Below are positions 1 to 64,000 of a DNA stretch of 64,000 nucleotides, piece by piece (positions within the stretch are counted from its first letter, which is position 1; each line of letters starts with the position of its first letter). The DNA comes from Salipiger pallidus (GTDB lineage: Bacteria > Pseudomonadota > Alphaproteobacteria > Rhodobacterales > Rhodobacteraceae). Where the stretch lies: NCBI RefSeq assembly GCF_014643635.1, contig NZ_BMJV01000008.1, forward strand, positions 62,001 to 126,000. Direction: 5' to 3'. Made by a program: the position numbers and the translations under genes. The notes under the pieces were generated by a model. It searched no databases. It was not told where the DNA came from and saw nothing but the letters and a program-made list of their open reading frames with translations.

Positions 1-599
1 AGGTGGGCGGTGTCGCGCACGCCGTCCGGCACCACCCGCAGGTCGTCCATGCGGTTTTCGCCCAGCACGCGCAGGGCGAGACGACGCAGGGGCAGGCGGG
101 CCTCATCGGTCATGCAGACCTGTCCGGTGACGCGGGTGAGGCGCTGCAGCAAGGCCTCGCCGATCTCGTCACGTTTGACCGTGGGTACCACGGCCCGGGT
201 GTGCCCGAGCAGCGCGTTCGGCAGCCAGAACACAGAAATGCCCACCACTGCCGCCGCAATCGCTGAAATCATAAAGACCCGCAGCTTGCCCGGGCGGGGA
301 CGCTGCCGTTCGATGGCCCGCAACAGGCGGTCGATCGCCTCGGTCATGGTGACCTCGTCTTCGGGCAGCTCGAGGGTTTCGCCGGGATCGCCGTCGGGAT
401 GGTAGATCGCCGGGATCTGGCCGCGATTGGCACGGCGTACCGCCGCCAACGACCAGTGGGCGAGCGGCCGCCCCGAGAACTCGGAAATGGTCAGCGACGC
501 ATCCCCCAGCGACACGACGACCTCGCGCCGCTGTGCGTCGGGTTCGGGACGCCAAAGACCCGATGCTTCCAGTCGCTGATACTTCTTGAGTGCCGTCAT
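1..599 (-). CDS. Conserved hypothetical membrane protein (3' end outside window)
   Basis: An open frame runs from an ATG at 599 leftward through the window edge without a stop, so about 199 N-terminal residues are visible and the C terminus is missing. It begins MTALKKYQRLEASGLWR and has an N-terminal soluble part (about residues 1-105), one membrane-spanning segment (about 108-126, FMISAIAAAVVGISVFWL) and then a soluble domain. From memory of Rhodobacterales genomes this is a conserved protein with no assigned role; the region past the membrane segment loosely recalls M48 peptidase-like proteins, but no HExxH motif is visible in the part present. Codon use is typical of the window, so the gene looks intact. 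Confidence 0.7.
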   Translation of the reverse strand, partial: MTALKKYQRLEASGLWRPEPDAQRREVVVSLGDASLTISEFSGRPLAHWSLAAVRRANRGQIPAIYHPDGDPGETLELPEDEVTMTEAIDRLLRAIERQRPRPGKLRVFMISAIAAAVVGISVFWLPNALLGHTRAVVPTVKRDEIGEALLQRLTRVTGQVCMTDEARLPLRRLALRVLGENRMDDLRVVPDGVRDTAH

Positions 600-874
600 C
601 CGGGCTTGCTCTGCCTCTTTTGAAGGGACGATAGCGCGGCCAACCGCGAAGAACAATGCGGCCTGTTTCCCCAGCTGTCCGCAGATGTGTCATCAGGGCG
701 TCTTCACGGCCCGGATGCCATGGCGCTCGAATGACCTGAGGCAGGGTCGACCCGCCGGGCAAGTCTTGGCGAGCACCGTCATGGCCAACGGCGCGGCGCG
801 GCATAGGTGGTAAGGTTAGTCAGCACGTGGCGCTGCCACCGGGGGCCGCCGCCGGAAGCCAAGGGGAGGCCTTC

Positions 875-1465
875 ATGCCAGTTCACATGTTCCAAAACCC
901 CGGTCGCCGCATCCTCATGTCGCCCGCCGCCGAAGGTGGCGGCGGCAGTGTGCCGCGCACGGGCATCAGCCTCACAGTCAATGGAGAACGCCGGGATCTC
1001 ACGGCGGACAACCGGGTCACGCTGCTTGATGCGCTGCGCGAGGAACTGGGCCTGACCGGGGCCAAGTAAGGCTGCGATCATGGTCAGTGCGGGGCCTGCA
1101 CCTGTTCGGTCAATGGCAAGAGGGTGCTGTCCTGTCTCACGCTTGCGGTCATGCATGACGGTGACGAGGTGCATACAATCGAGGGCATCGGTCTGCCGGG
1201 CAACCTTGATGCGATGCAACGCGCCTTCGTGGACAACGATGGTTTCAAGTGCGGATATTGCACGCCGGGGCAGGTCGCCTCGGCCAAGGCGGTGGTCGAG
1301 GAGATCCGCGCCAACATCCCCTCGCAGGTGACCGGCGATCTGACCGCCACCATCGCCTTCACCGAGGCCGAGATCCGCGAGCGCATGTCCGGCAACATCT
1401 GCCGCTGCGGTGCCTACGCCAACATCCTTGCAGCAATCACCGAGGTGGCCGAGCAGCAAACCTGA
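875..1465 (+). pseudogene. PaoA/YagT-type 2Fe-2S subunit of a xanthine-dehydrogenase-family enzyme, broken by an in-frame stop
   Basis: The ATG at 875 follows a good Shine-Dalgarno (AAGGGGAGG, 861-869). The frame reads SLTVNGERRDLTADNRV and LLDALREELGLTGAK, meets TAA at 1067-1069, and continues in the same frame with GCDHGQCGACTCSVNGKR, CGYCTPGQ and GNICRCGAYANILAAI. Both [2Fe-2S] cysteine sets of the family are therefore present but split by the stop. Family members read LxGTKKGCDHGQCGAC here, so one A-to-T change turning a Lys codon into TAA is enough to explain the break. The FAD and molybdopterin subunits that normally follow (PaoB, PaoC) are absent; noncoding DNA and csbD come next. It is an orphan remnant, unless the stop is a sequencing error or is read through. 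Confidence 0.85.
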
Positions 1466-1594
1466 CCATGCGACATGGCTCCCCCGGCCAGTCCGCCGCG
1501 GTGCTGTCCCGTTGCCTGTAGCAAGCAAGAGCGTCCGACTACATTGCAGGTAAATCGCAGCGTTCAGGGCATATCATACCCCCAGACACACGAA

Positions 1595-1619
1595 GGCCCC
1601 GGGGAGGGAACCCGGGGCC
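1595..1619 (-). terminator. Candidate terminator of csbD
   Basis: A perfect 9-bp stem (GGCCCCGGG / CCCGGGGCC) with a 7-nt loop lies about 55 bp past the csbD stop. The following T tract on the minus strand is weak (TTCGTGTGTC), so termination efficiency is uncertain. Confidence 0.5.
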
Positions 1620-1673
1620 GGTACGTGCATAAGCCTGATGTGCGGTCAGGCTGGTCTTGTCAGGCTCTATGCA

Positions 1674-1877
1674 TCAAGCGGAATGCTTGTTGTAGAACTC
1701 ATCAACTTCGCGCTCGGCCTGATCTTTTTCAATGCCGTAGCGTTCCTGCACGACACCGATCAGCTTGTCACGGTTGCCTTCGGCGCGGTCAAGGTCATCG
1801 TCGGTGAGCTTGCCCCACTGGACCTTGGCGTCGCCCTTCAGTTGTTTCCATTTGCCTTCGATAACATCCCAGTTCAT
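1674..1877 (-). CDS. CsbD family stress protein
   Basis: This 67-residue, highly charged soluble protein starts MNWDVIEGKWKQLKGDAK and contains KWGKLTDDDL-like and GNRDKLIGVVQERYGI segments, the signature of the CsbD family (small general-stress-induced proteins whose biochemical role is unknown). The length is normal for the family. It has its own Shine-Dalgarno (AAGGAGATTCC, just upstream on the minus strand) and stands alone: the neighbours are the broken iron-sulfur gene and NAD kinase. Induction by stress is known for relatives and is not shown by the sequence here. Confidence 0.9.
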   Translation of the reverse strand: MNWDVIEGKWKQLKGDAKVQWGKLTDDDLDRAEGNRDKLIGVVQERYGIEKDQAEREVDEFYNKHSA

Positions 1878-1998
1878 CGGAATCTCCTTTCGTCAGGCTT
1901 GTCCCGCATTGTCGCGGGGTTCGGAAAGAGAACCCGCTCGGCCCGGCTCGGGTTCCATCCGCCCTGACGTATTCGGCAATCCGAACTTGTCTGGATCG

Positions 1999-2760
1999 TC
2001 AGACGAACTGTTCGCGGATCAGCCGTTCCTCGAGGCCATGGCCGGGGTCGAACAGTACGCTGTGGGAAATCGACGGTTCTGAGCGGACGTCGACGCGGAC
2101 CACATCGCGCACGGACTGGCTGTCAGCCTCGGCCATCACCGGGCGTTTGCCCGGATCGAGCACCTCGAAGGTAACCTCGGCGGGCTTGGGCAGCAGCGCC
2201 CCGCGCCAGCGTCGCGGGCGGAAGGCCGCGACGGCGGTGAGGGCCAGCACCTCGGCCCCGATGGGCAGGATAGGGCCGTGGGCCGAGTAGTTGTAGGCGG
2301 TGGAGCCGGCGGGGGTGGCCAGCAGCGCGCCGTCGCAGACCAGTTCCGGCATGCGCAGCTTGCCATCCACATGGATTGCCAGCCGCGCCGCCTGCGGTCC
2401 TGCACGCAAGAGCGATACCTCGTTGATCGCCAGTGCCACGTGGGTCGTGCCGTCGCTGCGGTGTGCGCGCATGGAAAGCGGGTTGATCATCGCGCGTTCG
2501 GCAGCCCCCAGCCGCTCCTCAAGCGCATGTTCCGAGTATTCGTTCATGAGGAAACCAACGGTGCCGCGGTTCATACCGTACACCGGCACGGCCAGCGCCT
2601 CGGTGCGGTGGAGGGTGTGCAGCATGAAGCCGTCGCCCCCCAGCGCCACGATGACGTCGGCGCCCTCTTCGGCGTGGTTGCCGTAGCGGCGGGTCAGCCC
2701 GGCGAGCGCGGCCTGCGCGATGGGCGCGTTCGAGGCGCAGAAGGCGATTTTGAGAGACAT
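1999..2760 (-). CDS. nadK: NAD kinase
   Basis: This 253-residue protein phosphorylates NAD to NADP with ATP in the cytoplasm. It carries the kinase signature [13 protein letters not shown] (GGDG motif, about residues 36-48), [13 protein letters not shown], the INEVSLLR segment and the [16 protein letters not shown] substrate loop. The start is set at the ATG at 2760 because the protein then begins [16 protein letters not shown] as in relatives; the frame is open further upstream but that extension has no family similarity. It is divergent from glyA, so the roughly 185 bp between them holds two promoters. Confidence 0.93.
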
Positions 2761-2945
2761 GGTTTCCTGCGGCTGGCGGTGTTTCCCCCACGGGGCGGGA
2801 CGTTCCGAAACAAGCACAAGTTTTCCCGTACCGCCAGACATGCCGCGGCATCGGGTCAATATGACGCTTTGGATACTTTGCCCCGGCGGCGGTTTCTTAT
2901 ACTCAGGCGCCACATGACGAATCCTTGACACCGGAGACCTGCCTC

Positions 2946-4241
2946 ATGACCGCCACGCCCAGCGACGACGGCTTCTTCACCCAAGAGCTTTCCGACCGCG
3001 ACCCCGAGCTCTTTGCCTCGATCACCGGCGAGCTCGGCCGCCAGCGCGACGAGATCGAGCTGATCGCCTCCGAGAACATCGTATCCCGCGCCGTGATGCA
3101 GGCGCAGGGGTCGGTGATGACCAACAAATATGCCGAAGGTTACCCGGGCAAGCGCTATTACGGCGGCTGCGACTGGGTGGACGTGGCCGAAAACCTTGCC
3201 ATCGACCGCGCCAAGCAGCTCTTCGGCTGCGAGTTCGCCAACGTGCAGCCGAACTCCGGCTCCCAGGCGAACCAGGGCGTGTTCACCGCGCTGCTGCAGC
3301 CGGGTGACACCATCCTCGGCATGTCGCTCGACGCGGGCGGCCACCTGACCCACGGCGCCAAGCCGAACCAGTCGGGCAAGTGGTTCAACGCCGTGCAATA
3401 CGGCGTGCGCAAGCAGGACAACCTGCTCGATTACGACGAGGTCGCGGCGCTGGCGAAAGAACACCAGCCCAAGCTCATCATCGCCGGCGGCTCGGCCATT
3501 CCGCGCCAGATCGACTTTGCCAAGATGCGCGAGATCGCGGATTCCGTTGGTGCCTACCTGCACGTGGACATGGCGCACTTTGCCGGTCTCGTGGCGGCGG
3601 GCGAACATCCCTCGCCGTTCCCGCACGCGCATGTGGCGACCACCACCACCCACAAGACCCTGCGCGGTCCGCGTGGCGGCATGATCCTCACCAATGACGA
3701 GGCGCTGGCCAAGAAGTTCAACTCGGCCATCTTCCCCGGCATCCAGGGCGGCCCGCTGATGCATGTCATCGCCGGCAAGGCCGTGGCCTTCGGCGAGGCG
3801 CTGCGCCCCGAGTTCAAGGGCTACATCAAGAACGTGGTGGCCAACGCGCAGGCGCTGTCCGACCAGCTCATAAAGGGCGGGCTCGACACCGTGACTCACG
3901 GCACCGACACCCACGTGGTACTGGTCGACCTGCGCCCCAAGGGTGTGAAGGGCAACGCCACCGAGAAGGCGCTCGGCCGGGCGCACATCACCTGCAACAA
4001 GAACGGTGTGCCGTTCGATCCGGAAAAGCCGACGGTGACCAGCGGCATCCGCCTTGGGTCGCCCGCAGGCACCACCCGTGGGTTCGGTGAGGCAGAGTTC
4101 CGCCAGATTGCCGACTGGATCATCGAAGTGGTCGATGGGCTCGCGGCCAATGGCGAAGAAGGCAATGCCGAGGTCGAGGAAAAGGTGCGCGGTGAAGTCA
4201 CCGAGTTCCTCAAGCGTTTCCCGATCTACCCGACGCTGTAA
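2946..4241 (+). CDS. glyA: Serine hydroxymethyltransferase
   Basis: This 431-residue PLP enzyme interconverts serine and glycine using tetrahydrofolate, feeding one-carbon units. The hallmarks are [14 protein letters not shown] near the N terminus, [14 protein letters not shown], and the PLP-lysine motif [14 protein letters not shown] at about residues 226-239. The ATG at 2946 gives the expected N terminus ([13 protein letters not shown]). A TATACT -10-like hexamer lies at 2898-2903, with no convincing -35. In an organism that also encodes sarcosine oxidase, which makes glycine and methylene-THF, this enzyme is the natural next step, although the two loci are 44 kb apart here. Confidence 0.96.
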
Positions 4242-4268
4242 ATTTCAGGAGCTGATGTTCCAAGAGGC

Positions 4269-4297
4269 GCCGGTGCGGATCGCGCCGGCCCCTTTTT
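4269..4297 (+). terminator. Intrinsic terminator of glyA
   Basis: A 9-bp stem (GCCGGTGCG / CGCGCCGGC, one G-T wobble) with a GAT loop is followed by CCC and then TTTTT, 28 bp past the glyA stop. Confidence 0.85.
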
Positions 4298-4646
4298 CGT
4301 GTGGTTTTTTGGGTGCGGCTGCTTTTGGCGTTTTTTGCAGCCCTTTGCGGTGTGCTGTCGAAGAACTGCGCACCGGGCGCGCTGCGCGCGGCGGGGGCTC
4401 TGCCCCCGGCCCCCCGGGATATTTCAGGTCAAAGGAAGCGGGGGGGCGGCGCGGTATCGCGGGGCGCTTTTTTCAGATTGCGGGCCTGCGCGGTGGTCGG
4501 GCGTTCTGGGGGTGTCTGCTCATTGCACGCGATGCGGAGCGCGGGCAGACGAGTGCCTGCGGGGCAGGGGCTTGACGCTGGCGGGACCTGTGCCAGTGTG
4601 AGGCAAGGCCCGCGGTCCGGCGGTTGCCGAAGCTCCGGATCCTTCC
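4298..4646. other. Intergenic region holding a dispersed repeat
   Basis: There is no credible gene. The first part is unusually T-rich in short runs. The middle holds the family A repeat listed separately. The last 200 bp are GC-rich and presumably contain the promoter of the MFS gene, but no clear -35/-10 pair is visible. Confidence 0.5.
4393..4438 (+). repeat. Dispersed intergenic repeat, family A, copy 1
   Basis: GGGGGCTCTGCCCCC forms a tight stem-loop, followed after a few bases by CCCCCGGGATATTT and GGTCAAAGGAA. A second copy with the same two conserved blocks is at 45425-45487, so this is a repeated element and not chance. Confidence 0.7.
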
Positions 4647-6284
4647 ATGCCCATGTCTGCCTCCAGTTCCTCGTCCTCGAACCCGTTGTCGGTGTTGCGC
4701 ATTCCCGCGTTCCGCAACCGCTGGGGCGCCTCGCTCGTGTCCAACCTCGGCACGCTGGTGCAGTCCGTGGGGGCGGGCTGGATGATGACGCAGATTTCCG
4801 ACAGCGACGCCATGGTGGGCCTCGTGCAGGGGGCGGTGACCGTGCCTACCATGTTGTTCGCGGTCTTCGCGGGTACGCTTGCCGATAGCCACGACCGGCG
4901 GATCGTGATGATCGGGGCGCAGCTGTTCATGATGGCCTCGGCGGTGCTTCTGACGGTGCTGGCCTGGGTGGGGCTGATGACGCCGTGGCTGCTCGTGGGC
5001 CTGACCTTCCTGATCGGCACCGGATCGACCTTCTTCAACCCGTCCTGGCAGGCGTCCATGGGGGACATCGTGCCGCGGTCCGAGCTGCCTTCGGCGGTGG
5101 CGCTAAATTCCATGGGATTCAACGCCATGCGCTCGGTCGGGCCGGCGATCGGCGGGATCATCGTCGCCGTGGCGGGGGCGGCGGCAGCCTTTGCGCTGAA
5201 CGCGGTAAGCTACGTGGCGATGATCATCGCGCTGTGGCTTTGGAAGGCGCCGCTGCCAGACCGCAGCCTGCCGCGCGAGCCGCTGCGCCTCGCGGTGCAG
5301 TCTGGGCTACGCTACGTTGCCATGTCGCCGAACCTCGTCAACGTGATGGGGCGGGCATTCCTGTTCGGCCTTGGCGCAGTCGCGGTGCTGTCGCTGCTGC
5401 CTGTGGTGGCCCATGAGCGGCTGGGCGGCGATGCCACCACCTACGGCATCCTGCTGGGGTGTTTCGGGGTCGGGGCCATCTTTGGCGCCTTCTTCAACGC
5501 CAAGCTGCGCGCGGCCATGGACAACGAGCATATCTGCCGCGCTGCCGCCTTCGCTGGAGGAGGGGCGACCTTGCTGCTGGCCTTTGCGCCGGTGATCTGG
5601 CTGTGCCTGCCGGCGCTGCTGGTGGCGGGGGCCTCTTGGGTCATCGCGCTGTCGCTGTTCAACGTGACGGTGCAGCTGTCAACCCCGCGCTGGGTGGTGG
5701 GCCGGGCCATTGCGCTGTACCAGTCGGCCAGCTTCGGGGGCATGGCGCTTGGCAGCTGGCTCTGGGGGGCGGTGTCGGATGGGCAGACGCTCGCCATTGC
5801 GCTGGGAGGCGCGGCGGTGACGCTGGTGCTTGCGGGGCTGGTGGGACTGCATCGTCCCTTGCCGGAATACGGCAGCCTCGATCTGTCGCCGCTGGGCCTG
5901 TTCCGCGAGCCGATGCTGCGGCTTGATATCCAGCCGCGCAGCGGGCCCGTGGTGGTCGAGATCTCATACGAGATCGATCCCGCCGACGTGGACGCTTTCC
6001 TTGAGGTGATGGCCGAACGGCGGCGGGTGCGCATCCGCGACGGGGCGCAGAACTGGGTTCTCATGCGCGATTTGGAAAGCCCCCGGATCTGGCAGGAGAC
6101 CTACCACGTGCCGACTTGGGTCGAGTACATCCGCCACAACACGCGGCGCACGGTGGCCGATCGCGAGAGCCTCGAGCGACTTCAGGGGCTGCACCGAGGG
6201 GCCGAGCCGCCTAAGGCGCGGCGGATGATCGAGAGGCATTCGCTGGCCCGGGGACGCGGCGGGGTCTACCGGTTCGACATCTGA
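4647..6284 (+). CDS. MFS transporter with C-terminal soluble domain
   Basis: This 545-residue protein's first ~410 residues form a major facilitator with about 11-12 membrane helices. They include the loop ADSHDRRIVMIG between TM2 and TM3, and FFNPSWQASMGDIVPR and ALNSMGFNAMRSVGPAIGG typical of the EntS-like MFS_3 family of exporters. The last ~110 residues (from about RSGPVVVEISYEI) are soluble and predicted cytoplasmic, with alternating strands and helices as in small ABM-like ferredoxin folds; fusions of this kind are known in MFS_3 proteins. The substrate cannot be told. The ATG at 4647 has no strong Shine-Dalgarno, and the ATG at 4653 is an alternative. Confidence 0.85.
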   Translation: MPMSASSSSSSNPLSVLRIPAFRNRWGASLVSNLGTLVQSVGAGWMMTQISDSDAMVGLVQGAVTVPTMLFAVFAGTLADSHDRRIVMIGAQLFMMASAVLLTVLAWVGLMTPWLLVGLTFLIGTGSTFFNPSWQASMGDIVPRSELPSAVALNSMGFNAMRSVGPAIGGIIVAVAGAAAAFALNAVSYVAMIIALWLWKAPLPDRSLPREPLRLAVQSGLRYVAMSPNLVNVMGRAFLFGLGAVAVLSLLPVVAHERLGGDATTYGILLGCFGVGAIFGAFFNAKLRAAMDNEHICRAAAFAGGGATLLLAFAPVIWLCLPALLVAGASWVIALSLFNVTVQLSTPRWVVGRAIALYQSASFGGMALGSWLWGAVSDGQTLAIALGGAAVTLVLAGLVGLHRPLPEYGSLDLSPLGLFREPMLRLDIQPRSGPVVVEISYEIDPADVDAFLEVMAERRRVRIRDGAQNWVLMRDLESPRIWQETYHVPTWVEYIRHNTRRTVADRESLERLQGLHRGAEPPKARRMIERHSLARGRGGVYRFDI

Positions 6285-6296
6285 GCTGAGCGAATG

Positions 6297-6327
6297 AAAA
6301 AGGCCCGCCATGAGGGGCGGGCCTTCG
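6297..6327. terminator. Bidirectional terminator between the MFS and peroxiredoxin genes
   Basis: A perfect 9-bp stem (AGGCCCGCC 6301-6309 / GGCGGGCCT 6316-6324) is flanked by AAAAA on the left. It therefore works for the leftward peroxiredoxin gene (U-tract on the minus strand), and more weakly for the rightward MFS gene. Confidence 0.8.
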
Positions 6328-6344
6328 TGGTTCTGGCAGCTGGA

Positions 6345-6998
6345 TTATGCCGGGTCTTTCGCAAAGCGCAGGTAGGGAAGCTTAATGTCCAGCTCACCGT
6401 ATTTCTCGGCGGCGGCGGCATCGTCCAGCGACAGGGCGACGATCACGTCCTGGCCCGTTTCCCAGTTGGCGGGCGTGGCAAGCGGCGCGCCGTAGGTCTT
6501 CTGCAGGCCGTCTAGGGCGCGCAGCACCTCGGCGAAGTTGCGGCCGACGGACATCGGGTAGGTCATCATCAGCTGCACCTTCTTGTTCGGCGCCACGATG
6601 AAGACCGAGCGCACGGTGGCGCTGTCGGCAGGGGTGCGGCCGTCGGGCAGGTAGGCGTCGGCGGGCAGCATGTCGAGCGCCTTGGCGACCTCGAGCCCGT
6701 CATCGGCGATGATCGGGAAACCGGCCTTGGCACCGGCGACGGTCTCGATGTCGCCCTTCCATTTCTCGTGCTCGGCCACGCCGTCCACCGAAATGCCCAT
6801 CACCTTGGTGCCGCGCTTGGCCCATTCATCGGCCAGCTGCGCGACGGCACCGAATTCGGTGGTGCAGACGGGGGTGAAATCCTTGGGGTGCGAGAACAGG
6901 ATTGCCCAGCTGTCTCCGATCCAGTCGTGCAGATCGTATTCGCCAAGGTCGGTCTTGACGTGAAGGTTCGGAATTTCGTCGTTGATGCGCAGTGCCAT
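6345..6998 (-). CDS. 1-Cys peroxiredoxin (Prx6 type)
   Basis: This 217-residue thiol peroxidase reduces hydrogen peroxide and organic hydroperoxides. The peroxidatic cysteine is in HPKDFTPVCTTE (about residue 45), and the Prx6-type C-terminal domain (RSVFIVAPNKKVQLMMTYP, then VGRNFAEVLRALDGLQ) is complete. No resolving cysteine is seen, which fits the 1-Cys class. The ATG at 6998 is preceded by GGGAGC and gives the standard N terminus MALRINDEIPNL; the longer open frame to 7133 lacks family similarity. It lies back to back with the aldehyde dehydrogenase gene. Confidence 0.94.
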   Translation of the reverse strand: MALRINDEIPNLHVKTDLGEYDLHDWIGDSWAILFSHPKDFTPVCTTEFGAVAQLADEWAKRGTKVMGISVDGVAEHEKWKGDIETVAGAKAGFPIIADDGLEVAKALDMLPADAYLPDGRTPADSATVRSVFIVAPNKKVQLMMTYPMSVGRNFAEVLRALDGLQKTYGAPLATPANWETGQDVIVALSLDDAAAAEKYGELDIKLPYLRFAKDPA

Positions 6999-7177
6999 GT
7001 CGGTTGCTCCCTTTTCCGGTGCATGAAGATCGGCTGCCTTCTTAGGTACAATCAGAATCCACGATGTAAAGAGGCGGCTTGCGGGGCAGGGGGCGTGGTG
7101 CCAGAGTGTCAACGAGATCGGGAATTTGATCAAATCCCCGCAGATCCCAATCCGAACCCTCTTGCAGGAGCGAAGAC

Positions 7178-8617
7178 ATGATCGAGAAACGCCAGTTCTA
7201 CATCGACGGAGCTTGGGTCGACGCGGCCACCGCCCGCGACCACGAGGTCATCAACCCGGCCACTGAAGAGCCCTGCGCCGTCATATCCCTCGGCGATCAG
7301 GCGGACACTGACGCTGCCGTGGCCGCCGCCTCGCGCGCGCTGCCGGGCTGGATGGCGACCCCGGCGGCCGAGCGCATCGCGCTGGTCGAAAAGCTGCTGG
7401 CCGTCTACAAGCGCCGCGCCGAGGAGATGGCCCAGGCCATGACCCTCGAGATGGGGGCGCCCATTGCGCTGTCGCGGTCGAGCCAGGTCGGCGCGGGGCT
7501 GTTTCACCTGCAGAACTTCATTGACGCCGCCAAGGGGTTTTCGTTCGAAGAGCCGTTCTCGGACGCCCATCCCGACACCCGGATGATCCACGAGGCGGTG
7601 GGGGTCTGCGCGCTCATCACGCCATGGAACTGGCCGATGAACCAAGTGACACTGAAGGTCGGCGCCGCCGCAATCGCGGGCTGCACCATGGTGCTGAAGC
7701 CGTCCGAGGAATCGCCGCTCTCGGCGATGCTGTTTGCCGAGTTCATGGACGAGGCGGGCTTCCCCAAGGGGGTGTTCAACCTCGTGAACGGCGATGGCGT
7801 TGGGGTCGGCACCCAGCTGTCGGCGCATGAGGACGTGGACATGGTGAGCTTCACCGGTTCCACCCGCGCGGGCCGGCTGATCTCCAAGACCGCGGCCGAG
7901 ACGCTCAAGCGTGTGCACCTCGAGCTTGGGGGCAAGGGCGCGAACCTGATCTTCGCCGATGCGGACGACGAGGCGGTGAAACGCGGCGTCGCTCACATGA
8001 TGCAGAACTCAGGCCAGAGCTGCAACGCGCCCTCGCGCATGATGGTTGAGGCGGGGATCTATGATCGTGTGGTCGACGAGGCCACCGAGGTGGCAAAATC
8101 CACGAAGGTCGGTTCCCCTGCCGAGGACGGCCCGCATATCGGCCCGGTGGTGAACGCCGTACAATACGACAAGATCCAGGCGCTGATCGAAAAGGGCATC
8201 TCCGAGGGCGCCCGCCTTGTCGCGGGAGGCCCGGGCCGCCCCGAGGGCTTCAACAAGGGCTTCTACGTGCGCCCCACGGTCTTTGCCGACGTGACCCCCG
8301 ACATGACCATCGCGAACGAAGAGATTTTCGGTCCGGTGCTGTCGATCATGAAGTTCGAGACCGAGGAAGAAGCCGTACGCGTGGCCAATGACACACCCTA
8401 TGGCCTGACCAACTACGTGCAGTCCGGTGACACCGAGCGCCGTCACCGGCTCGCGCGGCAGCTTCGGTCGGGGATGGTCGAGATGAACGGCAAAAGCCGT
8501 GCGCCGGGTGCGCCCTTCGGTGGCATGAAACAGTCGGGCAATGGCCGCGAGGCGGGGATCCTCGGGATCCATGATTTCCTCGAGATCAAGGCTGTGAGCG
8601 GCTGGGCTGCGGAGTAA
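7178..8617 (+). CDS. NAD(P)-dependent aldehyde dehydrogenase
   Basis: This 479-residue protein of the ALDH superfamily oxidises an aldehyde to the acid. It has the cofactor-binding segments TPWNWPMNQVTLKV and FTGSTRAGRLI, the general base region LELGGKGANLIF and the catalytic cysteine in QNSGQSCNAPSRM (about residue 285). The length is that of the soluble ALDH core with no extra domain. The Shine-Dalgarno CAGGAGCG is 9 bp upstream. No neighbour indicates the substrate: it is monocistronic, with a terminator after it. Confidence 0.93.
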   Translation: MIEKRQFYIDGAWVDAATARDHEVINPATEEPCAVISLGDQADTDAAVAAASRALPGWMATPAAERIALVEKLLAVYKRRAEEMAQAMTLEMGAPIALSRSSQVGAGLFHLQNFIDAAKGFSFEEPFSDAHPDTRMIHEAVGVCALITPWNWPMNQVTLKVGAAAIAGCTMVLKPSEESPLSAMLFAEFMDEAGFPKGVFNLVNGDGVGVGTQLSAHEDVDMVSFTGSTRAGRLISKTAAETLKRVHLELGGKGANLIFADADDEAVKRGVAHMMQNSGQSCNAPSRMMVEAGIYDRVVDEATEVAKSTKVGSPAEDGPHIGPVVNAVQYDKIQALIEKGISEGARLVAGGPGRPEGFNKGFYVRPTVFADVTPDMTIANEEIFGPVLSIMKFETEEEAVRVANDTPYGLTNYVQSGDTERRHRLARQLRSGMVEMNGKSRAPGAPFGGMKQSGNGREAGILGIHDFLEIKAVSGWAAE

Positions 8618-8627
8618 ACTTCTTGAG

Positions 8628-8654
8628 GAGGGGGCGCCCGGAGTGCCCCCTCTT
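8628..8654 (+). terminator. Candidate terminator of the aldehyde dehydrogenase gene
   Basis: The 8-bp stem GAGGGGGC / GCCCCCTC with a 9-nt loop lies 11 bp past the stop. It is followed by TTCGATCTTTCT, only moderately T-rich. Confidence 0.6.
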
Positions 8655-8682
8655 CGATCTTTCTGGCAAGGATCGGCTTTCG

Positions 8683-8744
8683 CGTATTTGGAAAGAGAAG
8701 AAGGGCAGGGAGGCACCCTTGCCGTCTTCTTTTCCCAAATACGT
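8683..8744. repeat. Dispersed intergenic repeat, family B, copy 1 (inverted pair)
   Basis: The left arm CGTATTTGGAAAGAGAAGAA and the right arm TTCTTTTCCCAAATACG form a long imperfect hairpin about 62 bp across. The left arm recurs at 20351-20375 with only two differences. Confidence 0.65.
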
Positions 8745-9284
8745 CTGCTTGATCGAGGTGCGCAGGGGGCCGGACTTTGGTGGGCAGGCGGTTGAGCGTC
8801 TTGGGGGGGCTGATTGCGTGGCGCAATCGTCGCGAGATCCGTTTCGGCTCTTGGCTGGAGATCAGCTCGAATAGCTTCCATTGTGAGGAAGATGTCGCTT
8901 GAGACGAGGCTACCTACGTCACAAGGGCTTGCTGAGCACCTGGGCACATTGACGACCTCGGTGGCCGGTCAAGCGCCGGGCATGGGCGCATCCAGGCGTG
9001 GCAATTACACTGCGGTCGGAAACTCTCATTAATCGTCAAGCGCAAGTCTGGCGGATGTAGATCAGATGTTGGGCGGCTGTGCTGCGCAGGCTGTGAGGAA
9101 GGGGGACAAATCAGGTGGGTGGATGGCGCAGCTGGTCCGGAACCCAAGTGTGCAGGCGCTGGCCGGGCTTGATGCAAAGGTTCAGGTGGCGGGCCGGCCG
9201 CCGGGCGGAGCTAGAGCCGGAGGCCGCAGGCCTGAATCAGCGGCCTGACTGGCGCGAGGCACGACCGCCGCGGCAGGCTGTTCG

Positions 9285-9932
9285 TCAGAAGGGAGCCTTG
9301 GCGCGGAATTTCTGGCTGAGGCCGCCGTCAGGGTGGTTCAGACGCAACTCTTCGGCATGGAGCATCATGCGCGGGTACTGGCCCGCGGTTTCGGGGCCGT
9401 AAAACGGATCTCCAAGGATCGGATGGCCAAGCGCCAGCATGTGCACCCGCAGCTGGTGGCTACGGCCTGTCTGAGGAAAGAGCCGCACGCGGCTTTCCTC
9501 GTCTGATGCCTTCACCACCTTGTAGTCGGTGATCGACGGCTTGCCGGTCTCATGGCAGACCATCTGCTTGGGCCGGTTTGGCCAGTCCACGATCAGCGGC
9601 AGATCCACCGTGCCGGTTTTCGACTCGAGCCGGCCGGCCACGCGGGCAATATAGGTCTTCTTGGTCTTGCGCGCCTCGAACTGTGCCCCGAGGTGGCGCT
9701 GCGCGTGGGCCGTCAGCCCAAAGACCATCACTCCCGACGTGTCCCGGTCCAAACGGTGCACGAGGCGCACCGTGGGGAAAGCCTTTTCCAGCCGGGTGAG
9801 CAGGCAATCCGCCAGTTCGGGTCCCTTGCCGGGCACGGACAGCAGGCCCGCGGGCTTGTCGACCACGAGAAGCTCGTGATCGGCGTGCAGGATGGGGATC
9901 TCGCCCATGGGTGGATTGTAGATGTCGCTCAT
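9285..9932 (-). CDS. RluA-family RNA pseudouridine synthase
   Basis: This 215-residue protein isomerises uridine to pseudouridine in rRNA and/or tRNA. The catalytic aspartate is in VHRLDRDTSGVMVFG (about residues 57-71), preceded by the family motif I/II segment ELLVVDKPAGLLSVPG; GRSHQLRVHMLALGHPILGD is the conserved motif III. There is no N-terminal S4 domain, and the length matches the short RluA type (23S U746 / tRNA U32 in E. coli) better than RluC or RluD. Exact target assignment is inference. Its start lies 9 bp after the neighbouring fRMsr gene's stop region is passed on the same strand, so the two may be cotranscribed. Confidence 0.9.
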   Translation of the reverse strand: MSDIYNPPMGEIPILHADHELLVVDKPAGLLSVPGKGPELADCLLTRLEKAFPTVRLVHRLDRDTSGVMVFGLTAHAQRHLGAQFEARKTKKTYIARVAGRLESKTGTVDLPLIVDWPNRPKQMVCHETGKPSITDYKVVKASDEESRVRLFPQTGRSHQLRVHMLALGHPILGDPFYGPETAGQYPRMMLHAEELRLNHPDGGLSQKFRAKAPF

Positions 9933-9956
9933 GCGCCCCCTGTGCCGCAGGCGGCG

Positions 9957-10421
9957 CTAGCGCACAAGGTCCGGATGGCGGAAAACGCCGTCGACAATGG
10001 TTTGCAGCGCCTCGGCGTCCACTTGCGTGAAGGCATCGGGCCGGTCGCTGTCGATGTCGAGCACGGCGATCACCTCGCCCGCCGCATCGAACACCGGCAG
10101 CACCAGCTCCGAGCGGGTGGAGCTGGCGCAGGCGATGTGGCCGGGGAAGGCCTCCACGTCCGGGACCAGCTGAACCGTCGCGGTGCGGGCGCAGGCACCG
10201 CAGACACCGCGTGAGAAGGGAATGACGAGGCAGCCGTGGCCACCCTGATAGGGGCCGATCTTCAGCAGCTGCGGCGCGGTCACCCGGTAGAAGCCGGTCC
10301 AGTCGAAGCGCTCGTCCGCGTGATGGATCTCGCAGGCGAGGGTGGCCATGAGGGCGACCGCGTCGGTCTCGCCCTCGGTGAGCGCGGCAATGGTGCGGGC
10401 AAGGTCTGTGTAATCAGGCAT
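9957..10421 (-). CDS. GAF-domain free methionine-(R)-sulfoxide reductase
   Basis: This 154-residue single GAF domain reduces free Met-R-sulfoxide. The catalytic signature is visible: GVCGACARTATVQLVPDV and AFPGHIACASSTRSE contain the conserved cysteines and the PGH(I)AC loop. The N-terminal ERFDWTGFYRV segment is also typical. The ATG at 10421 follows a GGAGACC Shine-Dalgarno. It is divergent from the S58 peptidase gene and upstream of the pseudouridine synthase gene on the same strand. Confidence 0.88.
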   Translation of the reverse strand: MPDYTDLARTIAALTEGETDAVALMATLACEIHHADERFDWTGFYRVTAPQLLKIGPYQGGHGCLVIPFSRGVCGACARTATVQLVPDVEAFPGHIACASSTRSELVLPVFDAAGEVIAVLDIDSDRPDAFTQVDAEALQTIVDGVFRHPDLVR

Positions 10422-10529
10422 GGTGGTCTCCGGTGTCGGGCAGAGGGTCGCATGACGGCGCGGGGATTGCATCCCCCATTGCATCCCCCCGGCGGCTGCC
10501 GGACAGTCAGAGCCAGCAGGACAGGAGAC

Positions 10530-11537
10530 ATGCCGATGCAGCCGGGGCCACTCAACCTCATCACCGATGTTCCCGGCCTGAAGGTCGGCAATGCGCAGGA
10601 TGACGGCCTGAAATCCGGGGTCAGCGTCGTGACCAGTGATGCGCCGATGGTGGCCTCGGTCGCCGTCATGGGCGGCGCGCCCGGCACGCGCGAGACGGAC
10701 CTTCTGGCGCCGGACAAGACCGCGCCGGGGGTGGATGCGCTGGTGCTGTCGGGCGGCAGCGCCTTCGGTCTCGCCGCGGCGCAGGGCGTCATGGACGCGC
10801 TGCACGGTGCGGGGCGTGGCTTCCAGGTGCTGTCCGCGCGGGTGCCCATCGTGCCCGCGGCGATCCTGTTCGACCTTCTGAACGGTGGGAACAAGGAGTG
10901 GACCGAGAACCCTTACCCCGTGCTAGGCCGCGCGGCGCTGGCGGCGGCGGGGACACGGTTCGAGCTGGGTACATACGGCGCAGGCACCGGGGCGCAGACG
11001 GCGCAGCACAAGGGCGGGCTTGGCTCGGCCAGCTTGCGGCTCGCCGATGGCATCACGGTGGGGGCGCTGGTGGCGGTGAACCCGATGGGCAGCCCCACGA
11101 CCCCCTCGGGACGGCATTTCTGGGCGGCGCCCTTCGAGATCGGCGACGAATTCGGCGGCCTCGGGGTCGACCCGGCGGGCTATGCGCCGCTGCCCGAAAG
11201 CCGCAAGGTGCAGGCGATGGCGGGCCTCGGGAACACCACCATCGCCGTGGTCGCGACGAATGCAAGGCTCGACAAGGGGCAGTGTCACCGCACGGCGGTG
11301 GCGGCCCATGACGGCATGGGGCGGGCCATTGTCCCCGCCCATTCACCGATGGACGGGGATCTGGTCTTTGCGGCCTCCACCGGCGTGCAGGAGCTGGTCG
11401 CCCCGGCGATGCAGCTGGCCGAGATCGGCCATGCCGCCAGCGTCTGCCTTGCCCGCGCCATCGCACGCGCGGTCTGGGAGGCGACGCCCGCAGAGGGCGA
11501 CACCCTGCCCACCCTGCGGCAGGAACTGGGGCGTTAG
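10530..11537 (+). CDS. P1 family peptidase (S58, DmpA/BapA-like)
   Basis: This 335-residue member of the S58 N-terminal-nucleophile family self-cleaves before its nucleophile; known members are D- or beta-aminopeptidases. The visible features are [12 protein letters not shown] at the N terminus, [19 protein letters not shown], the GLGSAS loop, and [16 protein letters not shown] around the probable nucleophilic Thr (about residue 235). The ATG at 10530 is set by the CAGGAG Shine-Dalgarno; an upstream open extension is not family-like. It converges on hisB with overlapping stop codons (4 bp). The substrate is not predictable. Confidence 0.88.
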
Positions 11538-12121
11538 AGCGCGCCCTTCGTCGAGGGGATGTCGTCGCTCTTGCGGGGGTCGGGTTCGACCGCTTCGCGC
11601 AGGGCGCGGGCGACGGATTTGAACGCGGCCTCGGTGATGTGGTGCGAATTCACGCCGTGCAGCGCGTCGATGTGCAAGGTGATGCCGCCATGGGTCGACA
11701 GTGCCTGGAAGAACTCGCGCACCAGCTCGGTGTCGAAGCTGCCGATCTTTTCTGACGGCAGATCGACGTTCCATACGAGGAAGGGCCGCGCCGACAGGTC
11801 CAGCGCGCAGCGCACCAGTGCGTCATCCATGGCCAGCAGGCACGAGCCATAGCGCCGGATGCCGCGCTTGTCCCCAAGTGCTTTCACCAGCGCCTGACCA
11901 ATGGCGATGCCGGTGTCCTCGACCGTGTGATGATCGTCGACGTGCAGATCGCCGTCCGCACGGATCGTCATGTCGATGAGCGAGTGGCGCGACAGCTGGT
12001 CGAGCATGTGGTCGAAGAAGCCCACGCCGGTCTGGTTGTCGTAGACACCGGTGCCGTCGAGGTCGACGGTGACCTCGATCCCGGTCTCGGCGGTCTTGCG
12101 GGTGATGGTGGCCTTGCGCAT
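11534..12121 (-). CDS. hisB: Imidazoleglycerol-phosphate dehydratase
   Basis: This 195-residue enzyme dehydrates imidazole glycerol phosphate in histidine biosynthesis using Mn. The duplicated metal-binding motifs are seen: [25 protein letters not shown] and, in the second repeat, [25 protein letters not shown]. It is the monofunctional form (no phosphatase domain), as usual outside Enterobacteria. No other his gene is in the window on this strand. Confidence 0.96.
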
Positions 12122-12298
12122 GGCGGTCTCCTGTCCGGGGCGGACCCGGGCTGATATCGGGCTGTACTGGGGCCGCGCCGAAGCGTTCCGGCGGCGGCGG
12201 TTTGGGGCCGCTTATAGGGCGCGCCGGGGCAGGGGCCAAGCGGCAGCTTGCGGCGGCGGGGCGGTTGTGCCAGCGTCCGCGCCAAAGGAGACTGCACC

Positions 12299-12538
12299 AT
12301 GACCACCTGCGTATTCGTCCAGATCCGCTGTACCCCCGGCACCACCTACAAGGTCGCCGAGGACATTGCGCTGCGCGAGATCCATTCCGAGCTTTATTCC
12401 ACGTCCGGCGAATGGGACCTTCTGGTCAAGCTCTACATCCCCGAAGGCAAAGACGTGGGCCATTACATCAACGAGCAGCTGGCCGACGTGCCAGGGATCG
12501 AGCGCACGCTCACCACGCTGACCTTCAAGGCGTTCTGA
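12299..12538 (+). CDS. Stand-alone Lrp/AsnC ligand-binding (RAM) domain protein
   Basis: This 79-residue protein corresponds to only the C-terminal effector-binding domain of Lrp/AsnC regulators (TTCVFVQIRCTPGTTYKVAEDI at the N terminus, SGEWDLLVKLYI, IERTLTTLTF). It has no DNA-binding helix-turn-helix. Stand-alone RAM proteins form ring-shaped oligomers that bind amino acids; their physiological role is unclear. AAAGGAG lies 8 bp before the ATG, so this is a genuine short gene and not a truncated Lrp. Confidence 0.88.
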   Translation: MTTCVFVQIRCTPGTTYKVAEDIALREIHSELYSTSGEWDLLVKLYIPEGKDVGHYINEQLADVPGIERTLTTLTFKAF

Positions 12539-12598
12539 GCGCGCTCGGATTTCGGGTGCCCATAGCTTAGTCCGACGGGGCCTCGGGCGAACGGGGCC

Positions 12599-13645
12599 TC
12601 AGTCGAACAGCGTCGCCTGTCCCGGCCCGCTCGCCTGTCCCGGAGCCTTCGGGGCGGGCATCCCGAGATGATCCCAGGATCTCTGGGTGATCATCCGGCC
12701 GCGCGGCGTTCGCTGGATCAGGCCCTGTTGAAGCAGGTACGGCTCGATCACCTCCTCGATGGCATCACGGCTTTCCGACAGTGCGGCCGAGATCGTCTCG
12801 ATCCCCACGGGGCCGCCGGCGTAATGCTCGGCGATCAGCCGCAGGTAACGCCGGTCGGCCCCGTCGAGTCCAAGCGCATCCACCCCCAGCCGCGTCAGCG
12901 CGCCATCGGCCAGCTCCTGCGTCACCACGCCGTTGCCCTCGACCACCGCGAAATCCACCACCCGGCGCAGGAGCCGCCCGGCGATCCGCGGTGTCCCGCG
13001 CGAGCGCTGCGCGATCTCGCGTGCGCCATCGGGCTCGGCCCGCACGCCGAGCTTTTCGGCGTTACGGGTGACGATGCTGTTGAGCTCCTCCACCGTGTAG
13101 AACTGCAGCCGCGTGGGGATGCCGAAACGGTCGCGCAGGGGGGTCGTCAGCAGGCCAAGCCGCGTGGTCGCGCCCACCAGCGTGAAGGGCTGAAGCTCGA
13201 TCCGCACGGTGCGGGCGGCGGGGCCTTCGCCGATCACGAGGTCCAGCTCATAATCTTCCATCGCAGGGTAGAGGATTTCCTCGACCACCGGGTTGAGCCG
13301 GTGGATCTCGTCGATGAAGAGCACGTCATTGCGTTCGAGGTTGGTCAGGATTGCGGCCAGATCGCCCGCCTTGGCCAGCACCGGCCCCGAGGTCATGCGG
13401 AAGTTGACCCCAAGCTCGCGCGCCATGATCTGCGCCAGCGTCGTCTTGCCAAGGCCGGGGGGGCCGTGGAACAGCGTGTGGTCCATGGCTTCCTGGCGCT
13501 GCCGGGCCGAAGCGATGAACACCCGGAGGTTGGCCCGCGCCTCGGCTTGCCCCACGAAATCATCAAGCATCTGCGGACGCAGGGCGCGGCCTTCGTCTTC
13601 GGGCAGAGGGGCAGGGCGCAGGGTGGGATCGGGGTCCATGCTCAT
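12599..13645 (-). CDS. ruvB: Holliday junction branch migration ATPase RuvB
   Basis: This 348-residue AAA+ motor drives branch migration with RuvA. Walker A is in [16 protein letters not shown] (about residues 59-74), Walker B in [12 protein letters not shown], sensor 1 in [12 protein letters not shown] and the arginine finger in LRDRFGI. A winged-helix C-terminal domain ends the protein ([18 protein letters not shown]). Its ATG is 2 bp after the stop of a GIY-YIG nuclease gene, so its ribosome-binding site lies inside that gene, which separates it from ruvA. Confidence 0.97.
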
Positions 13646-13647
13646 GG

Positions 13648-14529
13648 TCAGTTCTCGTTCAGGCCGTTGCGACGCGTATCGAGGCGGAGCTTCCAGCTAT
13701 TTTCACATGCAACGACGTCTTCGACCAGTGCCGTTGGGGCCATGAGTTCGAGTATGGAGAAGCGGAACCGGGACGGATCGCGGGGCCGCAACTCCACAGG
13801 CACTCCAACATCTCCGGCAACATGTCGCTGCCAGCGTCCAAGCAGGTTCTCGGCACCATAGGCCGAGCCTACGTATCTTTGTCCGTCACTCTCGTCCACG
13901 ATCAGATAGATTCCGCGCCAGTGGCGCAGGGTCGCAGCCCATTGTCGGGGAAGGGTTGTGATGTCGGATCGTGTCAGGCTGAGCTCGGTCCAGTCTGGCA
14001 TTGGTGGCGCGACGTGAGCGTGTCTGCGCAACTCGCGCACCTGCAAGGGGGTCGTTTCGGCAAGGCGCATGTACGCCCGTCCACCGGGGTCGCGGCAGAT
14101 GAGGCGCTTTTCCAAGTCGCTGAAACGCGCTAGGCGATTGAGGTCAAATCGCGTGCGGCCCACGAGGCGATCAACCCCTTGTTCGGCCGGTGCCAAGTGC
14201 CCATCGATACGCTCGCGCATCTCGCACAGCAATGGGTCCTCCTGCCACTCTTTCAACGACAGGACTGGCCCCGCCTCTCGGGAAAACATTCCCAGAAATA
14301 TCGCATCGCCATCTGGAGCGGACAGGAATGACGCAAGGTAGGGCCTGGCCCGGAGTGTGGCCTCTGGACCAGGAGCATGCGTTGACTGGAACGCGTCGAA
14401 AAGGTCAGGCCGTTCTTCTGCGAGAATGGCGAGGGCCTTGCGCCGAACCGGATCATTGGACTTGTGAAGGCACAGCGCAACTTCGCCCTCAGGTAGGGCG
14501 TGAAGCCTGAGAAAATCCTGAAACAGCAT
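13648..14529 (-). CDS. GIY-YIG nuclease-domain protein inserted between ruvA and ruvB
   Basis: A 293-residue protein. The C-terminal ~89 residues are a GIY-YIG nuclease domain with all the expected catalytic positions: GIY at 206-208, YVG at 219-221, Arg in LLGRWQRH (about 232), Glu in ACENSWK (about 276), and a final Asn in GLNEN. The N-terminal ~200 residues are a distinct module ([34 protein letters not shown] at the junction) that I recall from scattered bacterial GIY-YIG proteins of this length without an assigned role. It starts 4 bp after the ruvA stop and ends 2 bp before the ruvB ATG. Base composition is visibly less GC-rich than ruvA/ruvB, suggesting acquisition. Defence, repair or selfish function are all open. 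Confidence 0.85.
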
Positions 14530-14533
14530 GCAC

Positions 14534-15208
14534 TCAGGACTTCGGTGCCAGCAGCTTGAGCGCCGCGCGGATGAGGCCCGAGGTGGTCGCCTCGGGCTCG
14601 TCGCCCACCGCCTGCGCCACGGCAGAGGCGGCATCCGAAGGGGAGTAGCCGAGGTTGGTCAGGGCCGACAGTGCTTCGGTCTGGGCGGGCACGGCCTGCG
14701 GGGCAGGGGCGGGCTTGGGCGTCTTGGGGGGCGCGGGAGTGGGCGCATCGTCGTCGATCACCACGTCCTCGGCGCTGGCGACGGGGCCTGCGCCCATGGC
14801 CATGACCGTGGGGGCCTTGTCCTTCAGTTCGTTGACCACGCGTTGCGCGGTCTTGGGGCCGATGCCCTTGGCGGCCTTGATGGCGTTCCAGTCTCCCAGC
14901 GCGATGGCGCGGCTGGTGCCGTCCGGCCCCAGCGCCCCGAGGATCGCAAGCGACGCCTTGGCGCCCACCCCCTGCACCGACAGCAGCAGGCGGAACCATT
15001 CCTTCTCCACAAGGCTGGGGAAGCCGAAAAGCTGCAGCAGATCCTCACGCACCAGAAGGTCCGTGAAGAGGGCCGTGGCCTCGCCCGCACGGGGCATGGA
15101 CGCCAGCACCCGTTCAGAGCAGCAGACGACGTAGCCGACCCCGCGCACGTCGATCAGAACGTGATCCTCGGCCTTGTATTCGATGCGTCCGGCAATGCGT
15201 CCGATCAT
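14534..15208 (-). CDS. ruvA: Holliday junction DNA-binding protein RuvA
   Basis: This 224-residue protein binds four-way junctions and docks RuvB. Domain I begins [28 protein letters not shown], the helix-hairpin-helix region includes [17 protein letters not shown] and [17 protein letters not shown], and the RuvB-binding domain III follows a long Ala/Pro-rich linker (about residues 145-180). The linker is longer than in E. coli. It overlaps ruvC by 4 bp. Confidence 0.96.
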
Positions 15209-15693
15209 GCGGTAAGCCTCAGGTTGCGGCCACCCATGTGGCGGGAATGACAGATGGCGATGGCAAGGGCGTCGGCGGCATCGGGGCCGACGATGGAGAC
15301 ACCGGGAAGCTGCATCCGGACCATGTGGTCCACCTGCTTCTTGTCGGCGTGACCGACGCCCACCACGGTCTTCTTGACGGCGTTGGGGGCATATTCCCCG
15401 ATCTCGAGCCCAAACTGGGCGGGCACGAGCAGAGCGATGCCCCGCGCCTGGCCTAGCTTCAGCGTACCGACCGCGTCCTTGTTGACGAAGGTCTGTTCGA
15501 CCGCGGCACAGTCGGGCAGGTAGCGGTTGAACACCTCGGTCAGCTGGATGTGCAGGCTCAGAAGGCGCGGTGCAAGATCGCCGGTACCGGATTCGCAGAC
15601 GCCGTTCGCCACATGCTTGAGACGGCTTCCGCTCGCCTCGATGACCCCCCAACCGAGTCGTCTCAGGCCCGGATCAATGCCCAGAATCCTCAT
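15205..15693 (-). CDS. ruvC: Holliday junction resolvase RuvC
   Basis: This 162-residue endonuclease cuts junctions. Acidic catalytic residues are in [16 protein letters not shown] (Asp7), [23 protein letters not shown] (Glu) and [14 protein letters not shown] (Asp pair). The start at 15693 gives the canonical N terminus; an in-frame ATG at 15714 would add seven residues. It is the first gene of the ruvC-ruvA-GIY-ruvB unit. No alphaproteobacterial LexA box (GTTC-N7-GTTC or GAAC-N7-GAAC) was found upstream. Confidence 0.95.
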
Positions 15694-16024
15694 GCCTGCC
15701 CTGCCTTTTTCCATTGTTCTTGCCTGCGGATAGCACGAAACGCGAACATCCGCCAAGGGGGCCGGTTCGGGCCGCCGGAAACTCGTTGCCGTAATGTCGC
15801 CTGCGGAGCGGGCAGAGGAGCTGTTTCGCGACACTCCCGTGTCGGAAACCGACACTTTTTGGCTCAATAATTAAGCTTAAAAATCAACGTTTTCCTAATT
15901 TTTGAGCCATGTGAAAACTGCATGGGACCCTTGCAGGAATACCGATTGCCCGAACATGCCCGTGTGACTATCTGCTCGCTTAGAAACAAGGCATTCTGAA
16001 AACTCTGACCAAGGACAATGACCC
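15694..16024. other. Divergent intergenic region of ruvC and the DUF1127 gene
   Basis: The left 140 bp are GC-rich. The segment 15856-15912 is strikingly AT-rich and contains an imperfect inverted repeat starting GGCTCAA (15863) and ending TTGAGCC (about 15908). A separate perfect palindrome sits at 15839-15855. These fit a regulated promoter for the small rightward gene; I cannot assign the regulator. Confidence 0.5.
15839..15855. promoter_or_regulatory. Perfect palindrome upstream of the DUF1127 gene
   Basis: GTGTCGG-AAA-CCGACAC is a perfect 7-bp inverted repeat, followed by TTTTT. It could be an operator, or a small intrinsic terminator for an unseen rightward transcript. No protein-coding gene reads into it from the left. 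Confidence 0.45.
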
Positions 16025-16312
16025 ATGTCGGCATATGATTCCTATCGCGCCCAGAACGGTGCTGCCGGCCTGGCTGGCAACATCGGCTCTGTCCTCATCT
16101 CGGGCTTCGGCGCCGCCCCCGAACGCAGCGCGTCTGCGTCTGTCGTCATCGCGACCCAAATCGGTCGCTTCGTGACCACGGTCTTCGACACGATCGCGGA
16201 ATGGAAAGAAGTTCGCGACACCCGCAAGGCCCTGTCGGGTCTGAGCGATCGCGAGCTTGACGATATCGGCCTGACCCGCGGCGACATCGAAGCAGTCGCT
16301 CGCGGCCACTGA
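16025..16312 (+). CDS. DUF1127 (YjiS-like) small protein
   Basis: A 95-residue protein whose C-terminal ~45 residues are a DUF1127 domain (IAEWKEVRDTRKALSGLSDRELDDIGLTRGDIEAVARGH), with the LSDREL-DIG-R core. DUF1127 proteins of alphaproteobacteria are Arg-rich and have been linked to RNA-related stress and nutrient responses in some species; this one is longer at the N terminus than the minimal form. It has its own promoter region and a strong terminator, so it is a monocistronic, probably highly expressed gene. Confidence 0.88.
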   Translation: MSAYDSYRAQNGAAGLAGNIGSVLISGFGAAPERSASASVVIATQIGRFVTTVFDTIAEWKEVRDTRKALSGLSDRELDDIGLTRGDIEAVARGH

Positions 16313-16346
16313 GGCCCCCCCCAACACGCACGGCACGTAAAAGAAC

Positions 16347-16381
16347 GGCCGCGTCTTCCAGATGGAAGGCGCGGCCTTTTT
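16347..16381 (+). terminator. Strong intrinsic terminator of the DUF1127 gene
   Basis: A 13-bp stem (GGCCGCGTCTTCC / GGAAGGCGCGGCC, one wobble) with a 4-nt loop is followed directly by TTTTT. Confidence 0.9.
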
Positions 16382-16468
16382 ACGCGTTCAGGTACTCGTC
16401 AGACGTGTGCTCTACGGAGAACTGTGAGAGAGTAGAGAGCGGCCGATATCCCACGGCCAAGGGATTCT

Positions 16469-16816
16469 TCAGGTGATGTAACTGCCAAGCTGGGAGGCGA
16501 TCCAGAACGTGGCGGGATCGGTGCTCATGACCCATGCACCCATTCGTTCCAAGAGAGTGCCATTGGAGAGGTGGTCCAGATGGGCTGCATAGTCTTCCAA
16601 TCCGAGCTTTGCCACCAGCACTGCCTTGAAACAGAAGAACCCGATCGTGGCGAGCGCGAAGCCCTTCATCGACACGAAGGGAACGCGGCGGATCGGCTGA
16701 TGCTCGATCGTGCCATTCTTCGGGTTCAAGCGGGTGACGTACCCCTGTGCCAGTTTGCTGTGTTTCGACGCCACCTTGCGCTGGCGCCGATCAAATTCTT
16801 CGTATGCCTTATCCAT
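16469..16816 (-). CDS. Conserved hypothetical membrane protein
   Basis: A 115-residue protein with a basic N terminus (MDKAYEEFDRRQRKVASKHSK), a YVTRLNPKNGTIEHQP segment and one membrane helix (VSMKGFALATIGFFCFKAVLVA, about residues 61-82), followed by a short soluble tail. I recognise it as a protein conserved in Rhodobacterales but know no function. The start at the ATG at 16816 gives the conserved N terminus; the frame is open further upstream. Base composition is slightly lower in GC than its neighbours. It is followed on the same strand by no close gene. Confidence 0.7.
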   Translation of the reverse strand: MDKAYEEFDRRQRKVASKHSKLAQGYVTRLNPKNGTIEHQPIRRVPFVSMKGFALATIGFFCFKAVLVAKLGLEDYAAHLDHLSNGTLLERMGAWVMSTDPATFWIASQLGSYIT

Positions 16817-16918
16817 GGCGACCTCGTCACGACCGGCCCCCACCGGTTGAATCAAGCAGTGCCGACAAAATAGGGCGAATCTGAGGCGTTCGCCCTCACT
16901 TCACTTCAAATGCGGCCG

Positions 16919-17797
16919 TTAGAACGTTTTTCGCTGAAGTGTCAGTGTCACCCAGTCACCAATCTCATCCCGCTTAACAAGATTGATGCCGTTCTCGGCA
17001 TAAACTTCGACTACTTCGTCCGCCTGACGGGTCAGGATTCCAGAGAGAATAGCGTAACCATCCGGGCTGATGTGCCGCGCCATGTCGGGGGCAAGGTCAA
17101 TCAGGGGTTGCATGAGGATGTTGGCGAACACGAGGTCGAAAGGACCGCGTGCCGACAGCTCGGGATTGTCGAAACCGGCGGATTCATAGCAGGCGACCCG
17201 GCCTTCGAGGTTGTTCGCCCGCACATTCGCCTCGGCCACCTCCACGGCGACCTCGTCAATGTCAGCGACGACGACCTGTTCAGGCCAGATGCGGGCGGCG
17301 CCCATGCCAAGCACGGCGGTGCCGCAGCCGATGTCGGCAACTTTTCGTCCGACAAAGCCTTCCGTGGCCAGCCGGTCAAGCGCCCGCAGGCAGCCAAGGG
17401 TGGTGCCGTGGTGACCGGTGCCGAAGGCCATTGCGGCCTCGATCAGCAGGGGCTCGGCCCCTTCGGGGATCTTGTCCGCGTCATGGCTGCCGTAGACGAA
17501 GAACCGCCCAGCCTCGACCGGGGTCAGCTCGCGGCGCACCTTGTCGACCCAGTCCTGGTCAGGCACTTCGGAGATCACGAAGGGCGCGGCCGAGAAGGCG
17601 GTGGACAGAAGCGTCAGCTCGATGTCGTTCGGAGGCTCGATGAAATAGCCGCCGACCTCCCAGGTGCCTGAGCCGTCCTCGATCTCGAAGACGCCGACGC
17701 CCGTGGGTTCCGGTTCGAGGTCTTCCATGGCCTCGCCAAGGGCCTCGGCGGCATCCTTGGAGTCAAGCTTGGTAAAGGCGGTCCAGGTCCTGGGCAT
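16919..17797 (-). CDS. prmA: Ribosomal protein L11 methyltransferase
   Basis: This 292-residue SAM-dependent methyltransferase trimethylates ribosomal protein L11. The motifs are AMAFGTGHHGTTLGCLRAL, the SAM-binding VADIGCGTAVLGMGAARIW, VVVADIDEVAVEVAEANV and the DLVFANILMQPLIDLAPD catalytic segment (NILM in place of NILA). The ATG at 17797 yields MPRTWTAFTKLDSKDA as in alphaproteobacterial PrmA. It lies downstream of the MaoC gene on the same strand, with about 70 bp between them. Confidence 0.94.
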   Translation of the reverse strand: MPRTWTAFTKLDSKDAAEALGEAMEDLEPEPTGVGVFEIEDGSGTWEVGGYFIEPPNDIELTLLSTAFSAAPFVISEVPDQDWVDKVRRELTPVEAGRFFVYGSHDADKIPEGAEPLLIEAAMAFGTGHHGTTLGCLRALDRLATEGFVGRKVADIGCGTAVLGMGAARIWPEQVVVADIDEVAVEVAEANVRANNLEGRVACYESAGFDNPELSARGPFDLVFANILMQPLIDLAPDMARHISPDGYAILSGILTRQADEVVEVYAENGINLVKRDEIGDWVTLTLQRKTF

Positions 17798-17865
17798 GTG
17801 GTGTCTCCGACAATGATCGCCGCCCGATACCCTGTTTCCCGCCCTTGGGAAAGGCTTTGCGGCCT

Positions 17866-18309
17866 TCAGTCGAACTTGCGCGACGGGGCAAGTACGCGGG
17901 CTTCGCCGGCCAGTACCTTCTTGCCGTCCACGGTGCAGACGCAATCCAGCGTCACGCGGCGCTTGGCGATGTCGATGTCCGTCACCGTCACTTCGGCAAG
18001 CACCGTGTCGCCGGGTCGGACGGGGCCGAGGAACTTCAGCGACTGGCCAAGGTAGATGCTGCCGTGGCCGGGCAGCTGTTCGCCGATGACCGCCGAGATC
18101 AGCCCGGCGGTAAGCATCCCGTGGGCGATGCGCCCCTCGAAAATGGTGTCGTGGGCATAGGCATCGTCAAGATGCACCGGGTTGCGGTCGGTCGAGACCT
18201 CGGCAAAGAGCTCAATATCGCGGTCGGTGACGGTTTTGCGCAGATGGCGCGTCATGCCCATCTCGATGTCTTCGATGCAGATCGTGCCGCGCGGGAAGTT
18301 GTCCAACAT
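17866..18309 (-). CDS. MaoC-type (R)-specific enoyl-CoA hydratase
   Basis: This 147-residue single hot-dog domain hydrates enoyl-CoA to (R)-3-hydroxyacyl-CoA. The hydratase motif with its catalytic Asp/His pair is present (FAEVSTDRNPVHLDDAYA, then GRIAHGMLTAGLISAVIG). The size and motif match PhaJ-like proteins, which can feed polyhydroxyalkanoate synthesis, but no pha gene is nearby. Upstream, 18345-18389 is AT-rich with a GTAATAAA / TTTATTAC inverted pair that may be its promoter or operator. Confidence 0.88.
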   Translation of the reverse strand: MLDNFPRGTICIEDIEMGMTRHLRKTVTDRDIELFAEVSTDRNPVHLDDAYAHDTIFEGRIAHGMLTAGLISAVIGEQLPGHGSIYLGQSLKFLGPVRPGDTVLAEVTVTDIDIAKRRVTLDCVCTVDGKKVLAGEARVLAPSRKFD

Positions 18310-18456
18310 CTCAGCCTCCGTGAACGTCGGCCTGTGTCGGGCCGGTAATAAATCGCCATGCAGACATACATGATGCGTAATTTTATTACTTCGCGAGCGC
18401 AGAAAATCAAGAGGCGATGTGCCGGCTGCGACGAAAGTGCCGCAGCCGGGCGGGTT

Positions 18457-19329
18457 TCAGCGCAGGAAGCCGATGGAGAAGGTCGGGTTGATGCCTTCGC
18501 GGGCGATGTAGTCCACCAGCGCGGCCTCTTCGGGCTGCGTGGTCGTCTTTGTTTCTTCGGCGGCAAGGCCTCCGGTCACGAAGAGACAGTCGAGATCTTC
18601 GCCCATGGCGCCCTCGATGTCGGTCTTCGGGCCGTCCCCGATGGCAAGGATGCGCGGCGCGTCGAGGTCAGGCGCGACCTCCGCAAGGCGGCGGCGGGCC
18701 AGGTCGTAGATCGGCGGATGGGGCTTGCCGAAGTAGAGGCTTTCGCCCCCCATCTCGGTATAGAGTCTGGCCACCGCACCGGCGCACCATTCGCGCGCCT
18801 CGCCGCGGTCGACGATGATGTCAGGATTGGCACAGAGCAGCTTCAGGCCCTTCTGCTTGGCCAGCAGCAGTTGCGGGCGCAGCACCGACGGATCGGCCAG
18901 CGCATCGAAGGGGCCGGTGCAGACGATGCCGTTGGCCTCGTCGAGCGGCACGCGGGTGATCTGCGCCGGTGCGTCGATGAGCTTCATCGGTTCGAAGAAG
19001 GACAGCTCCGCGTCGGAGCCGATGAAGAAGATCCGGTCGCCCACGGCCCCTTCGAACATCGCGGCACGGGCGCTGTCGCCGGAGGTGGCGATGGTGTCCC
19101 ATGCGTCGTCCGGCACGCCGAAGTGGCCGAGCTGCTTGTAGACTTCGGCGCGAGCACGGGGGGAATTGGTGACAAGAACCACCACGCCGCCGCCTGCGCG
19201 GTAGTCCTGAAGCGCTTTCACCGCATCGGGAAAGGCGGTGACGCCGTTGTGCAGGCAGCCCCACAGGTCGACGAACAGCGCGTCGTAGTCCTGCGAAATG
19301 TCGGAAAGGTTGGAAATGATCCGGGTCAT
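18457..19329 (-). CDS. HAD-superfamily subfamily IIA phosphatase
   Basis: This 290-residue protein has the HAD IIA layout of the TIGR01459-like group. Motif I is FVDLWGCLHNG (nucleophile Asp; the second Asp of the usual DxD is Trp, as in this subgroup). VLVTNSPRARAEV is motif II, and FGKPHPPIYDLARRRL with LAIGDGPKTDIEGAMG forms motifs III and IV. The substrate is unknown; relatives include sugar- and pyridoxal-phosphate phosphatases. The start at the ATG at 19329 gives MTRIISNLSDISQDYDA. The aldose epimerase gene is close downstream of its promoter side on the same strand. Confidence 0.86.
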   Translation of the reverse strand: MTRIISNLSDISQDYDALFVDLWGCLHNGVTAFPDAVKALQDYRAGGGVVVLVTNSPRARAEVYKQLGHFGVPDDAWDTIATSGDSARAAMFEGAVGDRIFFIGSDAELSFFEPMKLIDAPAQITRVPLDEANGIVCTGPFDALADPSVLRPQLLLAKQKGLKLLCANPDIIVDRGEAREWCAGAVARLYTEMGGESLYFGKPHPPIYDLARRRLAEVAPDLDAPRILAIGDGPKTDIEGAMGEDLDCLFVTGGLAAEETKTTTQPEEAALVDYIAREGINPTFSIGFLR

Positions 19330-19391
19330 GATGGCCTCAGTTGGATGCGTTTGCCCCTTGATATGGGGCGCGCGTCCTCGGGGCCACCCCT

Positions 19392-20264
19392 TCAGGCCCG
19401 CCAGGTGACGGACCAGCTGAAGCGGGCTGCGGTGCCGGGGGCAAGCGTCAGGGTGCCGGGCCGGTCGGTGATCTGGTGGCCGGCGTCCTTGCGCGCGGCC
19501 ATGCCGTGCCACGGCTCCACACAGAGGAAGGGTGCGCCGGGCTTTTGCCACAGGGCGAGGTTGGGCAGGTTCTCGAAGGTGAACTGAAGGGCAGGGCCGG
19601 ATTTGGGGCCGTAGCGCAGGCCATTGCCCGCTCCTTCGGGGAAGATCATCGCATCGGCTTCGAACTGATCGTGCGAGAGCATCAGGTCTCCGTTCGTGAA
19701 GGGCGAGGGCAGGCGGCTGTCGGGCAGCAGGCCGTCCTCGATCCGGGCCAGCACAGGCTCGGCGCCATTGTCGAGCGTGATGGCATGGGGCTGGTCTGCG
19801 GCGCCGGGCAGGGGCCATGCGAAGGCCGGGTGGAAGCCGAGGCCGAAGGGCATGGGATCGGTGCCGGTGTTGGTGACCTTCGTGGTGACCGAAAGCGTGG
19901 CTCCGTCCAGCGCGTGGGTCTGGGCCAGTTCGAAGGCGAAGGGGTAGACGGCGCGGGTCGCCTCGCTGTCGCGCAGGATGTGGCGGCAGGAGGTGGCAGT
20001 GGTGCCCGCAAGCTCGAATGCGGTGCGGCGGGCAAAGCCGTGCTGCGCCATGGGAGCCGTAAAGTCCCCTATGGCGATGCGGTCCTCGGGGGCGCGTCCG
20101 ATGATGGGGAACAGCAGCGGAGACCGTCCTGTCCACCACTCGGCATCGCCGTTCCAGAGCAGTTCCGCGCCGTCGCCGGTCGTGAGGGTCTGCAGCTCGG
20201 CGCCCATGGGGGCGATGGTGGCGCTCAGGGCGTCGCTGGCGATGCGGACGGGGGAGGCGGTCAT
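19392..20264 (-). CDS. Aldose 1-epimerase family protein
   Basis: This 290-residue beta-sandwich mutarotase-like protein interconverts sugar anomers. It has LLFPIIGRAPEDRI and the FARRTAFEL region, the conserved FGLGFHPAFAWPLPG (catalytic His) and VEPWHGMAARKDAG near the C terminus. It belongs to the LacX/YeaD-like branch rather than classic GalM. The ATG at 20264 is preferred; the upstream open extension crosses the family B repeat and is not coding. It lies 62 bp upstream of the HAD gene on the same strand and may be cotranscribed with it. Confidence 0.86.
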   Translation of the reverse strand: MTASPVRIASDALSATIAPMGAELQTLTTGDGAELLWNGDAEWWTGRSPLLFPIIGRAPEDRIAIGDFTAPMAQHGFARRTAFELAGTTATSCRHILRDSEATRAVYPFAFELAQTHALDGATLSVTTKVTNTGTDPMPFGLGFHPAFAWPLPGAADQPHAITLDNGAEPVLARIEDGLLPDSRLPSPFTNGDLMLSHDQFEADAMIFPEGAGNGLRYGPKSGPALQFTFENLPNLALWQKPGAPFLCVEPWHGMAARKDAGHQITDRPGTLTLAPGTAARFSWSVTWRA

Positions 20265-20350
20265 GGGCGGTGCCTTTCTGCGGCTTTCGGGGGCGGTGGC
20301 GCAGAGGGCGCACGGATTGCCAGAGTGGGCGCCTTTGGCGCGGCCGGATT

Positions 20351-20375
20351 TTTCGTACTTGGAAAGAGAAGAAGG
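20351..20375 (+). repeat. Dispersed intergenic repeat, family B, copy 2
   Basis: TTTCGTACTTGG followed by AAAGAGAAGAAGG matches the left arm of the repeat at 8683 with two differences. Here there is no right arm. It sits just upstream of the aldose epimerase gene. Confidence 0.55.
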
Positions 20376-20420
20376 CCGGGGTGCCGCATGGGCCGGCGGT
20401 CCGGCGCGGTATGTCAACGG

Positions 20421-20449
20421 AAAAGGGGCGCCCGGTGGTAGGCGCCCCT
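20421..20449 (-). terminator. Intrinsic terminator of ppaC
   Basis: A perfect 9-bp stem (AGGGGCGCC / GGCGCCCCT) with an 8-nt loop ends in TTTT on the minus strand, 30 bp past the ppaC stop. Confidence 0.8.
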
Positions 20450-20478
20450 CTTGTTACAGTCGGTTCGGCGTTGCGCGA

Positions 20479-21399
20479 TCAGACCGCGAGGTTCGGGATG
20501 ATCTGCTTCTTGCGGCTCATGACGCCAGGCAGGACCACGGTGTCGCCCGAGACGGTCGCGCCGAAGCTCTTTTCCGCCACGCCCTTCACCAGCTCGTTCG
20601 GGACCAGCAGGGTGGCTTCTTCCTTGAGGATGTCCACCACGAAGAGCAGCACTTCGTCGACGCCGTCTTCGGCGGCCACGGTCTTGAAGGTCTCCATCAG
20701 GCTGTCCTTGCGGCCCAGCGGGATCTCGGGAGCGGTGGTTTCGAGGACAGAGACGCGGAACTTGGTGCCGCCGACTTCGTATTCCTTGCTGTCCATACGG
20801 ATGAGCTCGGCGTCCGAGAAGGCAGACACATCGGACTTGGCAGCGAACATCTCGGCGGCGAAATCGGTGATGTTCAGGCCCAGATCGGCGGCGAGGCTTT
20901 CGGCCACTGCCTTGTCATGGTCGGTGGTGGTGGGCGAGCGGAACTCGAGCGTGTCCGACAGGATGCAGGTCAGGGCAGCGCCCTTGATTTCCTTCGGCAT
21001 CTTGGCCGCGTCATCGCCCATGAGGTCGATCATGATGGTGGCGGTGCAGGCCAGCGGGCGCACGGTGATGTCGATGGGGCCCTTGGTTTCGAGCCCGCCA
21101 ACCAGCTTGTGGTGGTCGATGATGCCCTGGATGTCCGCCGCGTTGATCGAGGCGGGCAGTTCCGCGGGGTTGTTGGTGTCGACGATGACCACCGGCGCGC
21201 CCTCGGCCACGTCCGAAATGATCTGCGGCTTGTCGAGGCCCCAGTGGGTCAGCATGAAGGCTGCCTCCGTGTTGGGCTCGCCGAGCAGGGCGGGCTGGGC
21301 CGCGACGCCCTTTACCTCGTTGAGGTACCACGACCAGATGATCGGGCTGCCGGTGCTGTCGGTGTCAGGGGATTTGTGGCCGAAAACCAGAGTGGTCAT
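20479..21399 (-). CDS. ppaC: Manganese-dependent inorganic pyrophosphatase (family II)
   Basis: This 306-residue DHH-superfamily enzyme hydrolyses pyrophosphate. Metal-binding motifs are FGHKSPDTDSTGS at the N terminus, VIVDTNNPAEL, IIDHHKLVGG (DHH) and ILSDTLEFRSPT, and the C-terminal substrate-binding SRKKQIIPNL motif is intact. Family II enzymes are less common in alphaproteobacteria than family I, but occur in marine Rhodobacterales. It is monocistronic. Confidence 0.95.
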   Translation of the reverse strand: MTTLVFGHKSPDTDSTGSPIIWSWYLNEVKGVAAQPALLGEPNTEAAFMLTHWGLDKPQIISDVAEGAPVVIVDTNNPAELPASINAADIQGIIDHHKLVGGLETKGPIDITVRPLACTATIMIDLMGDDAAKMPKEIKGAALTCILSDTLEFRSPTTTDHDKAVAESLAADLGLNITDFAAEMFAAKSDVSAFSDAELIRMDSKEYEVGGTKFRVSVLETTAPEIPLGRKDSLMETFKTVAAEDGVDEVLLFVVDILKEEATLLVPNELVKGVAEKSFGATVSGDTVVLPGVMSRKKQIIPNLAV

Positions 21400-21577
21400 A
21401 TCAGGAAAACTCCTAAGGCTGCGTGATGCAATTCGCAGGCGTTCTAGCCCTGCGGGATTGCCTTGTCACCCCATGAAGCAAGGTGCAACGGGCGGCTTGC
21501 GCGAGCGTTTCCGGTGCGGGAATGGAACATGCGCCGGGTGGAATGCGTTTGCAGGCCACACAGGAGGATATGATCGA

Positions 21578-21775
21578 ATGACCACGCAGACGAGCAACCC
21601 CGCACAGATCGACGCCGCCCTCGATGTGCCCCCCGACCCTCGCGAGCCGATGACCGCCGTTCAGCAAGAGCGCCTGCGCGAACTGTCCGAGCGTGCTGGC
21701 GAAGAGACTGTCACCGATCTTACGGTGCAGGAGGCCGCGCAACGGATCGAGCTGCTTGAGGCGGTCGTCTACTGA
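21578..21775 (+). CDS. DUF3072 family small protein
   Basis: A 65-residue acidic protein with the DUF3072 pattern in its C-terminal half: PREPMTAVQQERLRELSERAGEE, then LTVQEAAQRIELLEAVV. The AGGAGG at 21562-21567 favours the ATG at 21578. A closer ATG at 21570 would encode only Met-Ile-Glu before a TGA that overlaps the real start, a possible translational quirk. The function is unknown. Confidence 0.8.
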   Translation: MTTQTSNPAQIDAALDVPPDPREPMTAVQQERLRELSERAGEETVTDLTVQEAAQRIELLEAVVY

Positions 21776-21837
21776 GCCTCTGCCGCCTTTTCCGTTTACG
21801 GCTTGTTGCCCAGCTGCTATCTCGCTCTCAGCAGATT

Positions 21838-21851
21838 GTTCAGTATTGAAC
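21838..21851. promoter_or_regulatory. GTTCA-N4-TGAAC inverted repeat before the malic enzyme gene
   Basis: Five-base arms with a 4-bp spacer lie 24 bp before the ATG, next to TAATTT. It is possibly an operator overlapping the promoter. The regulator is unknown and the arms are short enough to be chance. Confidence 0.35.
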
Positions 21852-21874
21852 TAATTTCATAGGCGAGGTTGGAC

Positions 21875-24154
21875 ATGTCGGATACCACACAGGAAAGCCT
21901 GCGCCAGGCGGCGCTTTTTTACCACGAGAATCCCAAGCCGGGGAAGCTCGAGATCAGGGCGACCAAGCCTCTGGCGAACGGGCGTGACCTGAGCCGCGCC
22001 TATTCGCCGGGCGTTGCCGAAGCCTGCCTCGAGATCAAGGCCGACCCCACCAATGCCGCCCGCTATACCTCGCGCGGGAACCTCGTGGCGGTGGTGTCCA
22101 ACGGCAGTGCCGTGCTTGGTCTTGGCAATATCGGCCCGCTCGCGTCGAAGCCTGTGATGGAGGGCAAGGCCGTCCTCTTCAAGAAGTTCGCTAATATCGA
22201 CTGTTTCGACATCGAGCTTGATCAGTCCGATCCCGAGAAGCTGGCCGAGATCGTCTGCGCCATGGAGCCGACCTTCGGTGCCATCAATCTCGAGGACATC
22301 AAGGCCCCCGACTGCTTTATCGTCGAAAAGATCTGCCGCGAGCGGATGAACATTCCCGTCTTCCACGATGACCAGCATGGCACCGCGATCGTGGTCGGCG
22401 CTGCCGCGACCAACGCCCTGCAGATCGCCGGCAAGGCGTTCGAGGACATCAAGATCGTGTCCACCGGCGGCGGCGCGGCGGGCATCGCCTGCCTCAACAT
22501 GCTGGTGAAGCTTGGGGTCAAGCGCGAGAACATCTGGCTGTGCGACATTCATGGGCTGGTCTACGAAGGCCGGGCCGAGGACATGAACACGCAGAAGGCC
22601 TGCTTTGCCCAGGCAACGGACAAACGGACGCTTGATGACGTGGTCGACGGGGCGGACATGTTCCTTGGCCTGTCGGGTCCGGGCGTGCTCAAGCCCGAGC
22701 AGGTGGCGCGGATGGCGGAGGCGCCGATCATCTTCGCGCTCGCCAACCCCAACCCCGAGATCATGCCCGAGGAGGTGCGCAAGGTCGCGCCGGATGCGAT
22801 CATGGCGACGGGCCGGTCGGATTACCCCAACCAGGTCAACAACGTCCTGTGCTTCCCGTTCATCTTCCGCGGCGCGCTCGATGTCGGCGCGACCGAGATC
22901 AACGACGAAATGGCGGTGGCCTGCGTCGAGGGTATCGCGGCCCTTGCCCGCGCCACAACCAGCGCCGAGGCCGCCGCGGCATACCATGGCGAACAGCTGA
23001 CCTTCGGGCGTGACTACCTGATCCCGAAGCCGTTCGATCCACGTCTGTCCTCCATCGTGTCCTCGGCGGTTGCCAAGGCGGCGATGGATAGCGGGGTGGC
23101 CGAGCGTCCGCTCGAGGATCTCAAGGCCTACAAAGAGCGCCTGAACCAGAGCGTCTTCAAATCCGCCCTGCTGATGCGCCCGGTCTTCGATGCCGCGCGC
23201 ACCGCGTCGCGCAAGATCGTTTTCGCCGAAGGCGAGGACGAGCGCGTGCTGCGCACCGCTCAGGCCATCCTTGAGGAAACCACCGAGCAGCCGATTCTCA
23301 TTGGCCGTCCTGACGTGCTGGAGATGCGCTGCGAGCGGCTGGGCCTCGAGATCCGGCCAGGGCGCGATTTCCATATCGTCAACCCGCAGGACGATCCGCG
23401 CTACCGCGATTACTGGGAAACCTACCACCGGCTGATGGCGCGCCAGGGCGTGACGCCGGATCTGGCGCGGGCCATCCTGCGCACCAACACCACCGCGATT
23501 GCCGCCATCATGGTGCAGCGCGGCGAGGCCGACAGTATGATTTGCGGCACCTTCGGCGAATACCGCTGGCACCTGAACTACATCACCCAGGTGCTGGGCG
23601 GAAACGGCGCCGACCCGCAGGGCGCGCTGTCGCTGATGATCCTTGAGGACGGGCCACTGTTCCTAGCGGACACGCAGGTCTGGACAGAACCCACGCCCGA
23701 GCAGATTGCCGCCAGCGCCATCGGCGCGGCCCGCCACGTGCGGCGCTTCGGCCTTGTGCCGCGGGTGGCGCTGTGCTCGCGCTCGCAGTTCGGCAACCAG
23801 GCGGACGGCACCGGCCCGCGCATGCGCGCCGCGCTCGAGATCCTCGACCGCGAACCGCGCGATTTCGTCTACGAGGGCGAGATGCACGTGGACACCGCAC
23901 TCGACCCCGATCTGCGCGGGCGGTTGATGCCCGACAACCGGCTTGATGGTCCGGCGAACGTGCTGATCTTCGCACAGGCGGATGCGGCATCCGGGGTGCG
24001 CAACATCCTGCGTCTCAAGGCGGACGCGCTTGAAGTGGGGCCGGTGCTCATGGGGCTCGGCAACCGGGCGCATATCGTGACGCCGTCGATCACCTCACGC
24101 GGGCTGCTGAACATGGCAGCCATCGCAGGTACGCCGGTGGCCAGCTACAGCTGA
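21875..24154 (+). CDS. maeB: NADP-dependent malic enzyme with C-terminal phosphotransacetylase-like domain
   Basis: This 759-residue protein decarboxylates malate to pyruvate. The N-terminal ~430 residues are the malic enzyme: [30 protein letters not shown], the nucleotide-binding [16 protein letters not shown] and [19 protein letters not shown]. The C-terminal ~320 residues resemble phosphate acetyltransferase ([19 protein letters not shown]), which in MaeB-type enzymes is regulatory rather than catalytic. The ATG at 21875 follows AGGCGAGG. It supplies NADPH and pyruvate for C4-acid and C2 metabolism, consistent with the downstream propionyl-CoA synthetase gene. Confidence 0.94.
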
Positions 24155-24665
24155 TATGGCCGTGGCGGGGCGGCCGTTACGGTCGCCCTCGCTGCCGCGT
24201 GAGCGCGGCGTATGCAGGGTGCTGTCCGGACCTGCGCCATGGGGTAACCGGCGGGCAGAGGGGCTGCTGTGGGCTGGGCAATTGGCCCGCGGGAGGTCGT
24301 GGCCAACCCGGGGCTGACGGTGATATCTGCTGAACGCGCTTGCGCGGAAAGCGATCCCGTCCGGCACTGCGGCAACCTGCATCGGCCCCCCGGCCCGGGG
24401 CCAATGTGAACCACAGAATGCTTCCCGAAGGCGCGCGACTCAGGCCCGCCAAACCGCATGTTGCAAAGTTTGCCACTTTGCAAATCATGGATTTCTTCGC
24501 ATATTTCAGGGAAAATTTGGATGGTTTGCAAAAATTTGCAAGCCTTCGGGGGCCCGTTTTCGCAAACATCCGCGATATTCTGCCCTGCCATACGGTAACA
24601 TGCTTGCCCGCTTGGGGCGTGCTGCCACATAGTTTTTCCCAAGAGCGAGAGGAGGAGCTTGTCTC
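24155..24665. other. Long regulatory region upstream of prpE
   Basis: No gene is supported on either strand. The left 290 bp are GC-rich and featureless. From 24455 the sequence becomes AT-rich and contains repeated TTTGCAAA-like octamers, listed separately. The prpE Shine-Dalgarno is AGAGGAGGAG at about 24648. Confidence 0.6.
24461..24542. promoter_or_regulatory. Cluster of TTTGCAAA-type half-sites upstream of prpE
   Basis: Octamers related to TTTGCAAA occur at 24461 (TTGCAAA), 24469 (TTTGCCA), 24477-24484 (exact), 24525-24532 (exact) and 24535-24542 (TTTGCAAG). Paired TTTGCAAA repeats are, from memory, the binding motif of short-chain acyl-CoA regulators (PccR of Rhodobacter sphaeroides, RamB). 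The placement before a propionyl-CoA synthetase gene fits that role. Spacing differs between the pairs (8 and 10 bp start to start). Confidence 0.65.
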
Positions 24666-26567
24666 ATGGGTTACAAGGATGTCTACGCCGCGTGGAAATC
24701 GGATCCCGAAGCCTTCTGGATGGAGGCCGCCGGGGCGATCGACTGGGTCGAGAAACCGTCAAAGGCGCTCTTCGACAAGGGCGGCGACATGTACGAATGG
24801 TTCTCGGACGGCATGGTCAACACCTGCTGGAACGCGGTGGATCGCCATGTCGAGGCGGGCCGGGGCGACGAGATCGCCATCATGCACGAAAGCCCGATCA
24901 CCCACGCCACCAAGGGCCTGACCTACAGCGAACTGCGCGACCGAGTGGCAAGCCTTGCCGGCGCGCTGAAGATGCGCGGCGTGGAAAAGGGCGACCGCGT
25001 CATCATCTATATGCCGATGATCCCCGAGGCGCTCGAGGCGATGCTGGCCTGCGCCCGCATCGGCGCGGTGCATTCCGTGGTCTTCGGTGGCTTCGCGGCA
25101 AGCGAGCTGGCGGTGCGCATCGACGATTGCACCCCCAAGGCGATCATCGCGTCCAGTTGCGGGCTCGAGCCGGGGCGCGTGGTGCATTACAAGCCGCTGC
25201 TTGACGAGGCCATCGAGATCGCCAGCCACAAGCCCGAGTTCTGCGTCATATTCCAGCGCGAGCAGGAGGTCGCCAAGCTGATCGAGGGCCGCGATTTCAG
25301 CTGGCACGGCTTCCAGTATGGCGTGAAGCCTGCCGAGTGTGTTCCGGTCGAGGGCAACCACCCCTGCTATATCCTCTATACCTCCGGCACCACGGGCCAG
25401 CCCAAAGGAGTCGTTCGCTCGACGGCGGGGCATCTCGTGGCGCTGCAGTGGACGATGAAGAACATCTACAACATCGAGGCGGGCGACCGTTTCTGGGCCG
25501 CCTCGGACGTGGGCTGGGTCGTGGGCCACAGTTACATCTGCTACGGCCCACTGCTGGCGGGCGCGCAGACCATCGTCTTCGAAGGCAAGCCCATCGGCAC
25601 GCCCCACGCGGGCGTCTTCTGGCGCATCATCCAGAACCACAGGGTGAAATCCTTCTTCACCGCGCCCACCGCCCTGCGTGCCATCCGCCGTGCCGATCCG
25701 GACGGCGAATGGATCCGCCGTTACAAGCTGCACGACCTTCAGGCGCTGTTCCTTGCCGGTGAGCGGGCCGATCCTAGCACCATCGAATGGGCGCAGAAGC
25801 ACCTCGGCGTGCCGGTCATCGACCACTGGTGGCAGACCGAAACCGGCTGGGGGATCGCTGCCAACCCGCTGGGGGTCGAAGAGCTTCCCGTGAAACTCGG
25901 CTCGCCCTCGGTTCCGATGCCGGGCTACGACGTGCAGATCCTCGACGAGGCAGGCCACGAGGTCCCCCCGGGCGAACTTGGCGCCATCGCCATCAAGCTG
26001 CCGCTGCCGCCGGGCACGCTGCAGACGCTGTGGCAGGCCGAGGACCGGTTCCGCAAATCCTACCTCACTCAGTTCCCCGGCTATTACGAGACGGGCGATG
26101 CCGGGATGAAGGACGAGGACGGCTATCTCTATATCATGTCGCGCACCGATGACGTCATCAACGTGGCAGGTCACCGCCTGTCCACCGGCGCCATGGAAGA
26201 GGTGCTGGCCTCGCATCCCGACGTGGCCGAATGCGCTGTGATCGGCGTGACGGACGAGCTCAAGGGCCAGCTGCCGCTGGGGTTCATCTGCCTCAGCTCT
26301 GGTGTGGATCGCGAGCATGCGGAAGTGGTGCGCGAATGCGTCAAGCTGGTGCGTGACAAGATCGGCCCGGTGGCCGCCTTCAAGCTCTGCACTGTGGTGG
26401 ACCGCCTGCCCAAGACGCGCTCGGGCAAGATCCTGCGCGCCACCATGGTCAAGATTGCCGATGGTGAAACCTTCAAGATGCCCGCCACCATCGACGACCC
26501 GGCCATCCTTGACGAGATCCGCACGGCGCTCGAAGGGCTTGGTTATGCGTCCAAGGTCCCAGCCTGA
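24666..26567 (+). CDS. prpE: Propionyl-CoA synthetase (propionate-CoA ligase)
   Basis: This 633-residue acyl-CoA synthetase of the ANL superfamily activates propionate with ATP and CoA. The motifs are the P-loop YTSGTTGQPKGVVRST (about residues 239-254), DHWWQTETGWGIA, YYETGDAGMKDEDGYLYIMSRTDDVINVAGHRLS, and the catalytic lysine in PKTRSGKILRATM. The WWQTETG and GVVRST forms separate it from acetyl-CoA synthetase and match PrpE. The half-sites upstream support control by propionyl-CoA status. The gene is monocistronic. Confidence 0.92.
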   Translation: MGYKDVYAAWKSDPEAFWMEAAGAIDWVEKPSKALFDKGGDMYEWFSDGMVNTCWNAVDRHVEAGRGDEIAIMHESPITHATKGLTYSELRDRVASLAGALKMRGVEKGDRVIIYMPMIPEALEAMLACARIGAVHSVVFGGFAASELAVRIDDCTPKAIIASSCGLEPGRVVHYKPLLDEAIEIASHKPEFCVIFQREQEVAKLIEGRDFSWHGFQYGVKPAECVPVEGNHPCYILYTSGTTGQPKGVVRSTAGHLVALQWTMKNIYNIEAGDRFWAASDVGWVVGHSYICYGPLLAGAQTIVFEGKPIGTPHAGVFWRIIQNHRVKSFFTAPTALRAIRRADPDGEWIRRYKLHDLQALFLAGERADPSTIEWAQKHLGVPVIDHWWQTETGWGIAANPLGVEELPVKLGSPSVPMPGYDVQILDEAGHEVPPGELGAIAIKLPLPPGTLQTLWQAEDRFRKSYLTQFPGYYETGDAGMKDEDGYLYIMSRTDDVINVAGHRLSTGAMEEVLASHPDVAECAVIGVTDELKGQLPLGFICLSSGVDREHAEVVRECVKLVRDKIGPVAAFKLCTVVDRLPKTRSGKILRATMVKIADGETFKMPATIDDPAILDEIRTALEGLGYASKVPA

Positions 26568-26952
26568 CCAGACCGGACGTGCCGTCCCGTGCGGGGCGGC
26601 ACATTGAATCTCTCAACGCGTCATGCCGGGCGGAAGGTGACGAAAGGGGCAGCGCCGAGAAGCAGCTCGATAGCCGCCGCGGCAGTGCTTCAGGCCCTGC
26701 AAACAGCTGAACCTCGGTCTGACGATCCTGTCGGCCGGGCACACGCCATCTCTGACTGCAGCGGCTTTCGGTCTCCAAGGGGCGGCACTGCCGGGAAAGT
26801 GCTGAGAACCTGCGGATCGCAACTGCCCGATGCCTGAGGCTGACACTCGCAGCGATCACCGCGATGAACACGATCAGGCGTGTCTCCGACATGCTCAACG
26901 GTTTCAGGGTGCTGCGAAAATCCGTTAAAGACTAGTGGCTTAACCGAGATTG
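26568..26952. other. Noncoding stretch between prpE and tRNA-Thr
   Basis: I see no gene, repeat or clear terminator in this 385-bp stretch. Overlapping open frames have no consistent codon bias. Confidence 0.4.
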
Positions 26953-27028
26953 TGGTGCCCCCAGAGAGACTCGAACTCCCGACATCTTGATTACAAATCA
27001 AGCGCTCTACCAGCTGAGCTATAGGGGC
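26953..27028 (-). tRNA. tRNA-Thr (anticodon TGT)
   Basis: On the minus strand the 76-nt sequence folds as a full cloverleaf. The acceptor stem is GCCCCTA / TGGGGGC (one wobble), the D loop is AGCTCAGCTGGTAGAGC, the anticodon arm is CTTGA-TTTGTAA-TCAAG with anticodon TGT, the T arm contains GTTCGAGTC, and the discriminator A is followed by an encoded CCA. Confidence 0.97.
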
Positions 27029-27472
27029 GGTGCGATTTGTCGTTTAGCCGATCCGTTTAGGCTGCGCAATGCGCCAGCGCGCCCTGACGGTTCAAAACCT
27101 GCTTAAATCTGACAAGAAGTGATCTGAAATCGAACCCGCACTGGCATGGGACGGTGCTCCCCCTGTTAATCTCTTTGAGAATACGCCGGGGGGGCTGAAG
27201 GCAGGGGCAGCGTCGCCTCCCGCCTCTTAGACCTGTGCAACGTCTGGCCAGCGGGGGTGCGCCGCGCCGCTGGCACCGCAAGGGGGACGCACCGCAGAGA
27301 TCGGCACAAATGGCCCCGGTTCACCTTGTCACACGCGGGGCTGGCCCGACCTTTGCAGGGGCCGCCTCCGCAGACGCCACCTGCCGCGCCTCCTGGGCCG
27401 GAGATGTCTCACGGGCAGGTCCATGCCACGGAAGGTTGATAGCGTTAGCGGCTGCTGCTAGGCATCACGTCG
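27029..27472. other. Noncoding stretch between tRNA-Thr and the kinase gene
   Basis: This 444-bp stretch holds the promoters of the divergent tRNA and kinase genes, but no convincing -35/-10 pair, repeat or RNA fold that I can name. Confidence 0.4.
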
Positions 27473-28129
27473 ATGACAGCGCGGATTGACATAGATGGGC
27501 TGGTGGATCGGCTTCTGGCACTCGCCGGTGGCCCAAGCCGCGCATTCGTTGCCATCGTCGGCGCGCCAGGGGCAGGAAAGAGCACACTCACCGATGCCCT
27601 CCACGCCGCGGTCGAGGCCGTGTCTCCCGGGAGGGCCGCGATCCTGCCCATGGATGGCTTTCACTACGATGATGGCCTGCTGGACGGCAGGGGCTGGTTG
27701 AAACGCAAGGGTGCACCCCATACCTTCGATTCAGACGGGCTTGCCGCCACGCTTGACCGGCTTGCTCCGGCGGACCGCCCCGTGGCCGTTCCGGTGTTCG
27801 ACCGCACCCTCGAGATCAGCCGCGCCGCGGCACGCATCATAGAGCCGTCCGCGAGAGTGATCCTGGTGGAGGGGAATTACCTTCTGCTGGACGACCCGGC
27901 ATGGATGCCGCTGCGGGCGAGGTTCGATCTCAGCGTCATGCTGGACGTGCCGCTCGAAATCCTTCGCGCTCGGCTCGAAACCCGCTGGGCCCACCTTCCC
28001 GCGGCAATGGCCCGTGCCAAGGTCGAGGAGAACGATCTGCCCAACGCCCGCCTGGTCCTCGAGGGGAGCGGCCCTGCTGACCTGACACTTGATACCCTTT
28101 CACCCAAGACCACAGGAAACCAGACATGA
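27473..28129 (+). CDS. Uridine-kinase-like P-loop kinase (nucleoside/fructose kinase-like)
   Basis: A 218-residue P-loop kinase. Walker A is GAPGAGKST at residues 30-38, followed by [28 protein letters not shown], a signature of the PRK09270-type relatives of uridine kinase and pantothenate kinase, and [16 protein letters not shown]. The substrate is not certain; relatives near sugar transporters act in fructose or nucleoside metabolism. Its TGA overlaps the ATG of transaldolase by 4 bp, so the two are translationally coupled, which favours a sugar-phosphate role. Confidence 0.82.
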
Positions 28130-29064
28130 CTTCGGTTCTTTCTCAACTGCGCGACATGACCGTCGTGGTCGCCGACACCGGCGAAGTTGCCTCCGTCAAG
28201 CGGCTCAAGCCGATCGACTGCACCACCAACCCGTCGCTGGTGCTTGCGGCGCTCAAGGATCCGGCATCCGAAGAGATGATCGTTCGTGAAATCGACGCCG
28301 GCAAGGCCGCAGGACTCAGCCCCGATCAGATCGTCGAAACCCTGACCGTCGCCGTGGGCGCGGCGCTCACGGAACTGGTGCCGGGCCGTGTCTCGACCGA
28401 GGTGGATGCCTGCCTGTCCTTTGACACCGACGCATCGATCGCCCGTGGCCGTGCAATCATCGCCGATTATGAAAAGCGGGGCATCCCGAAGGACCGCGTG
28501 CTGATCAAGCTGGCCTCCACCTGGGAAGGCATCCGCGCGGCGGAAGTGCTTCAGAAAGAGGGCATCGACTGCAACCTGACGCTGCTGTTCAGCATGGCCC
28601 AGGCGATTGCCTGCGCCGACGCGGGCGCCTTCCTGATCTCGCCTTTCGTGGGCCGCATCACCGACTGGTACAAGAAGGCCGACGGTGTCGACAGCTACGC
28701 CCCCGACGAGGATCCGGGCGTCAAATCCGTGCGCGCGATCTACGACTACTACAAGTCCAACGGCATCAAGACCGTGGTGATGGGCGCGTCCTTCCGCAAC
28801 ACCGACCAGATCAAGGCGCTTGCGGGCTGTGACAACCTCACGATCTCGCCCAAGCTGCTGGACGAAATGGACGCCGAAGATGCGCCGCTGGAACGCAAGC
28901 TGTCGCCGGACATGGCAAGCGGCGTGGCCAAGCGCGAAATGGACGAGGCGACCTTCCGCTGGGAGATGAACGCCGACGCCATGGCCACCGAGAAGCTGGC
29001 CGAGGGCATTCGCAACTTTGACGCGGACCACAAGAAGCTGATCAACCTCATCGCCGACCGCTGA
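28126..29064 (+). CDS. tal: Transaldolase
   Basis: This 312-residue TalB-type enzyme exchanges three-carbon units between sugar phosphates in the non-oxidative pentose phosphate pathway. The motifs are [34 protein letters not shown], the Schiff-base lysine in [19 protein letters not shown] (about residue 130), [19 protein letters not shown] and [12 protein letters not shown]. The length is full. It is the second gene of the kinase-tal operon and is followed by a strong terminator. Confidence 0.95.
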
Positions 29065-29156
29065 TCAGCCATGCGTCATGACCGGACGGGCCTGCCAAAT
29101 GCAGGCCCGGACGAAGGCGCAAGGGCAGGCCCGATGAGCGGCAGGTCATGATGAAC

Positions 29157-29196
29157 AAAAAGGGCCGGATGCACGCTGCATCCGGCCCTTTCCTTT
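29157..29196. terminator. Bidirectional terminator between tal and the aminotransferase operon
   Basis: A perfect 12-bp stem (AGGGCCGGATGC / GCATCCGGCCCT) with a 5-nt loop is flanked by AAAAA on the left and TTTCCTTT on the right. It serves tal and the convergent leftward pxpA operon. Confidence 0.9.
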
Positions 29197-29223
29197 GCGC
29201 CGCGATGGCGCGGGTCAGCTGGC

Positions 29224-30438
29224 TCAGGCGCTGACAGGCAGCTCCAGCGCGCTCAGCGCGGTGACCATGCGGTCCATCGCCTCGGCAAGGCGGTCTTCGC
29301 TCAGGGCGTAGGCCAGCCGCAGGTGGCCCGGCATATCGAAGGCGCTGCCCGGCACCACGGCGACCCGTGCGGCGGCAAGGATGTAGTTGCTGAGATCCAT
29401 GTCGTTTTCGATCACGCCGCCTTCGGGCGTCCGCGCGCCCATGAGGCCCTCGACCGAGGGGAAGACATAGAAGCTGGCGGGGGGCGTTGCCGCCTCGACG
29501 CCGGGCATCTTCGCGATCGCCTCCATGACCATGTCACGGCGCGCGGTCAGGCGCGTCAGGCGCGGCTGCAGCTCGGCCGGGTCGGTGTCGAGCGCGGCGG
29601 CGGCGGCGGCCTGCGAGATGGTCGAGGGGTTGGAGGTGCTTTGCGATTGCAGGATGTCCATCGCGCGCACCAGCCACGCGGGGCCGGCCGCGTAGCCAAG
29701 GCGCCAGCCGGTCATGGCAAAGCCCTTGGACACGCCGTTCACCGTCAGGATGCGGTCCACCATGTCGGGGGCCACGGCGGCGGGGGTGGCAAAGCTGCCC
29801 TCGTGCACGATCAGCTCGTAGATGTCGTCGGCCATGATCAGCGCGTGGTGATCGCGCAGCACGTCGCACAGCGCCGCCAGTTCCTCGGCGGTGTAGAGCG
29901 CGCCGGTGGGGTTGCCGGGGGAGTTCAGCATCACCCACTTGGTCGCCGGGGTGAGGGCGGCGGCCAGCGCATCCGGCGTCAGCTTCCAGCCATCGGCGGC
30001 AGTCATCGGCACGAGGATCGGGTTGCCGCCCGCAAGGCGCACGATGTCGGGGTAGGACACCCACGCGGGCACCGGGATCACCACGTCGTCGCCGGCGTCC
30101 ACGGTCGCCATCATGGCGTTGAACACCAGCTGCTTGGCGCCGGTGCCCGCGATGATCTGCGCGGGCTCGTAATCCAGCCCGTTGTCGCGCTTGAGCTTGC
30201 GCGCGATGGCGGCCTTGAGCTCGGGCGTGCCGGCAACGGCGGTGTACTTGGTCTGGCCGTCGCGGATGGCCTTGATGCCGGCCTCGGCCACGTGCTCGGG
30301 GGTGGCAAAGTCCAGCTCGCCCTGGCCGAGCGAGATGATGTCATGCCCCTCGGCCTTCATCTGCTGGACCTTGAGGGCCAGGGCGATGGTCTGGGGCGGG
30401 CGCACGGCGGACAGCCGCTTGGAGAGATATTCGGTCAT
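29224..30438 (-). CDS. Class I PLP aminotransferase (aspartate aminotransferase type)
   Basis: This 404-residue fold-type I enzyme moves amino groups from aspartate or related amino acids to 2-oxoglutarate. The N-terminal ISLGQGELDFATPEHV, the MLNSPGNPTGALYTAEEL segment, MADDIYELIVHE, the PLP lysine in VNGVSKGFAMTGWRLGYAAGP (about residue 237) and the PGSAFDMPGHLRLAYA arginine loop are present. It lies 16 bp after the D-amino-acid aminotransferase gene, so it is the last gene of the pxpA operon and probably acts on the glutamate or other amino acid released there. Housekeeping AspC is an alternative reading. Confidence 0.9.
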   Translation of the reverse strand: MTEYLSKRLSAVRPPQTIALALKVQQMKAEGHDIISLGQGELDFATPEHVAEAGIKAIRDGQTKYTAVAGTPELKAAIARKLKRDNGLDYEPAQIIAGTGAKQLVFNAMMATVDAGDDVVIPVPAWVSYPDIVRLAGGNPILVPMTAADGWKLTPDALAAALTPATKWVMLNSPGNPTGALYTAEELAALCDVLRDHHALIMADDIYELIVHEGSFATPAAVAPDMVDRILTVNGVSKGFAMTGWRLGYAAGPAWLVRAMDILQSQSTSNPSTISQAAAAAALDTDPAELQPRLTRLTARRDMVMEAIAKMPGVEAATPPASFYVFPSVEGLMGARTPEGGVIENDMDLSNYILAAARVAVVPGSAFDMPGHLRLAYALSEDRLAEAMDRMVTALSALELPVSA

Positions 30439-30454
30439 CGGATGAGGGGTCCTG

Positions 30455-31339
30455 TCAGGCGGTGGCCACGGGCTTGGTGGGGGCCAGCGCGGTAGTGCGG
30501 CGGGTTTCGATATAGGCGGCGCGCATGGCGCGGGTCAGATCGCCGGGGATGCCGTTGCCGATGGTTTCGCCGTCGATCTTCACCACGGGCACCACGAAGT
30601 TGGTGGCCGAGGTGATGAAGGCCTCGCGCGCCGCCCGGGCCTCGTCGGGGGTGAAGGCGCGTTCCTCGATGGTCACGCCATGTTCGGCGGCCAGCTCGAG
30701 GATCGCGGCGCGGGTCACGCCGGGGAGCAGCGCGGCGGATAGATCGCGGGTCACCAGCACGCCGTCGGCATTGACGATATGCGCGGTGGCAGCGCTGCCT
30801 TCGGTGACAAAGCCGTCCTCGACCAGCCACGCGTCATCGGCGCCGCGGGATTTCGCCTCCATCTTCGCCATGGACGGGTAGAGCAGCTGCACCGTCTTGA
30901 TGTCGCGGCGGCCCCAGCGCAGGTCCGGCACCAGCGCGACCGAGATGCCTTTGTCCGCGGCGGGATTCACCAGCACGTCCTTTTCCTGCGTGAACAGGAA
31001 CAGCGTCGGCGGCGTGCCTTCGGGCGGGAAGGCAAAGTCCCGCTCGGCGGCACCGCGCGACAGCTGCAGGTAGATCATGCCCGAGGACATGTTGTTGCGC
31101 GCCACGATCTCGTGGTGCAGTGCCAGCAACTCGTCATCGTCCAGCGGCAGGGTCAGCTGCAGTTCGGCGGCGGAACGGCGCAGGCGGGCGGCGTGGCCGG
31201 GGTAATCCAGCAGCGCTCCATCCAGAACGCAGGTCACTTCGTAGATGGCATCACCCATGAGAAAGCCGCGGTCGAAGGCGGACACCTTCGCTTCGGCTTC
31301 GGGCAACCACTGGCCGTCGAGATAGATGGTGCGGCTCAT
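30455..31339 (-). CDS. Class IV D-amino-acid aminotransferase
   Basis: A 294-residue fold-type IV PLP enzyme. RRDIKTVQLLYPSMAKMEAK carries the catalytic lysine in the D-alanine aminotransferase form (IKxxxLL), and LVEDGFVTEGSAATAHIV carries the PLP-binding Glu. The N-terminal YLDGQWLPEAEAKVSAFDRGFLMGDAIYE is also D-AAT-like rather than IlvE-like. It probably interconverts a D-amino acid and its 2-oxo acid. It overlaps pxpA by 4 bp, placing a D-amino acid in the pathway of this operon; the exact substrate is unknown. Confidence 0.85.
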   Translation of the reverse strand: MSRTIYLDGQWLPEAEAKVSAFDRGFLMGDAIYEVTCVLDGALLDYPGHAARLRRSAAELQLTLPLDDDELLALHHEIVARNNMSSGMIYLQLSRGAAERDFAFPPEGTPPTLFLFTQEKDVLVNPAADKGISVALVPDLRWGRRDIKTVQLLYPSMAKMEAKSRGADDAWLVEDGFVTEGSAATAHIVNADGVLVTRDLSAALLPGVTRAAILELAAEHGVTIEERAFTPDEARAAREAFITSATNFVVPVVKIDGETIGNGIPGDLTRAMRAAYIETRRTTALAPTKPVATA

Positions 31340-32121
31340 GCCGGGTCCTTTCCGGGGGTATTGAAGGGGGCGATTGTCACGTCGTTTGCCTCGAGGTTGG
31401 TGCGCAGGTTGCGCGCGATCTCGACAGCGCCGGCGGTGTCGCCATGGATGCACAGGGTTGCGGGCTCCACCGGAAGGCGCTTACCGCCGGTGGTGGGGAT
31501 GTGGCCGTTCAGCACCATCTCAAGCACCTGATCGGTGCTTTGCGCGATGTCGTGGATGACCGCGCCGGGCTGGGTGCGCGGGGTCAGCTCGCCCGCGTCG
31601 GTATAGCTGCGGTCAGCGTAGATTTCGCAGGCGACCGGCAAGCCGGCCTTTTCGGCGGCGGCATAGGTTTCCGAGTAGGGCAGGGACACGTAGGTCAGCT
31701 TCGGGTCCACCGACTTCACCGCCCGCACACAGAGTGCGGCGAGGTCGGCATCGACGGCGGCCATGTTCCCCAGCGCGCCGTGGGTCTTGACGTGGGTCAT
31801 GCGGTGGCCGGCGATCTCGGCCATGCCGCGCATCGCGGCGATCTGGTAGACCAGCTGCGCCTCGAGATCCTCGGGGCGCTCGCCACTGATGCGGCGGCGG
31901 CCAAACCCGTAGAGGTCCATGAAGGAGGGATGCGCGCCGATGGCCACACCGGCGTCGCGGGCCAGCCCGATGGTGCGTGCCATGACCGCGGGATCGCCGG
32001 CGTGGAAGCCGCAGGCGATGTTCGCGGTGGTCACGATCTTCAGCATTTCGGCGTCGTCACCCATGGTCCAGGCGCCGAAGCTCTCACCCATATCGCAATT
32101 GAGATCCAATGTGCGTGTCAT
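31336..32121 (-). CDS. pxpA: 5-oxoprolinase subunit A (LamB/YcsF family)
   Basis: A 261-residue subunit of the ATP-dependent PxpABC 5-oxoprolinase, which opens 5-oxo-L-proline to glutamate. The signature LDLNCDMGESFGAW is at the N terminus, followed by NIACGFHAGDPAVM, IGAHPSFMDLYGFGRR, VKTHGALGNMAAVD and LCIHGDTAGAVEIARNLR, all diagnostic of the family. The start at 32121 follows AAAGGATAGG; an upstream open extension runs into the operator. Unusually, pxpA is divergent from pxpB-pxpC rather than in one operon with them. Confidence 0.92.
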   Translation of the reverse strand: MTRTLDLNCDMGESFGAWTMGDDAEMLKIVTTANIACGFHAGDPAVMARTIGLARDAGVAIGAHPSFMDLYGFGRRRISGERPEDLEAQLVYQIAAMRGMAEIAGHRMTHVKTHGALGNMAAVDADLAALCVRAVKSVDPKLTYVSLPYSETYAAAEKAGLPVACEIYADRSYTDAGELTPRTQPGAVIHDIAQSTDQVLEMVLNGHIPTTGGKRLPVEPATLCIHGDTAGAVEIARNLRTNLEANDVTIAPFNTPGKDPA

Positions 32122-32194
32122 GCCTATCCTTTCATCATCGAAGGTTTTTTCGAGGCTTTGGAGCCGGGGTCCAAAGTGGCCTGTCTTGTTTTTC

Positions 32195-32216
32195 GGATAC
32201 AGCTGGTATACTGAAA
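32195..32216 (+). promoter_or_regulatory. Operator-like element in the divergent pxpA / pxpB promoter region
   Basis: It reads GGATAC, four bases (AGCT), then GGTATACTGAAA. The same 22-bp element, identical at 20 positions, is upstream of the TRAP transporter operon at 42744-42765 (minus strand). TATACT inside it could itself be a -10 hexamer for pxpB, 28 bp before the ATG. The 10-bp spacing of GGATAC and GGTATAC suggests one helical turn. The gene context makes the encoded GntR regulators the likely binders. Confidence 0.7.
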
Positions 32217-32243
32217 AAGCAAGCAAGGCAGCGAAGGTTGGCA

Positions 32244-32993
32244 ATGAACAGCGGCACAACGCCCGAAAATGGGGCGACAGACGATCACTCGGGGGCGGTA
32301 CGGATTCTGCCCGTCGGCGACACGGCGATGACGGTCCAGTTTGGAGAGGTGGTGGACGAGGAAGTCAACCGCCGCGTGATCGCTCTTGCCGAAGCGCTGC
32401 GCTCGGCGGCCCCCGACGGACTGCTGGAAACCGTGCCTACCTATCGATCCCTTTTGGTGAGCTACGATCCGGAGATCCTGCGCGGCGCGGCGCTTGAGCG
32501 CCACCTGCACGGGCTGCTGGACGGGCTAGATACCGGCGCGGCGCCGGGGCGGCTGTGGCGGGTGCCGGTGGTTTATGGCGGTGCTGCGGGGCTTGACCTC
32601 GAGGAATTGGCCGAGGCCAAGGGCATGTCCCCCGAGGCGCTCATCAAGATGCATTCGGATGCGGAATACCGAGTCTACATGATCGGCTTTGCGCCGGGCT
32701 TTACCTATCTTGGTGGTCTGCCGGAGGCGCTGCACACACCGCGCCTGTCGACTCCGCGCCTCGACATTCCCGCAGGTGCCATCGGCATCGGTGGCCAGCA
32801 GGCCAGCATCAACTCGGTCGCAGGGCCTTCAGGCTGGCGCTTCATCGGGCAGACCCCGTGGCGCGCCTTCGATCCGGACCGGGCGGAGCCGTTCCTGTTC
32901 GCCGCCGGTGACCGCGTGCGCTTCGTCCCTGTCACCGAGGACGAGGCGAGGGCCTTTGCCAGCCCCCGTCCCGAACAGGAGAACCTGTCATGA
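32244..32993 (+). CDS. pxpB: 5-oxoprolinase subunit B (KipI-like)
   Basis: A 249-residue subunit of PxpABC with the allophanate-hydrolase subunit 1 domain: VRILPVGDTAMTVQFGEVV at the N terminus, and MIGFAPGFTYLGGLPEALHTPR, PAGAIGIGGQQASINSVAGPSGWRFIG at the C terminus. The ATG at 32244 gives about 22 residues before the domain. It overlaps pxpC by 4 bp and heads an eight-gene rightward operon. Confidence 0.93.
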   Translation: MNSGTTPENGATDDHSGAVRILPVGDTAMTVQFGEVVDEEVNRRVIALAEALRSAAPDGLLETVPTYRSLLVSYDPEILRGAALERHLHGLLDGLDTGAAPGRLWRVPVVYGGAAGLDLEELAEAKGMSPEALIKMHSDAEYRVYMIGFAPGFTYLGGLPEALHTPRLSTPRLDIPAGAIGIGGQQASINSVAGPSGWRFIGQTPWRAFDPDRAEPFLFAAGDRVRFVPVTEDEARAFASPRPEQENLS

Positions 32994-34018
32994 GTCTGGA
33001 CGTGCTTCAGGCGGGACCGATGACCTCGATCCAGGATCATGGCCGCCATGCGCACAAGCGCTTTGGCGTGCCGGCGGCGGGGGCCATGGACCGGCCTGCG
33101 CTGGACCTTGCAAACGCTCTGTGCGGCAACGCTCCCGAGGCGGCAGCGCTGGAATTCACCGGACTTGGCGGCACGTTCCGGGCCGGGGCGGACATGCTGT
33201 GCGCCGTCACCGGCGGTGAGTGCCAGATCACCGTAGAGGGCAAGACCGTCCCGTCATATGAATCGTTCCGGGTCAGCGCCGGTGATACCCTGCGCATCGG
33301 CGCCCTGCGCGGCGCGGTCTGGGGATACATGGCCGTGGCGGGCGGCATTGACGTGCCGCAGGTGCTTGGCGCGCGGGCAACCCATCTGCGCTTCGCCCTT
33401 GGCGGCATCGACGGCCGCCCCCTTGCGGCGGGCGACACCCTGCCCGTGGGCGAGGCTGAGCCAGGCATCGGCCTGCGCCCCCGCGAGGTGCCTGCGCCGG
33501 CCTCGGCCGAGCTGCCGATCCGCATCGTGGCGGGCCCTCAGGATGACTATTTCGACGCCGACACGCTGGCGCTGCTGACCTCGGCGGTCTTCACCGTGTC
33601 ACCGCAGCGCGACCGCATGGCCATGGCGCTCGACGGGCAGGAGTTGCGCGCCGCGCAGGGCCACGACATCGTGTCCGACGGCATCGTGCCCGGCGCCATA
33701 CAGGTGCCCGCCTCGGGGCGGCCGATGGTGCTGATGGCCGACGCCCAGACCACTGGCGGTTACCCCAAGATCGCCACCGTCGCCTCGGTGGACCTGCCGC
33801 GCCTCGCGCAACTGCCCACCGGAGCCACCTTCCGCTTCGAGCTGGTCAGTCGCGACCGGGCCGAGGATCTGGCCATCGCCGAACGCGCTCGCTTGCGTGA
33901 GGTGCTGGCCGGGCTGATCCCTGCGGGCCGCGCGGCGCTAAGCTCGGAATTCCTGCTGTCGTGCAACCTTGCCGGCGGTGTCGCCGACCCGGCGGCGGTC
34001 ATGGGGGACCTCGAATGA
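32990..34018 (+). CDS. pxpC: 5-oxoprolinase subunit C (KipA-like, biotin-dependent carboxylase-like fold)
   Basis: A 342-residue subunit of PxpABC with the allophanate-hydrolase subunit 2 domain. It has LDVLQAGPMTSIQDHGRHAHKRFGVPAAGAMDRPAL at the N terminus (quoted in parts: QDHGRHAHKRFGVP, GAMDRPALDLAN), then VSDGIVPGAIQVPASGRPMV and DAQTTGGYPKIATV. It ends with an ATGA overlap into the GntR gene. With PxpA and PxpB it should form a complete enzyme. Confidence 0.93.
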   Translation: MSLDVLQAGPMTSIQDHGRHAHKRFGVPAAGAMDRPALDLANALCGNAPEAAALEFTGLGGTFRAGADMLCAVTGGECQITVEGKTVPSYESFRVSAGDTLRIGALRGAVWGYMAVAGGIDVPQVLGARATHLRFALGGIDGRPLAAGDTLPVGEAEPGIGLRPREVPAPASAELPIRIVAGPQDDYFDADTLALLTSAVFTVSPQRDRMAMALDGQELRAAQGHDIVSDGIVPGAIQVPASGRPMVLMADAQTTGGYPKIATVASVDLPRLAQLPTGATFRFELVSRDRAEDLAIAERARLREVLAGLIPAGRAALSSEFLLSCNLAGGVADPAAVMGDLE

Positions 34019-34689
34019 GTCGCACCAGCCTTGCGGAGACCGCTTACCGCGAGCTGATCCGCATGATCCTTGAAGGGCAGCTGAAGCCCGGGGACACCCT
34101 GCAGGAGGTCAAGCTCTGCGAGGTGCTCGGCATGTCGCGCACCCCGGTGCGCGAGGCCATCGGGCGCATCGACAGCGATGGGCTGGCCGAACAGAAGGGG
34201 CGCTTTTTCCGGGTCCGCCGCATCACCGCCGAGGAGATTGATGAGATCTTCTTCCTGCGGCTCGCGCTGGAGCCGGCCTGCGCCCGTAACGCTGCTGGAC
34301 GAATGGACGTGGCGCGGCTGCATGCGCTGGAGGTGGCCGTGCGCGCGCTGCTCGAGTCGGGGCCGGGGCAGGACGATCTGCAATGGCACGTGGACCAGGA
34401 CCTGCACCTGGCCTTTGCCGGGGCGTCGGGCAACGCGCCCATGGTGCGGGTCATCGCCGAGCTGCACCGCCGCACCTGCATCTATGATCACCGTGTCGTG
34501 CCCGAACGCTTTGCCGAAGGCTGCGCCGAACACCTCGCCCTGATCGAGGCGGTCCGCTCCGGTGACGGGGCAGGAGCCGAAGCGCTCATGACGGCCCACC
34601 TGACACAGGCGCGCGACGCCATCGTCACGCATCTTGCCGGCGCCGACAGCGCCGCGACCGACATCACAGAAAGGACCGCAGGCACATGA
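34015..34689 (+). CDS. GntR family regulator (FCD type), first of two in the operon
   Basis: A 224-residue transcription factor. The N-terminal winged helix contains YRELIRMILEGQLKPGDTLQE and LGMSRTPVREAIGRIDSDGL. The C-terminal FCD effector domain has EEIDEIFFLRLALEPACAR, HVDQDLHLAFAGASGNAPM and the metal-ligand histidine region EHLALIEAVRSGDG. Embedded between pxpC and a dehydrogenase gene with 4-bp overlaps on both sides, it probably senses a pathway metabolite and acts at the shared 22-bp element (inference). Confidence 0.9.
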   Translation: MSRTSLAETAYRELIRMILEGQLKPGDTLQEVKLCEVLGMSRTPVREAIGRIDSDGLAEQKGRFFRVRRITAEEIDEIFFLRLALEPACARNAAGRMDVARLHALEVAVRALLESGPGQDDLQWHVDQDLHLAFAGASGNAPMVRVIAELHRRTCIYDHRVVPERFAEGCAEHLALIEAVRSGDGAGAEALMTAHLTQARDAIVTHLAGADSAATDITERTAGT

Positions 34690-35639
34690 AATGTCTGATC
34701 GTTCAGCCCGTGCATGACGCCGGGCTAGACCTGCTGCGCCAGAACGGCATCACTCCCGTCATCTGCCCTGCCACCGACACCAAGACCCTTGCGCGCGAGG
34801 TCATGGGCTGTGACGCGGTGATCACCCGCGACGCCGGCTTCCCGGCCGAAGCTTTCGACGCCGCTGACCGCCTGCGCGCCGTGGTGGTGCATGGCACCGG
34901 CCACAACGCCGTCGACAAGGACGCCGCCATCCGCAACGGCGCGCTGGTCGCCAACACGCCGGGGGCCAACGCCCAGTCGGTGGCCGAGCTGACCGTGGGC
35001 CTTGCGCTGGACGCGCTGCGCGGCATGTCCGCGGCGGACCGGGCCGAACGCTCCGGCCGTGCCGGTTTCCGCGAGTCGATGCCGTTCATCGAGCTTGCGG
35101 GCAAGACCGTGCTGGTGGTCGGCTGGGGCGCCATCGGCGCCCGCGTCGGTGCCATCATGCGGGCTGCTTTCGGCTGCGAGGTGCTGGCCTATTCCCCCCG
35201 CGCCACCTCCATCGAGGGTGCGACCCGTGTCGAGACGCTGGACGAGGGGCTGGCCCGTGCCGACGTGGTGACGCTGCACACCCCGGCGCGGCCCGACACC
35301 TACCACCTCATCAACCGCGCGCGGTTGCAGGTGATGAAGCCCGGCGCCGTGCTGGTCAACGTCGCCCGTGCCGAGTTGGTGGACGAAGAGGCGCTGGCCG
35401 AGGTGCTGGCCGCGGGCGGCATCGCCGGTGCCGCTCTGGACGTCTACAGCAAGGCCGCGCCGCAGGGGCCGTTGGCGGAGTGCGCTAACGTGATCTTCAC
35501 GCCCCACCTCGGTGCCACCACGGAAGAGGCGCTGCGCCGCGTCGCCATGGGCGCCGCCGGCCACGTGGTCACCGCGCTGCAGGGCGGCATCCCCGCCACC
35601 ACGCTGACTCCGGTTCAGGCCGCGGAGCAAAGCGCATGA
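34686..35639 (+). CDS. D-2-hydroxyacid dehydrogenase (SerA-like)
   Basis: A 317-residue NAD-dependent oxidoreductase with the formate/glycerate dehydrogenase fold. The Rossmann motif is VLVVGWGAIGARVGAIMRAAFG (GxGxxG, about residues 141-158), the catalytic Arg is in VNVARAELVDEEAL, and the catalytic His is in FTPHLGATTEEAL. The usual catalytic Glu (DVFxxEP) is absent: this protein reads LDVYSKAAPQGPL, so activity may be altered. The overlap with both neighbours ties it to the pathway, plausibly reducing the 2-oxo acid made by the aminotransferases or oxidising a D-hydroxy acid. Confidence 0.86.
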   Translation: MKCLIVQPVHDAGLDLLRQNGITPVICPATDTKTLAREVMGCDAVITRDAGFPAEAFDAADRLRAVVVHGTGHNAVDKDAAIRNGALVANTPGANAQSVAELTVGLALDALRGMSAADRAERSGRAGFRESMPFIELAGKTVLVVGWGAIGARVGAIMRAAFGCEVLAYSPRATSIEGATRVETLDEGLARADVVTLHTPARPDTYHLINRARLQVMKPGAVLVNVARAELVDEEALAEVLAAGGIAGAALDVYSKAAPQGPLAECANVIFTPHLGATTEEALRRVAMGAAGHVVTALQGGIPATTLTPVQAAEQSA

Positions 35640-36910
35640 CCGAAACCACGATCCGCATTCCCGAAGCTCTCATTGCCAAGACGATCTCGCGCGGGCTGTC
35701 GCGCGTGAACGCCATCTCCGAAGGTGGCCCCGGCTGGACCCGCCCGTCCTACAGCGCGCTTGAATCGCAAGCCCACGCGGTGATCGAGGAGGAAGCTGTC
35801 GCCCTTGGTCTCGAGATCCGGCGCGATGCGGCGGGCAACCTCTTTGCCACGCTGCCGGGCCGCGACCGCGCGCCGGAACGGGCGCTGCACATTGGCTCGC
35901 ATCTCGACACCGTGAGCCAGGGCGGGGCCTATGACGGGCAGGCCGGTGTGATGGGCGGCCTCGCGGTGATCACCGCACTGCGCGACATGGGGCTGACCCC
36001 GGCCACCGACATCGTTCTGACGGTCACCCGCGCGGAAGAAAGCGTGTGGTTCCCCGTGTCCTACGCCGGCTCGCGCGCGGGGATGGGGCGGCTGGCGCCG
36101 GAGGATTTCGACGCCCCGCGCGCCGACACCGGGCGCAGCCTTGCCGACCACATGGCCGAAGCCGGTTTTGACCCGGACGCGGTGCGGAACATCACACCGC
36201 CGACCCCGGCGCGGTTCCTCGAGTTCCACATCGAACAGGGCCCGATCCTCGACGAGGCCGGTGAAGCTTACGCCATCGTCGAGGCGGTGCGCGGCGGTCT
36301 GCGCTACCGCGCCGCCGAGGTGCACGGCACATGGGCCCATTCGGGTGGCGTGCCGCAGAACCACCGCGCCGACGCGATGCTGGCCATGGCCGAACTGATC
36401 TGCGCCATGGACAGCGCCTGGACCCGGCTCACCGCCGAAGGCCACGACCTTACCGTCACCTTCGGCAAGGTCGATGCCGCCACACCCCAGCACGCCATGG
36501 CCAAGGTCGCCGGGCATGTGGGCTTCGTGCTCGACATGCGCTCGGCGGACGTGGCCTCGCTCGAGGCCGCGGACGAGGTGCTGCGGGCCGAGATCGCCCG
36601 GATCGAGGCCGCGCGCCCCGGCATCCGCTTCGATCTTGGCACCCAGAGCCGGTCTGCCCCGGCGCGCCTTTCGTCCAGCATGGCGGCGATGGTCGCGGGC
36701 GGCGCGACGGCGCAGGGCGATGCGCCCCGCCGGATGCTGTCGGGCGGCGGGCACGATGCCGCGGCTTTTTCGGCAGCGGGCTGGGACGCGGTGATGGTCT
36801 TCATCCGCAACTGGAACGGCAGCCACTGTCCCGAAGAGGCCATGGATGAGGCAGACCTTTGCCGCGCCGTCGCTGCCGTGGTGCATGCCATCGCGGCGGA
36901 GGTCGCATGA
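35636..36910 (+). CDS. M20 family hydantoinase/carbamoylase-type amidohydrolase
   Basis: A 424-residue Zn-dependent amidohydrolase of the N-carbamoyl-L-amino-acid hydrolase / allantoate amidohydrolase group. Metal and substrate motifs are HIGSHLDTVSQGGAYDGQAGV, TRAEESVWFP (EE pair), LEFHIEQGPILDEAGE, AEVHGTWAHSGGVPQNHRADAM and MLSGGGHDAAAF. It should hydrolyse a linear ureide or N-acyl amino acid. It sits between the dehydrogenase gene and a GntR gene, with 4-bp overlaps. The EESVWFP form differs from the common EEGSRF, so the substrate may be atypical. Confidence 0.9.
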   Translation: MTETTIRIPEALIAKTISRGLSRVNAISEGGPGWTRPSYSALESQAHAVIEEEAVALGLEIRRDAAGNLFATLPGRDRAPERALHIGSHLDTVSQGGAYDGQAGVMGGLAVITALRDMGLTPATDIVLTVTRAEESVWFPVSYAGSRAGMGRLAPEDFDAPRADTGRSLADHMAEAGFDPDAVRNITPPTPARFLEFHIEQGPILDEAGEAYAIVEAVRGGLRYRAAEVHGTWAHSGGVPQNHRADAMLAMAELICAMDSAWTRLTAEGHDLTVTFGKVDAATPQHAMAKVAGHVGFVLDMRSADVASLEAADEVLRAEIARIEAARPGIRFDLGTQSRSAPARLSSSMAAMVAGGATAQGDAPRRMLSGGGHDAAAFSAAGWDAVMVFIRNWNGSHCPEEAMDEADLCRAVAAVVHAIAAEVA

Positions 36911-37536
36911 GCACGTTGGCGGACAATGCCTACCTGCGCCTGCGCGAGGACATCGTCACCGGGCGCATCGCCGCCGAGACGGTGCTGTCCGAGCGTGGCC
37001 TGACGGAGGTGCTGGGGGTGTCGCGCACCCCACTGCGCACCGCGCTCGGGCGGCTCGAGCGGGATGGCATGGTCGACCGGCTGGCCAACGGGGTAATCCT
37101 CGTGCGGTCGGTGACGGTCGAGCAGCTGCTGCAGATCGTGCAGCTGCGCCAGCGCCTCGAGGGCGCCGCTGCCGGGCGCGCAGCGCAGCGCGGCACCACC
37201 GCGCGGCTGACCGAACTGCGCGATGCCATGGCGCGCCTCGCGGACGGCGCCGAGGTCACCTTTGACGCGTTCTGGGTGGCCGACGGGACGTTCCACAAGG
37301 CGGTAGCCGAAGCTGCCGGGCTGCGCCTGCTGCCAAACATCCTTGACGATCACCGCGCCATCGCACGGCGCTGCACCCTGACGCGCACCTACGACACCTT
37401 CACCGAGCAGGCGCGCGAACACGTGGAGATCGCCGACGCCATCGCCGCCGGTGACGCAGACGCTGCAACCGCCCTCATGCAGGGCCATTTCGAACACGTC
37501 CAGGACCGTTTCCTGGGCACCTTCAAGGGACGCTGA
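36907..37536 (+). CDS. GntR family regulator (FCD type), second of two in the operon
   Basis: A 209-residue regulator. The winged-helix region has AYLRLREDIVTGRIAAETVLSE and LGVSRTPLRTALGRLERDGMVDR, followed by an FCD-type helical domain (QLLQIVQLRQRLEGAAAGRAA, WVADGTFHKAVAEAAGL, EHVEIADAIAAGDADAA). It differs clearly from the regulator at 34015, so it is not a recent duplicate. A regulator placed within a catabolic operon usually controls it; having two suggests two signals. Confidence 0.9.
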   Translation: MSTLADNAYLRLREDIVTGRIAAETVLSERGLTEVLGVSRTPLRTALGRLERDGMVDRLANGVILVRSVTVEQLLQIVQLRQRLEGAAAGRAAQRGTTARLTELRDAMARLADGAEVTFDAFWVADGTFHKAVAEAAGLRLLPNILDDHRAIARRCTLTRTYDTFTEQAREHVEIADAIAAGDADAATALMQGHFEHVQDRFLGTFKGR

Positions 37537-37539
37537 GGC

Positions 37540-38709
37540 ATGAAGGACACCACCGCAACGCTTACCGGGTCGGAAGCGACCTTTCCGGCGGCGGAATACG
37601 ACCGGCGGCTGGACCGGCTGCGCGCACGCATCCGCGAGGGCGGTGCCGAGGCGCTGCTGCTGACCGGCCCCGAGAACATCTACTGGGCCACCGGCCGCCA
37701 GACCGCCGGATACTTCGCCTTCCAGGCCCTCGTGGTGCCCGCCACCGGCGCACCGGTGCTGCTGGTACGCCAGCTCGAGGAAACCTCGGCCCGCGCAGGC
37801 ACCTGGCTCGACGATATCCGCACCTGGCAGGACGGGCAGGACCCGGCTGCCGTGCTGGGCAAGCTCATCGCGTCGCTGAAGCTGGGCCGGATTGCCATGG
37901 AGCGCACCGGCTGGTTTGTCAGTCCGGCGCTGTCGGACGCCATGATTGCCGCGCTTGGCGACGTGACGCTGATGGACGGATCTGGCTGGGCCGAAGCGGC
38001 ACGCATGGTCAAATCCCCCGCCGAACTGGCGGCGATGCGCCTTGCGGGCAGTTACGCCGATGCCGGCATGGCCGCCGCGCTCGAGGCCTGCCGCGCCGGG
38101 GCGTCCGAGAACGACATCGCCGCAGCGATGACCTCGGCTGCCATCGCAGCCGGGTCCGAGGCCATGGCGATGGAGCCGCTGGTCTCGTCCGGTCCGCGCT
38201 CGGGCATTCCGCACGCCACCTGGCGGCGGCGGACGCTCGAGGACGGGGACGGCGTGTTCCTTGAACTGGCCGCCAGTCATGATCGCTACCACGCCGCGCT
38301 GATGCGGGCCGCCTGGATCGGCCAGCCGCCAGAGGCGGCGCGGCACATGATGGATACCGCGCTGCGGGGCCTTGATGCCGCGCTCGGGGCAATCCGTCCC
38401 GGCGCGCCCTGCGCCGCCCCGCACGAGGCGGCGCAGGCAGTCATCGACGACGCAGGCCACACCGCCGCCTTCCGCAAGCGGGCGGGCTATTCCATGGGCG
38501 TCGCCTTTGCCCCCGACTGGGGCGAGGGCGGGATCCTGTCGCTTTTCACAGGCGTCGAGACGCCCTTGCAGCCCGGCATGGTGTTCCACCTGCCGATCAC
38601 GCTGCGCGATTACGGCCGCTACACCGTCGGTGTGTCGGAAACCGTGATCGTCACCGAAACCGGGGCCGAGCCGCTGTCGCGGCTGCCGCGCGCCCTGTCC
38701 ATCTGCTGA
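37540..38709 (+). CDS. M24 family creatinase-like hydrolase
   Basis: This 389-residue protein has an N-terminal creatinase domain (ALLLTGPENIYWATGRQTAGYFAFQALVVP in parts, about residues 34-65) and a C-terminal pita-bread domain (about 150-389). Of the five metal ligands of M24 aminopeptidases, most are missing: FLELAASHDRYHAALMR lacks the Asp pair, GYSMGVAFAPDWG replaces the His, and GMVFHLPITL replaces a Glu; SETVIVTE keeps the last. Creatinase and some ectoine-hydrolase-like proteins also work without metals, so it more likely opens a C-N bond in a small molecule than cleaves peptides. It starts 3 bp after the GntR stop. Confidence 0.87.
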   Translation: MKDTTATLTGSEATFPAAEYDRRLDRLRARIREGGAEALLLTGPENIYWATGRQTAGYFAFQALVVPATGAPVLLVRQLEETSARAGTWLDDIRTWQDGQDPAAVLGKLIASLKLGRIAMERTGWFVSPALSDAMIAALGDVTLMDGSGWAEAARMVKSPAELAAMRLAGSYADAGMAAALEACRAGASENDIAAAMTSAAIAAGSEAMAMEPLVSSGPRSGIPHATWRRRTLEDGDGVFLELAASHDRYHAALMRAAWIGQPPEAARHMMDTALRGLDAALGAIRPGAPCAAPHEAAQAVIDDAGHTAAFRKRAGYSMGVAFAPDWGEGGILSLFTGVETPLQPGMVFHLPITLRDYGRYTVGVSETVIVTETGAEPLSRLPRALSIC

Positions 38710-38729
38710 CTTTCGAAAGGACCTGAAAG

Positions 38730-39143
38730 ATGCAATCTCTCTTCCACCTCGCCTATCACGTCACCGATCTCGAGGCCGCCCGTGATTTCTACGGCCGCGT
38801 GCTTGGCTGCGCCGAGGGCCGCTCGACCGAGACCTGGGTTGATTTCGACTTCTTCGGCCACCAGCTGTCGCTGCACCTCGGAGAGCCCTTCCCGGTGACC
38901 CGCACCGGCAAGGTCGGCGATCACATGGTGATGATGCCCCACCTCGGTGCCGTGCTGCGTCTTGACGACTGGAAGGCGCTGGCCACGCGCCTTGAAGACG
39001 CGGGCGTCACCTTCGACATCCCGCCGGTCATCCGCTTTGAGGGCGAGCCGGGCGAGCAGCGGACCATGTTCTTCTTCGACCCCGCGGGCAACCCGATCGA
39101 GATCAAGGGCTTTGCAGATTTCGAAGGCCTCTTCGCCGCCTGA
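38730..39143 (+). CDS. VOC (glyoxalase/dioxygenase) superfamily protein
   Basis: A 137-residue protein with two beta-alpha-beta-beta-beta modules: FHLAYHVTDLEAARDFYGRVLGC at the N terminus and TMFFFDPAGNPIEIKGF at the C terminus, with His, Glu and Asp residues placed as metal ligands in the VOC fold. It is last in the pxpB operon, 20 bp after the M24 gene and before a strong terminator. The reaction is unknown; it may be an isomerase, epimerase or dioxygenase step of the pathway. Confidence 0.82.
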   Translation: MQSLFHLAYHVTDLEAARDFYGRVLGCAEGRSTETWVDFDFFGHQLSLHLGEPFPVTRTGKVGDHMVMMPHLGAVLRLDDWKALATRLEDAGVTFDIPPVIRFEGEPGEQRTMFFFDPAGNPIEIKGFADFEGLFAA

Positions 39144-39181
39144 TCCGGCAGCACATGACGCGGGGCAGGCGCCTTGCACGC

Positions 39182-39212
39182 AAACCCCCGGTCCTCGTGG
39201 CCGGGGGTTTTT
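39182..39212 (+). terminator. Strong intrinsic terminator of the pxpB operon
   Basis: A perfect stem (AAACCCCCGG 39182-39191 / CCGGGGGTTT 39201-39210) with a 9-nt loop and TTTTT. A nearly identical terminator in inverse orientation is at 39548-39580. Confidence 0.92.
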
Positions 39213-39547
39213 CATGTATTCCATTTCGGGGTGGCGCTGTCCGTAGCCAAGTAAGTGGGAGTGCAGGGCTGCGGAACGGTACCGGGCGCGACTTGGGCAT
39301 GACTGCAGATGCGGCACGGTGCCAAATGTGCGTCCGGCAGCCTGAGAACTGCCGTCGCAGGGGCTCGGGTCGTGCGGCTGGAGGGAGGAGAGCGAGAGCT
39401 GGCACCTGCGAGCAGAGAGCATGGACATACCTTAGCCGGGCTGAGACCAAGAACTGGACTATGCGTCCGGTGGAAAGTGCCTCGAGTCCAGAGACCCGGT
39501 GCCTGCGCTATGCCGCGCCGGGAGCCGCGCTCTATTTCGGATGGCAT
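39213..39547. other. Noncoding spacer between two inverted terminators
   Basis: About 335 bp with no credible gene on either strand. Its ends carry related sequences (CCATTTCGGGGTGG and CTATTTCGGATGG) in direct orientation. Nothing else is recognised. Confidence 0.5.
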
Positions 39548-39580
39548 GAAAAACCCCCGACCACGAGGGCCGGGGGCGAC
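39548..39580 (-). terminator. Intrinsic terminator of the TRAP transporter operon
   Basis: On the minus strand the stem CCCCCGGCCC / GACCACGAGG-type hairpin (GGGGG/CCCCC base, one mismatch) ends in TTTTT. It lies 23 bp past the large-permease stop. Confidence 0.85.
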
Positions 39581-39602
39581 AAGGAGCAGCTTGAAAGAAG
39601 GC

Positions 39603-40898
39603 TCAGCGCAGCATGTCGGGGACGACGCTGACGGTGCCCGGGAAGACGGCGATCAGGAAGACGAAGGCGGCCATGATAAGGAAGAACGGCATGGTCGCCC
39701 GGGTCACCTTGGCGATGCTGTCGCCGGTAAGACGCTGGATCACCGTAAGGTTGAAGCCGACGGGCGGCGAGATTTGCGCCATCTCCACCACGATCACGAG
39801 GAAGATGCCGAACCACACTTTGTCGTAGCCCGCGGCCTCGACCAGCGGCAGGGTGATCGGCAGGGTCATGACGATGATCGCGAGGCCCTCCATCACCATC
39901 CCGAGCAGGATGTAGAACACCAGCAGCACGGCGATGAGCGCGATGGGCGACAGACCCCATGCATTGATCGTGCCGGCGATGTAGCGCGGTAGGCCGAGGT
40001 AGCCGATGGCGGTGGACAGGAACATCGCGCCGACCATGATGAGGCCGATCATCGCGCTGTTCTCGGCCGCCTGGCGGGCGGCGGCGATCAGACCGCGCAG
40101 GTCCAGCTTGCGCTGTGCCACGCCGATGACGATGGCGCCGAGGACCCCGGCGGCGGCCGCTTCGGTCGGGGAGGCGATGCCGCCGTACATGGAGCCGATG
40201 ACGAAGAGGATCAGCATCAGCAGTGGGCCAAGTTCCTTCAGAGCCGACAGCTTCTCGCGCAGGGTGGTCTTGGGCGGCACTTCTCCGATGGCGTCGGGCT
40301 TGAGAATGCCGCGCAGGCCGATGTAGCCCATGTAGGCCACGGCGAGCAGCGCGCCGGGCAGGATGCCGGCCATGAACAGGCGCAGGATCGATTCCTCGGC
40401 CATCACGCCGTAGATGATCATGATGGTCGACGGCGGGATCAGGAAACCCAGCGTGCCGGCCCCGGCCAGCGAGCCGATCACGAGCGAGCGGTCATAGCCG
40501 CGGTTCAGCAGTTCGGTCGCGGTGATGCGGCCGACGGTGACGGTGGTGGCGCCGGACGAGCCGCAGACCGACGCGAACATGGTGCAGCCCAGCACGTTGA
40601 CATGGGCCAGCCGCCCGGGCACCCGGCGCAGCCATGGCGTCAGGCCGGTGAACAGCGCGCGAGAGATGTCGGTGCGTACCAGCACTTCGGCCATCAGGAT
40701 GAACAGGGGCAGGGCCAGAAGTTCAGGCGAGGACAGAACGTTCCACGCCTGCTGCGCCAGAAGCTTGGAGACGGGCATCGCGGGGCGGAAAAGGCTGATC
40801 ATGACCACGCCGGTGGCAATCAGGCCGAGGCCGATCCACAGGCCGGAACCCAGCAGCAGGGCCATCACGCCGACAAGGGAGGTGGCGATATTGGTCAT
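39603..40898 (-). CDS. dctM: TRAP transporter large permease subunit (DctM family)
   Basis: This 431-residue protein with about 12 membrane helices forms the transport channel of a tripartite, sodium-driven importer. Family features are LFILMAEVLVRTDIS, CTMFASVCGSSGATTVTVGRI (the signature near TM4), GTLGFLIPPSTIMIIYGVM and WFGIFLVIVVEMAQISPPVGFNL near the C terminus. It is the last gene of the operon that begins with the solute-binding protein and small permease. Confidence 0.93.
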   Translation of the reverse strand: MTNIATSLVGVMALLLGSGLWIGLGLIATGVVMISLFRPAMPVSKLLAQQAWNVLSSPELLALPLFILMAEVLVRTDISRALFTGLTPWLRRVPGRLAHVNVLGCTMFASVCGSSGATTVTVGRITATELLNRGYDRSLVIGSLAGAGTLGFLIPPSTIMIIYGVMAEESILRLFMAGILPGALLAVAYMGYIGLRGILKPDAIGEVPPKTTLREKLSALKELGPLLMLILFVIGSMYGGIASPTEAAAAGVLGAIVIGVAQRKLDLRGLIAAARQAAENSAMIGLIMVGAMFLSTAIGYLGLPRYIAGTINAWGLSPIALIAVLLVFYILLGMVMEGLAIIVMTLPITLPLVEAAGYDKVWFGIFLVIVVEMAQISPPVGFNLTVIQRLTGDSIAKVTRATMPFFLIMAAFVFLIAVFPGTVSVVPDMLR

Positions 40899-41025
40899 TC
40901 GGGGGTCCTTTCAGGCAAGGGGGCCGGGGCGCTTGGGCACCCCTTGAGGGCGGAAGGCGCTGGCTGGCGCCGCGTGTGGGGCGAGGCGCCTGCGGCGTTC
41001 CTCGGGGGGGAAATCCAATGCGGTC

Positions 41026-41574
41026 TCAGTCGATCGCTTCGGCAACGGCCAGCGTCTCACCGCGGGCAAGACGCAGGGCCTGTCCGACGCATTGCAGCGT
41101 CAGCAGGGCAGCACCTGTGGCGGCGAGACCCTGTGGCATCCACAGCGGCGTGCGCACGACGGTCGACGAGGTGGAGCCTCGGTCGAAGGACAGCCATGCC
41201 ATATCGATCAGCGCCCAGGCGAGCACGCCGCAGGCGGCGATGCCCACGAGGCATGCGGCCCACTCAAGGGCACGGGCGGCCGGGCGCGGCACCGCTTCGA
41301 GCACTGCGGTCACGCGCACATGTGCCCCGCGGCGCAGCGCATCGCCGGCTCCCATCATGAAGGCGGTGCCCATGGCATAGGCCGAGAAGTCCCATGAGTA
41401 GGGAAGCGAATGGCCCAGCACGTTGCGGGCGAAGATTTCGGCACTGATGAGGACGAAGATCACCAGCAGCGCGAGTCCGGCCACGAGGTTGGCGGCACGG
41501 GTCAGCGCGTCGATCGGGCCGATCAGGCTATCGAAACGACGGCTGGTGCCTGGCTGCGCGTCTGCGTGTGTCAT
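41026..41574 (-). CDS. dctQ: TRAP transporter small permease subunit (DctQ family)
   Basis: A 182-residue membrane protein with four predicted helices (LVAGLALLVIFVLISAEIFARNVLG first; then SAYAMGTAFMMGAGDALRRGAHVRV, with the conserved G-HVR motif after TM2). It pairs with the large permease. The ATG at 41574 gives MTHADAQPGTSRR; the upstream open extension overlaps the region after the binding-protein gene. About 130 bp separate it from each neighbour. Confidence 0.9.
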   Translation of the reverse strand: MTHADAQPGTSRRFDSLIGPIDALTRAANLVAGLALLVIFVLISAEIFARNVLGHSLPYSWDFSAYAMGTAFMMGAGDALRRGAHVRVTAVLEAVPRPAARALEWAACLVGIAACGVLAWALIDMAWLSFDRGSTSSTVVRTPLWMPQGLAATGAALLTLQCVGQALRLARGETLAVAEAID

Positions 41575-41702
41575 GGTGTCCCTCTCTTGGGCCGCTGAGC
41601 GGTCTTGAAACAGGAATGGCGCGGCCGGACCGGGGGGGGAAGAGGATCTTCCGGCCGCGCCATCGGACGGTACCACGGGTACCGCCCGGTCGGGGGCGGC
41701 GA

Positions 41703-42686
41703 TTACTCGCCGCGCACCGCGAGGTAGCTGTCGATAACCGGGGCCGCTTCGGGCACGCGCTCCTTGAAGGCGTCCCACAGCGGCATCGCGGCGTCGAGCA
41801 GCGCGTCCTGCAGTTCCGGCGACGGCGAGGTGACGGTCATGCCATTCTCTTCCAGAGTCGCGATCTTGGCGGCGTCCTCGTCGGCGGAGTTCTCCCAGAA
41901 GGAGCCTTCCAGCTCGGCCGCGGCGGATTCGATGGCCGCCTGATCTTCGGCTTCCAGCGCGTTCCAGGCATCAAGGTTCACGGTCACGATGTTCGACGAT
42001 GCCTGCCAGTTGAAGCGGTTCATGTTGCCCATGAACTCCCAGAATGAGCCGTCGACGCCCGAGGAGGACGAGGTGGTCACACCGTCGATGGTGCCCGCCG
42101 CGAGCGAGGGAACGACTTCACCCCAAGGCATCTGAAGCGGTGCAGCACCCAGCGCGCCGAAGAAGGAGTCGCCGTTGGCGTCGACCACGCGGATGGTCAG
42201 GCCCTCGAGATCCTCGACGGTTTCGATGGGCTCGGGCGAGTACACGGCCTGGCCGGGCCACGGCACAATGTAGAGCAGCTTCTGGTTCATGTCCTCGGCG
42301 ATGTCTTCGATCATCGGGCGATAGAACTTGTGCAACAGCGCAAGGTCCGGGAGGGTCGGGGCGAGGAAGGGCAGGGTCTCGACACCCAGCGCCGGGTTTT
42401 CGCCAACCTGCTGGCTCATCAGAATGTCGGCGATTGGCACGAGGCCGTCACGCACGGCGGCCATGCCTTCCGGGCCACGGATGCCCAGAGCGCCGCCCGA
42501 GTGCACGGTGATCTGCACGTCGCCGTCGGTGACCTCGTTCACGGTCTCGGCGAAGGTCATGGCGTTCTGGGTGTGGAAGTTGCCTTCCGGCCAGACCACC
42601 GACATGTCCCACATGGTCTGCGCGGCAGCAGCACTGCCCAGCGTCAGGCCCAGTGCGGTGGTGGCAAGCATAATTCCCTGTTTCAT
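41703..42686 (-). CDS. dctP: TRAP transporter solute-binding protein (DctP family), periplasmic
   Basis: A 327-residue secreted receptor. It has a Sec signal peptide (MKQGIMLATTALGLTLGSAAAAQ, cleavage after the AAAA-Q region) and the DctP core: WPEGNFHTQNAMTFAETVNEVTDGDVQI, LYIVPWPGQAVYSPEPIETVEDLEGLTIRV and PWGEVVPSLAAGTIDGVTTS, including the ligand-binding Arg in TIRV. The start at 42686 is set by the signal peptide. The ligand is not known, but the operator shared with the pxp promoter points to the substrate of that pathway. Confidence 0.92.
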   Translation of the reverse strand: MKQGIMLATTALGLTLGSAAAAQTMWDMSVVWPEGNFHTQNAMTFAETVNEVTDGDVQITVHSGGALGIRGPEGMAAVRDGLVPIADILMSQQVGENPALGVETLPFLAPTLPDLALLHKFYRPMIEDIAEDMNQKLLYIVPWPGQAVYSPEPIETVEDLEGLTIRVVDANGDSFFGALGAAPLQMPWGEVVPSLAAGTIDGVTTSSSSGVDGSFWEFMGNMNRFNWQASSNIVTVNLDAWNALEAEDQAAIESAAAELEGSFWENSADEDAAKIATLEENGMTVTSPSPELQDALLDAAMPLWDAFKERVPEAAPVIDSYLAVRGE

Positions 42687-42743
42687 CTTATTGGTCCCTT
42701 GGATTGGTGGGCGCCCCCCGGCGTTTCGAGCGGCTTGGACGTA

Positions 42744-42765
42744 TTTCAGTATACCATCAGTATCC
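42744..42765 (-). promoter_or_regulatory. Operator-like element upstream of the TRAP transporter operon
   Basis: On the minus strand it reads GGATAC, four bases (TGAT), then GGTATACTGAAA. It matches the element at 32195-32216 at 20 of 22 positions and has the same orientation relative to the downstream operon. On the plus strand it appears as two CAGTAT-containing 11-bp units (42747-42757 and 42758-42768). It begins 58 bp before the dctP ATG. Confidence 0.72.
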
Positions 42766-42786
42766 ATTAAAGGGGAGGGGCAAATT

Positions 42787-43187
42787 TTAGGGGCTCTGAT
42801 CCGCGAGATGATTAAACATTCACCAAAGATGCAGGGGGGAGGCCGCTTTAGCGTAGTTTCGCGTCGATCTGAAAACTGGCCGTGGCGAGGCGTGGCCTGC
42901 AGAATCCTTCGCTATGGTACTCCGGAACCGCTGATCCCGGCGACCGCAATGGCGGTGCCGACTCGGACCATGGATGTCGCGCGGCCCTGCAGGGGCCCGG
43001 GTGAGGGAACAGTTGAAATGAGCGGGTCGGGCGGTTAGAGCATCGCCCTGTCGGCCCCGGGCAGCTGGCTTTGGTGCTTCCTCGGGAGGCGCTTGCGGCG
43101 GTGCCTTTGCGGAGCTGGCGGATCAATCCCCTGACCCGACCGCCCTCCCATGGGCGCCGACAGACGCGCGAGACTGGAGATGTCGTC
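42787..43187. other. Intergenic region between dctP and dusA
   Basis: About 400 bp without a supported gene. The left side is AT-rich promoter-like DNA next to the operator. The right side precedes the dusA Shine-Dalgarno (CTGGAG). No further signal is recognised. Confidence 0.4.
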
Positions 43188-44186
43188 ATGACGAGCCCTG
43201 CAAACCGGGATCTTTCGAGAGCTGCCCGCCTGAGCGTGGCGCCGATGATGGACTGGACTGACCGTCATTGCCGGGCGCTTCACCGTCTGCTGTCCCGTGA
43301 TACCCTGCTCTATACCGAGATGGTCACCGCCCCGGCGCTGGTACGGGGCGGCGCGCTGCATCTGCTTGACCACAGCGACGATGGTCCCGTGGCGCTGCAG
43401 CTTGGCGGCTCGGATCCAGCAGAGCTGGCCGAGGCCGCGCGGCTGGGCGCGCAGGCCGGGTACGATCAGATCGACCTCAACTGCGGTTGCCCGTCCGACA
43501 GGGTGCAATCGGGGACCTTCGGCGCGGTGCTGATGCGCTCGCCTGAACTCGTGGCCGATTGCGTCGCCGCCATGCGCGCGGCGGTGGACATCGAGGTCAC
43601 CGTGAAATGCCGGATTGGCGTCGACGAGCAGGAGCCGCGCGAAGTGCTTCCCGACTTCCTCGAAACCGTCTCGGCCACCGGCTGCAGCCGGTTCGTTATC
43701 CACGCCCGCAAGGCGTGGCTCAAAGGGCTCAGCCCCAAAGAGAACCGCGATATCCCGCCGCTCGATTATCCGCTCGTGCACGAGATGAAGGCGGCGTTCC
43801 CGCATCTGCATATCTCGATCAACGGCGGGATCGAGAGCCTTGACGAGGTGCAGCAGCACCTTGCGCAGGGACTGGACGGTGTAATGATCGGGCGCGCGGC
43901 CTACCACCGCCCTTGGGATATTCTCGGGGAGGCCGACCGTGCGATCTATGGCACCGACCACGGGCTGTCGGCCGAGCAGGCGGTGCAGGAGATGCTTCCC
44001 TACATCGAGGCGCACCTAAGCGCCGGCGGGCGGCTGCATCAGGTTACCCGACATATGCTGGGGCTGTTTGCGGGGCGTCCGGGCGCCCGCGGCTGGCGCC
44101 GGGTGCTGTCCGAGCGTGCGACGCGCGACGGAGCCGGTACCGAGGTGGTCGAGCTGGCCCTGTCGCAGCTGACCGAACCGGCCTGA
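43188..44186 (+). CDS. dusA: tRNA-dihydrouridine(20/20a) synthase DusA
   Basis: This 332-residue FMN-dependent reductase makes dihydrouridine in the tRNA D loop. Motifs: LSVAPMMDWTDRHCRALHRLL, YTEMVTAPALVRG, IDLNCGCPSDRVQSGTFGAVLM with the catalytic Cys (about residue 103), VIHARKAWLKGLSPKENR and GVMIGRAAYHRPW. The KAWLxGLSPKxNR segment identifies DusA rather than DusB or DusC. The ATG at 43188 is the family start; the frame is open upstream. Confidence 0.95.
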   Translation: MTSPANRDLSRAARLSVAPMMDWTDRHCRALHRLLSRDTLLYTEMVTAPALVRGGALHLLDHSDDGPVALQLGGSDPAELAEAARLGAQAGYDQIDLNCGCPSDRVQSGTFGAVLMRSPELVADCVAAMRAAVDIEVTVKCRIGVDEQEPREVLPDFLETVSATGCSRFVIHARKAWLKGLSPKENRDIPPLDYPLVHEMKAAFPHLHISINGGIESLDEVQQHLAQGLDGVMIGRAAYHRPWDILGEADRAIYGTDHGLSAEQAVQEMLPYIEAHLSAGGRLHQVTRHMLGLFAGRPGARGWRRVLSERATRDGAGTEVVELALSQLTEPA

Positions 44187-44687
44187 ACGACACCCCATGG
44201 CGGGCGGGATCTTCAATTCGGGCTGGGCTTTTCAATTCGTGACCACAAACTCGTTTCAACAGGCGAGCCACCGTTGAATTTCGCCGTTTGCATGCAGGGC
44301 GACGGGGTATTGGTTTCGGATTGGATAGGCGTGAATGGATTTGCTTTCTCGTGCGCGCTCGGGACGTTGACGCAGCCTCCTTCGGTGGTGACGGCGATGA
44401 TGGCGACGACACGGGGCCAGCGCGCCGGACGTTTCGGTGCGCAAGGTGCGGGATGACACCCCCTCCAAGGATCGCCTCGCGCTCGAGCTGCCAGTGAAGG
44501 ACGTAGCCGACGCTCGGGCGTCCGCGCCAGTGGAGAGGAACGAGGATTTTCCTGAAGCCCTCGTCACTGTGACGCCAGAGGCCAGACCTATGTGCTTGCA
44601 GTGGACGGTGTGGCCGCCAGCGTGGGTGACGTGATGATCACCGGGTTCGCCGCCGACTGAGCGCGACGCAGGTCTAAGGCGCAGGTT
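44187..44687. other. Noncoding region with a possible gene remnant
   Basis: No intact gene. Near the right end, 44583-44660 can be read QTYVLAVDGVAASVGDVMI and ends in GFAAD and a TGA, which resembles the last strand-rich residues of a repeat-toxin or calcium-binding protein. Upstream this frame loses sense within about 20 codons. It may be a decayed 3' end; chance is not excluded. Confidence 0.3.
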
Positions 44688-44924
44688 TCAGGCGCGGCGG
44701 TTCAGCCGCGCCTTGCGGCCGCCGCGGCGTCGGGCGAGCTCTCCGGCGCGGTTCTGCAGGTCCGACATGATAGCGCGGCGCTGATCGGTGGTCAGAGTGG
44801 ACCAGACGGCGATTTCATCGCGGGTGCGCAGGCAGCCGGTGCAGAGCCCGGAATCGCGGTGGATGACGCAGATCTTGATGCAGGGGCTTTCGATCTCGTC
44901 GCGTTTCCAGATGTCGTCGGTCAA
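44688..44924 (-). CDS. DUF1289 family protein
   Basis: A 78-residue protein with the DUF1289 cysteine pattern [22 protein letters not shown] (C-x3-C-x8-C-x2-C, quoted in parts: [18 protein letters not shown]), then E-I-x-W-x-x-L. The four cysteines probably bind a metal or cluster. The C terminus is Arg-rich. It overlaps ruvX by 4 bp; the pairing is common in Rhodobacterales. The function is unknown. Confidence 0.9.
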
Positions 44925-45397
44925 AGGGCGCTCCGCAGATGGCGCAGCCGGTCGAGTGCGCCTTGCAGGATGAACGATGCGGCAACGTGGTCGATCAGCT
45001 CGGCACGCTTGGCGCGGCTGGTGTCCGCCTCGAGCAGAGCGCGTTCGGCAGCCACCGTGGACAGGCGTTCGTCCCAGTAGGTGATCGGGCTATCCCAGTG
45101 CTGGCGGAAGTTGCGGGCGAAGGCGCGGGTGGACTGGCAGCGCGGCCCTTCCGAGCCGTCCATGTTGCGTGGCAGGCCCAGAACGATGCCACCGATCTCA
45201 CGCGCCTTGAGGATCTCCGCGAGGCGGCGGGCGTCTTCGGTGAACTTCTTGCGCTTGATGGTTTCAAGCGGAGTGGCCACGGTGAGCAGCCGGTCGGAGA
45301 CCGCGACGCCGATGGTTTTCGTGCCGAGGTCGAGCCCGGCGATGGCGGTCATCGGGGTGAGCTCTGCGGCGAAGTCTTCGATCTGGTCGTGGATCAC
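44921..45397 (-). CDS. ruvX: RuvX / YqgF family Holliday junction resolvase-like protein
   Basis: A 158-residue RNase H-fold protein involved in rRNA maturation and proposed junction resolution. Acidic catalytic residues are seen in [52 protein letters not shown] and [15 protein letters not shown]. The start at 45397 adds about 15 residues before [10 protein letters not shown]; a start at 45352 (MTAIAG) is possible. It is cotranscribed with the DUF1289 gene. Confidence 0.92.
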
Positions 45398-45424
45398 GGG
45401 CGTGGTTCCTGGCGGAAAGGGGGA

Positions 45425-45487
45425 GGGGGCTCTGCCCCCGTCCGCGGGGCGCGGACTCCCCCGGGATATTTACGGGTCAAAGGAAAC
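45425..45487 (+). repeat. Dispersed intergenic repeat, family A, copy 2
   Basis: It shares GGGGGCTCTGCCCCCG, then CCCCCGGGATATTTA and GGTCAAAGGAA with the copy at 4393-4438; the middle spacer is longer here. It lies between the ccmI stop and the ruvX start. Confidence 0.7.
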
Positions 45488-45494
45488 GAGGGGG

Positions 45495-46727
45495 TCATCG
45501 CGTGACCCCGGCGGTTTCGGCGGCGGCGCGGATCGGGGCGAGGGCCTCGGGGCTGTCGGCAAAGATCTCCTGCGCCTCAGTCCAGATCTCGCGGGCGTGG
45601 TCGGTCTCATTCAGTACGCCCAGGGCCGAGATAAGCTGCGCCCATTCCTGCGGGGAGCCGCCATCGGTGGCAAGGCGCGCGCCGAGCCGGTCGACCATGC
45701 CGCGCACCATGTCGGCGCGGTCCTCGTCGCTGAGGTCTGCGGCGGCCTCCACGTCTTCGCGGCTTGGGCCGGCGAGGGCGGGTGCGGCGCCTTCGGGGAG
45801 CTGGTAGTCGTCGATACCGGCGGCGAAGGCGAGGTCGGGAATTTGTTCACGCACGGCGCCCACCCATGGATCGGTGGCGGCGCTGTCGCGCAGCAGCCGG
45901 TCCCAGATCCGGAAGGCGGCGTCTGGGCGGCCGGTCTGGGCCATCATCAGGCCGCCATAATAGCGCCCGACGCCGTTATCCTCGTCCCGGCGCATCACCT
46001 GCTCGAGGGCGCGTTCGGCCTCGGGGGAGACGTAGCCGCCGGCGGCGAGCACCATCATGTCCACGAGGTCGGCCCATTCGGTGGCGCTTGCCGCGTCGCC
46101 CTTGAGGTCCAGAAGCGCCGATTGTGCCTCGTAGGCGGCGCGGTAATTGCCCAAGGCTGCCTCGGACCGTGCCAGCAGCGCGTGGCCTTGGATGTCGTCG
46201 GGGCGGGTTTCCACGGCCGTGCGTAGGCGGGTCACCAGTTCCATGTAATCCTGCGGCAGCTCCGGTTGGGGCTGCTGCGGCACCTGGGCTTCGGCCTCGG
46301 CCTGGGCGGGACGATTCTGGCGGAAGGTCTCGGCGGCGGCAATGCGGTCCTTGAGGCCCAGATCGCCGTAGCCCGGCGCTCCAAGGGAGGTGTAAAGCCA
46401 CAGGCTGCCGCCGGTCAGAACGAGGGCAATGAGCGCTATCATGACCAGCGAGGGCGCGCCACGGGACGGGGTGTCGGCGGTCGTCTCGCCACGGGCATCG
46501 GCGGCGAGGATGCGGCGGGCGATCTCGGTGCGTAGGCGCTCGGCTTCCTCGGGGGCGATGGTGCCGCGCGCGGCGTCGCGCTCAATCTCGCGCAGCTGGT
46601 CGCGGTAAACCTTCATGTCGAAGTCGCCGCTGGTGAGCGGGCCGCTGCGTCCGCGCAGGAGAGCGAGGCCAAGAAGGGCTGCCACGACAAGGGCTGCCGC
46701 CGCCGCGAGGATCCAGAACAGGGTCAT
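45495..46727 (-). CDS. ccmI: Cytochrome c biogenesis protein CcmI
   Basis: A 410-residue membrane protein that holds apocytochrome c for heme ligation. The N-terminal part has two membrane helices (about residues 3-24 and 94-113) flanking a cytoplasmic leucine-zipper-like loop (DFDMKVYRDQLREIERDAARGTI). The periplasmic C-terminal part contains TPR-like repeats (QGHALLARSEAALGNYRAAYEAQSALL). The length is normal for alphaproteobacterial CcmI. The other ccm genes are not adjacent. It is divergent from soxB. Confidence 0.93.
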   Translation of the reverse strand: MTLFWILAAAAALVVAALLGLALLRGRSGPLTSGDFDMKVYRDQLREIERDAARGTIAPEEAERLRTEIARRILAADARGETTADTPSRGAPSLVMIALIALVLTGGSLWLYTSLGAPGYGDLGLKDRIAAAETFRQNRPAQAEAEAQVPQQPQPELPQDYMELVTRLRTAVETRPDDIQGHALLARSEAALGNYRAAYEAQSALLDLKGDAASATEWADLVDMMVLAAGGYVSPEAERALEQVMRRDEDNGVGRYYGGLMMAQTGRPDAAFRIWDRLLRDSAATDPWVGAVREQIPDLAFAAGIDDYQLPEGAAPALAGPSREDVEAAADLSDEDRADMVRGMVDRLGARLATDGGSPQEWAQLISALGVLNETDHAREIWTEAQEIFADSPEALAPIRAAAETAGVTR

Positions 46728-46916
46728 GTTGTCTTCGGTCCACCTTCGCCAAACTCGGACCGGATGTATATGCGACGGCGCGGGGAAAAAACCCCAAACG
46801 GGCGCAAGCCATGCACAAGTCGCAAATGCCGAAGATTGATCCGGTTGCGATGATGTCTACATCTATGCTGAATTTGCTTCAGCAAGGGACAAGTCCCGTC
46901 CCGGATTCGAGGTCCG

Positions 46917-48161
46917 ATGACACGTTACTCCGCCTTCGCCGTCGCCAAAGAGGCGTTTCGCTATCACACCGGATGGGGGCGTGCCTGGGGCAGACCCGAG
47001 CCGAAGAAACGCTACGACGTGGTCATTGTCGGGGCCGGGGGGCATGGGCTCGCCACCGCCTACTACCTTGGCAAGAACTTCGGGATCCGCAACGTGGCAA
47101 TCATCGAGAAGGGCTGGCTTGGGGGTGGCAACACCGGCCGCAACACCACGATCATCCGCTCGAATTACCTGCAGGATCCGTCTGCGGCGCTTTATGAGAA
47201 GGCGCGGTCGCTCTATGAGGGGCTCAGCCAGGATCTGAACTACAACGTCATGTTCAGCCCGCGCGGCGTCATGATGCTGGCCCAGACCGAGCACGAGCTG
47301 CGGGGCTACCAGCGCACGGTACACGCCAACCGCCTGCAGGGCATCGATACCGAGATGATCTCGCCCCGCGAGGTCAAGCGGTTGTGCCCGATCATGAACA
47401 TCGACGGCCCCCGCTACCCGGTGCTGGGCGCGCTCTGGCAGGCACGGGCCGGCACCGCGCGTCACGATGCGGTGGCCTGGGGCTATGCGCGCGCCTGTTC
47501 GGACATGGGCATGGACATCATCCAGCAGTGCGAGGTGACCTCCGTGCAACGCGAGGGCGGGCGCGTGTCGGGCGTGTCCACCACCAAGGGAGACATCGCC
47601 TGCGACAAGCTGGGGATCGTCGTGGCCGGGCATTCCGGCGTCATGGCCGAGAAGGCTGGCTTCCGCCTTCCACTGGAATCCGTGTCGCTGCAGGCGCTGG
47701 TGTCCGAGCCGATCAAGCCCTGCATGGACGTCGTTGTCATGGCCAACACGGTGCATGGCTACATGAGCCAGTCCGACAAGGGCGAGATGGTGATCGGGGG
47801 CGGCACCGACGGCTATATCAACTATGCGCAGCGTGGCAGTTACCAGCATATCGAGGAAACCGTGCGGGCGCTGGTCGAGACCTTCCCGATGATCTCGCGG
47901 CTCAAGATGCTGCGGCAATGGGCGGGGATCGTGGACGTGACCGGGGACCGCTCGCCCATCCTGTCGAAAACGCCGCTCGAGGGCTGTTTCATCAACTGCG
48001 GCTGGGGCACCGGCGGGTTCAAGGCGATTCCGGGCTCGGGATGGGGCTTTGCCGAGCTGATGGCGACGGGGCAGTCCCCGCTGACTGCTGAATTCGGGCT
48101 GGACCGGTTCCGCGAGGGGCGCTTCATCGACGAGAGCGTCGCCGCTGGTGTGGCGCACTGA
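46917..48161 (+). CDS. soxB: Sarcosine oxidase subunit beta
   Basis: A 414-residue flavoprotein subunit of heterotetrameric sarcosine oxidase, which oxidatively demethylates sarcosine to glycine and methylene-THF. YDVVIVGAGGHGLATAYYLGK is the FAD site (about residues 34-54), with NTGRNTTIIRSNYLQDPSA and the covalent-flavin-type region in between, and CGWGTGGFKAIPGSGWGFAELMATG at the C terminus. Its last codons (Gly-Val-Ala-His-stop) are part of a 24-bp sequence tandemly present three times. soxD does not follow directly, as it normally does. Confidence 0.95.
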   Translation: MTRYSAFAVAKEAFRYHTGWGRAWGRPEPKKRYDVVIVGAGGHGLATAYYLGKNFGIRNVAIIEKGWLGGGNTGRNTTIIRSNYLQDPSAALYEKARSLYEGLSQDLNYNVMFSPRGVMMLAQTEHELRGYQRTVHANRLQGIDTEMISPREVKRLCPIMNIDGPRYPVLGALWQARAGTARHDAVAWGYARACSDMGMDIIQQCEVTSVQREGGRVSGVSTTKGDIACDKLGIVVAGHSGVMAEKAGFRLPLESVSLQALVSEPIKPCMDVVVMANTVHGYMSQSDKGEMVIGGGTDGYINYAQRGSYQHIEETVRALVETFPMISRLKMLRQWAGIVDVTGDRSPILSKTPLEGCFINCGWGTGGFKAIPGSGWGFAELMATGQSPLTAEFGLDRFREGRFIDESVAAGVAH

Positions 48162-48213
48162 TGAGCCGCTGGTGTGGCGCACTGATGAGCCGCTGGTGTG
48201 GCGCACTGATGAG
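48142..48213 (+). repeat. Three tandem 24-bp copies of the soxB 3' end
   Basis: The unit CCGCTGGTGTGGCG-CACTGATGAG is repeated exactly three times. The first copy contains the soxB stop (48159-48161). Since 24 bp is eight codons, each copy repeats the same stop in frame. Slippage or unequal exchange at the edge of inserted DNA is the likely cause. Confidence 0.95.
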
Positions 48214-48292
48214 CCGCGAAGCGTGCATGGTTCCACGCTCAGGCAGGCCCGGCATACGTCTGGGCCGGTCCTGCGCTGAGCTGGCCGGAGGC

Positions 48293-48715
48293 TTACTTCC
48301 CGACCATGCTGCGCCGCATTGGTGGCAGCATCGGAGCAGGGGAGGCCAGACCGATCATCCCCGCAAGCGCCCCATGGCCTTCGTTGAGGGCGGGATTCCA
48401 GCTGTCGATGAACTCGCGCGCGACCGTGACGCGATCCTCCTCCCTGGCGAGGGGCAGGCCGCCGATGGCATCGCAACCAAGGGCCTCGGCCCGGGTCAGC
48501 ATGCCGCCGGGGCCACGGTCGTCGTCGATGCAGCGGCCAAGGTCGTTGCTGTGCGCCACGTAGAGCACCTGGGCCTGCAGCGATCGGCCCTGCGGCATGC
48601 GCAGGAACAGGTAGACGGCGGGTGTGCCGGTGAAGTCCGTGTCGGTGGAAAACAGTTCCACGGGGTACGCGCGGCCCCGGTGGCTGGTCAGGGTAAGTGT
48701 CTGAAGTCTGCCCAT
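48293..48715 (-). CDS. Hypothetical small protein, possible GIY-YIG-like fold
   Basis: A 140-residue protein lying antisense inside the sarcosine oxidase locus. The pattern VYLFLRMPQG, VLYVAHSNDLGR and then ALGCDAIGGLPLAREEDR, AREFIDSWNPALNE resembles GIY-YIG-like small domains (VYL for GIY, YVA for YIG, a late Glu and a terminal Asn). The match is by eye and imperfect, so nuclease activity is not claimed. The start at the ATG at 48715 is preferred; upstream ATGs are possible. Confidence 0.65.
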   Translation of the reverse strand: MGRLQTLTLTSHRGRAYPVELFSTDTDFTGTPAVYLFLRMPQGRSLQAQVLYVAHSNDLGRCIDDDRGPGGMLTRAEALGCDAIGGLPLAREEDRVTVAREFIDSWNPALNEGHGALAGMIGLASPAPMLPPMRRSMVGK

Positions 48716-48951
48716 GATGCTACTCTTTTTATGTGCCTCTTGCCGAATGTAGAGGCCAACGATTCCAGACCGGTTTACGGGGCGGTCCCCGGCTCTGAAA
48801 AAACCGCCCCAGACGCGGTCTGCCGGATTTTTCCGCTCATCTTTTGGCGGAATGCTGCCAATCGGGCGGTTGTTGGAAAAATCCGGCGGAACGAGAGCGC
48901 ACGACCGAAGGTTGATCCCGCAGAAAACGCATCCTGTGAGGAGAAGCTCCA

Positions 48952-49341
48952 ATGTCCGATTACACCGACCGTTCGAACACCCACGTGCCGCCGCGCGATC
49001 CCGCACACGATCCGGCCCGCACCACCACGACGACCACGACCACCACGAAATCCGGCAACTCCGGCATCGCCTTCGTGGTCGGCATCCTCGTGGTCATCGT
49101 CGCCGTGCTGGGCTTTGTCATTTTCGGCGGTGATGGCGACAGCACCCCTGCCGCGACCACTGGTGGTGACACCAATGTCGTCGTCGAGGGCGACGAGGCA
49201 CCGGCAGCGGACAGCGGCGCAGCCATGGAAACCGCGCCCGCAGCCGAGGAAACCGCTCCGGCAACGGACGAGGCTGCCCCGGCGACTGATGATGCCGCCC
49301 CGGCTGACGACACCAACACCACGGCCCCTGCAGCCGACTGA
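48952..49341 (+). CDS. Single-pass membrane protein with low-complexity acidic tail
   Basis: A 129-residue protein. It has a short N-terminal segment with nine consecutive threonines (residues 24-32), one membrane helix (about 39-59, GIAFVVGILVVIVAVLGFVIF) and a roughly 70-residue tail of Ala, Pro, Asp, Glu and Thr (repeats of the type PAADEAAPATDDAAPADD), predicted to be disordered. GAGGAGAAGC precedes the ATG. It has no recognisable family. It lies between soxB and soxD, on the sox strand. Confidence 0.75.
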   Translation: MSDYTDRSNTHVPPRDPAHDPARTTTTTTTTTKSGNSGIAFVVGILVVIVAVLGFVIFGGDGDSTPAATTGGDTNVVVEGDEAPAADSGAAMETAPAAEETAPATDEAAPATDDAAPADDTNTTAPAAD

Positions 49342-49443
49342 TCGCGGTGTCCCGATCGATCTGTCCGCTTCGGCGGGCCTGCCCGGTCTTGCGTCCAGCG
49401 CGAGGCCGGGCAACTCTTGTCCGCAATCGAAGGAGATCGCCCA

Positions 49444-49755
49444 ATGCTGATCCTGCACTGCCCCTGCTGTGGCGAAGACGCCGCCGAGATCGACCTTGTG
49501 CCCGGAGGCGAGGCGCATCTGAAGCGTGAGGGGCCGGGCAGCAGCGACGAGGCGCTCGAGGATTACCTCTTTACCCGCGACAATCCCAAGGGCGTCGTGC
49601 TGGAGCGCTGGCGCCATGCCTATGGCTGCGGCAAGTGGTTCCTGGCCGCACGCAGCAGTGTGACCATGGAGGTCTACGGCACCTATGCCGCCCAGACCCA
49701 TGCGCCGCCGCAGGACCTGCAGGATCATATCGCGGAACGGACGGGCGAGGCATGA
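49444..49755 (+). CDS. soxD: Sarcosine oxidase subunit delta
   Basis: A 103-residue Zn-binding subunit of the heterotetramer. The N-terminal MLILHCPCCGEDAAEIDL gives the Cys ligands, and RDNPKGVVLERWRHAYGCGKWFLAARSSVT in the middle (in parts) is diagnostic, with the late Cys completing the site. GAAGGAG precedes the ATG. It is separated from soxB by about 1.3 kb of unrelated genes and followed by soxA after 67 bp. Confidence 0.95.
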   Translation: MLILHCPCCGEDAAEIDLVPGGEAHLKREGPGSSDEALEDYLFTRDNPKGVVLERWRHAYGCGKWFLAARSSVTMEVYGTYAAQTHAPPQDLQDHIAERTGEA

Positions 49756-49822
49756 GCCTTCGAACTTCGGAATCCTCCTTTGCCGGACGCGGGTTCGGCG
49801 CAACTGACAAGAGGTCCCAGCC

Positions 49823-52800
49823 ATGAGCACGAGACTCGCCAGGGGCGGCCGGTTCACTGACCGGAGCAAGCAGATCGGCTTTACCTTTAATGGGCGCCGC
49901 TTCACCGGTTACGAGGGCGACACGCTGGCCTCGGCACTGCTGGCCGCCGATCAGGTCCTGCTGGGCCGCAGCTACAAGTTCCACCGCCCGCGAGGCATCG
50001 TGGCCTCGGGCCCCGAAGAGCCCAACGCGCTGGTGCATCTGGGAGAGGGTGCGCGGTTCGAGCCGGACCAGCGCGCCACCACCACCGAACTTTTCGACGG
50101 GCTGGTGAGCAGCAGCCAGAACCACTGGCCAAGCCTCGAGTTCGACGTGGGCGAGATAAACGCGAAACTGGCGCGCTTCCTGCCTGCGGGCTTCTATTAC
50201 AAGACCTTCCTGTGGCCGCGCAGCTTCTGGAAACATCTTTACGAGCCGGTGATCCGGCAGGCGGCGGGCCTAGGGCAGGCACCGCATCCCGAGGCACGGG
50301 ACGCGGACCGTTACGAACATTACCACGCCCATGTCGACCTTCTGGTGGTCGGCGGCGGCGTCGCGGGCCTGCTGGCGGCGAAGACCGCCGCCGAGGCTGG
50401 CGCCGAGGTACTTCTGATCGAACAAACCGCCCACTGGGGCGGACGTGCACCGGTGGACGGTGGTACCATCGACGGCATGGAGCCGGGCGCTTGGGTCGAT
50501 GAGACCGTTGCCGCGCTGCAGGCCATGCCAAACGTGAAGATGCGCAGCCGCATGATGGGGGCAGGGGTCTATGACCACGGCTACGTCCTTGGCTACGAAC
50601 GCCTCACCGACCACAAGCCAGGCGCGGCAGGTCCACGCCACCGGCTGTGGCGCATCCGTGCGAAACAGGTCATCACCGCGACGGGGGCCATCGAGCGCCC
50701 GCTCAGCTTTGCCGGCAACGATGTGCCCGGTGTGATGCTGGCCTCGGCGGTGCGCGATTACGTGGTCAACTGGGGGGTGGCCCCCGGTGATCGCACGGTC
50801 GTGGTCACCAACAACGACGACGCCTATCGCACCGCGATCCTTCTCAAGCAGGCGGGCCTCGATGTGCCCGCGATCATCGACGCGCGGCCCATGGGCGGCG
50901 GAGCGCTGATGCAGGAGGCCCGCGATCTTGGCATCAAGGTCGAGCCGGGGCGCGGTATCTCGAAGGTGCTGGGCGGTCAGAGGGTCAGCGGCGTGGCGAT
51001 CTGCGATCAGACCGGATCGGGCGGCGAACTGGACACCATCGCCTGCGACGCGGTTGCCATGTCTGGCGGCTGGTCTCCGGTGGTACACCTCTTCTCCCAT
51101 TGCGGCGGCAAGCTCGAATGGGACGCGGAGGGGCATTTCTTCCGCCCCGACGCCTCGCGCGCGCCCACCGGCGCGGACGGGGCGCCTTTCGTCAGCGCCT
51201 GCGGGGCGGCGAACGGCTTCCTCAGCCTGCCCGAAACGCTGCACTGCGCCGCCAAGGCTGGTGCCGCCGTGGCGGGCAAGCTGGGCCATGAGGCGACCGC
51301 CACGACGCCCGAGGCCGTCGTTACCCCCGAGTCGCCTCTGGCCCCGGTCTGGCTGATGCCCCAAGGCGCGCGGGCGGACCTGAAGATGAAGGCCTTTCTC
51401 GATTACCAGAACGACGTGAAGGTGTCGGACGTGCAGCTGGCCGCGCGCGAAGGCTACGAGAGCGTTGAACATACCAAGCGCTATACCACCCTTGGCATGG
51501 CGTCGGATCAGGGCAAGCTGAGCAACATCAACGGCCTTGCGATCCTAGCGGATGCGCTGGGCACGCCGATCCCGCAGGTGGGCACCACCACCTTCCGGCC
51601 CCCGTATACGCCGATCAGCTTCGGCGCCATCGCGGGCGAGGCGCGGGGCGATATCTTCCAGCCGCTGCGCCGCACCCCCATGCAGGACTGGCACGAGGCC
51701 AACAATGCCGCTTGGGAGATTGTCGGCCAGTGGCGTCGCCCCTACTGCTACCCGCGCGGCGGTGAGACCCGCCACGACGCGGTGAATCGCGAGATCACCG
51801 CCACCCGAGAGAGCCTTGGTCTGCTCGATGCCTCGACACTGGGCAAGATCCTTGTCAAAGGGCCGGACGCGGGCAGGTTCCTCGACATGATGTACACCAA
51901 CATGATGTCGACGCTGCCGGTGGGCAAATGTCGCTATGGCCTCATGTGCAACGAGAACGGCTTCCTGATGGATGACGGCGTCGTCGTGCGCCTGTCCGAG
52001 GACAGCTGGCTGTGCCACACCACCTCTGGTGGGGCGGACCATGTGCACGCCCACATGGAAGACTGGCTGCAATGCGAATGGTGGGACTGGAAGGTCTACA
52101 CCGCCAACCTGACCGAGCAATATGCGCAAATCGCCGTGGTCGGGCCGAACGCCCGCAAGCTGCTGGAAAAGCTCGGTGGCATGGACGTCAGCCCCGAGGC
52201 GCTGCCCTTCATGGGGTGGGCCGACGGCTCGCTGGCGGATACGCCGGTACGGGTCTACCGCATCAGTTTCTCGGGCGAGCTCAGCTATGAGATCGCCATC
52301 CCTGCGAACCGGGGCCGTGCCTTCTGGGGCAAACTGCTCGAGGCGGGGGCCGAGTGGAACATAACCCCCTACGGCACCGAGGCGCTTCACGTCATGCGGG
52401 CGGAGAAGGGCTTCATCATGATCGGGGACGAATCCGACGGCACGGTGATCCCGCAGGATCTGGGGCTGAACTGGGCGATCTCGAAGAAGAAGGACGACTA
52501 CCTCGGCAAGCGGGCGCAGGAGCGGCACGACATGGCGCGCGGTGACCGCTGGAAGCTGGTGGGTCTGAAAACGCTCGACGGCTCGGTGCTGCCTGACGGC
52601 TGCTACGCGCCAGCCCCCGGCAAGAACGCCAACGGCCAGCGCAACACCCAAGGGCGCGTGACCTCGACCTACTGGTCGCCGACCCTCAAGAAGGGCATTG
52701 CCATGGGGCTGGTGCTGAATGGCCCCGACCGCATGGGCGAGGTTATTTCGTTCACCGCCGAGGATCAGGATGAAACCCGGGACGAGCTGACCACGGTCGA

Positions 52801-52858
52801 GGCACGCATCGTGAACCCGGTGTTCTTCGACCCGAAGGGAGAGAAACAGGATGTCTGA
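49823..52858 (+). CDS. soxA: Sarcosine oxidase subunit alpha
   Basis: A 1011-residue subunit. The N terminus is a ferredoxin-like domain without full cysteines (FTFNGRRFTGYEGDTLASAL); a Rossmann NAD/FAD region follows (LLVVGGGVAGLLAAKTAAEAG, about residues 172-192); and the C-terminal ~400 residues are a GcvT-like tetrahydrofolate-binding aminomethyltransferase domain (RYGLMCNENGFLMDDGVVVR, GTEALHVMRAEKGFIMIGDE). The length is normal. It overlaps soxG by 8 bp. The product methylene-THF is formed in this subunit. Confidence 0.96.
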   Translation: MSTRLARGGRFTDRSKQIGFTFNGRRFTGYEGDTLASALLAADQVLLGRSYKFHRPRGIVASGPEEPNALVHLGEGARFEPDQRATTTELFDGLVSSSQNHWPSLEFDVGEINAKLARFLPAGFYYKTFLWPRSFWKHLYEPVIRQAAGLGQAPHPEARDADRYEHYHAHVDLLVVGGGVAGLLAAKTAAEAGAEVLLIEQTAHWGGRAPVDGGTIDGMEPGAWVDETVAALQAMPNVKMRSRMMGAGVYDHGYVLGYERLTDHKPGAAGPRHRLWRIRAKQVITATGAIERPLSFAGNDVPGVMLASAVRDYVVNWGVAPGDRTVVVTNNDDAYRTAILLKQAGLDVPAIIDARPMGGGALMQEARDLGIKVEPGRGISKVLGGQRVSGVAICDQTGSGGELDTIACDAVAMSGGWSPVVHLFSHCGGKLEWDAEGHFFRPDASRAPTGADGAPFVSACGAANGFLSLPETLHCAAKAGAAVAGKLGHEATATTPEAVVTPESPLAPVWLMPQGARADLKMKAFLDYQNDVKVSDVQLAAREGYESVEHTKRYTTLGMASDQGKLSNINGLAILADALGTPIPQVGTTTFRPPYTPISFGAIAGEARGDIFQPLRRTPMQDWHEANNAAWEIVGQWRRPYCYPRGGETRHDAVNREITATRESLGLLDASTLGKILVKGPDAGRFLDMMYTNMMSTLPVGKCRYGLMCNENGFLMDDGVVVRLSEDSWLCHTTSGGADHVHAHMEDWLQCEWWDWKVYTANLTEQYAQIAVVGPNARKLLEKLGGMDVSPEALPFMGWADGSLADTPVRVYRISFSGELSYEIAIPANRGRAFWGKLLEAGAEWNITPYGTEALHVMRAEKGFIMIGDESDGTVIPQDLGLNWAISKKKDDYLGKRAQERHDMARGDRWKLVGLKTLDGSVLPDGCYAPAPGKNANGQRNTQGRVTSTYWSPTLKKGIAMGLVLNGPDRMGEVISFTAEDQDETRDELTTVEARIVNPVFFDPKGEKQDV

Positions 52859-53420
52859 CGTGATGGCCCCTAACGAAGGTGCCCGGTCCGAAGGGCTGAT
52901 CACCGTCGAAGCCCTGCCGCCGCAGGGCCAGATCACCCTGCGCTGCGAGATGTCCGAGGACTATCGCACCAAGCTGTCGGACGCACTTGGCATGGCCTTC
53001 CCCGACCAACGCGGGTCCGTAACGGACGGGGACAGGGCGCTGCTCTGGATGTCGCCGGACGAGCTTCTGCTGCTGGTGCCCTATGATGCCGTGGATGGCG
53101 TGATGGAGTCGCTGAACGCCGCCTTCGACGGCTGGTTCATAGCGATCACCAATCTGTCCGACGCCCGCGCGCAGTTCCGTGTCAGCGGGCCTCACTTGCG
53201 TGATATCCTTGCCAAGGTCACGCCCACGGACATGGCCCCGCGCGGTTTCCCGGTGGGCGATGTGCGCCGGTCGCGGCTGGCGCAGGTGGCAGCGGGCTAC
53301 TGGCTGCGGTCCGAAGACGAGGCGCAGGTGTTTGTCTTCCGCTCTGTCGGCGCTTACGCCTTCGAGGCGCTCAGCACGCTGGCGCAGCCGGGCGGAGAGG
53401 TGAATTTCCTGTCCGCCTGA
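52851..53420 (+). CDS. soxG: Sarcosine oxidase subunit gamma
   Basis: A 189-residue subunit of the sarcosine oxidase complex. Recognised by ITLRCEMSEDYRTKLSDALG, LLWMSPDELLLLVPYD, ITNLSDARAQFRVSGPHLRDILAK and the C-terminal FVFRSVGAYAFEALSTLA. It shares the GcvT C-terminal-like fold of YgfZ-type proteins. It is last of the locus, overlapping soxA. No folate genes (purU, folD) follow; sodB is next. Confidence 0.94.
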   Translation: MSDVMAPNEGARSEGLITVEALPPQGQITLRCEMSEDYRTKLSDALGMAFPDQRGSVTDGDRALLWMSPDELLLLVPYDAVDGVMESLNAAFDGWFIAITNLSDARAQFRVSGPHLRDILAKVTPTDMAPRGFPVGDVRRSRLAQVAAGYWLRSEDEAQVFVFRSVGAYAFEALSTLAQPGGEVNFLSA

Positions 53421-53483
53421 AGATGTTGCCCTATCTGTGGACGGAACATCCGATGGATGTGCACGTTTAAACTGTGACACTCC

Positions 53484-53512
53484 TTGACCTCGCGTTCAGC
53501 AGGAATAGGAAT
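53484..53512 (+). promoter_or_regulatory. Candidate sigma-70 promoter of sodB
   Basis: TTGACC (53484-53489) is followed after 16-17 bp by a poor -10 (TAGGAA / AGGAAT). It lies 36 bp before the sodB ATG, with a strong CGGAGG Shine-Dalgarno between. Confidence 0.35.
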
Positions 53513-53547
53513 GACTACAAATTCACTCAAGCCCGGAGGATATACCA

Positions 53548-54147
53548 ATGGCTTTCGAACTTCCCGACCTTCCCTACGCACATGACGCGCTTGCCTCGAA
53601 GGGCATGTCGAAGGAAACGCTCGAGTATCACCACGATATCCACCACAACACCTATGTCACCACGCTCAACAAGCTGGTCGACGGTACCGAGTGGGCGGGC
53701 AAGTCGCTCGAAGACATCGTGACCGGCACCTACGACAAGTCCGCCGTGGCTCAGACGGGCCTCTTCAACAACGCGTCGCAGCACTGGAACCACACCCAGT
53801 TCTGGGAAATGATGGGCGCTGGCGACAACGCCATGCCGTCCGAGCTCGAAGCGGCCCTGAAGGACTCCTTCGGCACCATCGACAAGTTCAAGGAAGACTT
53901 CTCGGCAGCGGGCGCAGGCCAGTTCGGCTCTGGCTGGGCGTGGCTGGTCAAGGACACGGACGGTGGCCTCAAGATCACCAAGACCGAGAACGGCGTGAAC
54001 CCGCTGTGCTTCGGCCAGACCGCCCTGCTGGGCTGCGACGTGTGGGAACACTCCTACTACATCGATTTCCGCAACAAGCGCCCCGCGTACCTTGCGAACT
54101 TCCTCGACAACCTGGTGAACTGGGAAAACGTCGCGTCGCGCATGTGA
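53548..54147 (+). CDS. sodB: Iron-type superoxide dismutase
   Basis: This 199-residue enzyme dismutates superoxide. The four metal ligands are seen: His in ETLEYHHDIHHNTYV, His in NNASQHWNHTQFW, and Asp and His in DVWEHSYYIDF. The Fe-form signatures AGAGQFGSGWAWLV and the absence of a signal peptide put it in the cytoplasm. Sarcosine oxidase generates hydrogen peroxide, not superoxide, so the adjacency may not be functional. Confidence 0.95.
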   Translation: MAFELPDLPYAHDALASKGMSKETLEYHHDIHHNTYVTTLNKLVDGTEWAGKSLEDIVTGTYDKSAVAQTGLFNNASQHWNHTQFWEMMGAGDNAMPSELEAALKDSFGTIDKFKEDFSAAGAGQFGSGWAWLVKDTDGGLKITKTENGVNPLCFGQTALLGCDVWEHSYYIDFRNKRPAYLANFLDNLVNWENVASRM

Positions 54148-54194
54148 TCCCGGACGGGCCGGGCTCCTCGCCCGGTCCCTCCACGAACCAAACG

Positions 54195-54225
54195 AAAGGC
54201 CCCGTGAGATGTCGCGGGGCCTTTT
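54195..54225. terminator. Bidirectional terminator after sodB
   Basis: A perfect 10-bp stem (AAAGGCCCCG / CGGGGCCTTT) with a 10-nt loop and TTTT lies 48 bp past the sodB stop. It also serves the convergent DMT transporter gene. Confidence 0.88.
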
Positions 54226-54273
54226 GACATTCATGCGCGAGCACCTCAGAGGCCCTGGGCGGTCAAGCGGCAG

Positions 54274-55167
54274 TCAGGGCACCCGCTTGACCGCTGGCTC
54301 CTGATTGCGCTTCTGCGCCCGCCAGAGAGTGAACAGCCCCGCCGCCACGATTATGCCCGCGCCGATGGCCACGTTGGTGCGCAGCGTCTCGCCAAAGACG
54401 GTCATGCCGATGGCGGTCGCGAACACCAGTTGCAGGTAGGCGAAGGGCTGCACCGCAGATGCCTCGGCCACCTCGTAACACTTGATGAGCGTGAAATGCC
54501 CCGCGGCGCCGGTGAAGCACAGCACGATCATCCACACCCAGTCGTCGCCGGACATGGGCTCCCAGTACCACATGCCGATGAGCGTGGCAGTGACAGATCC
54601 GGCCACGCCGGTCCAGAAGAACGAGGTCGCGGCGCTGTCCTTGCGCGCGGCGTAGCGCGTCAGCAGGCCATAAAGGGCAAACATCAGCGCGGCGGCCAGA
54701 GGCACGATGGCATAGGGCGAGAACACCCCGCCCGACGGTTGCAGGATGATGAGCACCCCGATGAACCCGACCCCGATAGCCATCCAGCGCCGCCAGCCAA
54801 CCTTTTCCCCTAGGATGGGCCCCGACAACGCGGCGACCAGCAGAGGGTAGGCGGTGAAAATCGCATGGCTTTCGGTCAGGCCCAGCAGCACGAAGGCGGT
54901 GACCATCACGCAGATCTCGACCACCAGCAGAACGCCGCGAAAGATCTGCAGAAACGGCTGGGATGTGGCGGCAGCGGCGCGCAGCCCGCCGCCCTGACGC
55001 GAGGCGATGACCATCACGAAGGCGGCGAAGAACCAGTAGCGGATCATCACCACCATGTAGACGTTGTACGTCTCGGACAGGTGGCGCGAGACGCCGTCCT
55101 GCACCGCAAAGATCAGCGTTGTCAGAATCATGAGCCCGATCCCGAGCCGGGTGTTCTGCGTTGTCAT
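54274..55167 (-). CDS. EamA/DMT family transporter
   Basis: A 297-residue membrane protein with about ten helices in two EamA repeats (LGIGLMILTTLIFAVQDGVSR starts the first; PLAAALMFALYGLLTRYAARK starts the second). It ends in a basic cytoplasmic tail (WRAQKRNQEPAVKR). Members export metabolites or amino acids; the substrate is unknown. It overlaps mnmD by 4 bp and so is probably cotranscribed with it. Confidence 0.88.
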   Translation of the reverse strand: MTTQNTRLGIGLMILTTLIFAVQDGVSRHLSETYNVYMVVMIRYWFFAAFVMVIASRQGGGLRAAAATSQPFLQIFRGVLLVVEICVMVTAFVLLGLTESHAIFTAYPLLVAALSGPILGEKVGWRRWMAIGVGFIGVLIILQPSGGVFSPYAIVPLAAALMFALYGLLTRYAARKDSAATSFFWTGVAGSVTATLIGMWYWEPMSGDDWVWMIVLCFTGAAGHFTLIKCYEVAEASAVQPFAYLQLVFATAIGMTVFGETLRTNVAIGAGIIVAAGLFTLWRAQKRNQEPAVKRVP

Positions 55168-55838
55168 CGGGAAAGCTCCGCCACGGTCATGTGCCTCTTT
55201 CGGCCATATCCCGGTGTCCGGGTCACGTCAAAGCCTGCGGCCTCGAGCGCCCGGCGCACGTGGCCCGCCGCCGTGTAAGTGGCTGCCGTGCCGCTCGGTG
55301 CGGTGTGGCGCGCGACCTCGGCCATGAGCCCCTCGCCCCAGAGCTCGGGATTCTTGGCGGGCGAAAAGCCGTCGAGGAACCACGCATCGGCCTTGTCCTG
55401 CCACGCGGCAAGGGTGGTGCGGGCATCGCCCTCAACCATCTCGAACCTCAGGTCCGGCAGGTCGATCCGGCGGGCTTCCTGCTCCCAGTACGGGGCAAGC
55501 TCGGCGGCAATGCCGGCGAGGTCCGGGAACTGCGCCTGTGCCCGGATCATGTCCGCCGCGCCAAGGGGGTAGGCCTCGAACGTGGTAAAGCGCAGCCGCC
55601 CCGGGCTGCCCGCCTCACGCCACAGCGCGAGCGTCGCCAACAGGTTCAGCCCGGTGCCGAAGCCCAGCTCGGCCACGTGGAAGCCATCCGTGAACCGCTC
55701 CGGCAGGCGATTGCCCGCAAGGAAGGTGTGCCGGGTCTCGGCCAGACCGTTGTCGAGCGAATAATAAGGGTCGTCGAAGCGGTCGGAGACGGGCACGTCT
55801 CCGTCACGCCAGTGCAGGGTGTCGGGCTGGTTCGTCAT
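55164..55838 (-). CDS. mnmD: tRNA 5-methylaminomethyl-2-thiouridine methyltransferase, stand-alone MnmD
   Basis: A 224-residue SAM-dependent methyltransferase equal to the N-terminal half of E. coli MnmC. The N-terminal PVSDRFDDPYYSLDNGLAETRHTFL, the SAM site FHVAELGFGTGLNLLATLAL, and ADAWFLDGFSPAKNPELWGE with GYGRKRHMTVAEL at the end are diagnostic. It lacks the FAD domain; a separate FAD oxidoreductase gene is divergent, 47 bp away. The ATG at 55838 gives MTNQPDTLHWRDGD. Confidence 0.92.
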   Translation of the reverse strand: MTNQPDTLHWRDGDVPVSDRFDDPYYSLDNGLAETRHTFLAGNRLPERFTDGFHVAELGFGTGLNLLATLALWREAGSPGRLRFTTFEAYPLGAADMIRAQAQFPDLAGIAAELAPYWEQEARRIDLPDLRFEMVEGDARTTLAAWQDKADAWFLDGFSPAKNPELWGEGLMAEVARHTAPSGTAATYTAAGHVRRALEAAGFDVTRTPGYGRKRHMTVAELSR

Positions 55839-55885
55839 GGGGCTTTGTCCTAGAAGTGGTGCGACCATGCAGGGGAGTAGCGGCA

Positions 55886-56926
55886 ATGGCAAGCAGCGAC
55901 ATAACGGTGCGCGGAGCGGGAATCTTCGGCCTCTCCATCGCCTGGGTCTGCGCCCGGGCAGGGGCGACGGTGACGGTCGTGGATCCTTATGGTCCGGCCG
56001 CCGGGTCAAGCGGCGGCATCGTCGGCGCGCTGGCCCCGCATGTCCCCGAGAACTGGAATGCCAAGAAGGCGTTTCAGTTGGACAGCCTGCTGATGGCGGG
56101 CGATTTCTGGGCCGAGGTCGAGGCTGTGGGCGGCGTGTCCCCCGACTATTCTCGCAGCGGCCGGTTGCAGCCCATCGCCGATGACGCGGGTCTGGAGCTG
56201 GCCCGCGCCCGCGTGCTGACGGCGCAGGACCTGTGGGGGGATGCCGCCGTGTGGGAAGTCCTCCCCGAGGGCGCTGCCGGCCCATGGGCGCCGGTCACGC
56301 CGTCGGGCTGGCTCATCCGCGACACGCTCACCGCGCGCATGTCGCCGCGCCGCGCCTGCGCCGCGCTGGTGGCGGCGCTGTCGGCCATGGGCGTAGAGGT
56401 CGTGCCCGAAGCCGAGGATCGCGGCGCGGTGCTCTGGGCCACCGGTTGGCGCGGGCTGGAAGAGCTGTCGCAGGGCCGAAGCCGCATGGTCGGCACGGGG
56501 ATCAAGGGCCAGTCGGCGCTCATGCGCCATGATGCGGGCGACGTGGCGCAGGTCTTTGCCGGGGGGCTGCACATCGTGCCGCATGGGGACGGCACGGTCG
56601 CCATCGGCTCGACCTCGGAGCGGGAATTCGACGAGCCCACCTCCTGCGATGCGCAATGCGATGAGCTGGTCGCCCGCGCCCGCGAGGTGATGCCGGTGCT
56701 GCATGGCGCCGAGGTCATCGAGCATTGGGCCGGCGTTCGCCCCCGTGCCCGCAGCCGCGCGCCGATGCTGGGCGCGCACCCCGACCGGGCCGGGCATTTC
56801 ATCGCCAACGGGGGCTTCAAGATCGGCTTTGGCATGGCCCCCAAGGTGGCGCATGTGATGGCCGCGCTCCTGCTCGAGGGGCGCGACGAGATCCCAGAAG
56901 GCTTCCGCGTCGAGGACTCGCTCTAG
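55886..56926 (+). CDS. FAD-dependent oxidoreductase, possible separate MnmC(o) oxidase
   Basis: A 346-residue DAO-family flavoprotein. TVRGAGIFGLSIAWVCARAG is the FAD site, AAGSSGGIVGALAPHVPENWN follows, and IANGGFKIGFGMAPKVA is near the C terminus. Facing mnmD across 47 bp, it is a candidate for the missing oxidase half of MnmC (cmnm5U to nm5U), but it also resembles other amine or glycine oxidases; this is inference from context. The stop overlaps the UbiH-type gene by 4 bp, end to end. Confidence 0.82.
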   Translation: MASSDITVRGAGIFGLSIAWVCARAGATVTVVDPYGPAAGSSGGIVGALAPHVPENWNAKKAFQLDSLLMAGDFWAEVEAVGGVSPDYSRSGRLQPIADDAGLELARARVLTAQDLWGDAAVWEVLPEGAAGPWAPVTPSGWLIRDTLTARMSPRRACAALVAALSAMGVEVVPEAEDRGAVLWATGWRGLEELSQGRSRMVGTGIKGQSALMRHDAGDVAQVFAGGLHIVPHGDGTVAIGSTSEREFDEPTSCDAQCDELVARAREVMPVLHGAEVIEHWAGVRPRARSRAPMLGAHPDRAGHFIANGGFKIGFGMAPKVAHVMAALLLEGRDEIPEGFRVEDSL

Positions 56927-58116
56927 CCCTTGGCGCCTAGTCCCAGCTGCATCAGAGTCTTGCGCAGCGGGGCTATGCCGTAAAGTGCATCCAGCGCATG
57001 CGCCCGCGCATCGCGCAGCGGCGCGGCAGACAGCATGGAGGTGCGGTTGAGCAGGGTGATCCCTGCCACCCGCGCCCGGATGTCGGTGATCCGCGCCCGG
57101 TGGTAGGCATCCAGCATCGCCGCGTCCCCAAGCCGCTCGGGGGCCTTTACCGCCAGATCCAGAAGCGCTGACAGATCGTTCAGCGACATGTTCAGCCCCT
57201 GCGCGCCAATGGGCGGCACCACATGGGCCGCCTCGGCCACCAGCGCCAGCCGTTCGCCCGCGAGCCGCTCTGCATGTTGGGCAATAATCGGCCAGATGGT
57301 GCGCTGCGAGGCCAGTGTGAGCGGCCCAAGCAGGTGGCAGGACCGGTCGGACATGGCGGCCTCGAGCTCCGCGTCGGGCAGGCGGAACAGGGCCTCGGCC
57401 TTCGGTCCTTCCTCCATCCACACCACCGCCGAGGACGGCTTGCCGTCGTGGTCGGGCAGGGGAACGAGCGTGAACGGCCCGCCGGTGCGGTGCACCTCGG
57501 TCGAGACATTGCCATGGGGCAGGGGATGGTTCACGGCCAGCGCCAGCGCCTTCTGGCCAAAGCGCCGGGTCTTCGCCCCGATGCCCGCCGCCTGCCGCAT
57601 GGGCGAGCCGCGCCCGTCGGCGGCGATCACCAGCCGTACCTGTTGCGAACTGCCGTCCGACAGACCCACGCGGGCGTGGGCGGCGCGGGTGAACAGCGTC
57701 GTCGTGGCGGTGTCGGGGCGGAAATCCACATTGGGCATGGCATCCAGATGCGCCGCCATCTCTCGGCGCAGCAGCCAGTTGGGCAGGTTCCAGCCAAAAG
57801 GCTTGTCCGAGATATCCGAGGCGTCGAAATCCTTGGTCACCCGAGGCTCGGTCACCTCACCGCCCGCATCGACGATGCGCATGATCTGCAGGGGCATCGC
57901 GTGCGGGGCGAGCCTGTCCCAAAGACCGGCCTTTTCAAGGAAGGCCTGCGCCGGTTGCAGGAAGGCGGTGGACCGCAGGTCGGCACCCTTGGCTTCGCGG
58001 TCGGTTACCGGTGGGGACGGGTCGACGCAGATCACCGAAAAGCCCGCCGCCCCGAAGGCCGCCGCCGCCGTCAGGCCCGCGATGCCGCCGCCCGAGATCA
58101 GAATGTCATGGTCCAT
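56923..58116 (-). CDS. ubiH: UbiH/UbiF/COQ6-family FAD monooxygenase
   Basis: A 397-residue flavin hydroxylase of ubiquinone biosynthesis. ILISGGGIAGLTAAAAFGAAG is the GxGxxG FAD motif, RRRREMAAHLD-type region (LLRREMAAHLDAMPN) precedes the DG motif VIAADGRGSPMRQAAGI, and LALVAEAAHVVPPIGAQGLNMSLNDLSAL is the second FAD motif (GD replaced by AEAAH). Which ring position it hydroxylates cannot be told. It is convergent with the FAD oxidoreductase gene. Confidence 0.88.
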   Translation of the reverse strand: MDHDILISGGGIAGLTAAAAFGAAGFSVICVDPSPPVTDREAKGADLRSTAFLQPAQAFLEKAGLWDRLAPHAMPLQIMRIVDAGGEVTEPRVTKDFDASDISDKPFGWNLPNWLLRREMAAHLDAMPNVDFRPDTATTTLFTRAAHARVGLSDGSSQQVRLVIAADGRGSPMRQAAGIGAKTRRFGQKALALAVNHPLPHGNVSTEVHRTGGPFTLVPLPDHDGKPSSAVVWMEEGPKAEALFRLPDAELEAAMSDRSCHLLGPLTLASQRTIWPIIAQHAERLAGERLALVAEAAHVVPPIGAQGLNMSLNDLSALLDLAVKAPERLGDAAMLDAYHRARITDIRARVAGITLLNRTSMLSAAPLRDARAHALDALYGIAPLRKTLMQLGLGAKG

Positions 58117-58232
58117 GGCCGCTCTCCTTTGTGCCCTTATCTAGGGCGGGGGTGCGTCGCTGTCATCTCGCGAAGTGCCGCAGGGGGGGGGGCGGGTCGC
58201 CGGCCTAGTCACTGGCCCAGTTACTGGCCCGC

Positions 58233-58889
58233 TCAGGGGGCCGGGCGGGCGATGTCACGCAGGAAGGCGCTCAGGTCGTCGGTGTGATGCTCGATATGAT
58301 CCCCCGGTCCGCGCTCCGGAGCAACGTGGATGGTGCGCATCCCCATGGCATGGGGGGCGGCAAGGTTGCGCGGGTCGTCCTCGAACATGGCGGCAATCGT
58401 TGGGTCCACGCCGTCGCGCTCGAACACCGCGCGAAAGGCGGCCTCTTCGGGCTTGGGGCGGTATCCGGCATGTTCCACGCCGTAGATCGCATCGAATGCA
58501 GCATCCAGGCCCCGCGCCTTCAGCACCTGCGCCGCATAGGGGGCGCTGCCATTGGTGTAGACGATGCGTCGCCCCGGCAGGTTGCCGATCAGCTCTGCCA
58601 GATGCGGGTCGGGGGTGAGCGCCTCGAAGGAGATGTCGTGCACCTCTTCGAGATAGGCGTCCGCGTCGATACGGTGCTCGGCCATGAGGCCCGCCAGCGT
58701 GGTGCCGTGCAGGTGCCAGTACTCCTTGCGCAGGCGGTCCGCCTCTATCTCGGCAAAGCCGGTGACGCGCATGACATAGGCGGTCATCTTCTTCTCGATC
58801 TGGTCGAAAAGCCGCACGGCAGGGGAATAAAGCGTGTTGTCGAGATCGAAGACCCAGGTGCGGACCTTCTCGAAAGGCTGGTGTGTCAT
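58233..58889 (-). CDS. HAD-family pyrimidine 5'-nucleotidase
   Basis: A 218-residue HAD hydrolase. Motif I is WVFDLDNTLYSP (residues 12-23), motif II IVYTNGSAPYA, motif III with Lys in AGYRPKPEEAAF and motif IV in AAMFEDDPRNL. It matches the SDT1-like pyrimidine 5'-nucleotidase group of alphaproteobacteria. The start at 58889 (MTHQPFEKV) is preferred to 58934. It is divergent from the third GntR gene, with about 100 bp between them. Confidence 0.9.
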   Translation of the reverse strand: MTHQPFEKVRTWVFDLDNTLYSPAVRLFDQIEKKMTAYVMRVTGFAEIEADRLRKEYWHLHGTTLAGLMAEHRIDADAYLEEVHDISFEALTPDPHLAELIGNLPGRRIVYTNGSAPYAAQVLKARGLDAAFDAIYGVEHAGYRPKPEEAAFRAVFERDGVDPTIAAMFEDDPRNLAAPHAMGMRTIHVAPERGPGDHIEHHTDDLSAFLRDIARPAP

Positions 58890-58988
58890 GGCGCACAGGG
58901 TAATCTTTGCAGGGGCTTGCGGCAATGGGCGCATTGATAAGTCCGGGCTGTTGACGCTATCGTGGCCGGAACCAGCAAGGAGACCCCG

Positions 58989-59633
58989 ATGAACCAGGCC
59001 CGGACGCCCAGCAAGGACGCCTACACGCTGATCCTCGATGCGATCGATTCAGGCGTCTACCGTCCCGGCGACCGGCTGGTAGAAAGCGAACTGGCGGAGC
59101 GCTTCGGTGTATCGCGCACGCCCATCCGCGAGGCCCTGCAACGGCTGGAAACCCAGTCCCTGCTGGCCCGTGACGGTCGGTCTCTCATTGTGGCATCGCT
59201 CGATCACAACCAGATGGCCGAACTTTACGTCGTGCGCACCGAGCTCGAAGGGCTTGCGGCGCGGCTTGCGGCCCGCCATGCCTCGGACGAGGAAATTCTG
59301 GTGCTGCGCGAGATGGTTGCCGAGGATCAGGCGCTGCTTGGTGATCCTTCGACCTTGGCACGGGCCAACCGGCGCTTTCACAAGATGATCCATCTGGCGT
59401 CGCACAACCGGTTCCTCGTGCAGCAACTTGACCTCGTGCACCGGTCCATGGCGCTGATGGCAACCACCTCGCTTGCAGCGGAGGGGCGGGGCCAGATCGC
59501 CCTTGGCGAACACGAGGCGATTGTCGATGCCATTGCCCGGCGCGACGAAGAGGCCGCCTACCGGGCACTGCGCGATCACATCTCGGTTGCCTTCGTCACC
59601 CGCCTTAAGCTCGATAGCCAGAAGGTCGATTGA
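58989..59633 (+). CDS. GntR family regulator (FCD type), third in window
   Basis: A 214-residue regulator. The winged helix contains AYTLILDAIDSGVYRPGDRLVESELAERFGVSRTPIREALQ in parts, and the FCD domain has VVRTELEGLAARLAARHA, RFHKMIHLASHNRFL and a late EHEAIVDAI. CAAGGAGA precedes the ATG. TTGACG at 58948-58953 may be the -35. No catabolic operon is attached, so its target is unknown. It is unrelated in position to the pxp cluster. Confidence 0.9.
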   Translation: MNQARTPSKDAYTLILDAIDSGVYRPGDRLVESELAERFGVSRTPIREALQRLETQSLLARDGRSLIVASLDHNQMAELYVVRTELEGLAARLAARHASDEEILVLREMVAEDQALLGDPSTLARANRRFHKMIHLASHNRFLVQQLDLVHRSMALMATTSLAAEGRGQIALGEHEAIVDAIARRDEEAAYRALRDHISVAFVTRLKLDSQKVD

Positions 59634-59638
59634 AGCGA

Positions 59639-61528
59639 TCACCGGGGCTGGTCCTCGGGGATCTCAGCGTCGGGCCGGTCCGGCGTCGAATGGCCGTGCA
59701 TGGTCTTGTCCCAGTAGAACGGACGGGTGAGCAGCTCCCACGCGGCCTTGTAGGCGGCGATCGCGCCCAGTGGGAAGTAGAGGAACATGGTCGGCACCCA
59801 TGGCAGCAGCCCCCTGTGTGGGCTGCGGCTGACAGCGGCAACCCCGACCATCAATGAGACCGCTTCGGCGCCGAGGAAACACCAGAGCAGCGCCGTCATC
59901 TGTCCTGTGCCGAGCCATGCGGCAAGCGGCGGGGCCCAGCCCGCGAGCACCAGCCAGAACGACCACAGCACGGGTGCCAGCAGGTATTGCATGAAGGCAG
60001 TGAGAAACACGAGTTGGAAGCCGAGGAACTTCCATGCTCCGAAATCGTGCAGCAGGCGCAGGGGGCGGCGCATGTGGACGCGCCAGGTGATCATGTATCC
60101 CTTGAGCCAGCGTGAGCGCTGCTTGATCCAGGGCCAGGGGCGGTTGTTGGCCTCTTCGCGGGTGACCACGGGGATCATCTCGGTGACATAGCCCCGACGG
60201 GCCAGGCGCATTCCGAGGTCCGCATCCTCGGTCACGTTGTGCGCATCCCAGCAGCCGACCCGTTCCAGCGCGTCGCGGCGGAAGAACACGGTCGTTCCCC
60301 CCAGCGGGATTGCGAAACCCAGCCGAGCGAGGCCGGGAAGCATAATGCGAAACCAGGTTGCGTACTCGATGGTGAAACAGCGAGACATCCAGTTGGCATG
60401 GGGGTTGTAGAAATCGAGAATGCCCTGAAGGCAGGCCACCTCCGGGGGCGCGCGCTGGAAATGATGGGCGACCTGCAGCAGCTGATCGGCGGCAGGAGAA
60501 TCCTCGGCATCGTAGATCCCGACAAGCTCGCCCCGGGCAAAGCGCAAGGCGTAATTCATGGCGCGCGGTTTGGTGGTGATAGGGCCGTCCGGGACCTCGA
60601 TCACCCGCATCCACGCTGGCAGCTCCGTTTCCGCCAAGGCCTTGCGCGTCGTGTCATCCTGCGCCTCGAGCACCAGCATCACGTCCAGCTGAGCGCGTGG
60701 ATAATCAAGCCTGGAAAGCCGCTGCAAAAGGTCGCGCGCGATGTTCTCTTCGCGGAACAGCGGCACCAGCACCGAGAAGGGCGGGGTCGTGCGCGGCCTG
60801 CCGCCACCACCTCGCGGCGGGGTGCGACCGGCACAGAACGCGCTGAGCTTCAGGATCTGTGCCATGAGGAGTGTCGCCATGGCCACAAGAACCGCTGCGG
60901 AAAAGAACAGGTCCGGCCGCGCAATCAGCAGCCCGATGGCGAGCAGTGCGAAAGCCGCGCCAATGAGCGCAGCAAGCGGAGTGAGGCGGTCCATGTCCCG
61001 ACAGCTGTCCGGCGCATCCACTTGCGTTTCGGCCCGTCGCACCATGTCCGAACCGTGCCGCGCAGCAATCTCGCCGTGGATGTCCGACTCGAGTGCGAGG
61101 GCCATGGCCACGCTCCCGATCTCGGCTGGCAGGGCAGCTTCGATCGCGTCAAAATTCTGCGGCTGCGAGGTGGCGATCACGATTGTGTCCCCGATGCGCA
61201 GCCAAGGCAGCGCCGAGAGCGTTAGGCATGTCTCGGGATCGAGCAGGCCGCTAAGCGACGAATCGACCGGATGGATGCTCCGGTCGAGCTGCAGGGCACC
61301 GTAGTGCAGGCTTTGCGCCTCGAGGACGTCTTGGGGGGTCGCCAGGCCATCTGTGACGACGACCTGAGCGAACTCGGCACCGCTGTTGTAGCTTTTGCCA
61401 AGCGTGCGCAATGTCTCGGCTGCATCGAGCTTGCGACGTTGCATCAGGATCGCGCCAAGTGGCCTTGTTCTTGGCGCGTCAGCCTGGGCCAAGTGGGCAG
61501 AGCGAGAACCTGGGTCCGAATTTTGCAT
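59639..61528 (-). CDS. MshEN-domain / family 2 glycosyltransferase fusion
   Basis: A 629-residue protein. Residues about 35-160 resemble the N-terminal type II secretion ATPase domain MshEN, which in other proteins can bind cyclic-di-GMP (TLRTLGKSYNSGAEFAQVVV, GDTIVIATSQP). Two membrane helices lie at about 180-225, a processive GT2 domain at about 248-480 (VLVPLFREENIA, YDAEDSPA as DxD, TEDADLGMRLARRGY as TED, QRSRWLKGY as Q/RxxRW), and further helices are C-terminal. The product is probably an exported polysaccharide. AGGAG precedes the ATG at 61528. Confidence 0.87.
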   Translation of the reverse strand: MQNSDPGSRSAHLAQADAPRTRPLGAILMQRRKLDAAETLRTLGKSYNSGAEFAQVVVTDGLATPQDVLEAQSLHYGALQLDRSIHPVDSSLSGLLDPETCLTLSALPWLRIGDTIVIATSQPQNFDAIEAALPAEIGSVAMALALESDIHGEIAARHGSDMVRRAETQVDAPDSCRDMDRLTPLAALIGAAFALLAIGLLIARPDLFFSAAVLVAMATLLMAQILKLSAFCAGRTPPRGGGGRPRTTPPFSVLVPLFREENIARDLLQRLSRLDYPRAQLDVMLVLEAQDDTTRKALAETELPAWMRVIEVPDGPITTKPRAMNYALRFARGELVGIYDAEDSPAADQLLQVAHHFQRAPPEVACLQGILDFYNPHANWMSRCFTIEYATWFRIMLPGLARLGFAIPLGGTTVFFRRDALERVGCWDAHNVTEDADLGMRLARRGYVTEMIPVVTREEANNRPWPWIKQRSRWLKGYMITWRVHMRRPLRLLHDFGAWKFLGFQLVFLTAFMQYLLAPVLWSFWLVLAGWAPPLAAWLGTGQMTALLWCFLGAEAVSLMVGVAAVSRSPHRGLLPWVPTMFLYFPLGAIAAYKAAWELLTRPFYWDKTMHGHSTPDRPDAEIPEDQPR

Positions 61529-61645
61529 GATCGGCTCCTGTCATGGGACAGGCTCAGATCATGCAAATTTCATGAACACGAGGTTAAATGTAGACCTGAT
61601 TAACCCTTTTATATCCGTGTTAACATCATGTTAAGGGTTGGAGGC

Positions 61646-62785
61646 TTACATCATACTTACGAAGCGTTCGAAGAGATAGAAGGAATCCTGCGGGCCGGGG
61701 CTGGCCTCGGGGTGATGCTGTACCGAGAACACCGGCCGGTCGGACATACGGATCCCGCAATTCGACCCGTCAAAGAGCGACACGTGCGTTTCCATCACGC
61801 CTTCGGGCAGGCTCTGCGCGTCCACTGCGAAGCCGTGGTTCATCGAAGTGATCTCGACCTTGCCGGTTTCGACGTCCTTCACCGGGTGGTTCGCGCCGTG
61901 GTGGCCGTGGTTCATCTTGACGGTCTTGCCACCAAGCGCGAGTGCCAGCATCTGGTGACCAAGGCAGATGCCGAAGACCGGCAGCTTGGTGTCGTCGAGG
62001 ATGCCGCGGATCATCGGAACCGCGTATTCGCCGGTTGCGGCGGGATCGCCCGGGCCGTTCGACAGGAACACGCCGTCGGGCTCGTGGGCGAGCACTTCCT
62101 CCTTGGTGGCGGTGGCGGGCAGGACGGTGACGTCACAGCCAGCCGACGCAAGGCAGCGCAGAATGTTGCGCTTGGCACCGTAGTCGATGGCAACGACCTT
62201 CTTCACCGGGTTGGTCTGCGGCTGGTAGCCTTCGGGCCAAGCCCACCGCATCTCGTTCCAGCGGTAGGACTGGGCGCAGCTGACGCCCTTGGCGAGGTCG
62301 ACACCGGTCAGGCCGGGGAAGGCACGAGCCGCGGCAACGAGCTTTTCCACGTCGAAGTTGCCGTCCGGATCATGGGCCAGCGCCACGTGCGGCGCCCCCG
62401 ACTGCCGGATGGCACGGGTCAGGCGCCGAGTGTCGATGCCGCCAATGGCGATCCGCCCGCGCGACGCGAGCCATTCCGACAGTTCCTGAACCGCGCGCCA
62501 GTTCGACGACTGGGTGGGCATCCACTTGACCACCATGCCCGCCGCCACGGGATCCTGCGTCTCGTCATCTTCGGGGGTGACACCGACGTTGCCGATGTGC
62601 GGGAAGGTAAATGTCACAATCTGGCCCGCGTAGGACGGGTCGGTCATGATTTCCTGGTAACCGGACATGGCGGTGTTGAAGCACAGCTCTGCCTCGGTCT
62701 GGCCGGTAGCGCCGAAGCCCTGACCATAGAACAGGGTACCATCTGCAAGGGCAAGACAGGCGGTCGGTTTAGGGCTTGCGGGCAT
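61646..62785 (-). CDS. carA: Carbamoyl-phosphate synthase small subunit
   Basis: A 379-residue glutaminase subunit that supplies ammonia to CarB for arginine and pyrimidine synthesis. The N-terminal CLALADGTLFYGQGFGA and FNTAMSGYQEIMTDPSYAGQIV, the class I amidotransferase nucleophile in PVFGICLGHQMLALALGGK, and HHPEASPGPQDSFYLF with the catalytic His/Glu are present. The start at 62785 gives MPASPKPTA; an upstream extension is not family-like. carB is not adjacent. Confidence 0.96.
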   Translation of the reverse strand: MPASPKPTACLALADGTLFYGQGFGATGQTEAELCFNTAMSGYQEIMTDPSYAGQIVTFTFPHIGNVGVTPEDDETQDPVAAGMVVKWMPTQSSNWRAVQELSEWLASRGRIAIGGIDTRRLTRAIRQSGAPHVALAHDPDGNFDVEKLVAAARAFPGLTGVDLAKGVSCAQSYRWNEMRWAWPEGYQPQTNPVKKVVAIDYGAKRNILRCLASAGCDVTVLPATATKEEVLAHEPDGVFLSNGPGDPAATGEYAVPMIRGILDDTKLPVFGICLGHQMLALALGGKTVKMNHGHHGANHPVKDVETGKVEITSMNHGFAVDAQSLPEGVMETHVSLFDGSNCGIRMSDRPVFSVQHHPEASPGPQDSFYLFERFVSMM

Positions 62786-62979
62786 GGCGCGACTCCTCTG
62801 GCGGCGTGGGAACGGCAAATCTCGCCTTAGGTAAGGCTTGACGCAAAAAGGGTCAAGGGCGGTCATGAAATGAGAAATCTATTGAAATCAGATGCTTGCG
62901 TCGGCGTGGCCCGGAGTTGCGCCGGGTGGGGCGTTTCGATAGGTTAGTCTTTTCCCAAGACATCCAAGATAGGGCATCC

Positions 62980-63447
62980 ATGGATCTGCGTGAACGCATC
63001 TCGACAGCAACGAAGCAGGCGATGAGGGACAAGGCGTCCCAGCGCCTCTCCACGCTGCGGCTGATCAACGCCGCCTTCAAGGATCGCGACATTGCGGCCC
63101 GCGCCGACGGCAATGACGGCGGCGTCGGCGAGCCTGAACTTTTGGCGATCCTGGCCAAGATGGTGAAGCAGCGGCGCGAGAGCGTGCGCACCTACGAAGA
63201 GGGTGGGCGGCTCGATCTTGCTGAGGCGGAATTGGCGGAGATCGCGGTGATCGAGGAGTTCCTCCCCAAGCCGCTCAGCGACGCCGAAGCCGAGGCGGCA
63301 GTTGACGCCGCGGTGGATGAGATCGGTGCCAGCTCGATCCGGGACATGGGGCGCGTCATGGGCGTGCTCAAGACCCGCTACCAAGGGCGCATGGATTTCG
63401 GTGCCGCAGGCACGATGGTAAAGAACCGGCTCTCGGCGGCAGGCTGA
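62980..63447 (+). CDS. GatB/YqeY domain-containing protein
   Basis: A 155-residue protein with the YqeY domain: MDLRERISTATKQAMRDK at the N terminus, RLSTLRLINAAFKDRDIAAR, MVKQRRESVRTYEEGGR and LAEAELAEIAVIEEFLPKPLS, ending in VMGVLKTRYQGRMDFG. Related to the tail domain of the GatB amidotransferase subunit; its role is unclear. It is divergent from carA, which is a recurrent arrangement in Rhodobacterales. The ATG at 62980 is the family start. Confidence 0.94.
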   Translation: MDLRERISTATKQAMRDKASQRLSTLRLINAAFKDRDIAARADGNDGGVGEPELLAILAKMVKQRRESVRTYEEGGRLDLAEAELAEIAVIEEFLPKPLSDAEAEAAVDAAVDEIGASSIRDMGRVMGVLKTRYQGRMDFGAAGTMVKNRLSAAG

Positions 63448-63452
63448 GACGC

Positions 63453-63473
63453 AAATTCCTTGCAAAGGAATTT
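63453..63473. terminator. Short perfect hairpin between convergent genes
   Basis: AAATTCCTT, loop GCA, AAGGAATTT is a perfect 9-bp inverted repeat just past the YqeY stop. It is AT-rich and lacks a T tail, so it may be a repeat-type terminator shared with the convergent gene at 63484. Confidence 0.5.
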
Positions 63474-63483
63474 GGGCGCGGCC

Positions 63484-64000
63484 TCAGGGCGAGGCGAACT
63501 CGTCCGAGACCCGCGCCCAATCTTTTTCCGGTAGGGCAAAGCGCTGCACGAAACGGGTTTTGAAGCCCACCCGCCCGCGCCGTGCCCCGAAATTCTCGCC
63601 GTGGTTCAGAACGTAGAGCACCGCCGGTGGGGTCAGTGCCTGCAAGGGCCGTCCGGCGAGGCGTGCGAGATAGGGGAACATCCGGTGTTCATGCTGGGTC
63701 ATCGCCTTCAGGAACGCGGCGCTTTGCGGCAGGGCCGGGTCGTGCAGGATCGCGGCGCATGAACCGCAGAGCTTCCAGAATGGTTTGCGCAAAGGCTGCG
63801 ACAGGCTGCGCGCCCCGGCGAGGGCAACGTCGCCCGTGGCATGATCCATGACATAGCCGTCCTCGACCAGCCAGCCGGGGGCAGGGGCGGACAGCATTCG
63901 TTCCACGGTGCCATCCCGCAGCAGATCATCCGCATCGAAGCTCATAACCAGCGCGGGGCGCGTGGCCACCTGTGAAAGGTGGTCATAAAGAGTGGCGAGC
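63484..64000 (-). CDS. Glycosyltransferase-like protein, 5' end outside window
   Basis: An open frame of about 171 codons runs from the stop at 63484 through the window edge with no start needed inside. The visible part contains FDADDLLRDGTVERML (DxD-like, as in family 2 glycosyltransferases that use nucleotide sugars) and ends LYVLNHGENFGARRGRVGF with an aromatic and basic tail. The GTG at 63969 is internal. It is probably a surface glycan or unassigned glycosyltransferase; the N-terminal domain that would confirm this is missing. Confidence 0.75.
   Translation of the reverse strand, partial: LATLYDHLSQVATRPALVMSFDADDLLRDGTVERMLSAPAPGWLVEDGYVMDHATGDVALAGARSLSQPLRKPFWKLCGSCAAILHDPALPQSAAFLKAMTQHEHRMFPYLARLAGRPLQALTPPAVLYVLNHGENFGARRGRVGFKTRFVQRFALPEKDWARVSDEFASP

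Follow-up and report, generated by a model that had tools for sequence, protein, structure and literature searches.

The window, meaning the whole 64,000-nucleotide stretch of Salipiger pallidus DNA that was analysed, carries a ruvCAB operon on its reverse strand in which a GIY-YIG nuclease gene stands between ruvA and ruvB. The features of the locus are as follows.

15205..15696, reverse strand: ruvC, first gene of the operon, overlapping the start of ruvA (Pfam, with NCBIfam)
14534..15208, reverse strand: ruvA, the upstream neighbour (Pfam and NCBIfam)
13648..14529, reverse strand: UzuA-family GIY-YIG nuclease gene, 293 aa (ORF call and PADLOC match)
14017..14529, reverse strand: N-terminal domain, residues 1-171, predicted PUA-superfamily fold (structure prediction)
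13657..13923, reverse strand: C-terminal GIY-YIG nuclease domain, residues 203-291 (Pfam, structure alignment and family profile)
13702..13704, reverse strand: codon of catalytic Glu276, equivalent to E75 of I-TevI (profile alignment)
12599..13645, reverse strand: ruvB, the downstream neighbour (Pfam and NCBIfam)

The reading frame of the UzuA-family gene begins with an ATG at 14529 and ends with a stop codon at 13648-13650. A gap of 4 bp (14530-14533) separates it from the ruvA stop at 14534, and a gap of 2 bp (13646-13647) from the ruvB ATG at 13645. The sequence-only reading had described a seamless insertion of 293 residues that is less GC-rich than its neighbours, and both parts of this description hold. 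The GC content of the gene is 0.61 and its GC3 is 0.66, compared with a GC3 of 0.80-0.87 for ruvC, ruvA and ruvB (ruvA 0.87, ruvB 0.85). In each of the 12 hosts measured, the ruv-located gene has a higher AT content than either ruvA or ruvB. At 10 of the 13 junctions checked, the stop codon of the gene shares bases with the start codon of ruvB (ATGA or GTGA), implying translation together with ruvB; the window genome and the two other carriers in its genus have 1-2 bp between the two genes. Judging by this spacing and these overlaps, the gene is probably co-transcribed with ruvCAB. An exact alphaproteobacterial LexA box (GTTC-N7-GTTC), sought upstream of ruvC as a sign of SOS control, was not found; a match with one mismatch lies at 15733-15747, and the window contains no more such matches than chance would give.

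The C-terminal domain is a GIY-YIG nuclease domain. Pfam PF01541 matches residues 206-281 with an E value of 4e-4, slightly under the gathering score. A PDB sequence search with the window protein alone gave nothing useful, and a search with the family profile returned I-TevI as the sole confident match (E 1e-5), with Y208, Y219, R232, E276 and N291 falling on the active-site residues. The predicted nuclease domain superimposes on the I-TevI structure with a Z of 9.6 and an rmsd of 2.0 over 84 residues. The GIY and YIG motifs and the catalytic Arg, Glu and Asn by which the superfamily is recognised are all present, and the five residues are invariant in 19 homologues, so the active site is as complete as had been supposed from the letters. 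Among the ruv-located genes, pN (0.20-0.33) is well below pS (0.67-0.80), indicating that the protein is maintained by purifying selection.

Assignment of the window gene to the UzuA (Uzume) defence family is well supported by profile comparison. Uzume is a one-gene system. The PADLOC UzuA model PDLC03973 matches residues 2-293 of the window protein over positions 4-278 of 278 with an E value of 3e-51, and the UzuA profile is matched by all 14 ruv-located homologues. Like Uzume (PDLC03973, PDLC03974), the window protein is a single protein of about 280 aa with a full-length profile match and a C-terminal GIY-YIG domain. However, with a PADLOC score of 172 bits, compared with 269 for the copy at L036, it lies far from the core of UzuA, and the ruv-located set stands apart from other Uzume proteins as a divergent subfamily with a fixed place between ruvA and ruvB. 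This set has no conserved partner besides the ruv genes, and homologues elsewhere have differing neighbours. An NCBIfam search gave no family above the cut-off, and a PHROGs search gave one family of unknown function, phrog_26160. One review attributes Uzume to Millman et al. 2022 (PMC12926258), and reviews give its mechanism as unknown (PMC12926258, PMC10482375). In the Bacillus cereus group, Uzume systems are mostly plasmid-borne (PMC11811056).

The module of about 200 residues that had been left without a function now has a predicted fold, that of the PUA superfamily of modified-base readers. The N-terminal domain was modelled both within the whole protein (pLDDT 87) and alone (pLDDT 89), and Foldseek candidates were re-aligned to solved structures to obtain Z values. 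For the domain alone, the top match is the 5hmC sensor of CMoRE (Z 7.5, 6.7 and 6.3 over 117-120 residues, rmsd 3.5-3.9), followed by YTH domains (up to Z 5.8), the N-terminal domain of Staphylothermus McrB (Z 5.4) and an ASCH domain (Z 4.7). All the fold matches listed, with Z values of 4.5-7.5 for this predicted model, are PUA-like or modified-nucleotide readers or the CMoRE sensor, and this agreement is more telling than any one value; even so, Z values below 8 fall short of proof and could arise from a shared arrangement alone. By itself, Foldseek found nothing significant for the domain (best E 0.08), and sequence searches gave no match to CMoRE or PUA families and no Pfam match. One UzuA copy, in G175 (L044:5989-6972), carries about 33 additional residues, inserted in frame within the N-terminal domain and absent from every other aligned copy; this insertion may be repeat-derived or may inactivate the sensor.

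Because the N-terminal domain is predicted to adopt a PUA-superfamily fold, the architecture suggests a type IV (modification-dependent) restriction nuclease whose domains stand in the opposite order to those of CMoRE. CMoRE cuts 5hmC and glucosyl-5hmC DNA by means of an N-terminal GIY-YIG domain and a C-terminal sensor, for which its authors found no homologue (PMC12923530). The window protein resembles CMoRE, or PD-T4-3, in combining a GIY-YIG nuclease and a putative modification-sensing domain in one protein, and its N-terminal domain finds its best fold match in the CMoRE sensor. However, the nuclease comes first and the sensor last in CMoRE, whereas the predicted sensor comes first and the nuclease last in the window protein, so the architecture is not that of CMoRE. 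Furthermore, the third tyrosine of the CMoRE GIYxY-YIG motif has no counterpart in the window protein (GIYLI; GIYLIVDE), and the PD-T4-3 model in PADLOC does not match it at an E value of 1. Fusions of EVE, YTH or ASCH domains of the PUA superfamily to nucleases share the reader-plus-nuclease build, as judged from predicted fold, and are predicted to act in type IV restriction (PMC7641849, PMC7897488); EVE domains fused to GIY-YIG nucleases are described among the putative type IV restriction enzymes (PMC7641849). SNIPE is also a single-protein defence system with a C-terminal GIY-YIG domain (PMC13190303), but it has a transmembrane segment and DUF4041 where the window protein has the predicted PUA-like domain.

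The gene is sparsely distributed. In the window's genus it is carried by 3 of 20 genomes, namely the window genome, G002 and G018 (contigs of the latter two match S. aestuarii and S. bermudensis), always between ruvA and ruvB; in the remaining 17 the site is empty and clean, ruvB directly following ruvA at a distance that ranges from an overlap to about 14 bp. In a sample of 394 genomes of the family, about one per genus, a relative of any kind was detected in 23 and a ruv-located one in 12. Eleven of these 12 lie between ruvA and ruvB, and the copy in G160 adjoins ruvB at a point where the contig ends. Together with the two further genus members there are 14 ruv-located genes, whose Rhodobacteraceae hosts include 12 different genera. 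Because the ruvA-uzuA-ruvB arrangement recurs in 14 genomes, it is not due to chance. In a sample of 385 genomes of the class, matches outside Rhodobacteraceae (33-35% identity for full-length ones) have no ruv gene nearby. Relatives were also found on 370 plasmid records, most of them covering part of the query, and on Klebsiella phage records and viral contigs; scans of the viral contigs that used two further UzuA subfamilies as queries turned up no additional loci.

The search for homologues and their neighbours that the sequence-only reading had called for thus revealed a recurrent ruv association, and the surroundings of the relatives away from ruv are defence and mobile-element neighbourhoods. 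At L107 (1393-8758), a homologue comes about 25 bp after the end of a complete type I restriction operon, hsdM-hsdS-hsdR. Two prophage copies (L084:8001-8885 and L032:6636-7520) are located between the tail terminator gene and the genes for the tail assembly chaperone and tape measure, and run opposite to the structural genes in the style of cargo genes (L084; L032 with similar neighbours). Two plasmid copies (L081:5998-6828 and L082:5992-6828) lie near umuDC, which encodes a Y-family polymerase; two unknown genes are directly upstream of the former, and the latter is next to a CoiA-like gene. A genomic copy (L108) is near a TacA-type antitoxin gene. Fragments consisting mainly of the GIY-YIG end, one of them with a stop codon, are found away from ruv (L005/L039, L008 and L035) and are probably decayed copies.

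The ruvA-ruvB gap itself was surveyed in 149 genomes of the family, the coordinates of RuvA and RuvB being compared by eye. Nearly all gaps are shorter than 180 bp. Gene-sized inserts are mostly UzuA or, in about 10 of the 149 genomes, an HtpX-like M48 protease whose identity was read by eye from the sequence (L190, L191, L192, L193, L196, L197, L198, L199, L201 and, at about 7860-8740, L034). The slot of G173 holds uzuA and an htpX-like gene together. Because htpX-like genes use the slot, the ruv position weighs less as evidence for a function with RuvAB; the gap is a permissive operon-cargo slot and does not prove a RuvAB partnership. Odd gaps were also seen: that of G122 encodes a 120-aa membrane protein (L194:288-650), that of G109 spans about 450 bp in which no gene is evident, and ruvA and ruvB are 7.5 kb apart in G031 (L195, L200). 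A literature search, full texts aside, returned no account of such a gene between ruvA and ruvB.

In the gene tree, the 14 ruv-located copies fall into a single clade (98/96), separate from relatives elsewhere, which fits one entry into the slot. Within this clade, the gene tree and the RpoB tree disagree. G080 groups with G173 and G153 in the RpoB tree but with G092 and Salipiger in the gene tree, and G352 stands on the Salipiger side in the RpoB tree but with G173 in the gene tree. In AU tests, the gene tree rejects the RpoB groupings (p 1.6e-4 and 5e-5), RpoB rejects the groupings of the gene (p 6e-5 and 3e-6), and RuvB, which places G352 as RpoB does, rejects one of them (p 0.004); these p values are somewhat optimistic because the groupings were picked after both trees had been viewed. 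The combined RuvC and RuvA set did not settle the conflict. The disagreement of the gene with RpoB, and in part with RuvB, suggests at least two transfers between lineages, independent of ruvB and always ending in the ruvA-ruvB gap. Thus, the gene appears to have moved horizontally at least twice into the same gap, and homologous recombination through the conserved flanking ruvA and ruvB is most simply the vehicle. Among the three genus members, dS corrected for the codon bias that confounds the raw comparison is saturated for the nuclease gene (0.97-1.03) compared with 0.68-0.75 for RuvB, and differs weakly from that of RuvA. A tract-length test on the close trio G018, G006 and G019 detected a slight identity drop beside the insert, and the synteny of the window with G002 and G018 is short.

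Taken together, the gene belongs by sequence to the UzuA anti-phage family and probably travels as cargo in the ruvA-ruvB gap, is co-transcribed with the operon and has spread horizontally into this one slot. Its most likely activity, given the modelled fold, would be that of a modification-dependent restriction enzyme. The predicted N-terminal PUA-like sensor would read modified bases in phage DNA, and the C-terminal GIY-YIG domain would cut the modified DNA. The gene would ride as ruvCAB cargo, expressed with the operon, and would spread within Rhodobacteraceae by recombination through conserved ruvA and ruvB into the same slot, being often absent. Among three proposals made from the sequence, restriction of foreign DNA is thus the best supported: membership of the UzuA family, the type I operon neighbour and the prophage and plasmid homologues all argue for a role in defence. 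Of the proposed selfish insertion, horizontal movement and a constant slot stand, but nothing indicates that the gene moves itself.

The proposal that the gene product processes junctions corresponds to a repair nuclease coupled to RuvAB and acting on junctions or forks, so that its operon position reflects its function. Such coupling is consistent with strict adjacency in 14 genomes, with a clade of single origin that is specific to the ruv site, with plasmid homologues near umuDC and with the stop/start overlaps, which would also fit an association of long standing between the gene product and RuvB. However, the gene is present in few genus and family members, has moved independently of ruvB, shares its slot with htpX-like genes and has homologues in defence or mobile contexts. 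Nothing beyond the generic GIY-YIG fold matches a junction resolvase in structure, an absence from the fold list that is not counter-evidence in itself. Operon position being its one positive sign, junction processing is unlikely. About as unlikely is an old vertical gene with many losses, whose tree conflict would come from fast evolution and long branches. Its single-origin clade and a divergence order within the genus compatible with the species tree would agree with this, but the AU tests strongly reject congruence for G080 and for G352/G173, the three genus members show saturation at the synonymous sites of the gene but not at those of ruvB, and its GC content is lower than that of either ruvA or ruvB in every host measured. 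Comparison with close relatives likewise speaks against an old component of matching composition, the gene being present in 3 of 20. A compromise, in which a UzuA lineage has become wired into RuvAB, is translated with RuvB and cuts junctions or reversed forks on modified phage DNA, is rather improbable.

A homing endonuclease that cuts the empty ruvA-ruvB junction and copies itself in is more doubtful still. Its catalytic domain would be the one that the window protein shares in fold and residues with I-TevI and Seg-type enzymes, and a constant site with a discordant gene tree would fit, though not specifically, as would the patchy presence among close species (G018 against G006 and G019). 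However, the nuclease domain is C-terminal in the window protein, the searches made turned up neither a NUMOD-type module nor any other homing module for DNA binding, and the N-terminal domain is predicted to resemble modified-base readers. Homologues occupy unrelated sites, ordinary recombination through ruvA and ruvB accounts for the pattern, and htpX-like cargo reaches the same slot without homing. A degenerate or non-functional insertion, for which the relics of the family elsewhere could be cited, is scarcely credible in view of the intact frame, the invariant active site and the low pN of the ruv-located copies.

The combination of a predicted sensor and a nuclease as a mirror image of CMoRE offers a directly testable mechanism for Uzume, and the N-terminal domain may be a distant homologue of the CMoRE sensor. 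If the lineage did prove to be wired into RuvAB, the Holliday-junction motor would become part of an immune system. On the preferred reading, that of UzuA-family cargo, a defence gene would be stably carried by a core DNA-repair operon, away from prophages and defence islands, and scans limited to islands and hotspots would miss the ruvA-ruvB slot.

Follow-up and report, generated by a model that had tools for sequence, protein, structure and literature searches.

The window that we analyzed is a stretch of 64,000 nucleotides of the Salipiger pallidus genome (contig NZ_BMJV01000008.1, positions 62,001 to 126,000), and all positions refer to this stretch unless stated otherwise. It contains two divergent operons that start with pxpA and pxpB, respectively. 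The leftward operon consists of pxpA (LamB/YcsF; 31336..32121, minus strand), a class IV aminotransferase gene that overlaps the pxpA stop codon (AT4; 30455..31339, minus) and a class I/II aminotransferase gene (AT1; 29224..30438, minus). The rightward genes, all on the plus strand, overlap or almost abut: pxpB (32244..32993), pxpC (32990..34018), gntR1 (34015..34689), a D-2-hydroxyacid dehydrogenase gene (HADH; 34686..35639), a gene for an M20 hydrolase of the hydantoinase/carbamoylase family (35636..36910), gntR2 (36907..37536) and a gene for an M24 hydrolase whose nearest solved relative is the ectoine hydrolase DoeA (37540..38709). GntR1 and GntR2 are FCD-type GntR regulators, and both score above the GntR and FCD cut-offs of Pfam. 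The third operon, dctPQM, is located on the minus strand and encodes the binding protein DctP (41703..42686), the small permease DctQ (41026..41778 as an open frame; the true start is perhaps near 41574) and the large permease DctM (39603..40898) of a TRAP transporter. The starts of pxpA, AT4, pxpB, dctP and both gntR genes were inferred from the reading frames.

A 22-bp element, GGATAC-N4-GGTATACTGAAA, is present between pxpA and pxpB (copy 1; 32195..32216, plus strand) and upstream of dctP (copy 2; 42744..42765, minus strand), where we predict operators. The two copies, GGATACAGCTGGTATACTGAAA and GGATACTGATGGTATACTGAAA, have 20 of 22 bases in common and differ at two. A sequence-only reading of this DNA had reported the pair with these coordinates, strands and degree of identity, all of which were borne out by a scan of the window; at up to three mismatches, the window holds just these two copies (mean of 0.00 in 100 shuffles). 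The reading had also placed both copies in the same orientation relative to the downstream operon and, indeed, the GAAA end of each copy faces its operon. The spacing between element and start codon is 27 bp for pxpB (ATG at 32244) and 57 bp for DctP (ATG at 42686); the distances of 28 and 58 bp given earlier hold if counted to the start base. Copy 1 also precedes the ATG of the divergent pxpA (32121) by 73 bp. When the pxpA-pxpB gap was compared with the 300 bp upstream of dctP, the best 22-mer identity was 20, and the maximum in 300 Markov resamples was 17; the likeness of the pxpB-side and DctP promoter regions is beyond chance.

A scan of the 4.44-Mb genome detected no third copy with up to three mismatches, and the backwards pattern gave no match. 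Occurrence at many unrelated genes, which the sequence-only reading had named as a possible refutation, was thus not observed, and two copies per 4.44 Mb rule out a common promoter box or chance. The pattern TGGTATACTGAA, searched with up to one mismatch, was found at one extra place in the genome (C5:151911, one mismatch), and its backwards control had three matches. An M24 match at E 1e-60 is present in 11 of 195 related genomes, six of which have it at 72-100% identity (G000, G011, G014, G015, G070 and G109). The exact element is present in all six genomes with an M24 homologue of at least 72% identity and in none of the other 189. Co-occurrence was counted on exact matches only because the background at three mismatches is high: 82 of the 195 relatives then have some match, and the backwards pattern also matches many genomes. 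Occurrences of GGTATCCCGTGGTATACTGAAA in G053, G065, G096 and G118, and weaker matches in G033, G056 and G063, were set aside, with none of the queried cluster genes nearby. The two-copy arrangement was found in 3 of 19 other genomes of the same genus.

A search of named genomes resulted in 90 loci, of which 80 were kept (81 with the window); since the loci are related and three are duplicated (L047, L055 and L061 are the same DNA as G015, G011 and G109), the locus counts are not independent. Alloyangia pacifica KcN7-14 and Cereibacter changlensis are among the carriers of the cluster. The TRAP genes form a separate operon in 8 of the 81 loci, run straight into pxpB as dctPQM in 19 and are located behind pxpA in 2; another 26 have an ABC module without TRAP genes in the examined DNA, 3 have neither, and 23 have no pxpB. 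In the 19 fused loci, a copy of the element is followed by dctPQM and then directly by pxpB, and the remaining genes are in a different order in two of them (L051 and L057). The site is present at both promoters in all eight separate-TRAP loci, with four mismatches at the TRAP site of L079. Loci from Enterobacterales and Acinetobacter (L103-L114, L116 and L120-L122) encode an M24 homologue (50-54%) together with an AT1 homologue, and no pxp match or site was found in their examined DNA; L108 also contains ABC transporter, M20 deacylase, enolase-family and DapA-family genes.

Sites in these loci were identified with a 19-position consensus that frees one spacer base common to the two sites of the window, a choice made after viewing the relatives. 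At up to four mismatches, it detects 112 sites in the 81 loci (1.68 Mb), and the reversed consensus detects none in the same DNA. Sixty of these sites are located upstream of pxpB (33) or DctP (27), counted when they lie on the same strand no more than 260 bp before the matched part of the gene; the pxpB site of the window was assigned by hand. A further 49 are located at other genes (M24b 22, DUF1989 21, ABC 5 and a third GntR 1), and these are not an independent test because the M24b, DUF1989, ABC and arginase queries were picked after sites had led there. The other three lie elsewhere, one of them also upstream of that third GntR gene. Of the 80 loci, 22 have no pxp genes and were dropped; in 46 of the remaining 58, the pxpB or DctP promoter holds the best match of the entire locus, with 0.9% expected. 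The 12 misses comprise two truncated loci (L054 and L123), five with a better or tied site at the ABC/M24b/DUF1989 module (L064, L074, L075, L076 and L078) and five without a site at the pxpB promoter (L082, L085, L086, L100 and L102).

The sequence-only reading had pointed to conservation at orthologous loci as a check, and the element is kept there: in a gapless alignment of eight TRAP promoters (seven of the eight separate-TRAP loci plus L034, with L079 left out), 18 of 22 columns are invariant in the element versus 0 of 83 in the flanks. For 46 typed sites, the consensus is [GA][GCA]ATAC-N3-TGGT[AG]TAC[TC]GAAA; L054, L057, L075, L078, L092, L095 and L097 were excluded because they are near-identical, truncated or divergent. 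In the GTATAC core, the G, both T and the C columns are invariant, and the A columns are kept in 37 and 45 of the 46 sites. Beyond this core, the element lacks clean palindromic symmetry; it reads TTGGTATACCAA in L057 and is imperfect elsewhere.

The element could be mainly a core promoter, with TGGTATACT as an extended -10 box recognized by the same sigma factor at both promoters. The sequence TGnTATACT resembles the extended -10 consensus. In several contexts, including the first site of the window, no -10 scores higher than TATACT, and the orientation of the 112 sites toward the downstream gene is nearly always the same. However, a sigma-factor box would recur genome-wide, and the element occurs twice. 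Moreover, ATAC in the left half, outside the -10, is kept in 45-46 of the 46 typed sites, whereas the last T of TATACT is a C in 14 and TGTAC is found in 9. Finally, 9 of 54 scored contexts (L052, L053, L056, L059, L060, L061, L062, L064 and L068) have an exact TTGACA plus a -10-like box just upstream of the element on the forward strand. Forward promoter boxes are clear in some lineages only; they are not clear in the window's own lineage, in which the in-element TATACT is the top-scoring forward -10. We consider the core promoter reading improbable.

The GTATAC core conforms to the GT-N2 or N3-AC rule described for operators of FCD-type (FadR/VanR) GntR proteins (PMC4494728). Together with the strict co-occurrence of the site with two FCD-type GntR genes, this core makes GntR1 and GntR2 the candidate binders, and we hold it highly likely that the 22-bp element is the operator of a cluster-encoded FCD-type GntR regulator (GntR2, GntR1 or both). 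GntR2 of the window has the residues proposed as base contacts in NanR (the ER, SRT and LR arginines and the wing Asn), with exceptions among its homologues in L073 and L077, which do not have the first Arg, and L098, which does not have the Asn. GntR1 of the window has neither the first Arg (ER) nor the wing Asn, and the SRT arginine is kept in both proteins. We lean toward GntR2 as the binder, with binding by both GntR proteins as a real possibility.

A regulator encoded outside the cluster would be in line with the co-variation between operator bases and GntR residues, which picks neither GntR1 nor GntR2: in this comparison of 46 sites, in which kinship was uncontrolled, several top scores fall outside the HTH and no single binder emerges. 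The distribution of the element makes such a regulator quite improbable. The site is present in 51 of the 53 loci with both gntR genes, and the contigs of the other two (L054 and L123) end before that promoter; the exact copy is absent from all 189 relatives without a close M24 homologue; and an operator with this GTATAC core has been described for the FCD GntR Atu1419. Two observations count against a cluster-encoded binder: L057 has the site and a GntR match of just 36%, and in the Methylobacterium loci a single divergent GntR match (32-36%) goes with sites that are variant or missing.

Downstream of the element, a CAAG is found at a near-fixed place in 41 of 44 divergent sites versus 2 of 10 TRAP-only sites (L073, L075-L078, L092 and L095 were among those omitted from the former, and L079 was omitted from the latter; the L034 TRAP position is one base off, which does not affect its result). 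Because the sites are related, the corresponding Fisher p of 6.3e-6 should not be read as a true probability. A role of the element in RNA, as a shared leader sequence, would fit its conserved orientation and nearness to the downstream gene but is hardly credible, as CAAG tracks the divergent promoter and not the downstream gene. On the other strand, CAAG reads CTTG (32220..32223, minus). In 29 of 44 contexts, the two top-scoring pxpA promoters include one that pairs a TTG box with a TAT box inside the element at a distance of 17 bases; in the window, this promoter is not one of the top two. Based on this pairing, CAAG may supply the -35 box for divergent transcription of pxpA.

GntR1 and GntR2 are probably repressors that are released by substrate. 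In the absence of inducer, the regulator would occupy the element, which would overlap promoter boxes, and would block three operons: pxpA-AT4-AT1 and dctPQM, both leftward, and pxpB-pxpC-gntR1-HADH-M20-gntR2-M24, rightward. At loci of the TTGACA type, both promoters would be masked once the regulator is bound. Release would be triggered by the substrate or an intermediate, upon which import, ring opening and expression of the regulators' own genes would rise together. Kept at the same genes in many alphaproteobacteria, the element is very probably a shared switch for the importer and the ring-opening catabolic genes. The comparative data strongly support its behaviour as a conserved operator of the GntR type that is specific to the cluster and couples the TRAP transporter to the pxp genes. 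The sequence-only reading had called the pair direct evidence for co-regulation; co-regulation is strongly supported, and "direct" is too strong a word for what is deduced from sequence.

Most Rhizobiales loci contain, close to the cluster, a module consisting of a second M24 gene (M24b), a DUF1989 gene, an ABC transporter and an arginase-family gene, often about 2-3 kb past M24 and with two divergent sites. The same module, also with two sites, is located about 350 kb from the main cluster in G070, although the two are linked in other genomes; this favours a regulon over a mere effect of proximity. The divergent arrangement of M24b and DUF1989-ABC-arginase with two sites is found at 9832-10000 of L038 (G070) and in Rhizobiales loci such as L074 (12899-13080); the left half of the site toward DUF1989 differs in these modules (GAAnTCC or GAATGCC). 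A search of the window's own genome gave no M24b match, an empty result that alone shows little. In L055 (14720-15720), a third GntR gene, 49% identical to GntR1, has two variant sites upstream, and the SRT of its recognition helix is changed to SLT. The distribution of the element marks the gene set of an apparently uncharacterised catabolic regulon in many alphaproteobacteria.

The element links uptake by a TRAP transporter with an ATP-dependent enzyme for ring opening, and the pattern of its occurrence suggests that transporters have been exchanged under a conserved switch. It had been predicted that the transporter carries the substrate of the pxp pathway. The fused dctPQM-pxpB operons lend good support to transport of a pathway substrate. 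Its identity with 5-oxoproline is no more than plausible, and another cyclic nitrogen compound is the alternative. The nearest solved relatives of DctP are 2pfz and 2pfy (E about 1e-37), which we take to be DctP6/DctP7, and the nearly equal 6wgm (3e-37). DctP6/DctP7 structures have been solved with 5-oxoproline (PMC13274462), and likewise those of BP1887 and BP1891 (PMC12344293).

PxpB passes its NCBIfam equivalog cut-off (201 bits, cut-off 146). PxpA passes two subfamily models (354 and 243 bits, cut-offs 226 and 213) and is below all three equivalog cut-offs (261/392, 237/337 and 222/378), and PxpC fails its equivalog (239 bits versus 500). The M20 protein passes the hydantoinase/carbamoylase cut-off (232 bits, cut-off 204). 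A second TRAP-aminotransferase-pxpBCA cluster is present in the same genome (L134; C9:108001-126000), 38-56% identical to the first; its PxpA and PxpC are likewise below the equivalog cut-offs (298 bits for PxpC, which is closer to YbgK), it contains a GntR-like stretch with 30% identity to GntR1, and the genome scan at up to three mismatches detected no copy of the element in it. The extra hydrolases, the PxpA and PxpC scores and this second, element-free cluster disfavour plain 5-oxoproline. A second pxp-TRAP cluster is also located near the first one in L066 (13984-18726; pxpA 67%, pxpC 36% and pxpB 35%).

A more specific scenario, which we regard as tentative and rather unlikely, is that GntR1 and GntR2 jointly read the asymmetric operator, each favouring one half (GGATAC or variants, and TGGTATAC), and that the regulon degrades an undescribed cyclic ureido or guanidino compound instead of 5-oxoproline. 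In this scenario, ring opening by PxpABC would consume ATP, cleavage of the ring-opened product would fall to the M20 carbamoylase and the DoeA/creatinase-like M24, and the Rhizobiales arginase-DUF1989-ABC module would join under the same operator. For the reading that we prefer, an operator of GntR2, GntR1 or both, the two copies offer two short DNA fragments for finding the regulators and then the ligand.

The literature search found no paper linking TGGTATAC with GntR and, for combinations of pxpA, pxpB, TRAP transporter and GntR, returned the PxpR paper alone; among the matches listed, nothing dealt with this cluster. GntR2 matches PDB 6z74, presumably Atu1419, at E 2.7e-14. Atu1419 of Agrobacterium fabrum is described as an FCD GntR with operator ATGTATACAT, a palindrome that overlaps -10 boxes, and the arginine of its SRT motif, also present in GntR1 and GntR2 of the window, contacts a G (PMC7797058). 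The putative operator of the window has the same GTATAC core, and both systems have an FCD-type GntR. However, the Atu1419 operator is given in that report as a 10-bp palindrome, whereas the element of the window is asymmetric, 22 bp long and, with few exceptions, oriented the same way.

NanR of Escherichia coli, a FadR-type GntR, is reported to recognize an asymmetric GGTATA operator, to bind a single GGTATA poorly and to need at least two of them at a defined spacing (PMC8012715). GntR2 resembles NanR in keeping its proposed base contacts, including the NG wing. In contrast to NanR operators, the element of the window has a single GGTATA, spaced 10 bp from a GGATAC, and not two or more close GGTATA repeats, and no NanR-named chain is among the best 10 solved relatives of GntR1 or GntR2 (E 1e-5).

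A further close system is PxpR of Corynebacterium glutamicum, described as a 5-oxoproline-binding GntR repressor of pxpABC and a transporter gene; this 2026 report states that, to its authors' knowledge, the regulation of bacterial 5-oxoproline metabolism had previously been unstudied (PMC13274462). As in pxpTABC, pxpABC and a transporter are located here behind the same putative GntR operator. The PxpR system, as described there, consists of one regulator and four genes including that for PxpT, a transporter of the APC superfamily. The system of the window, in contrast, has two GntR paralogues, a TRAP transporter (ABC in other genomes), more enzymes and at least two putative operators.
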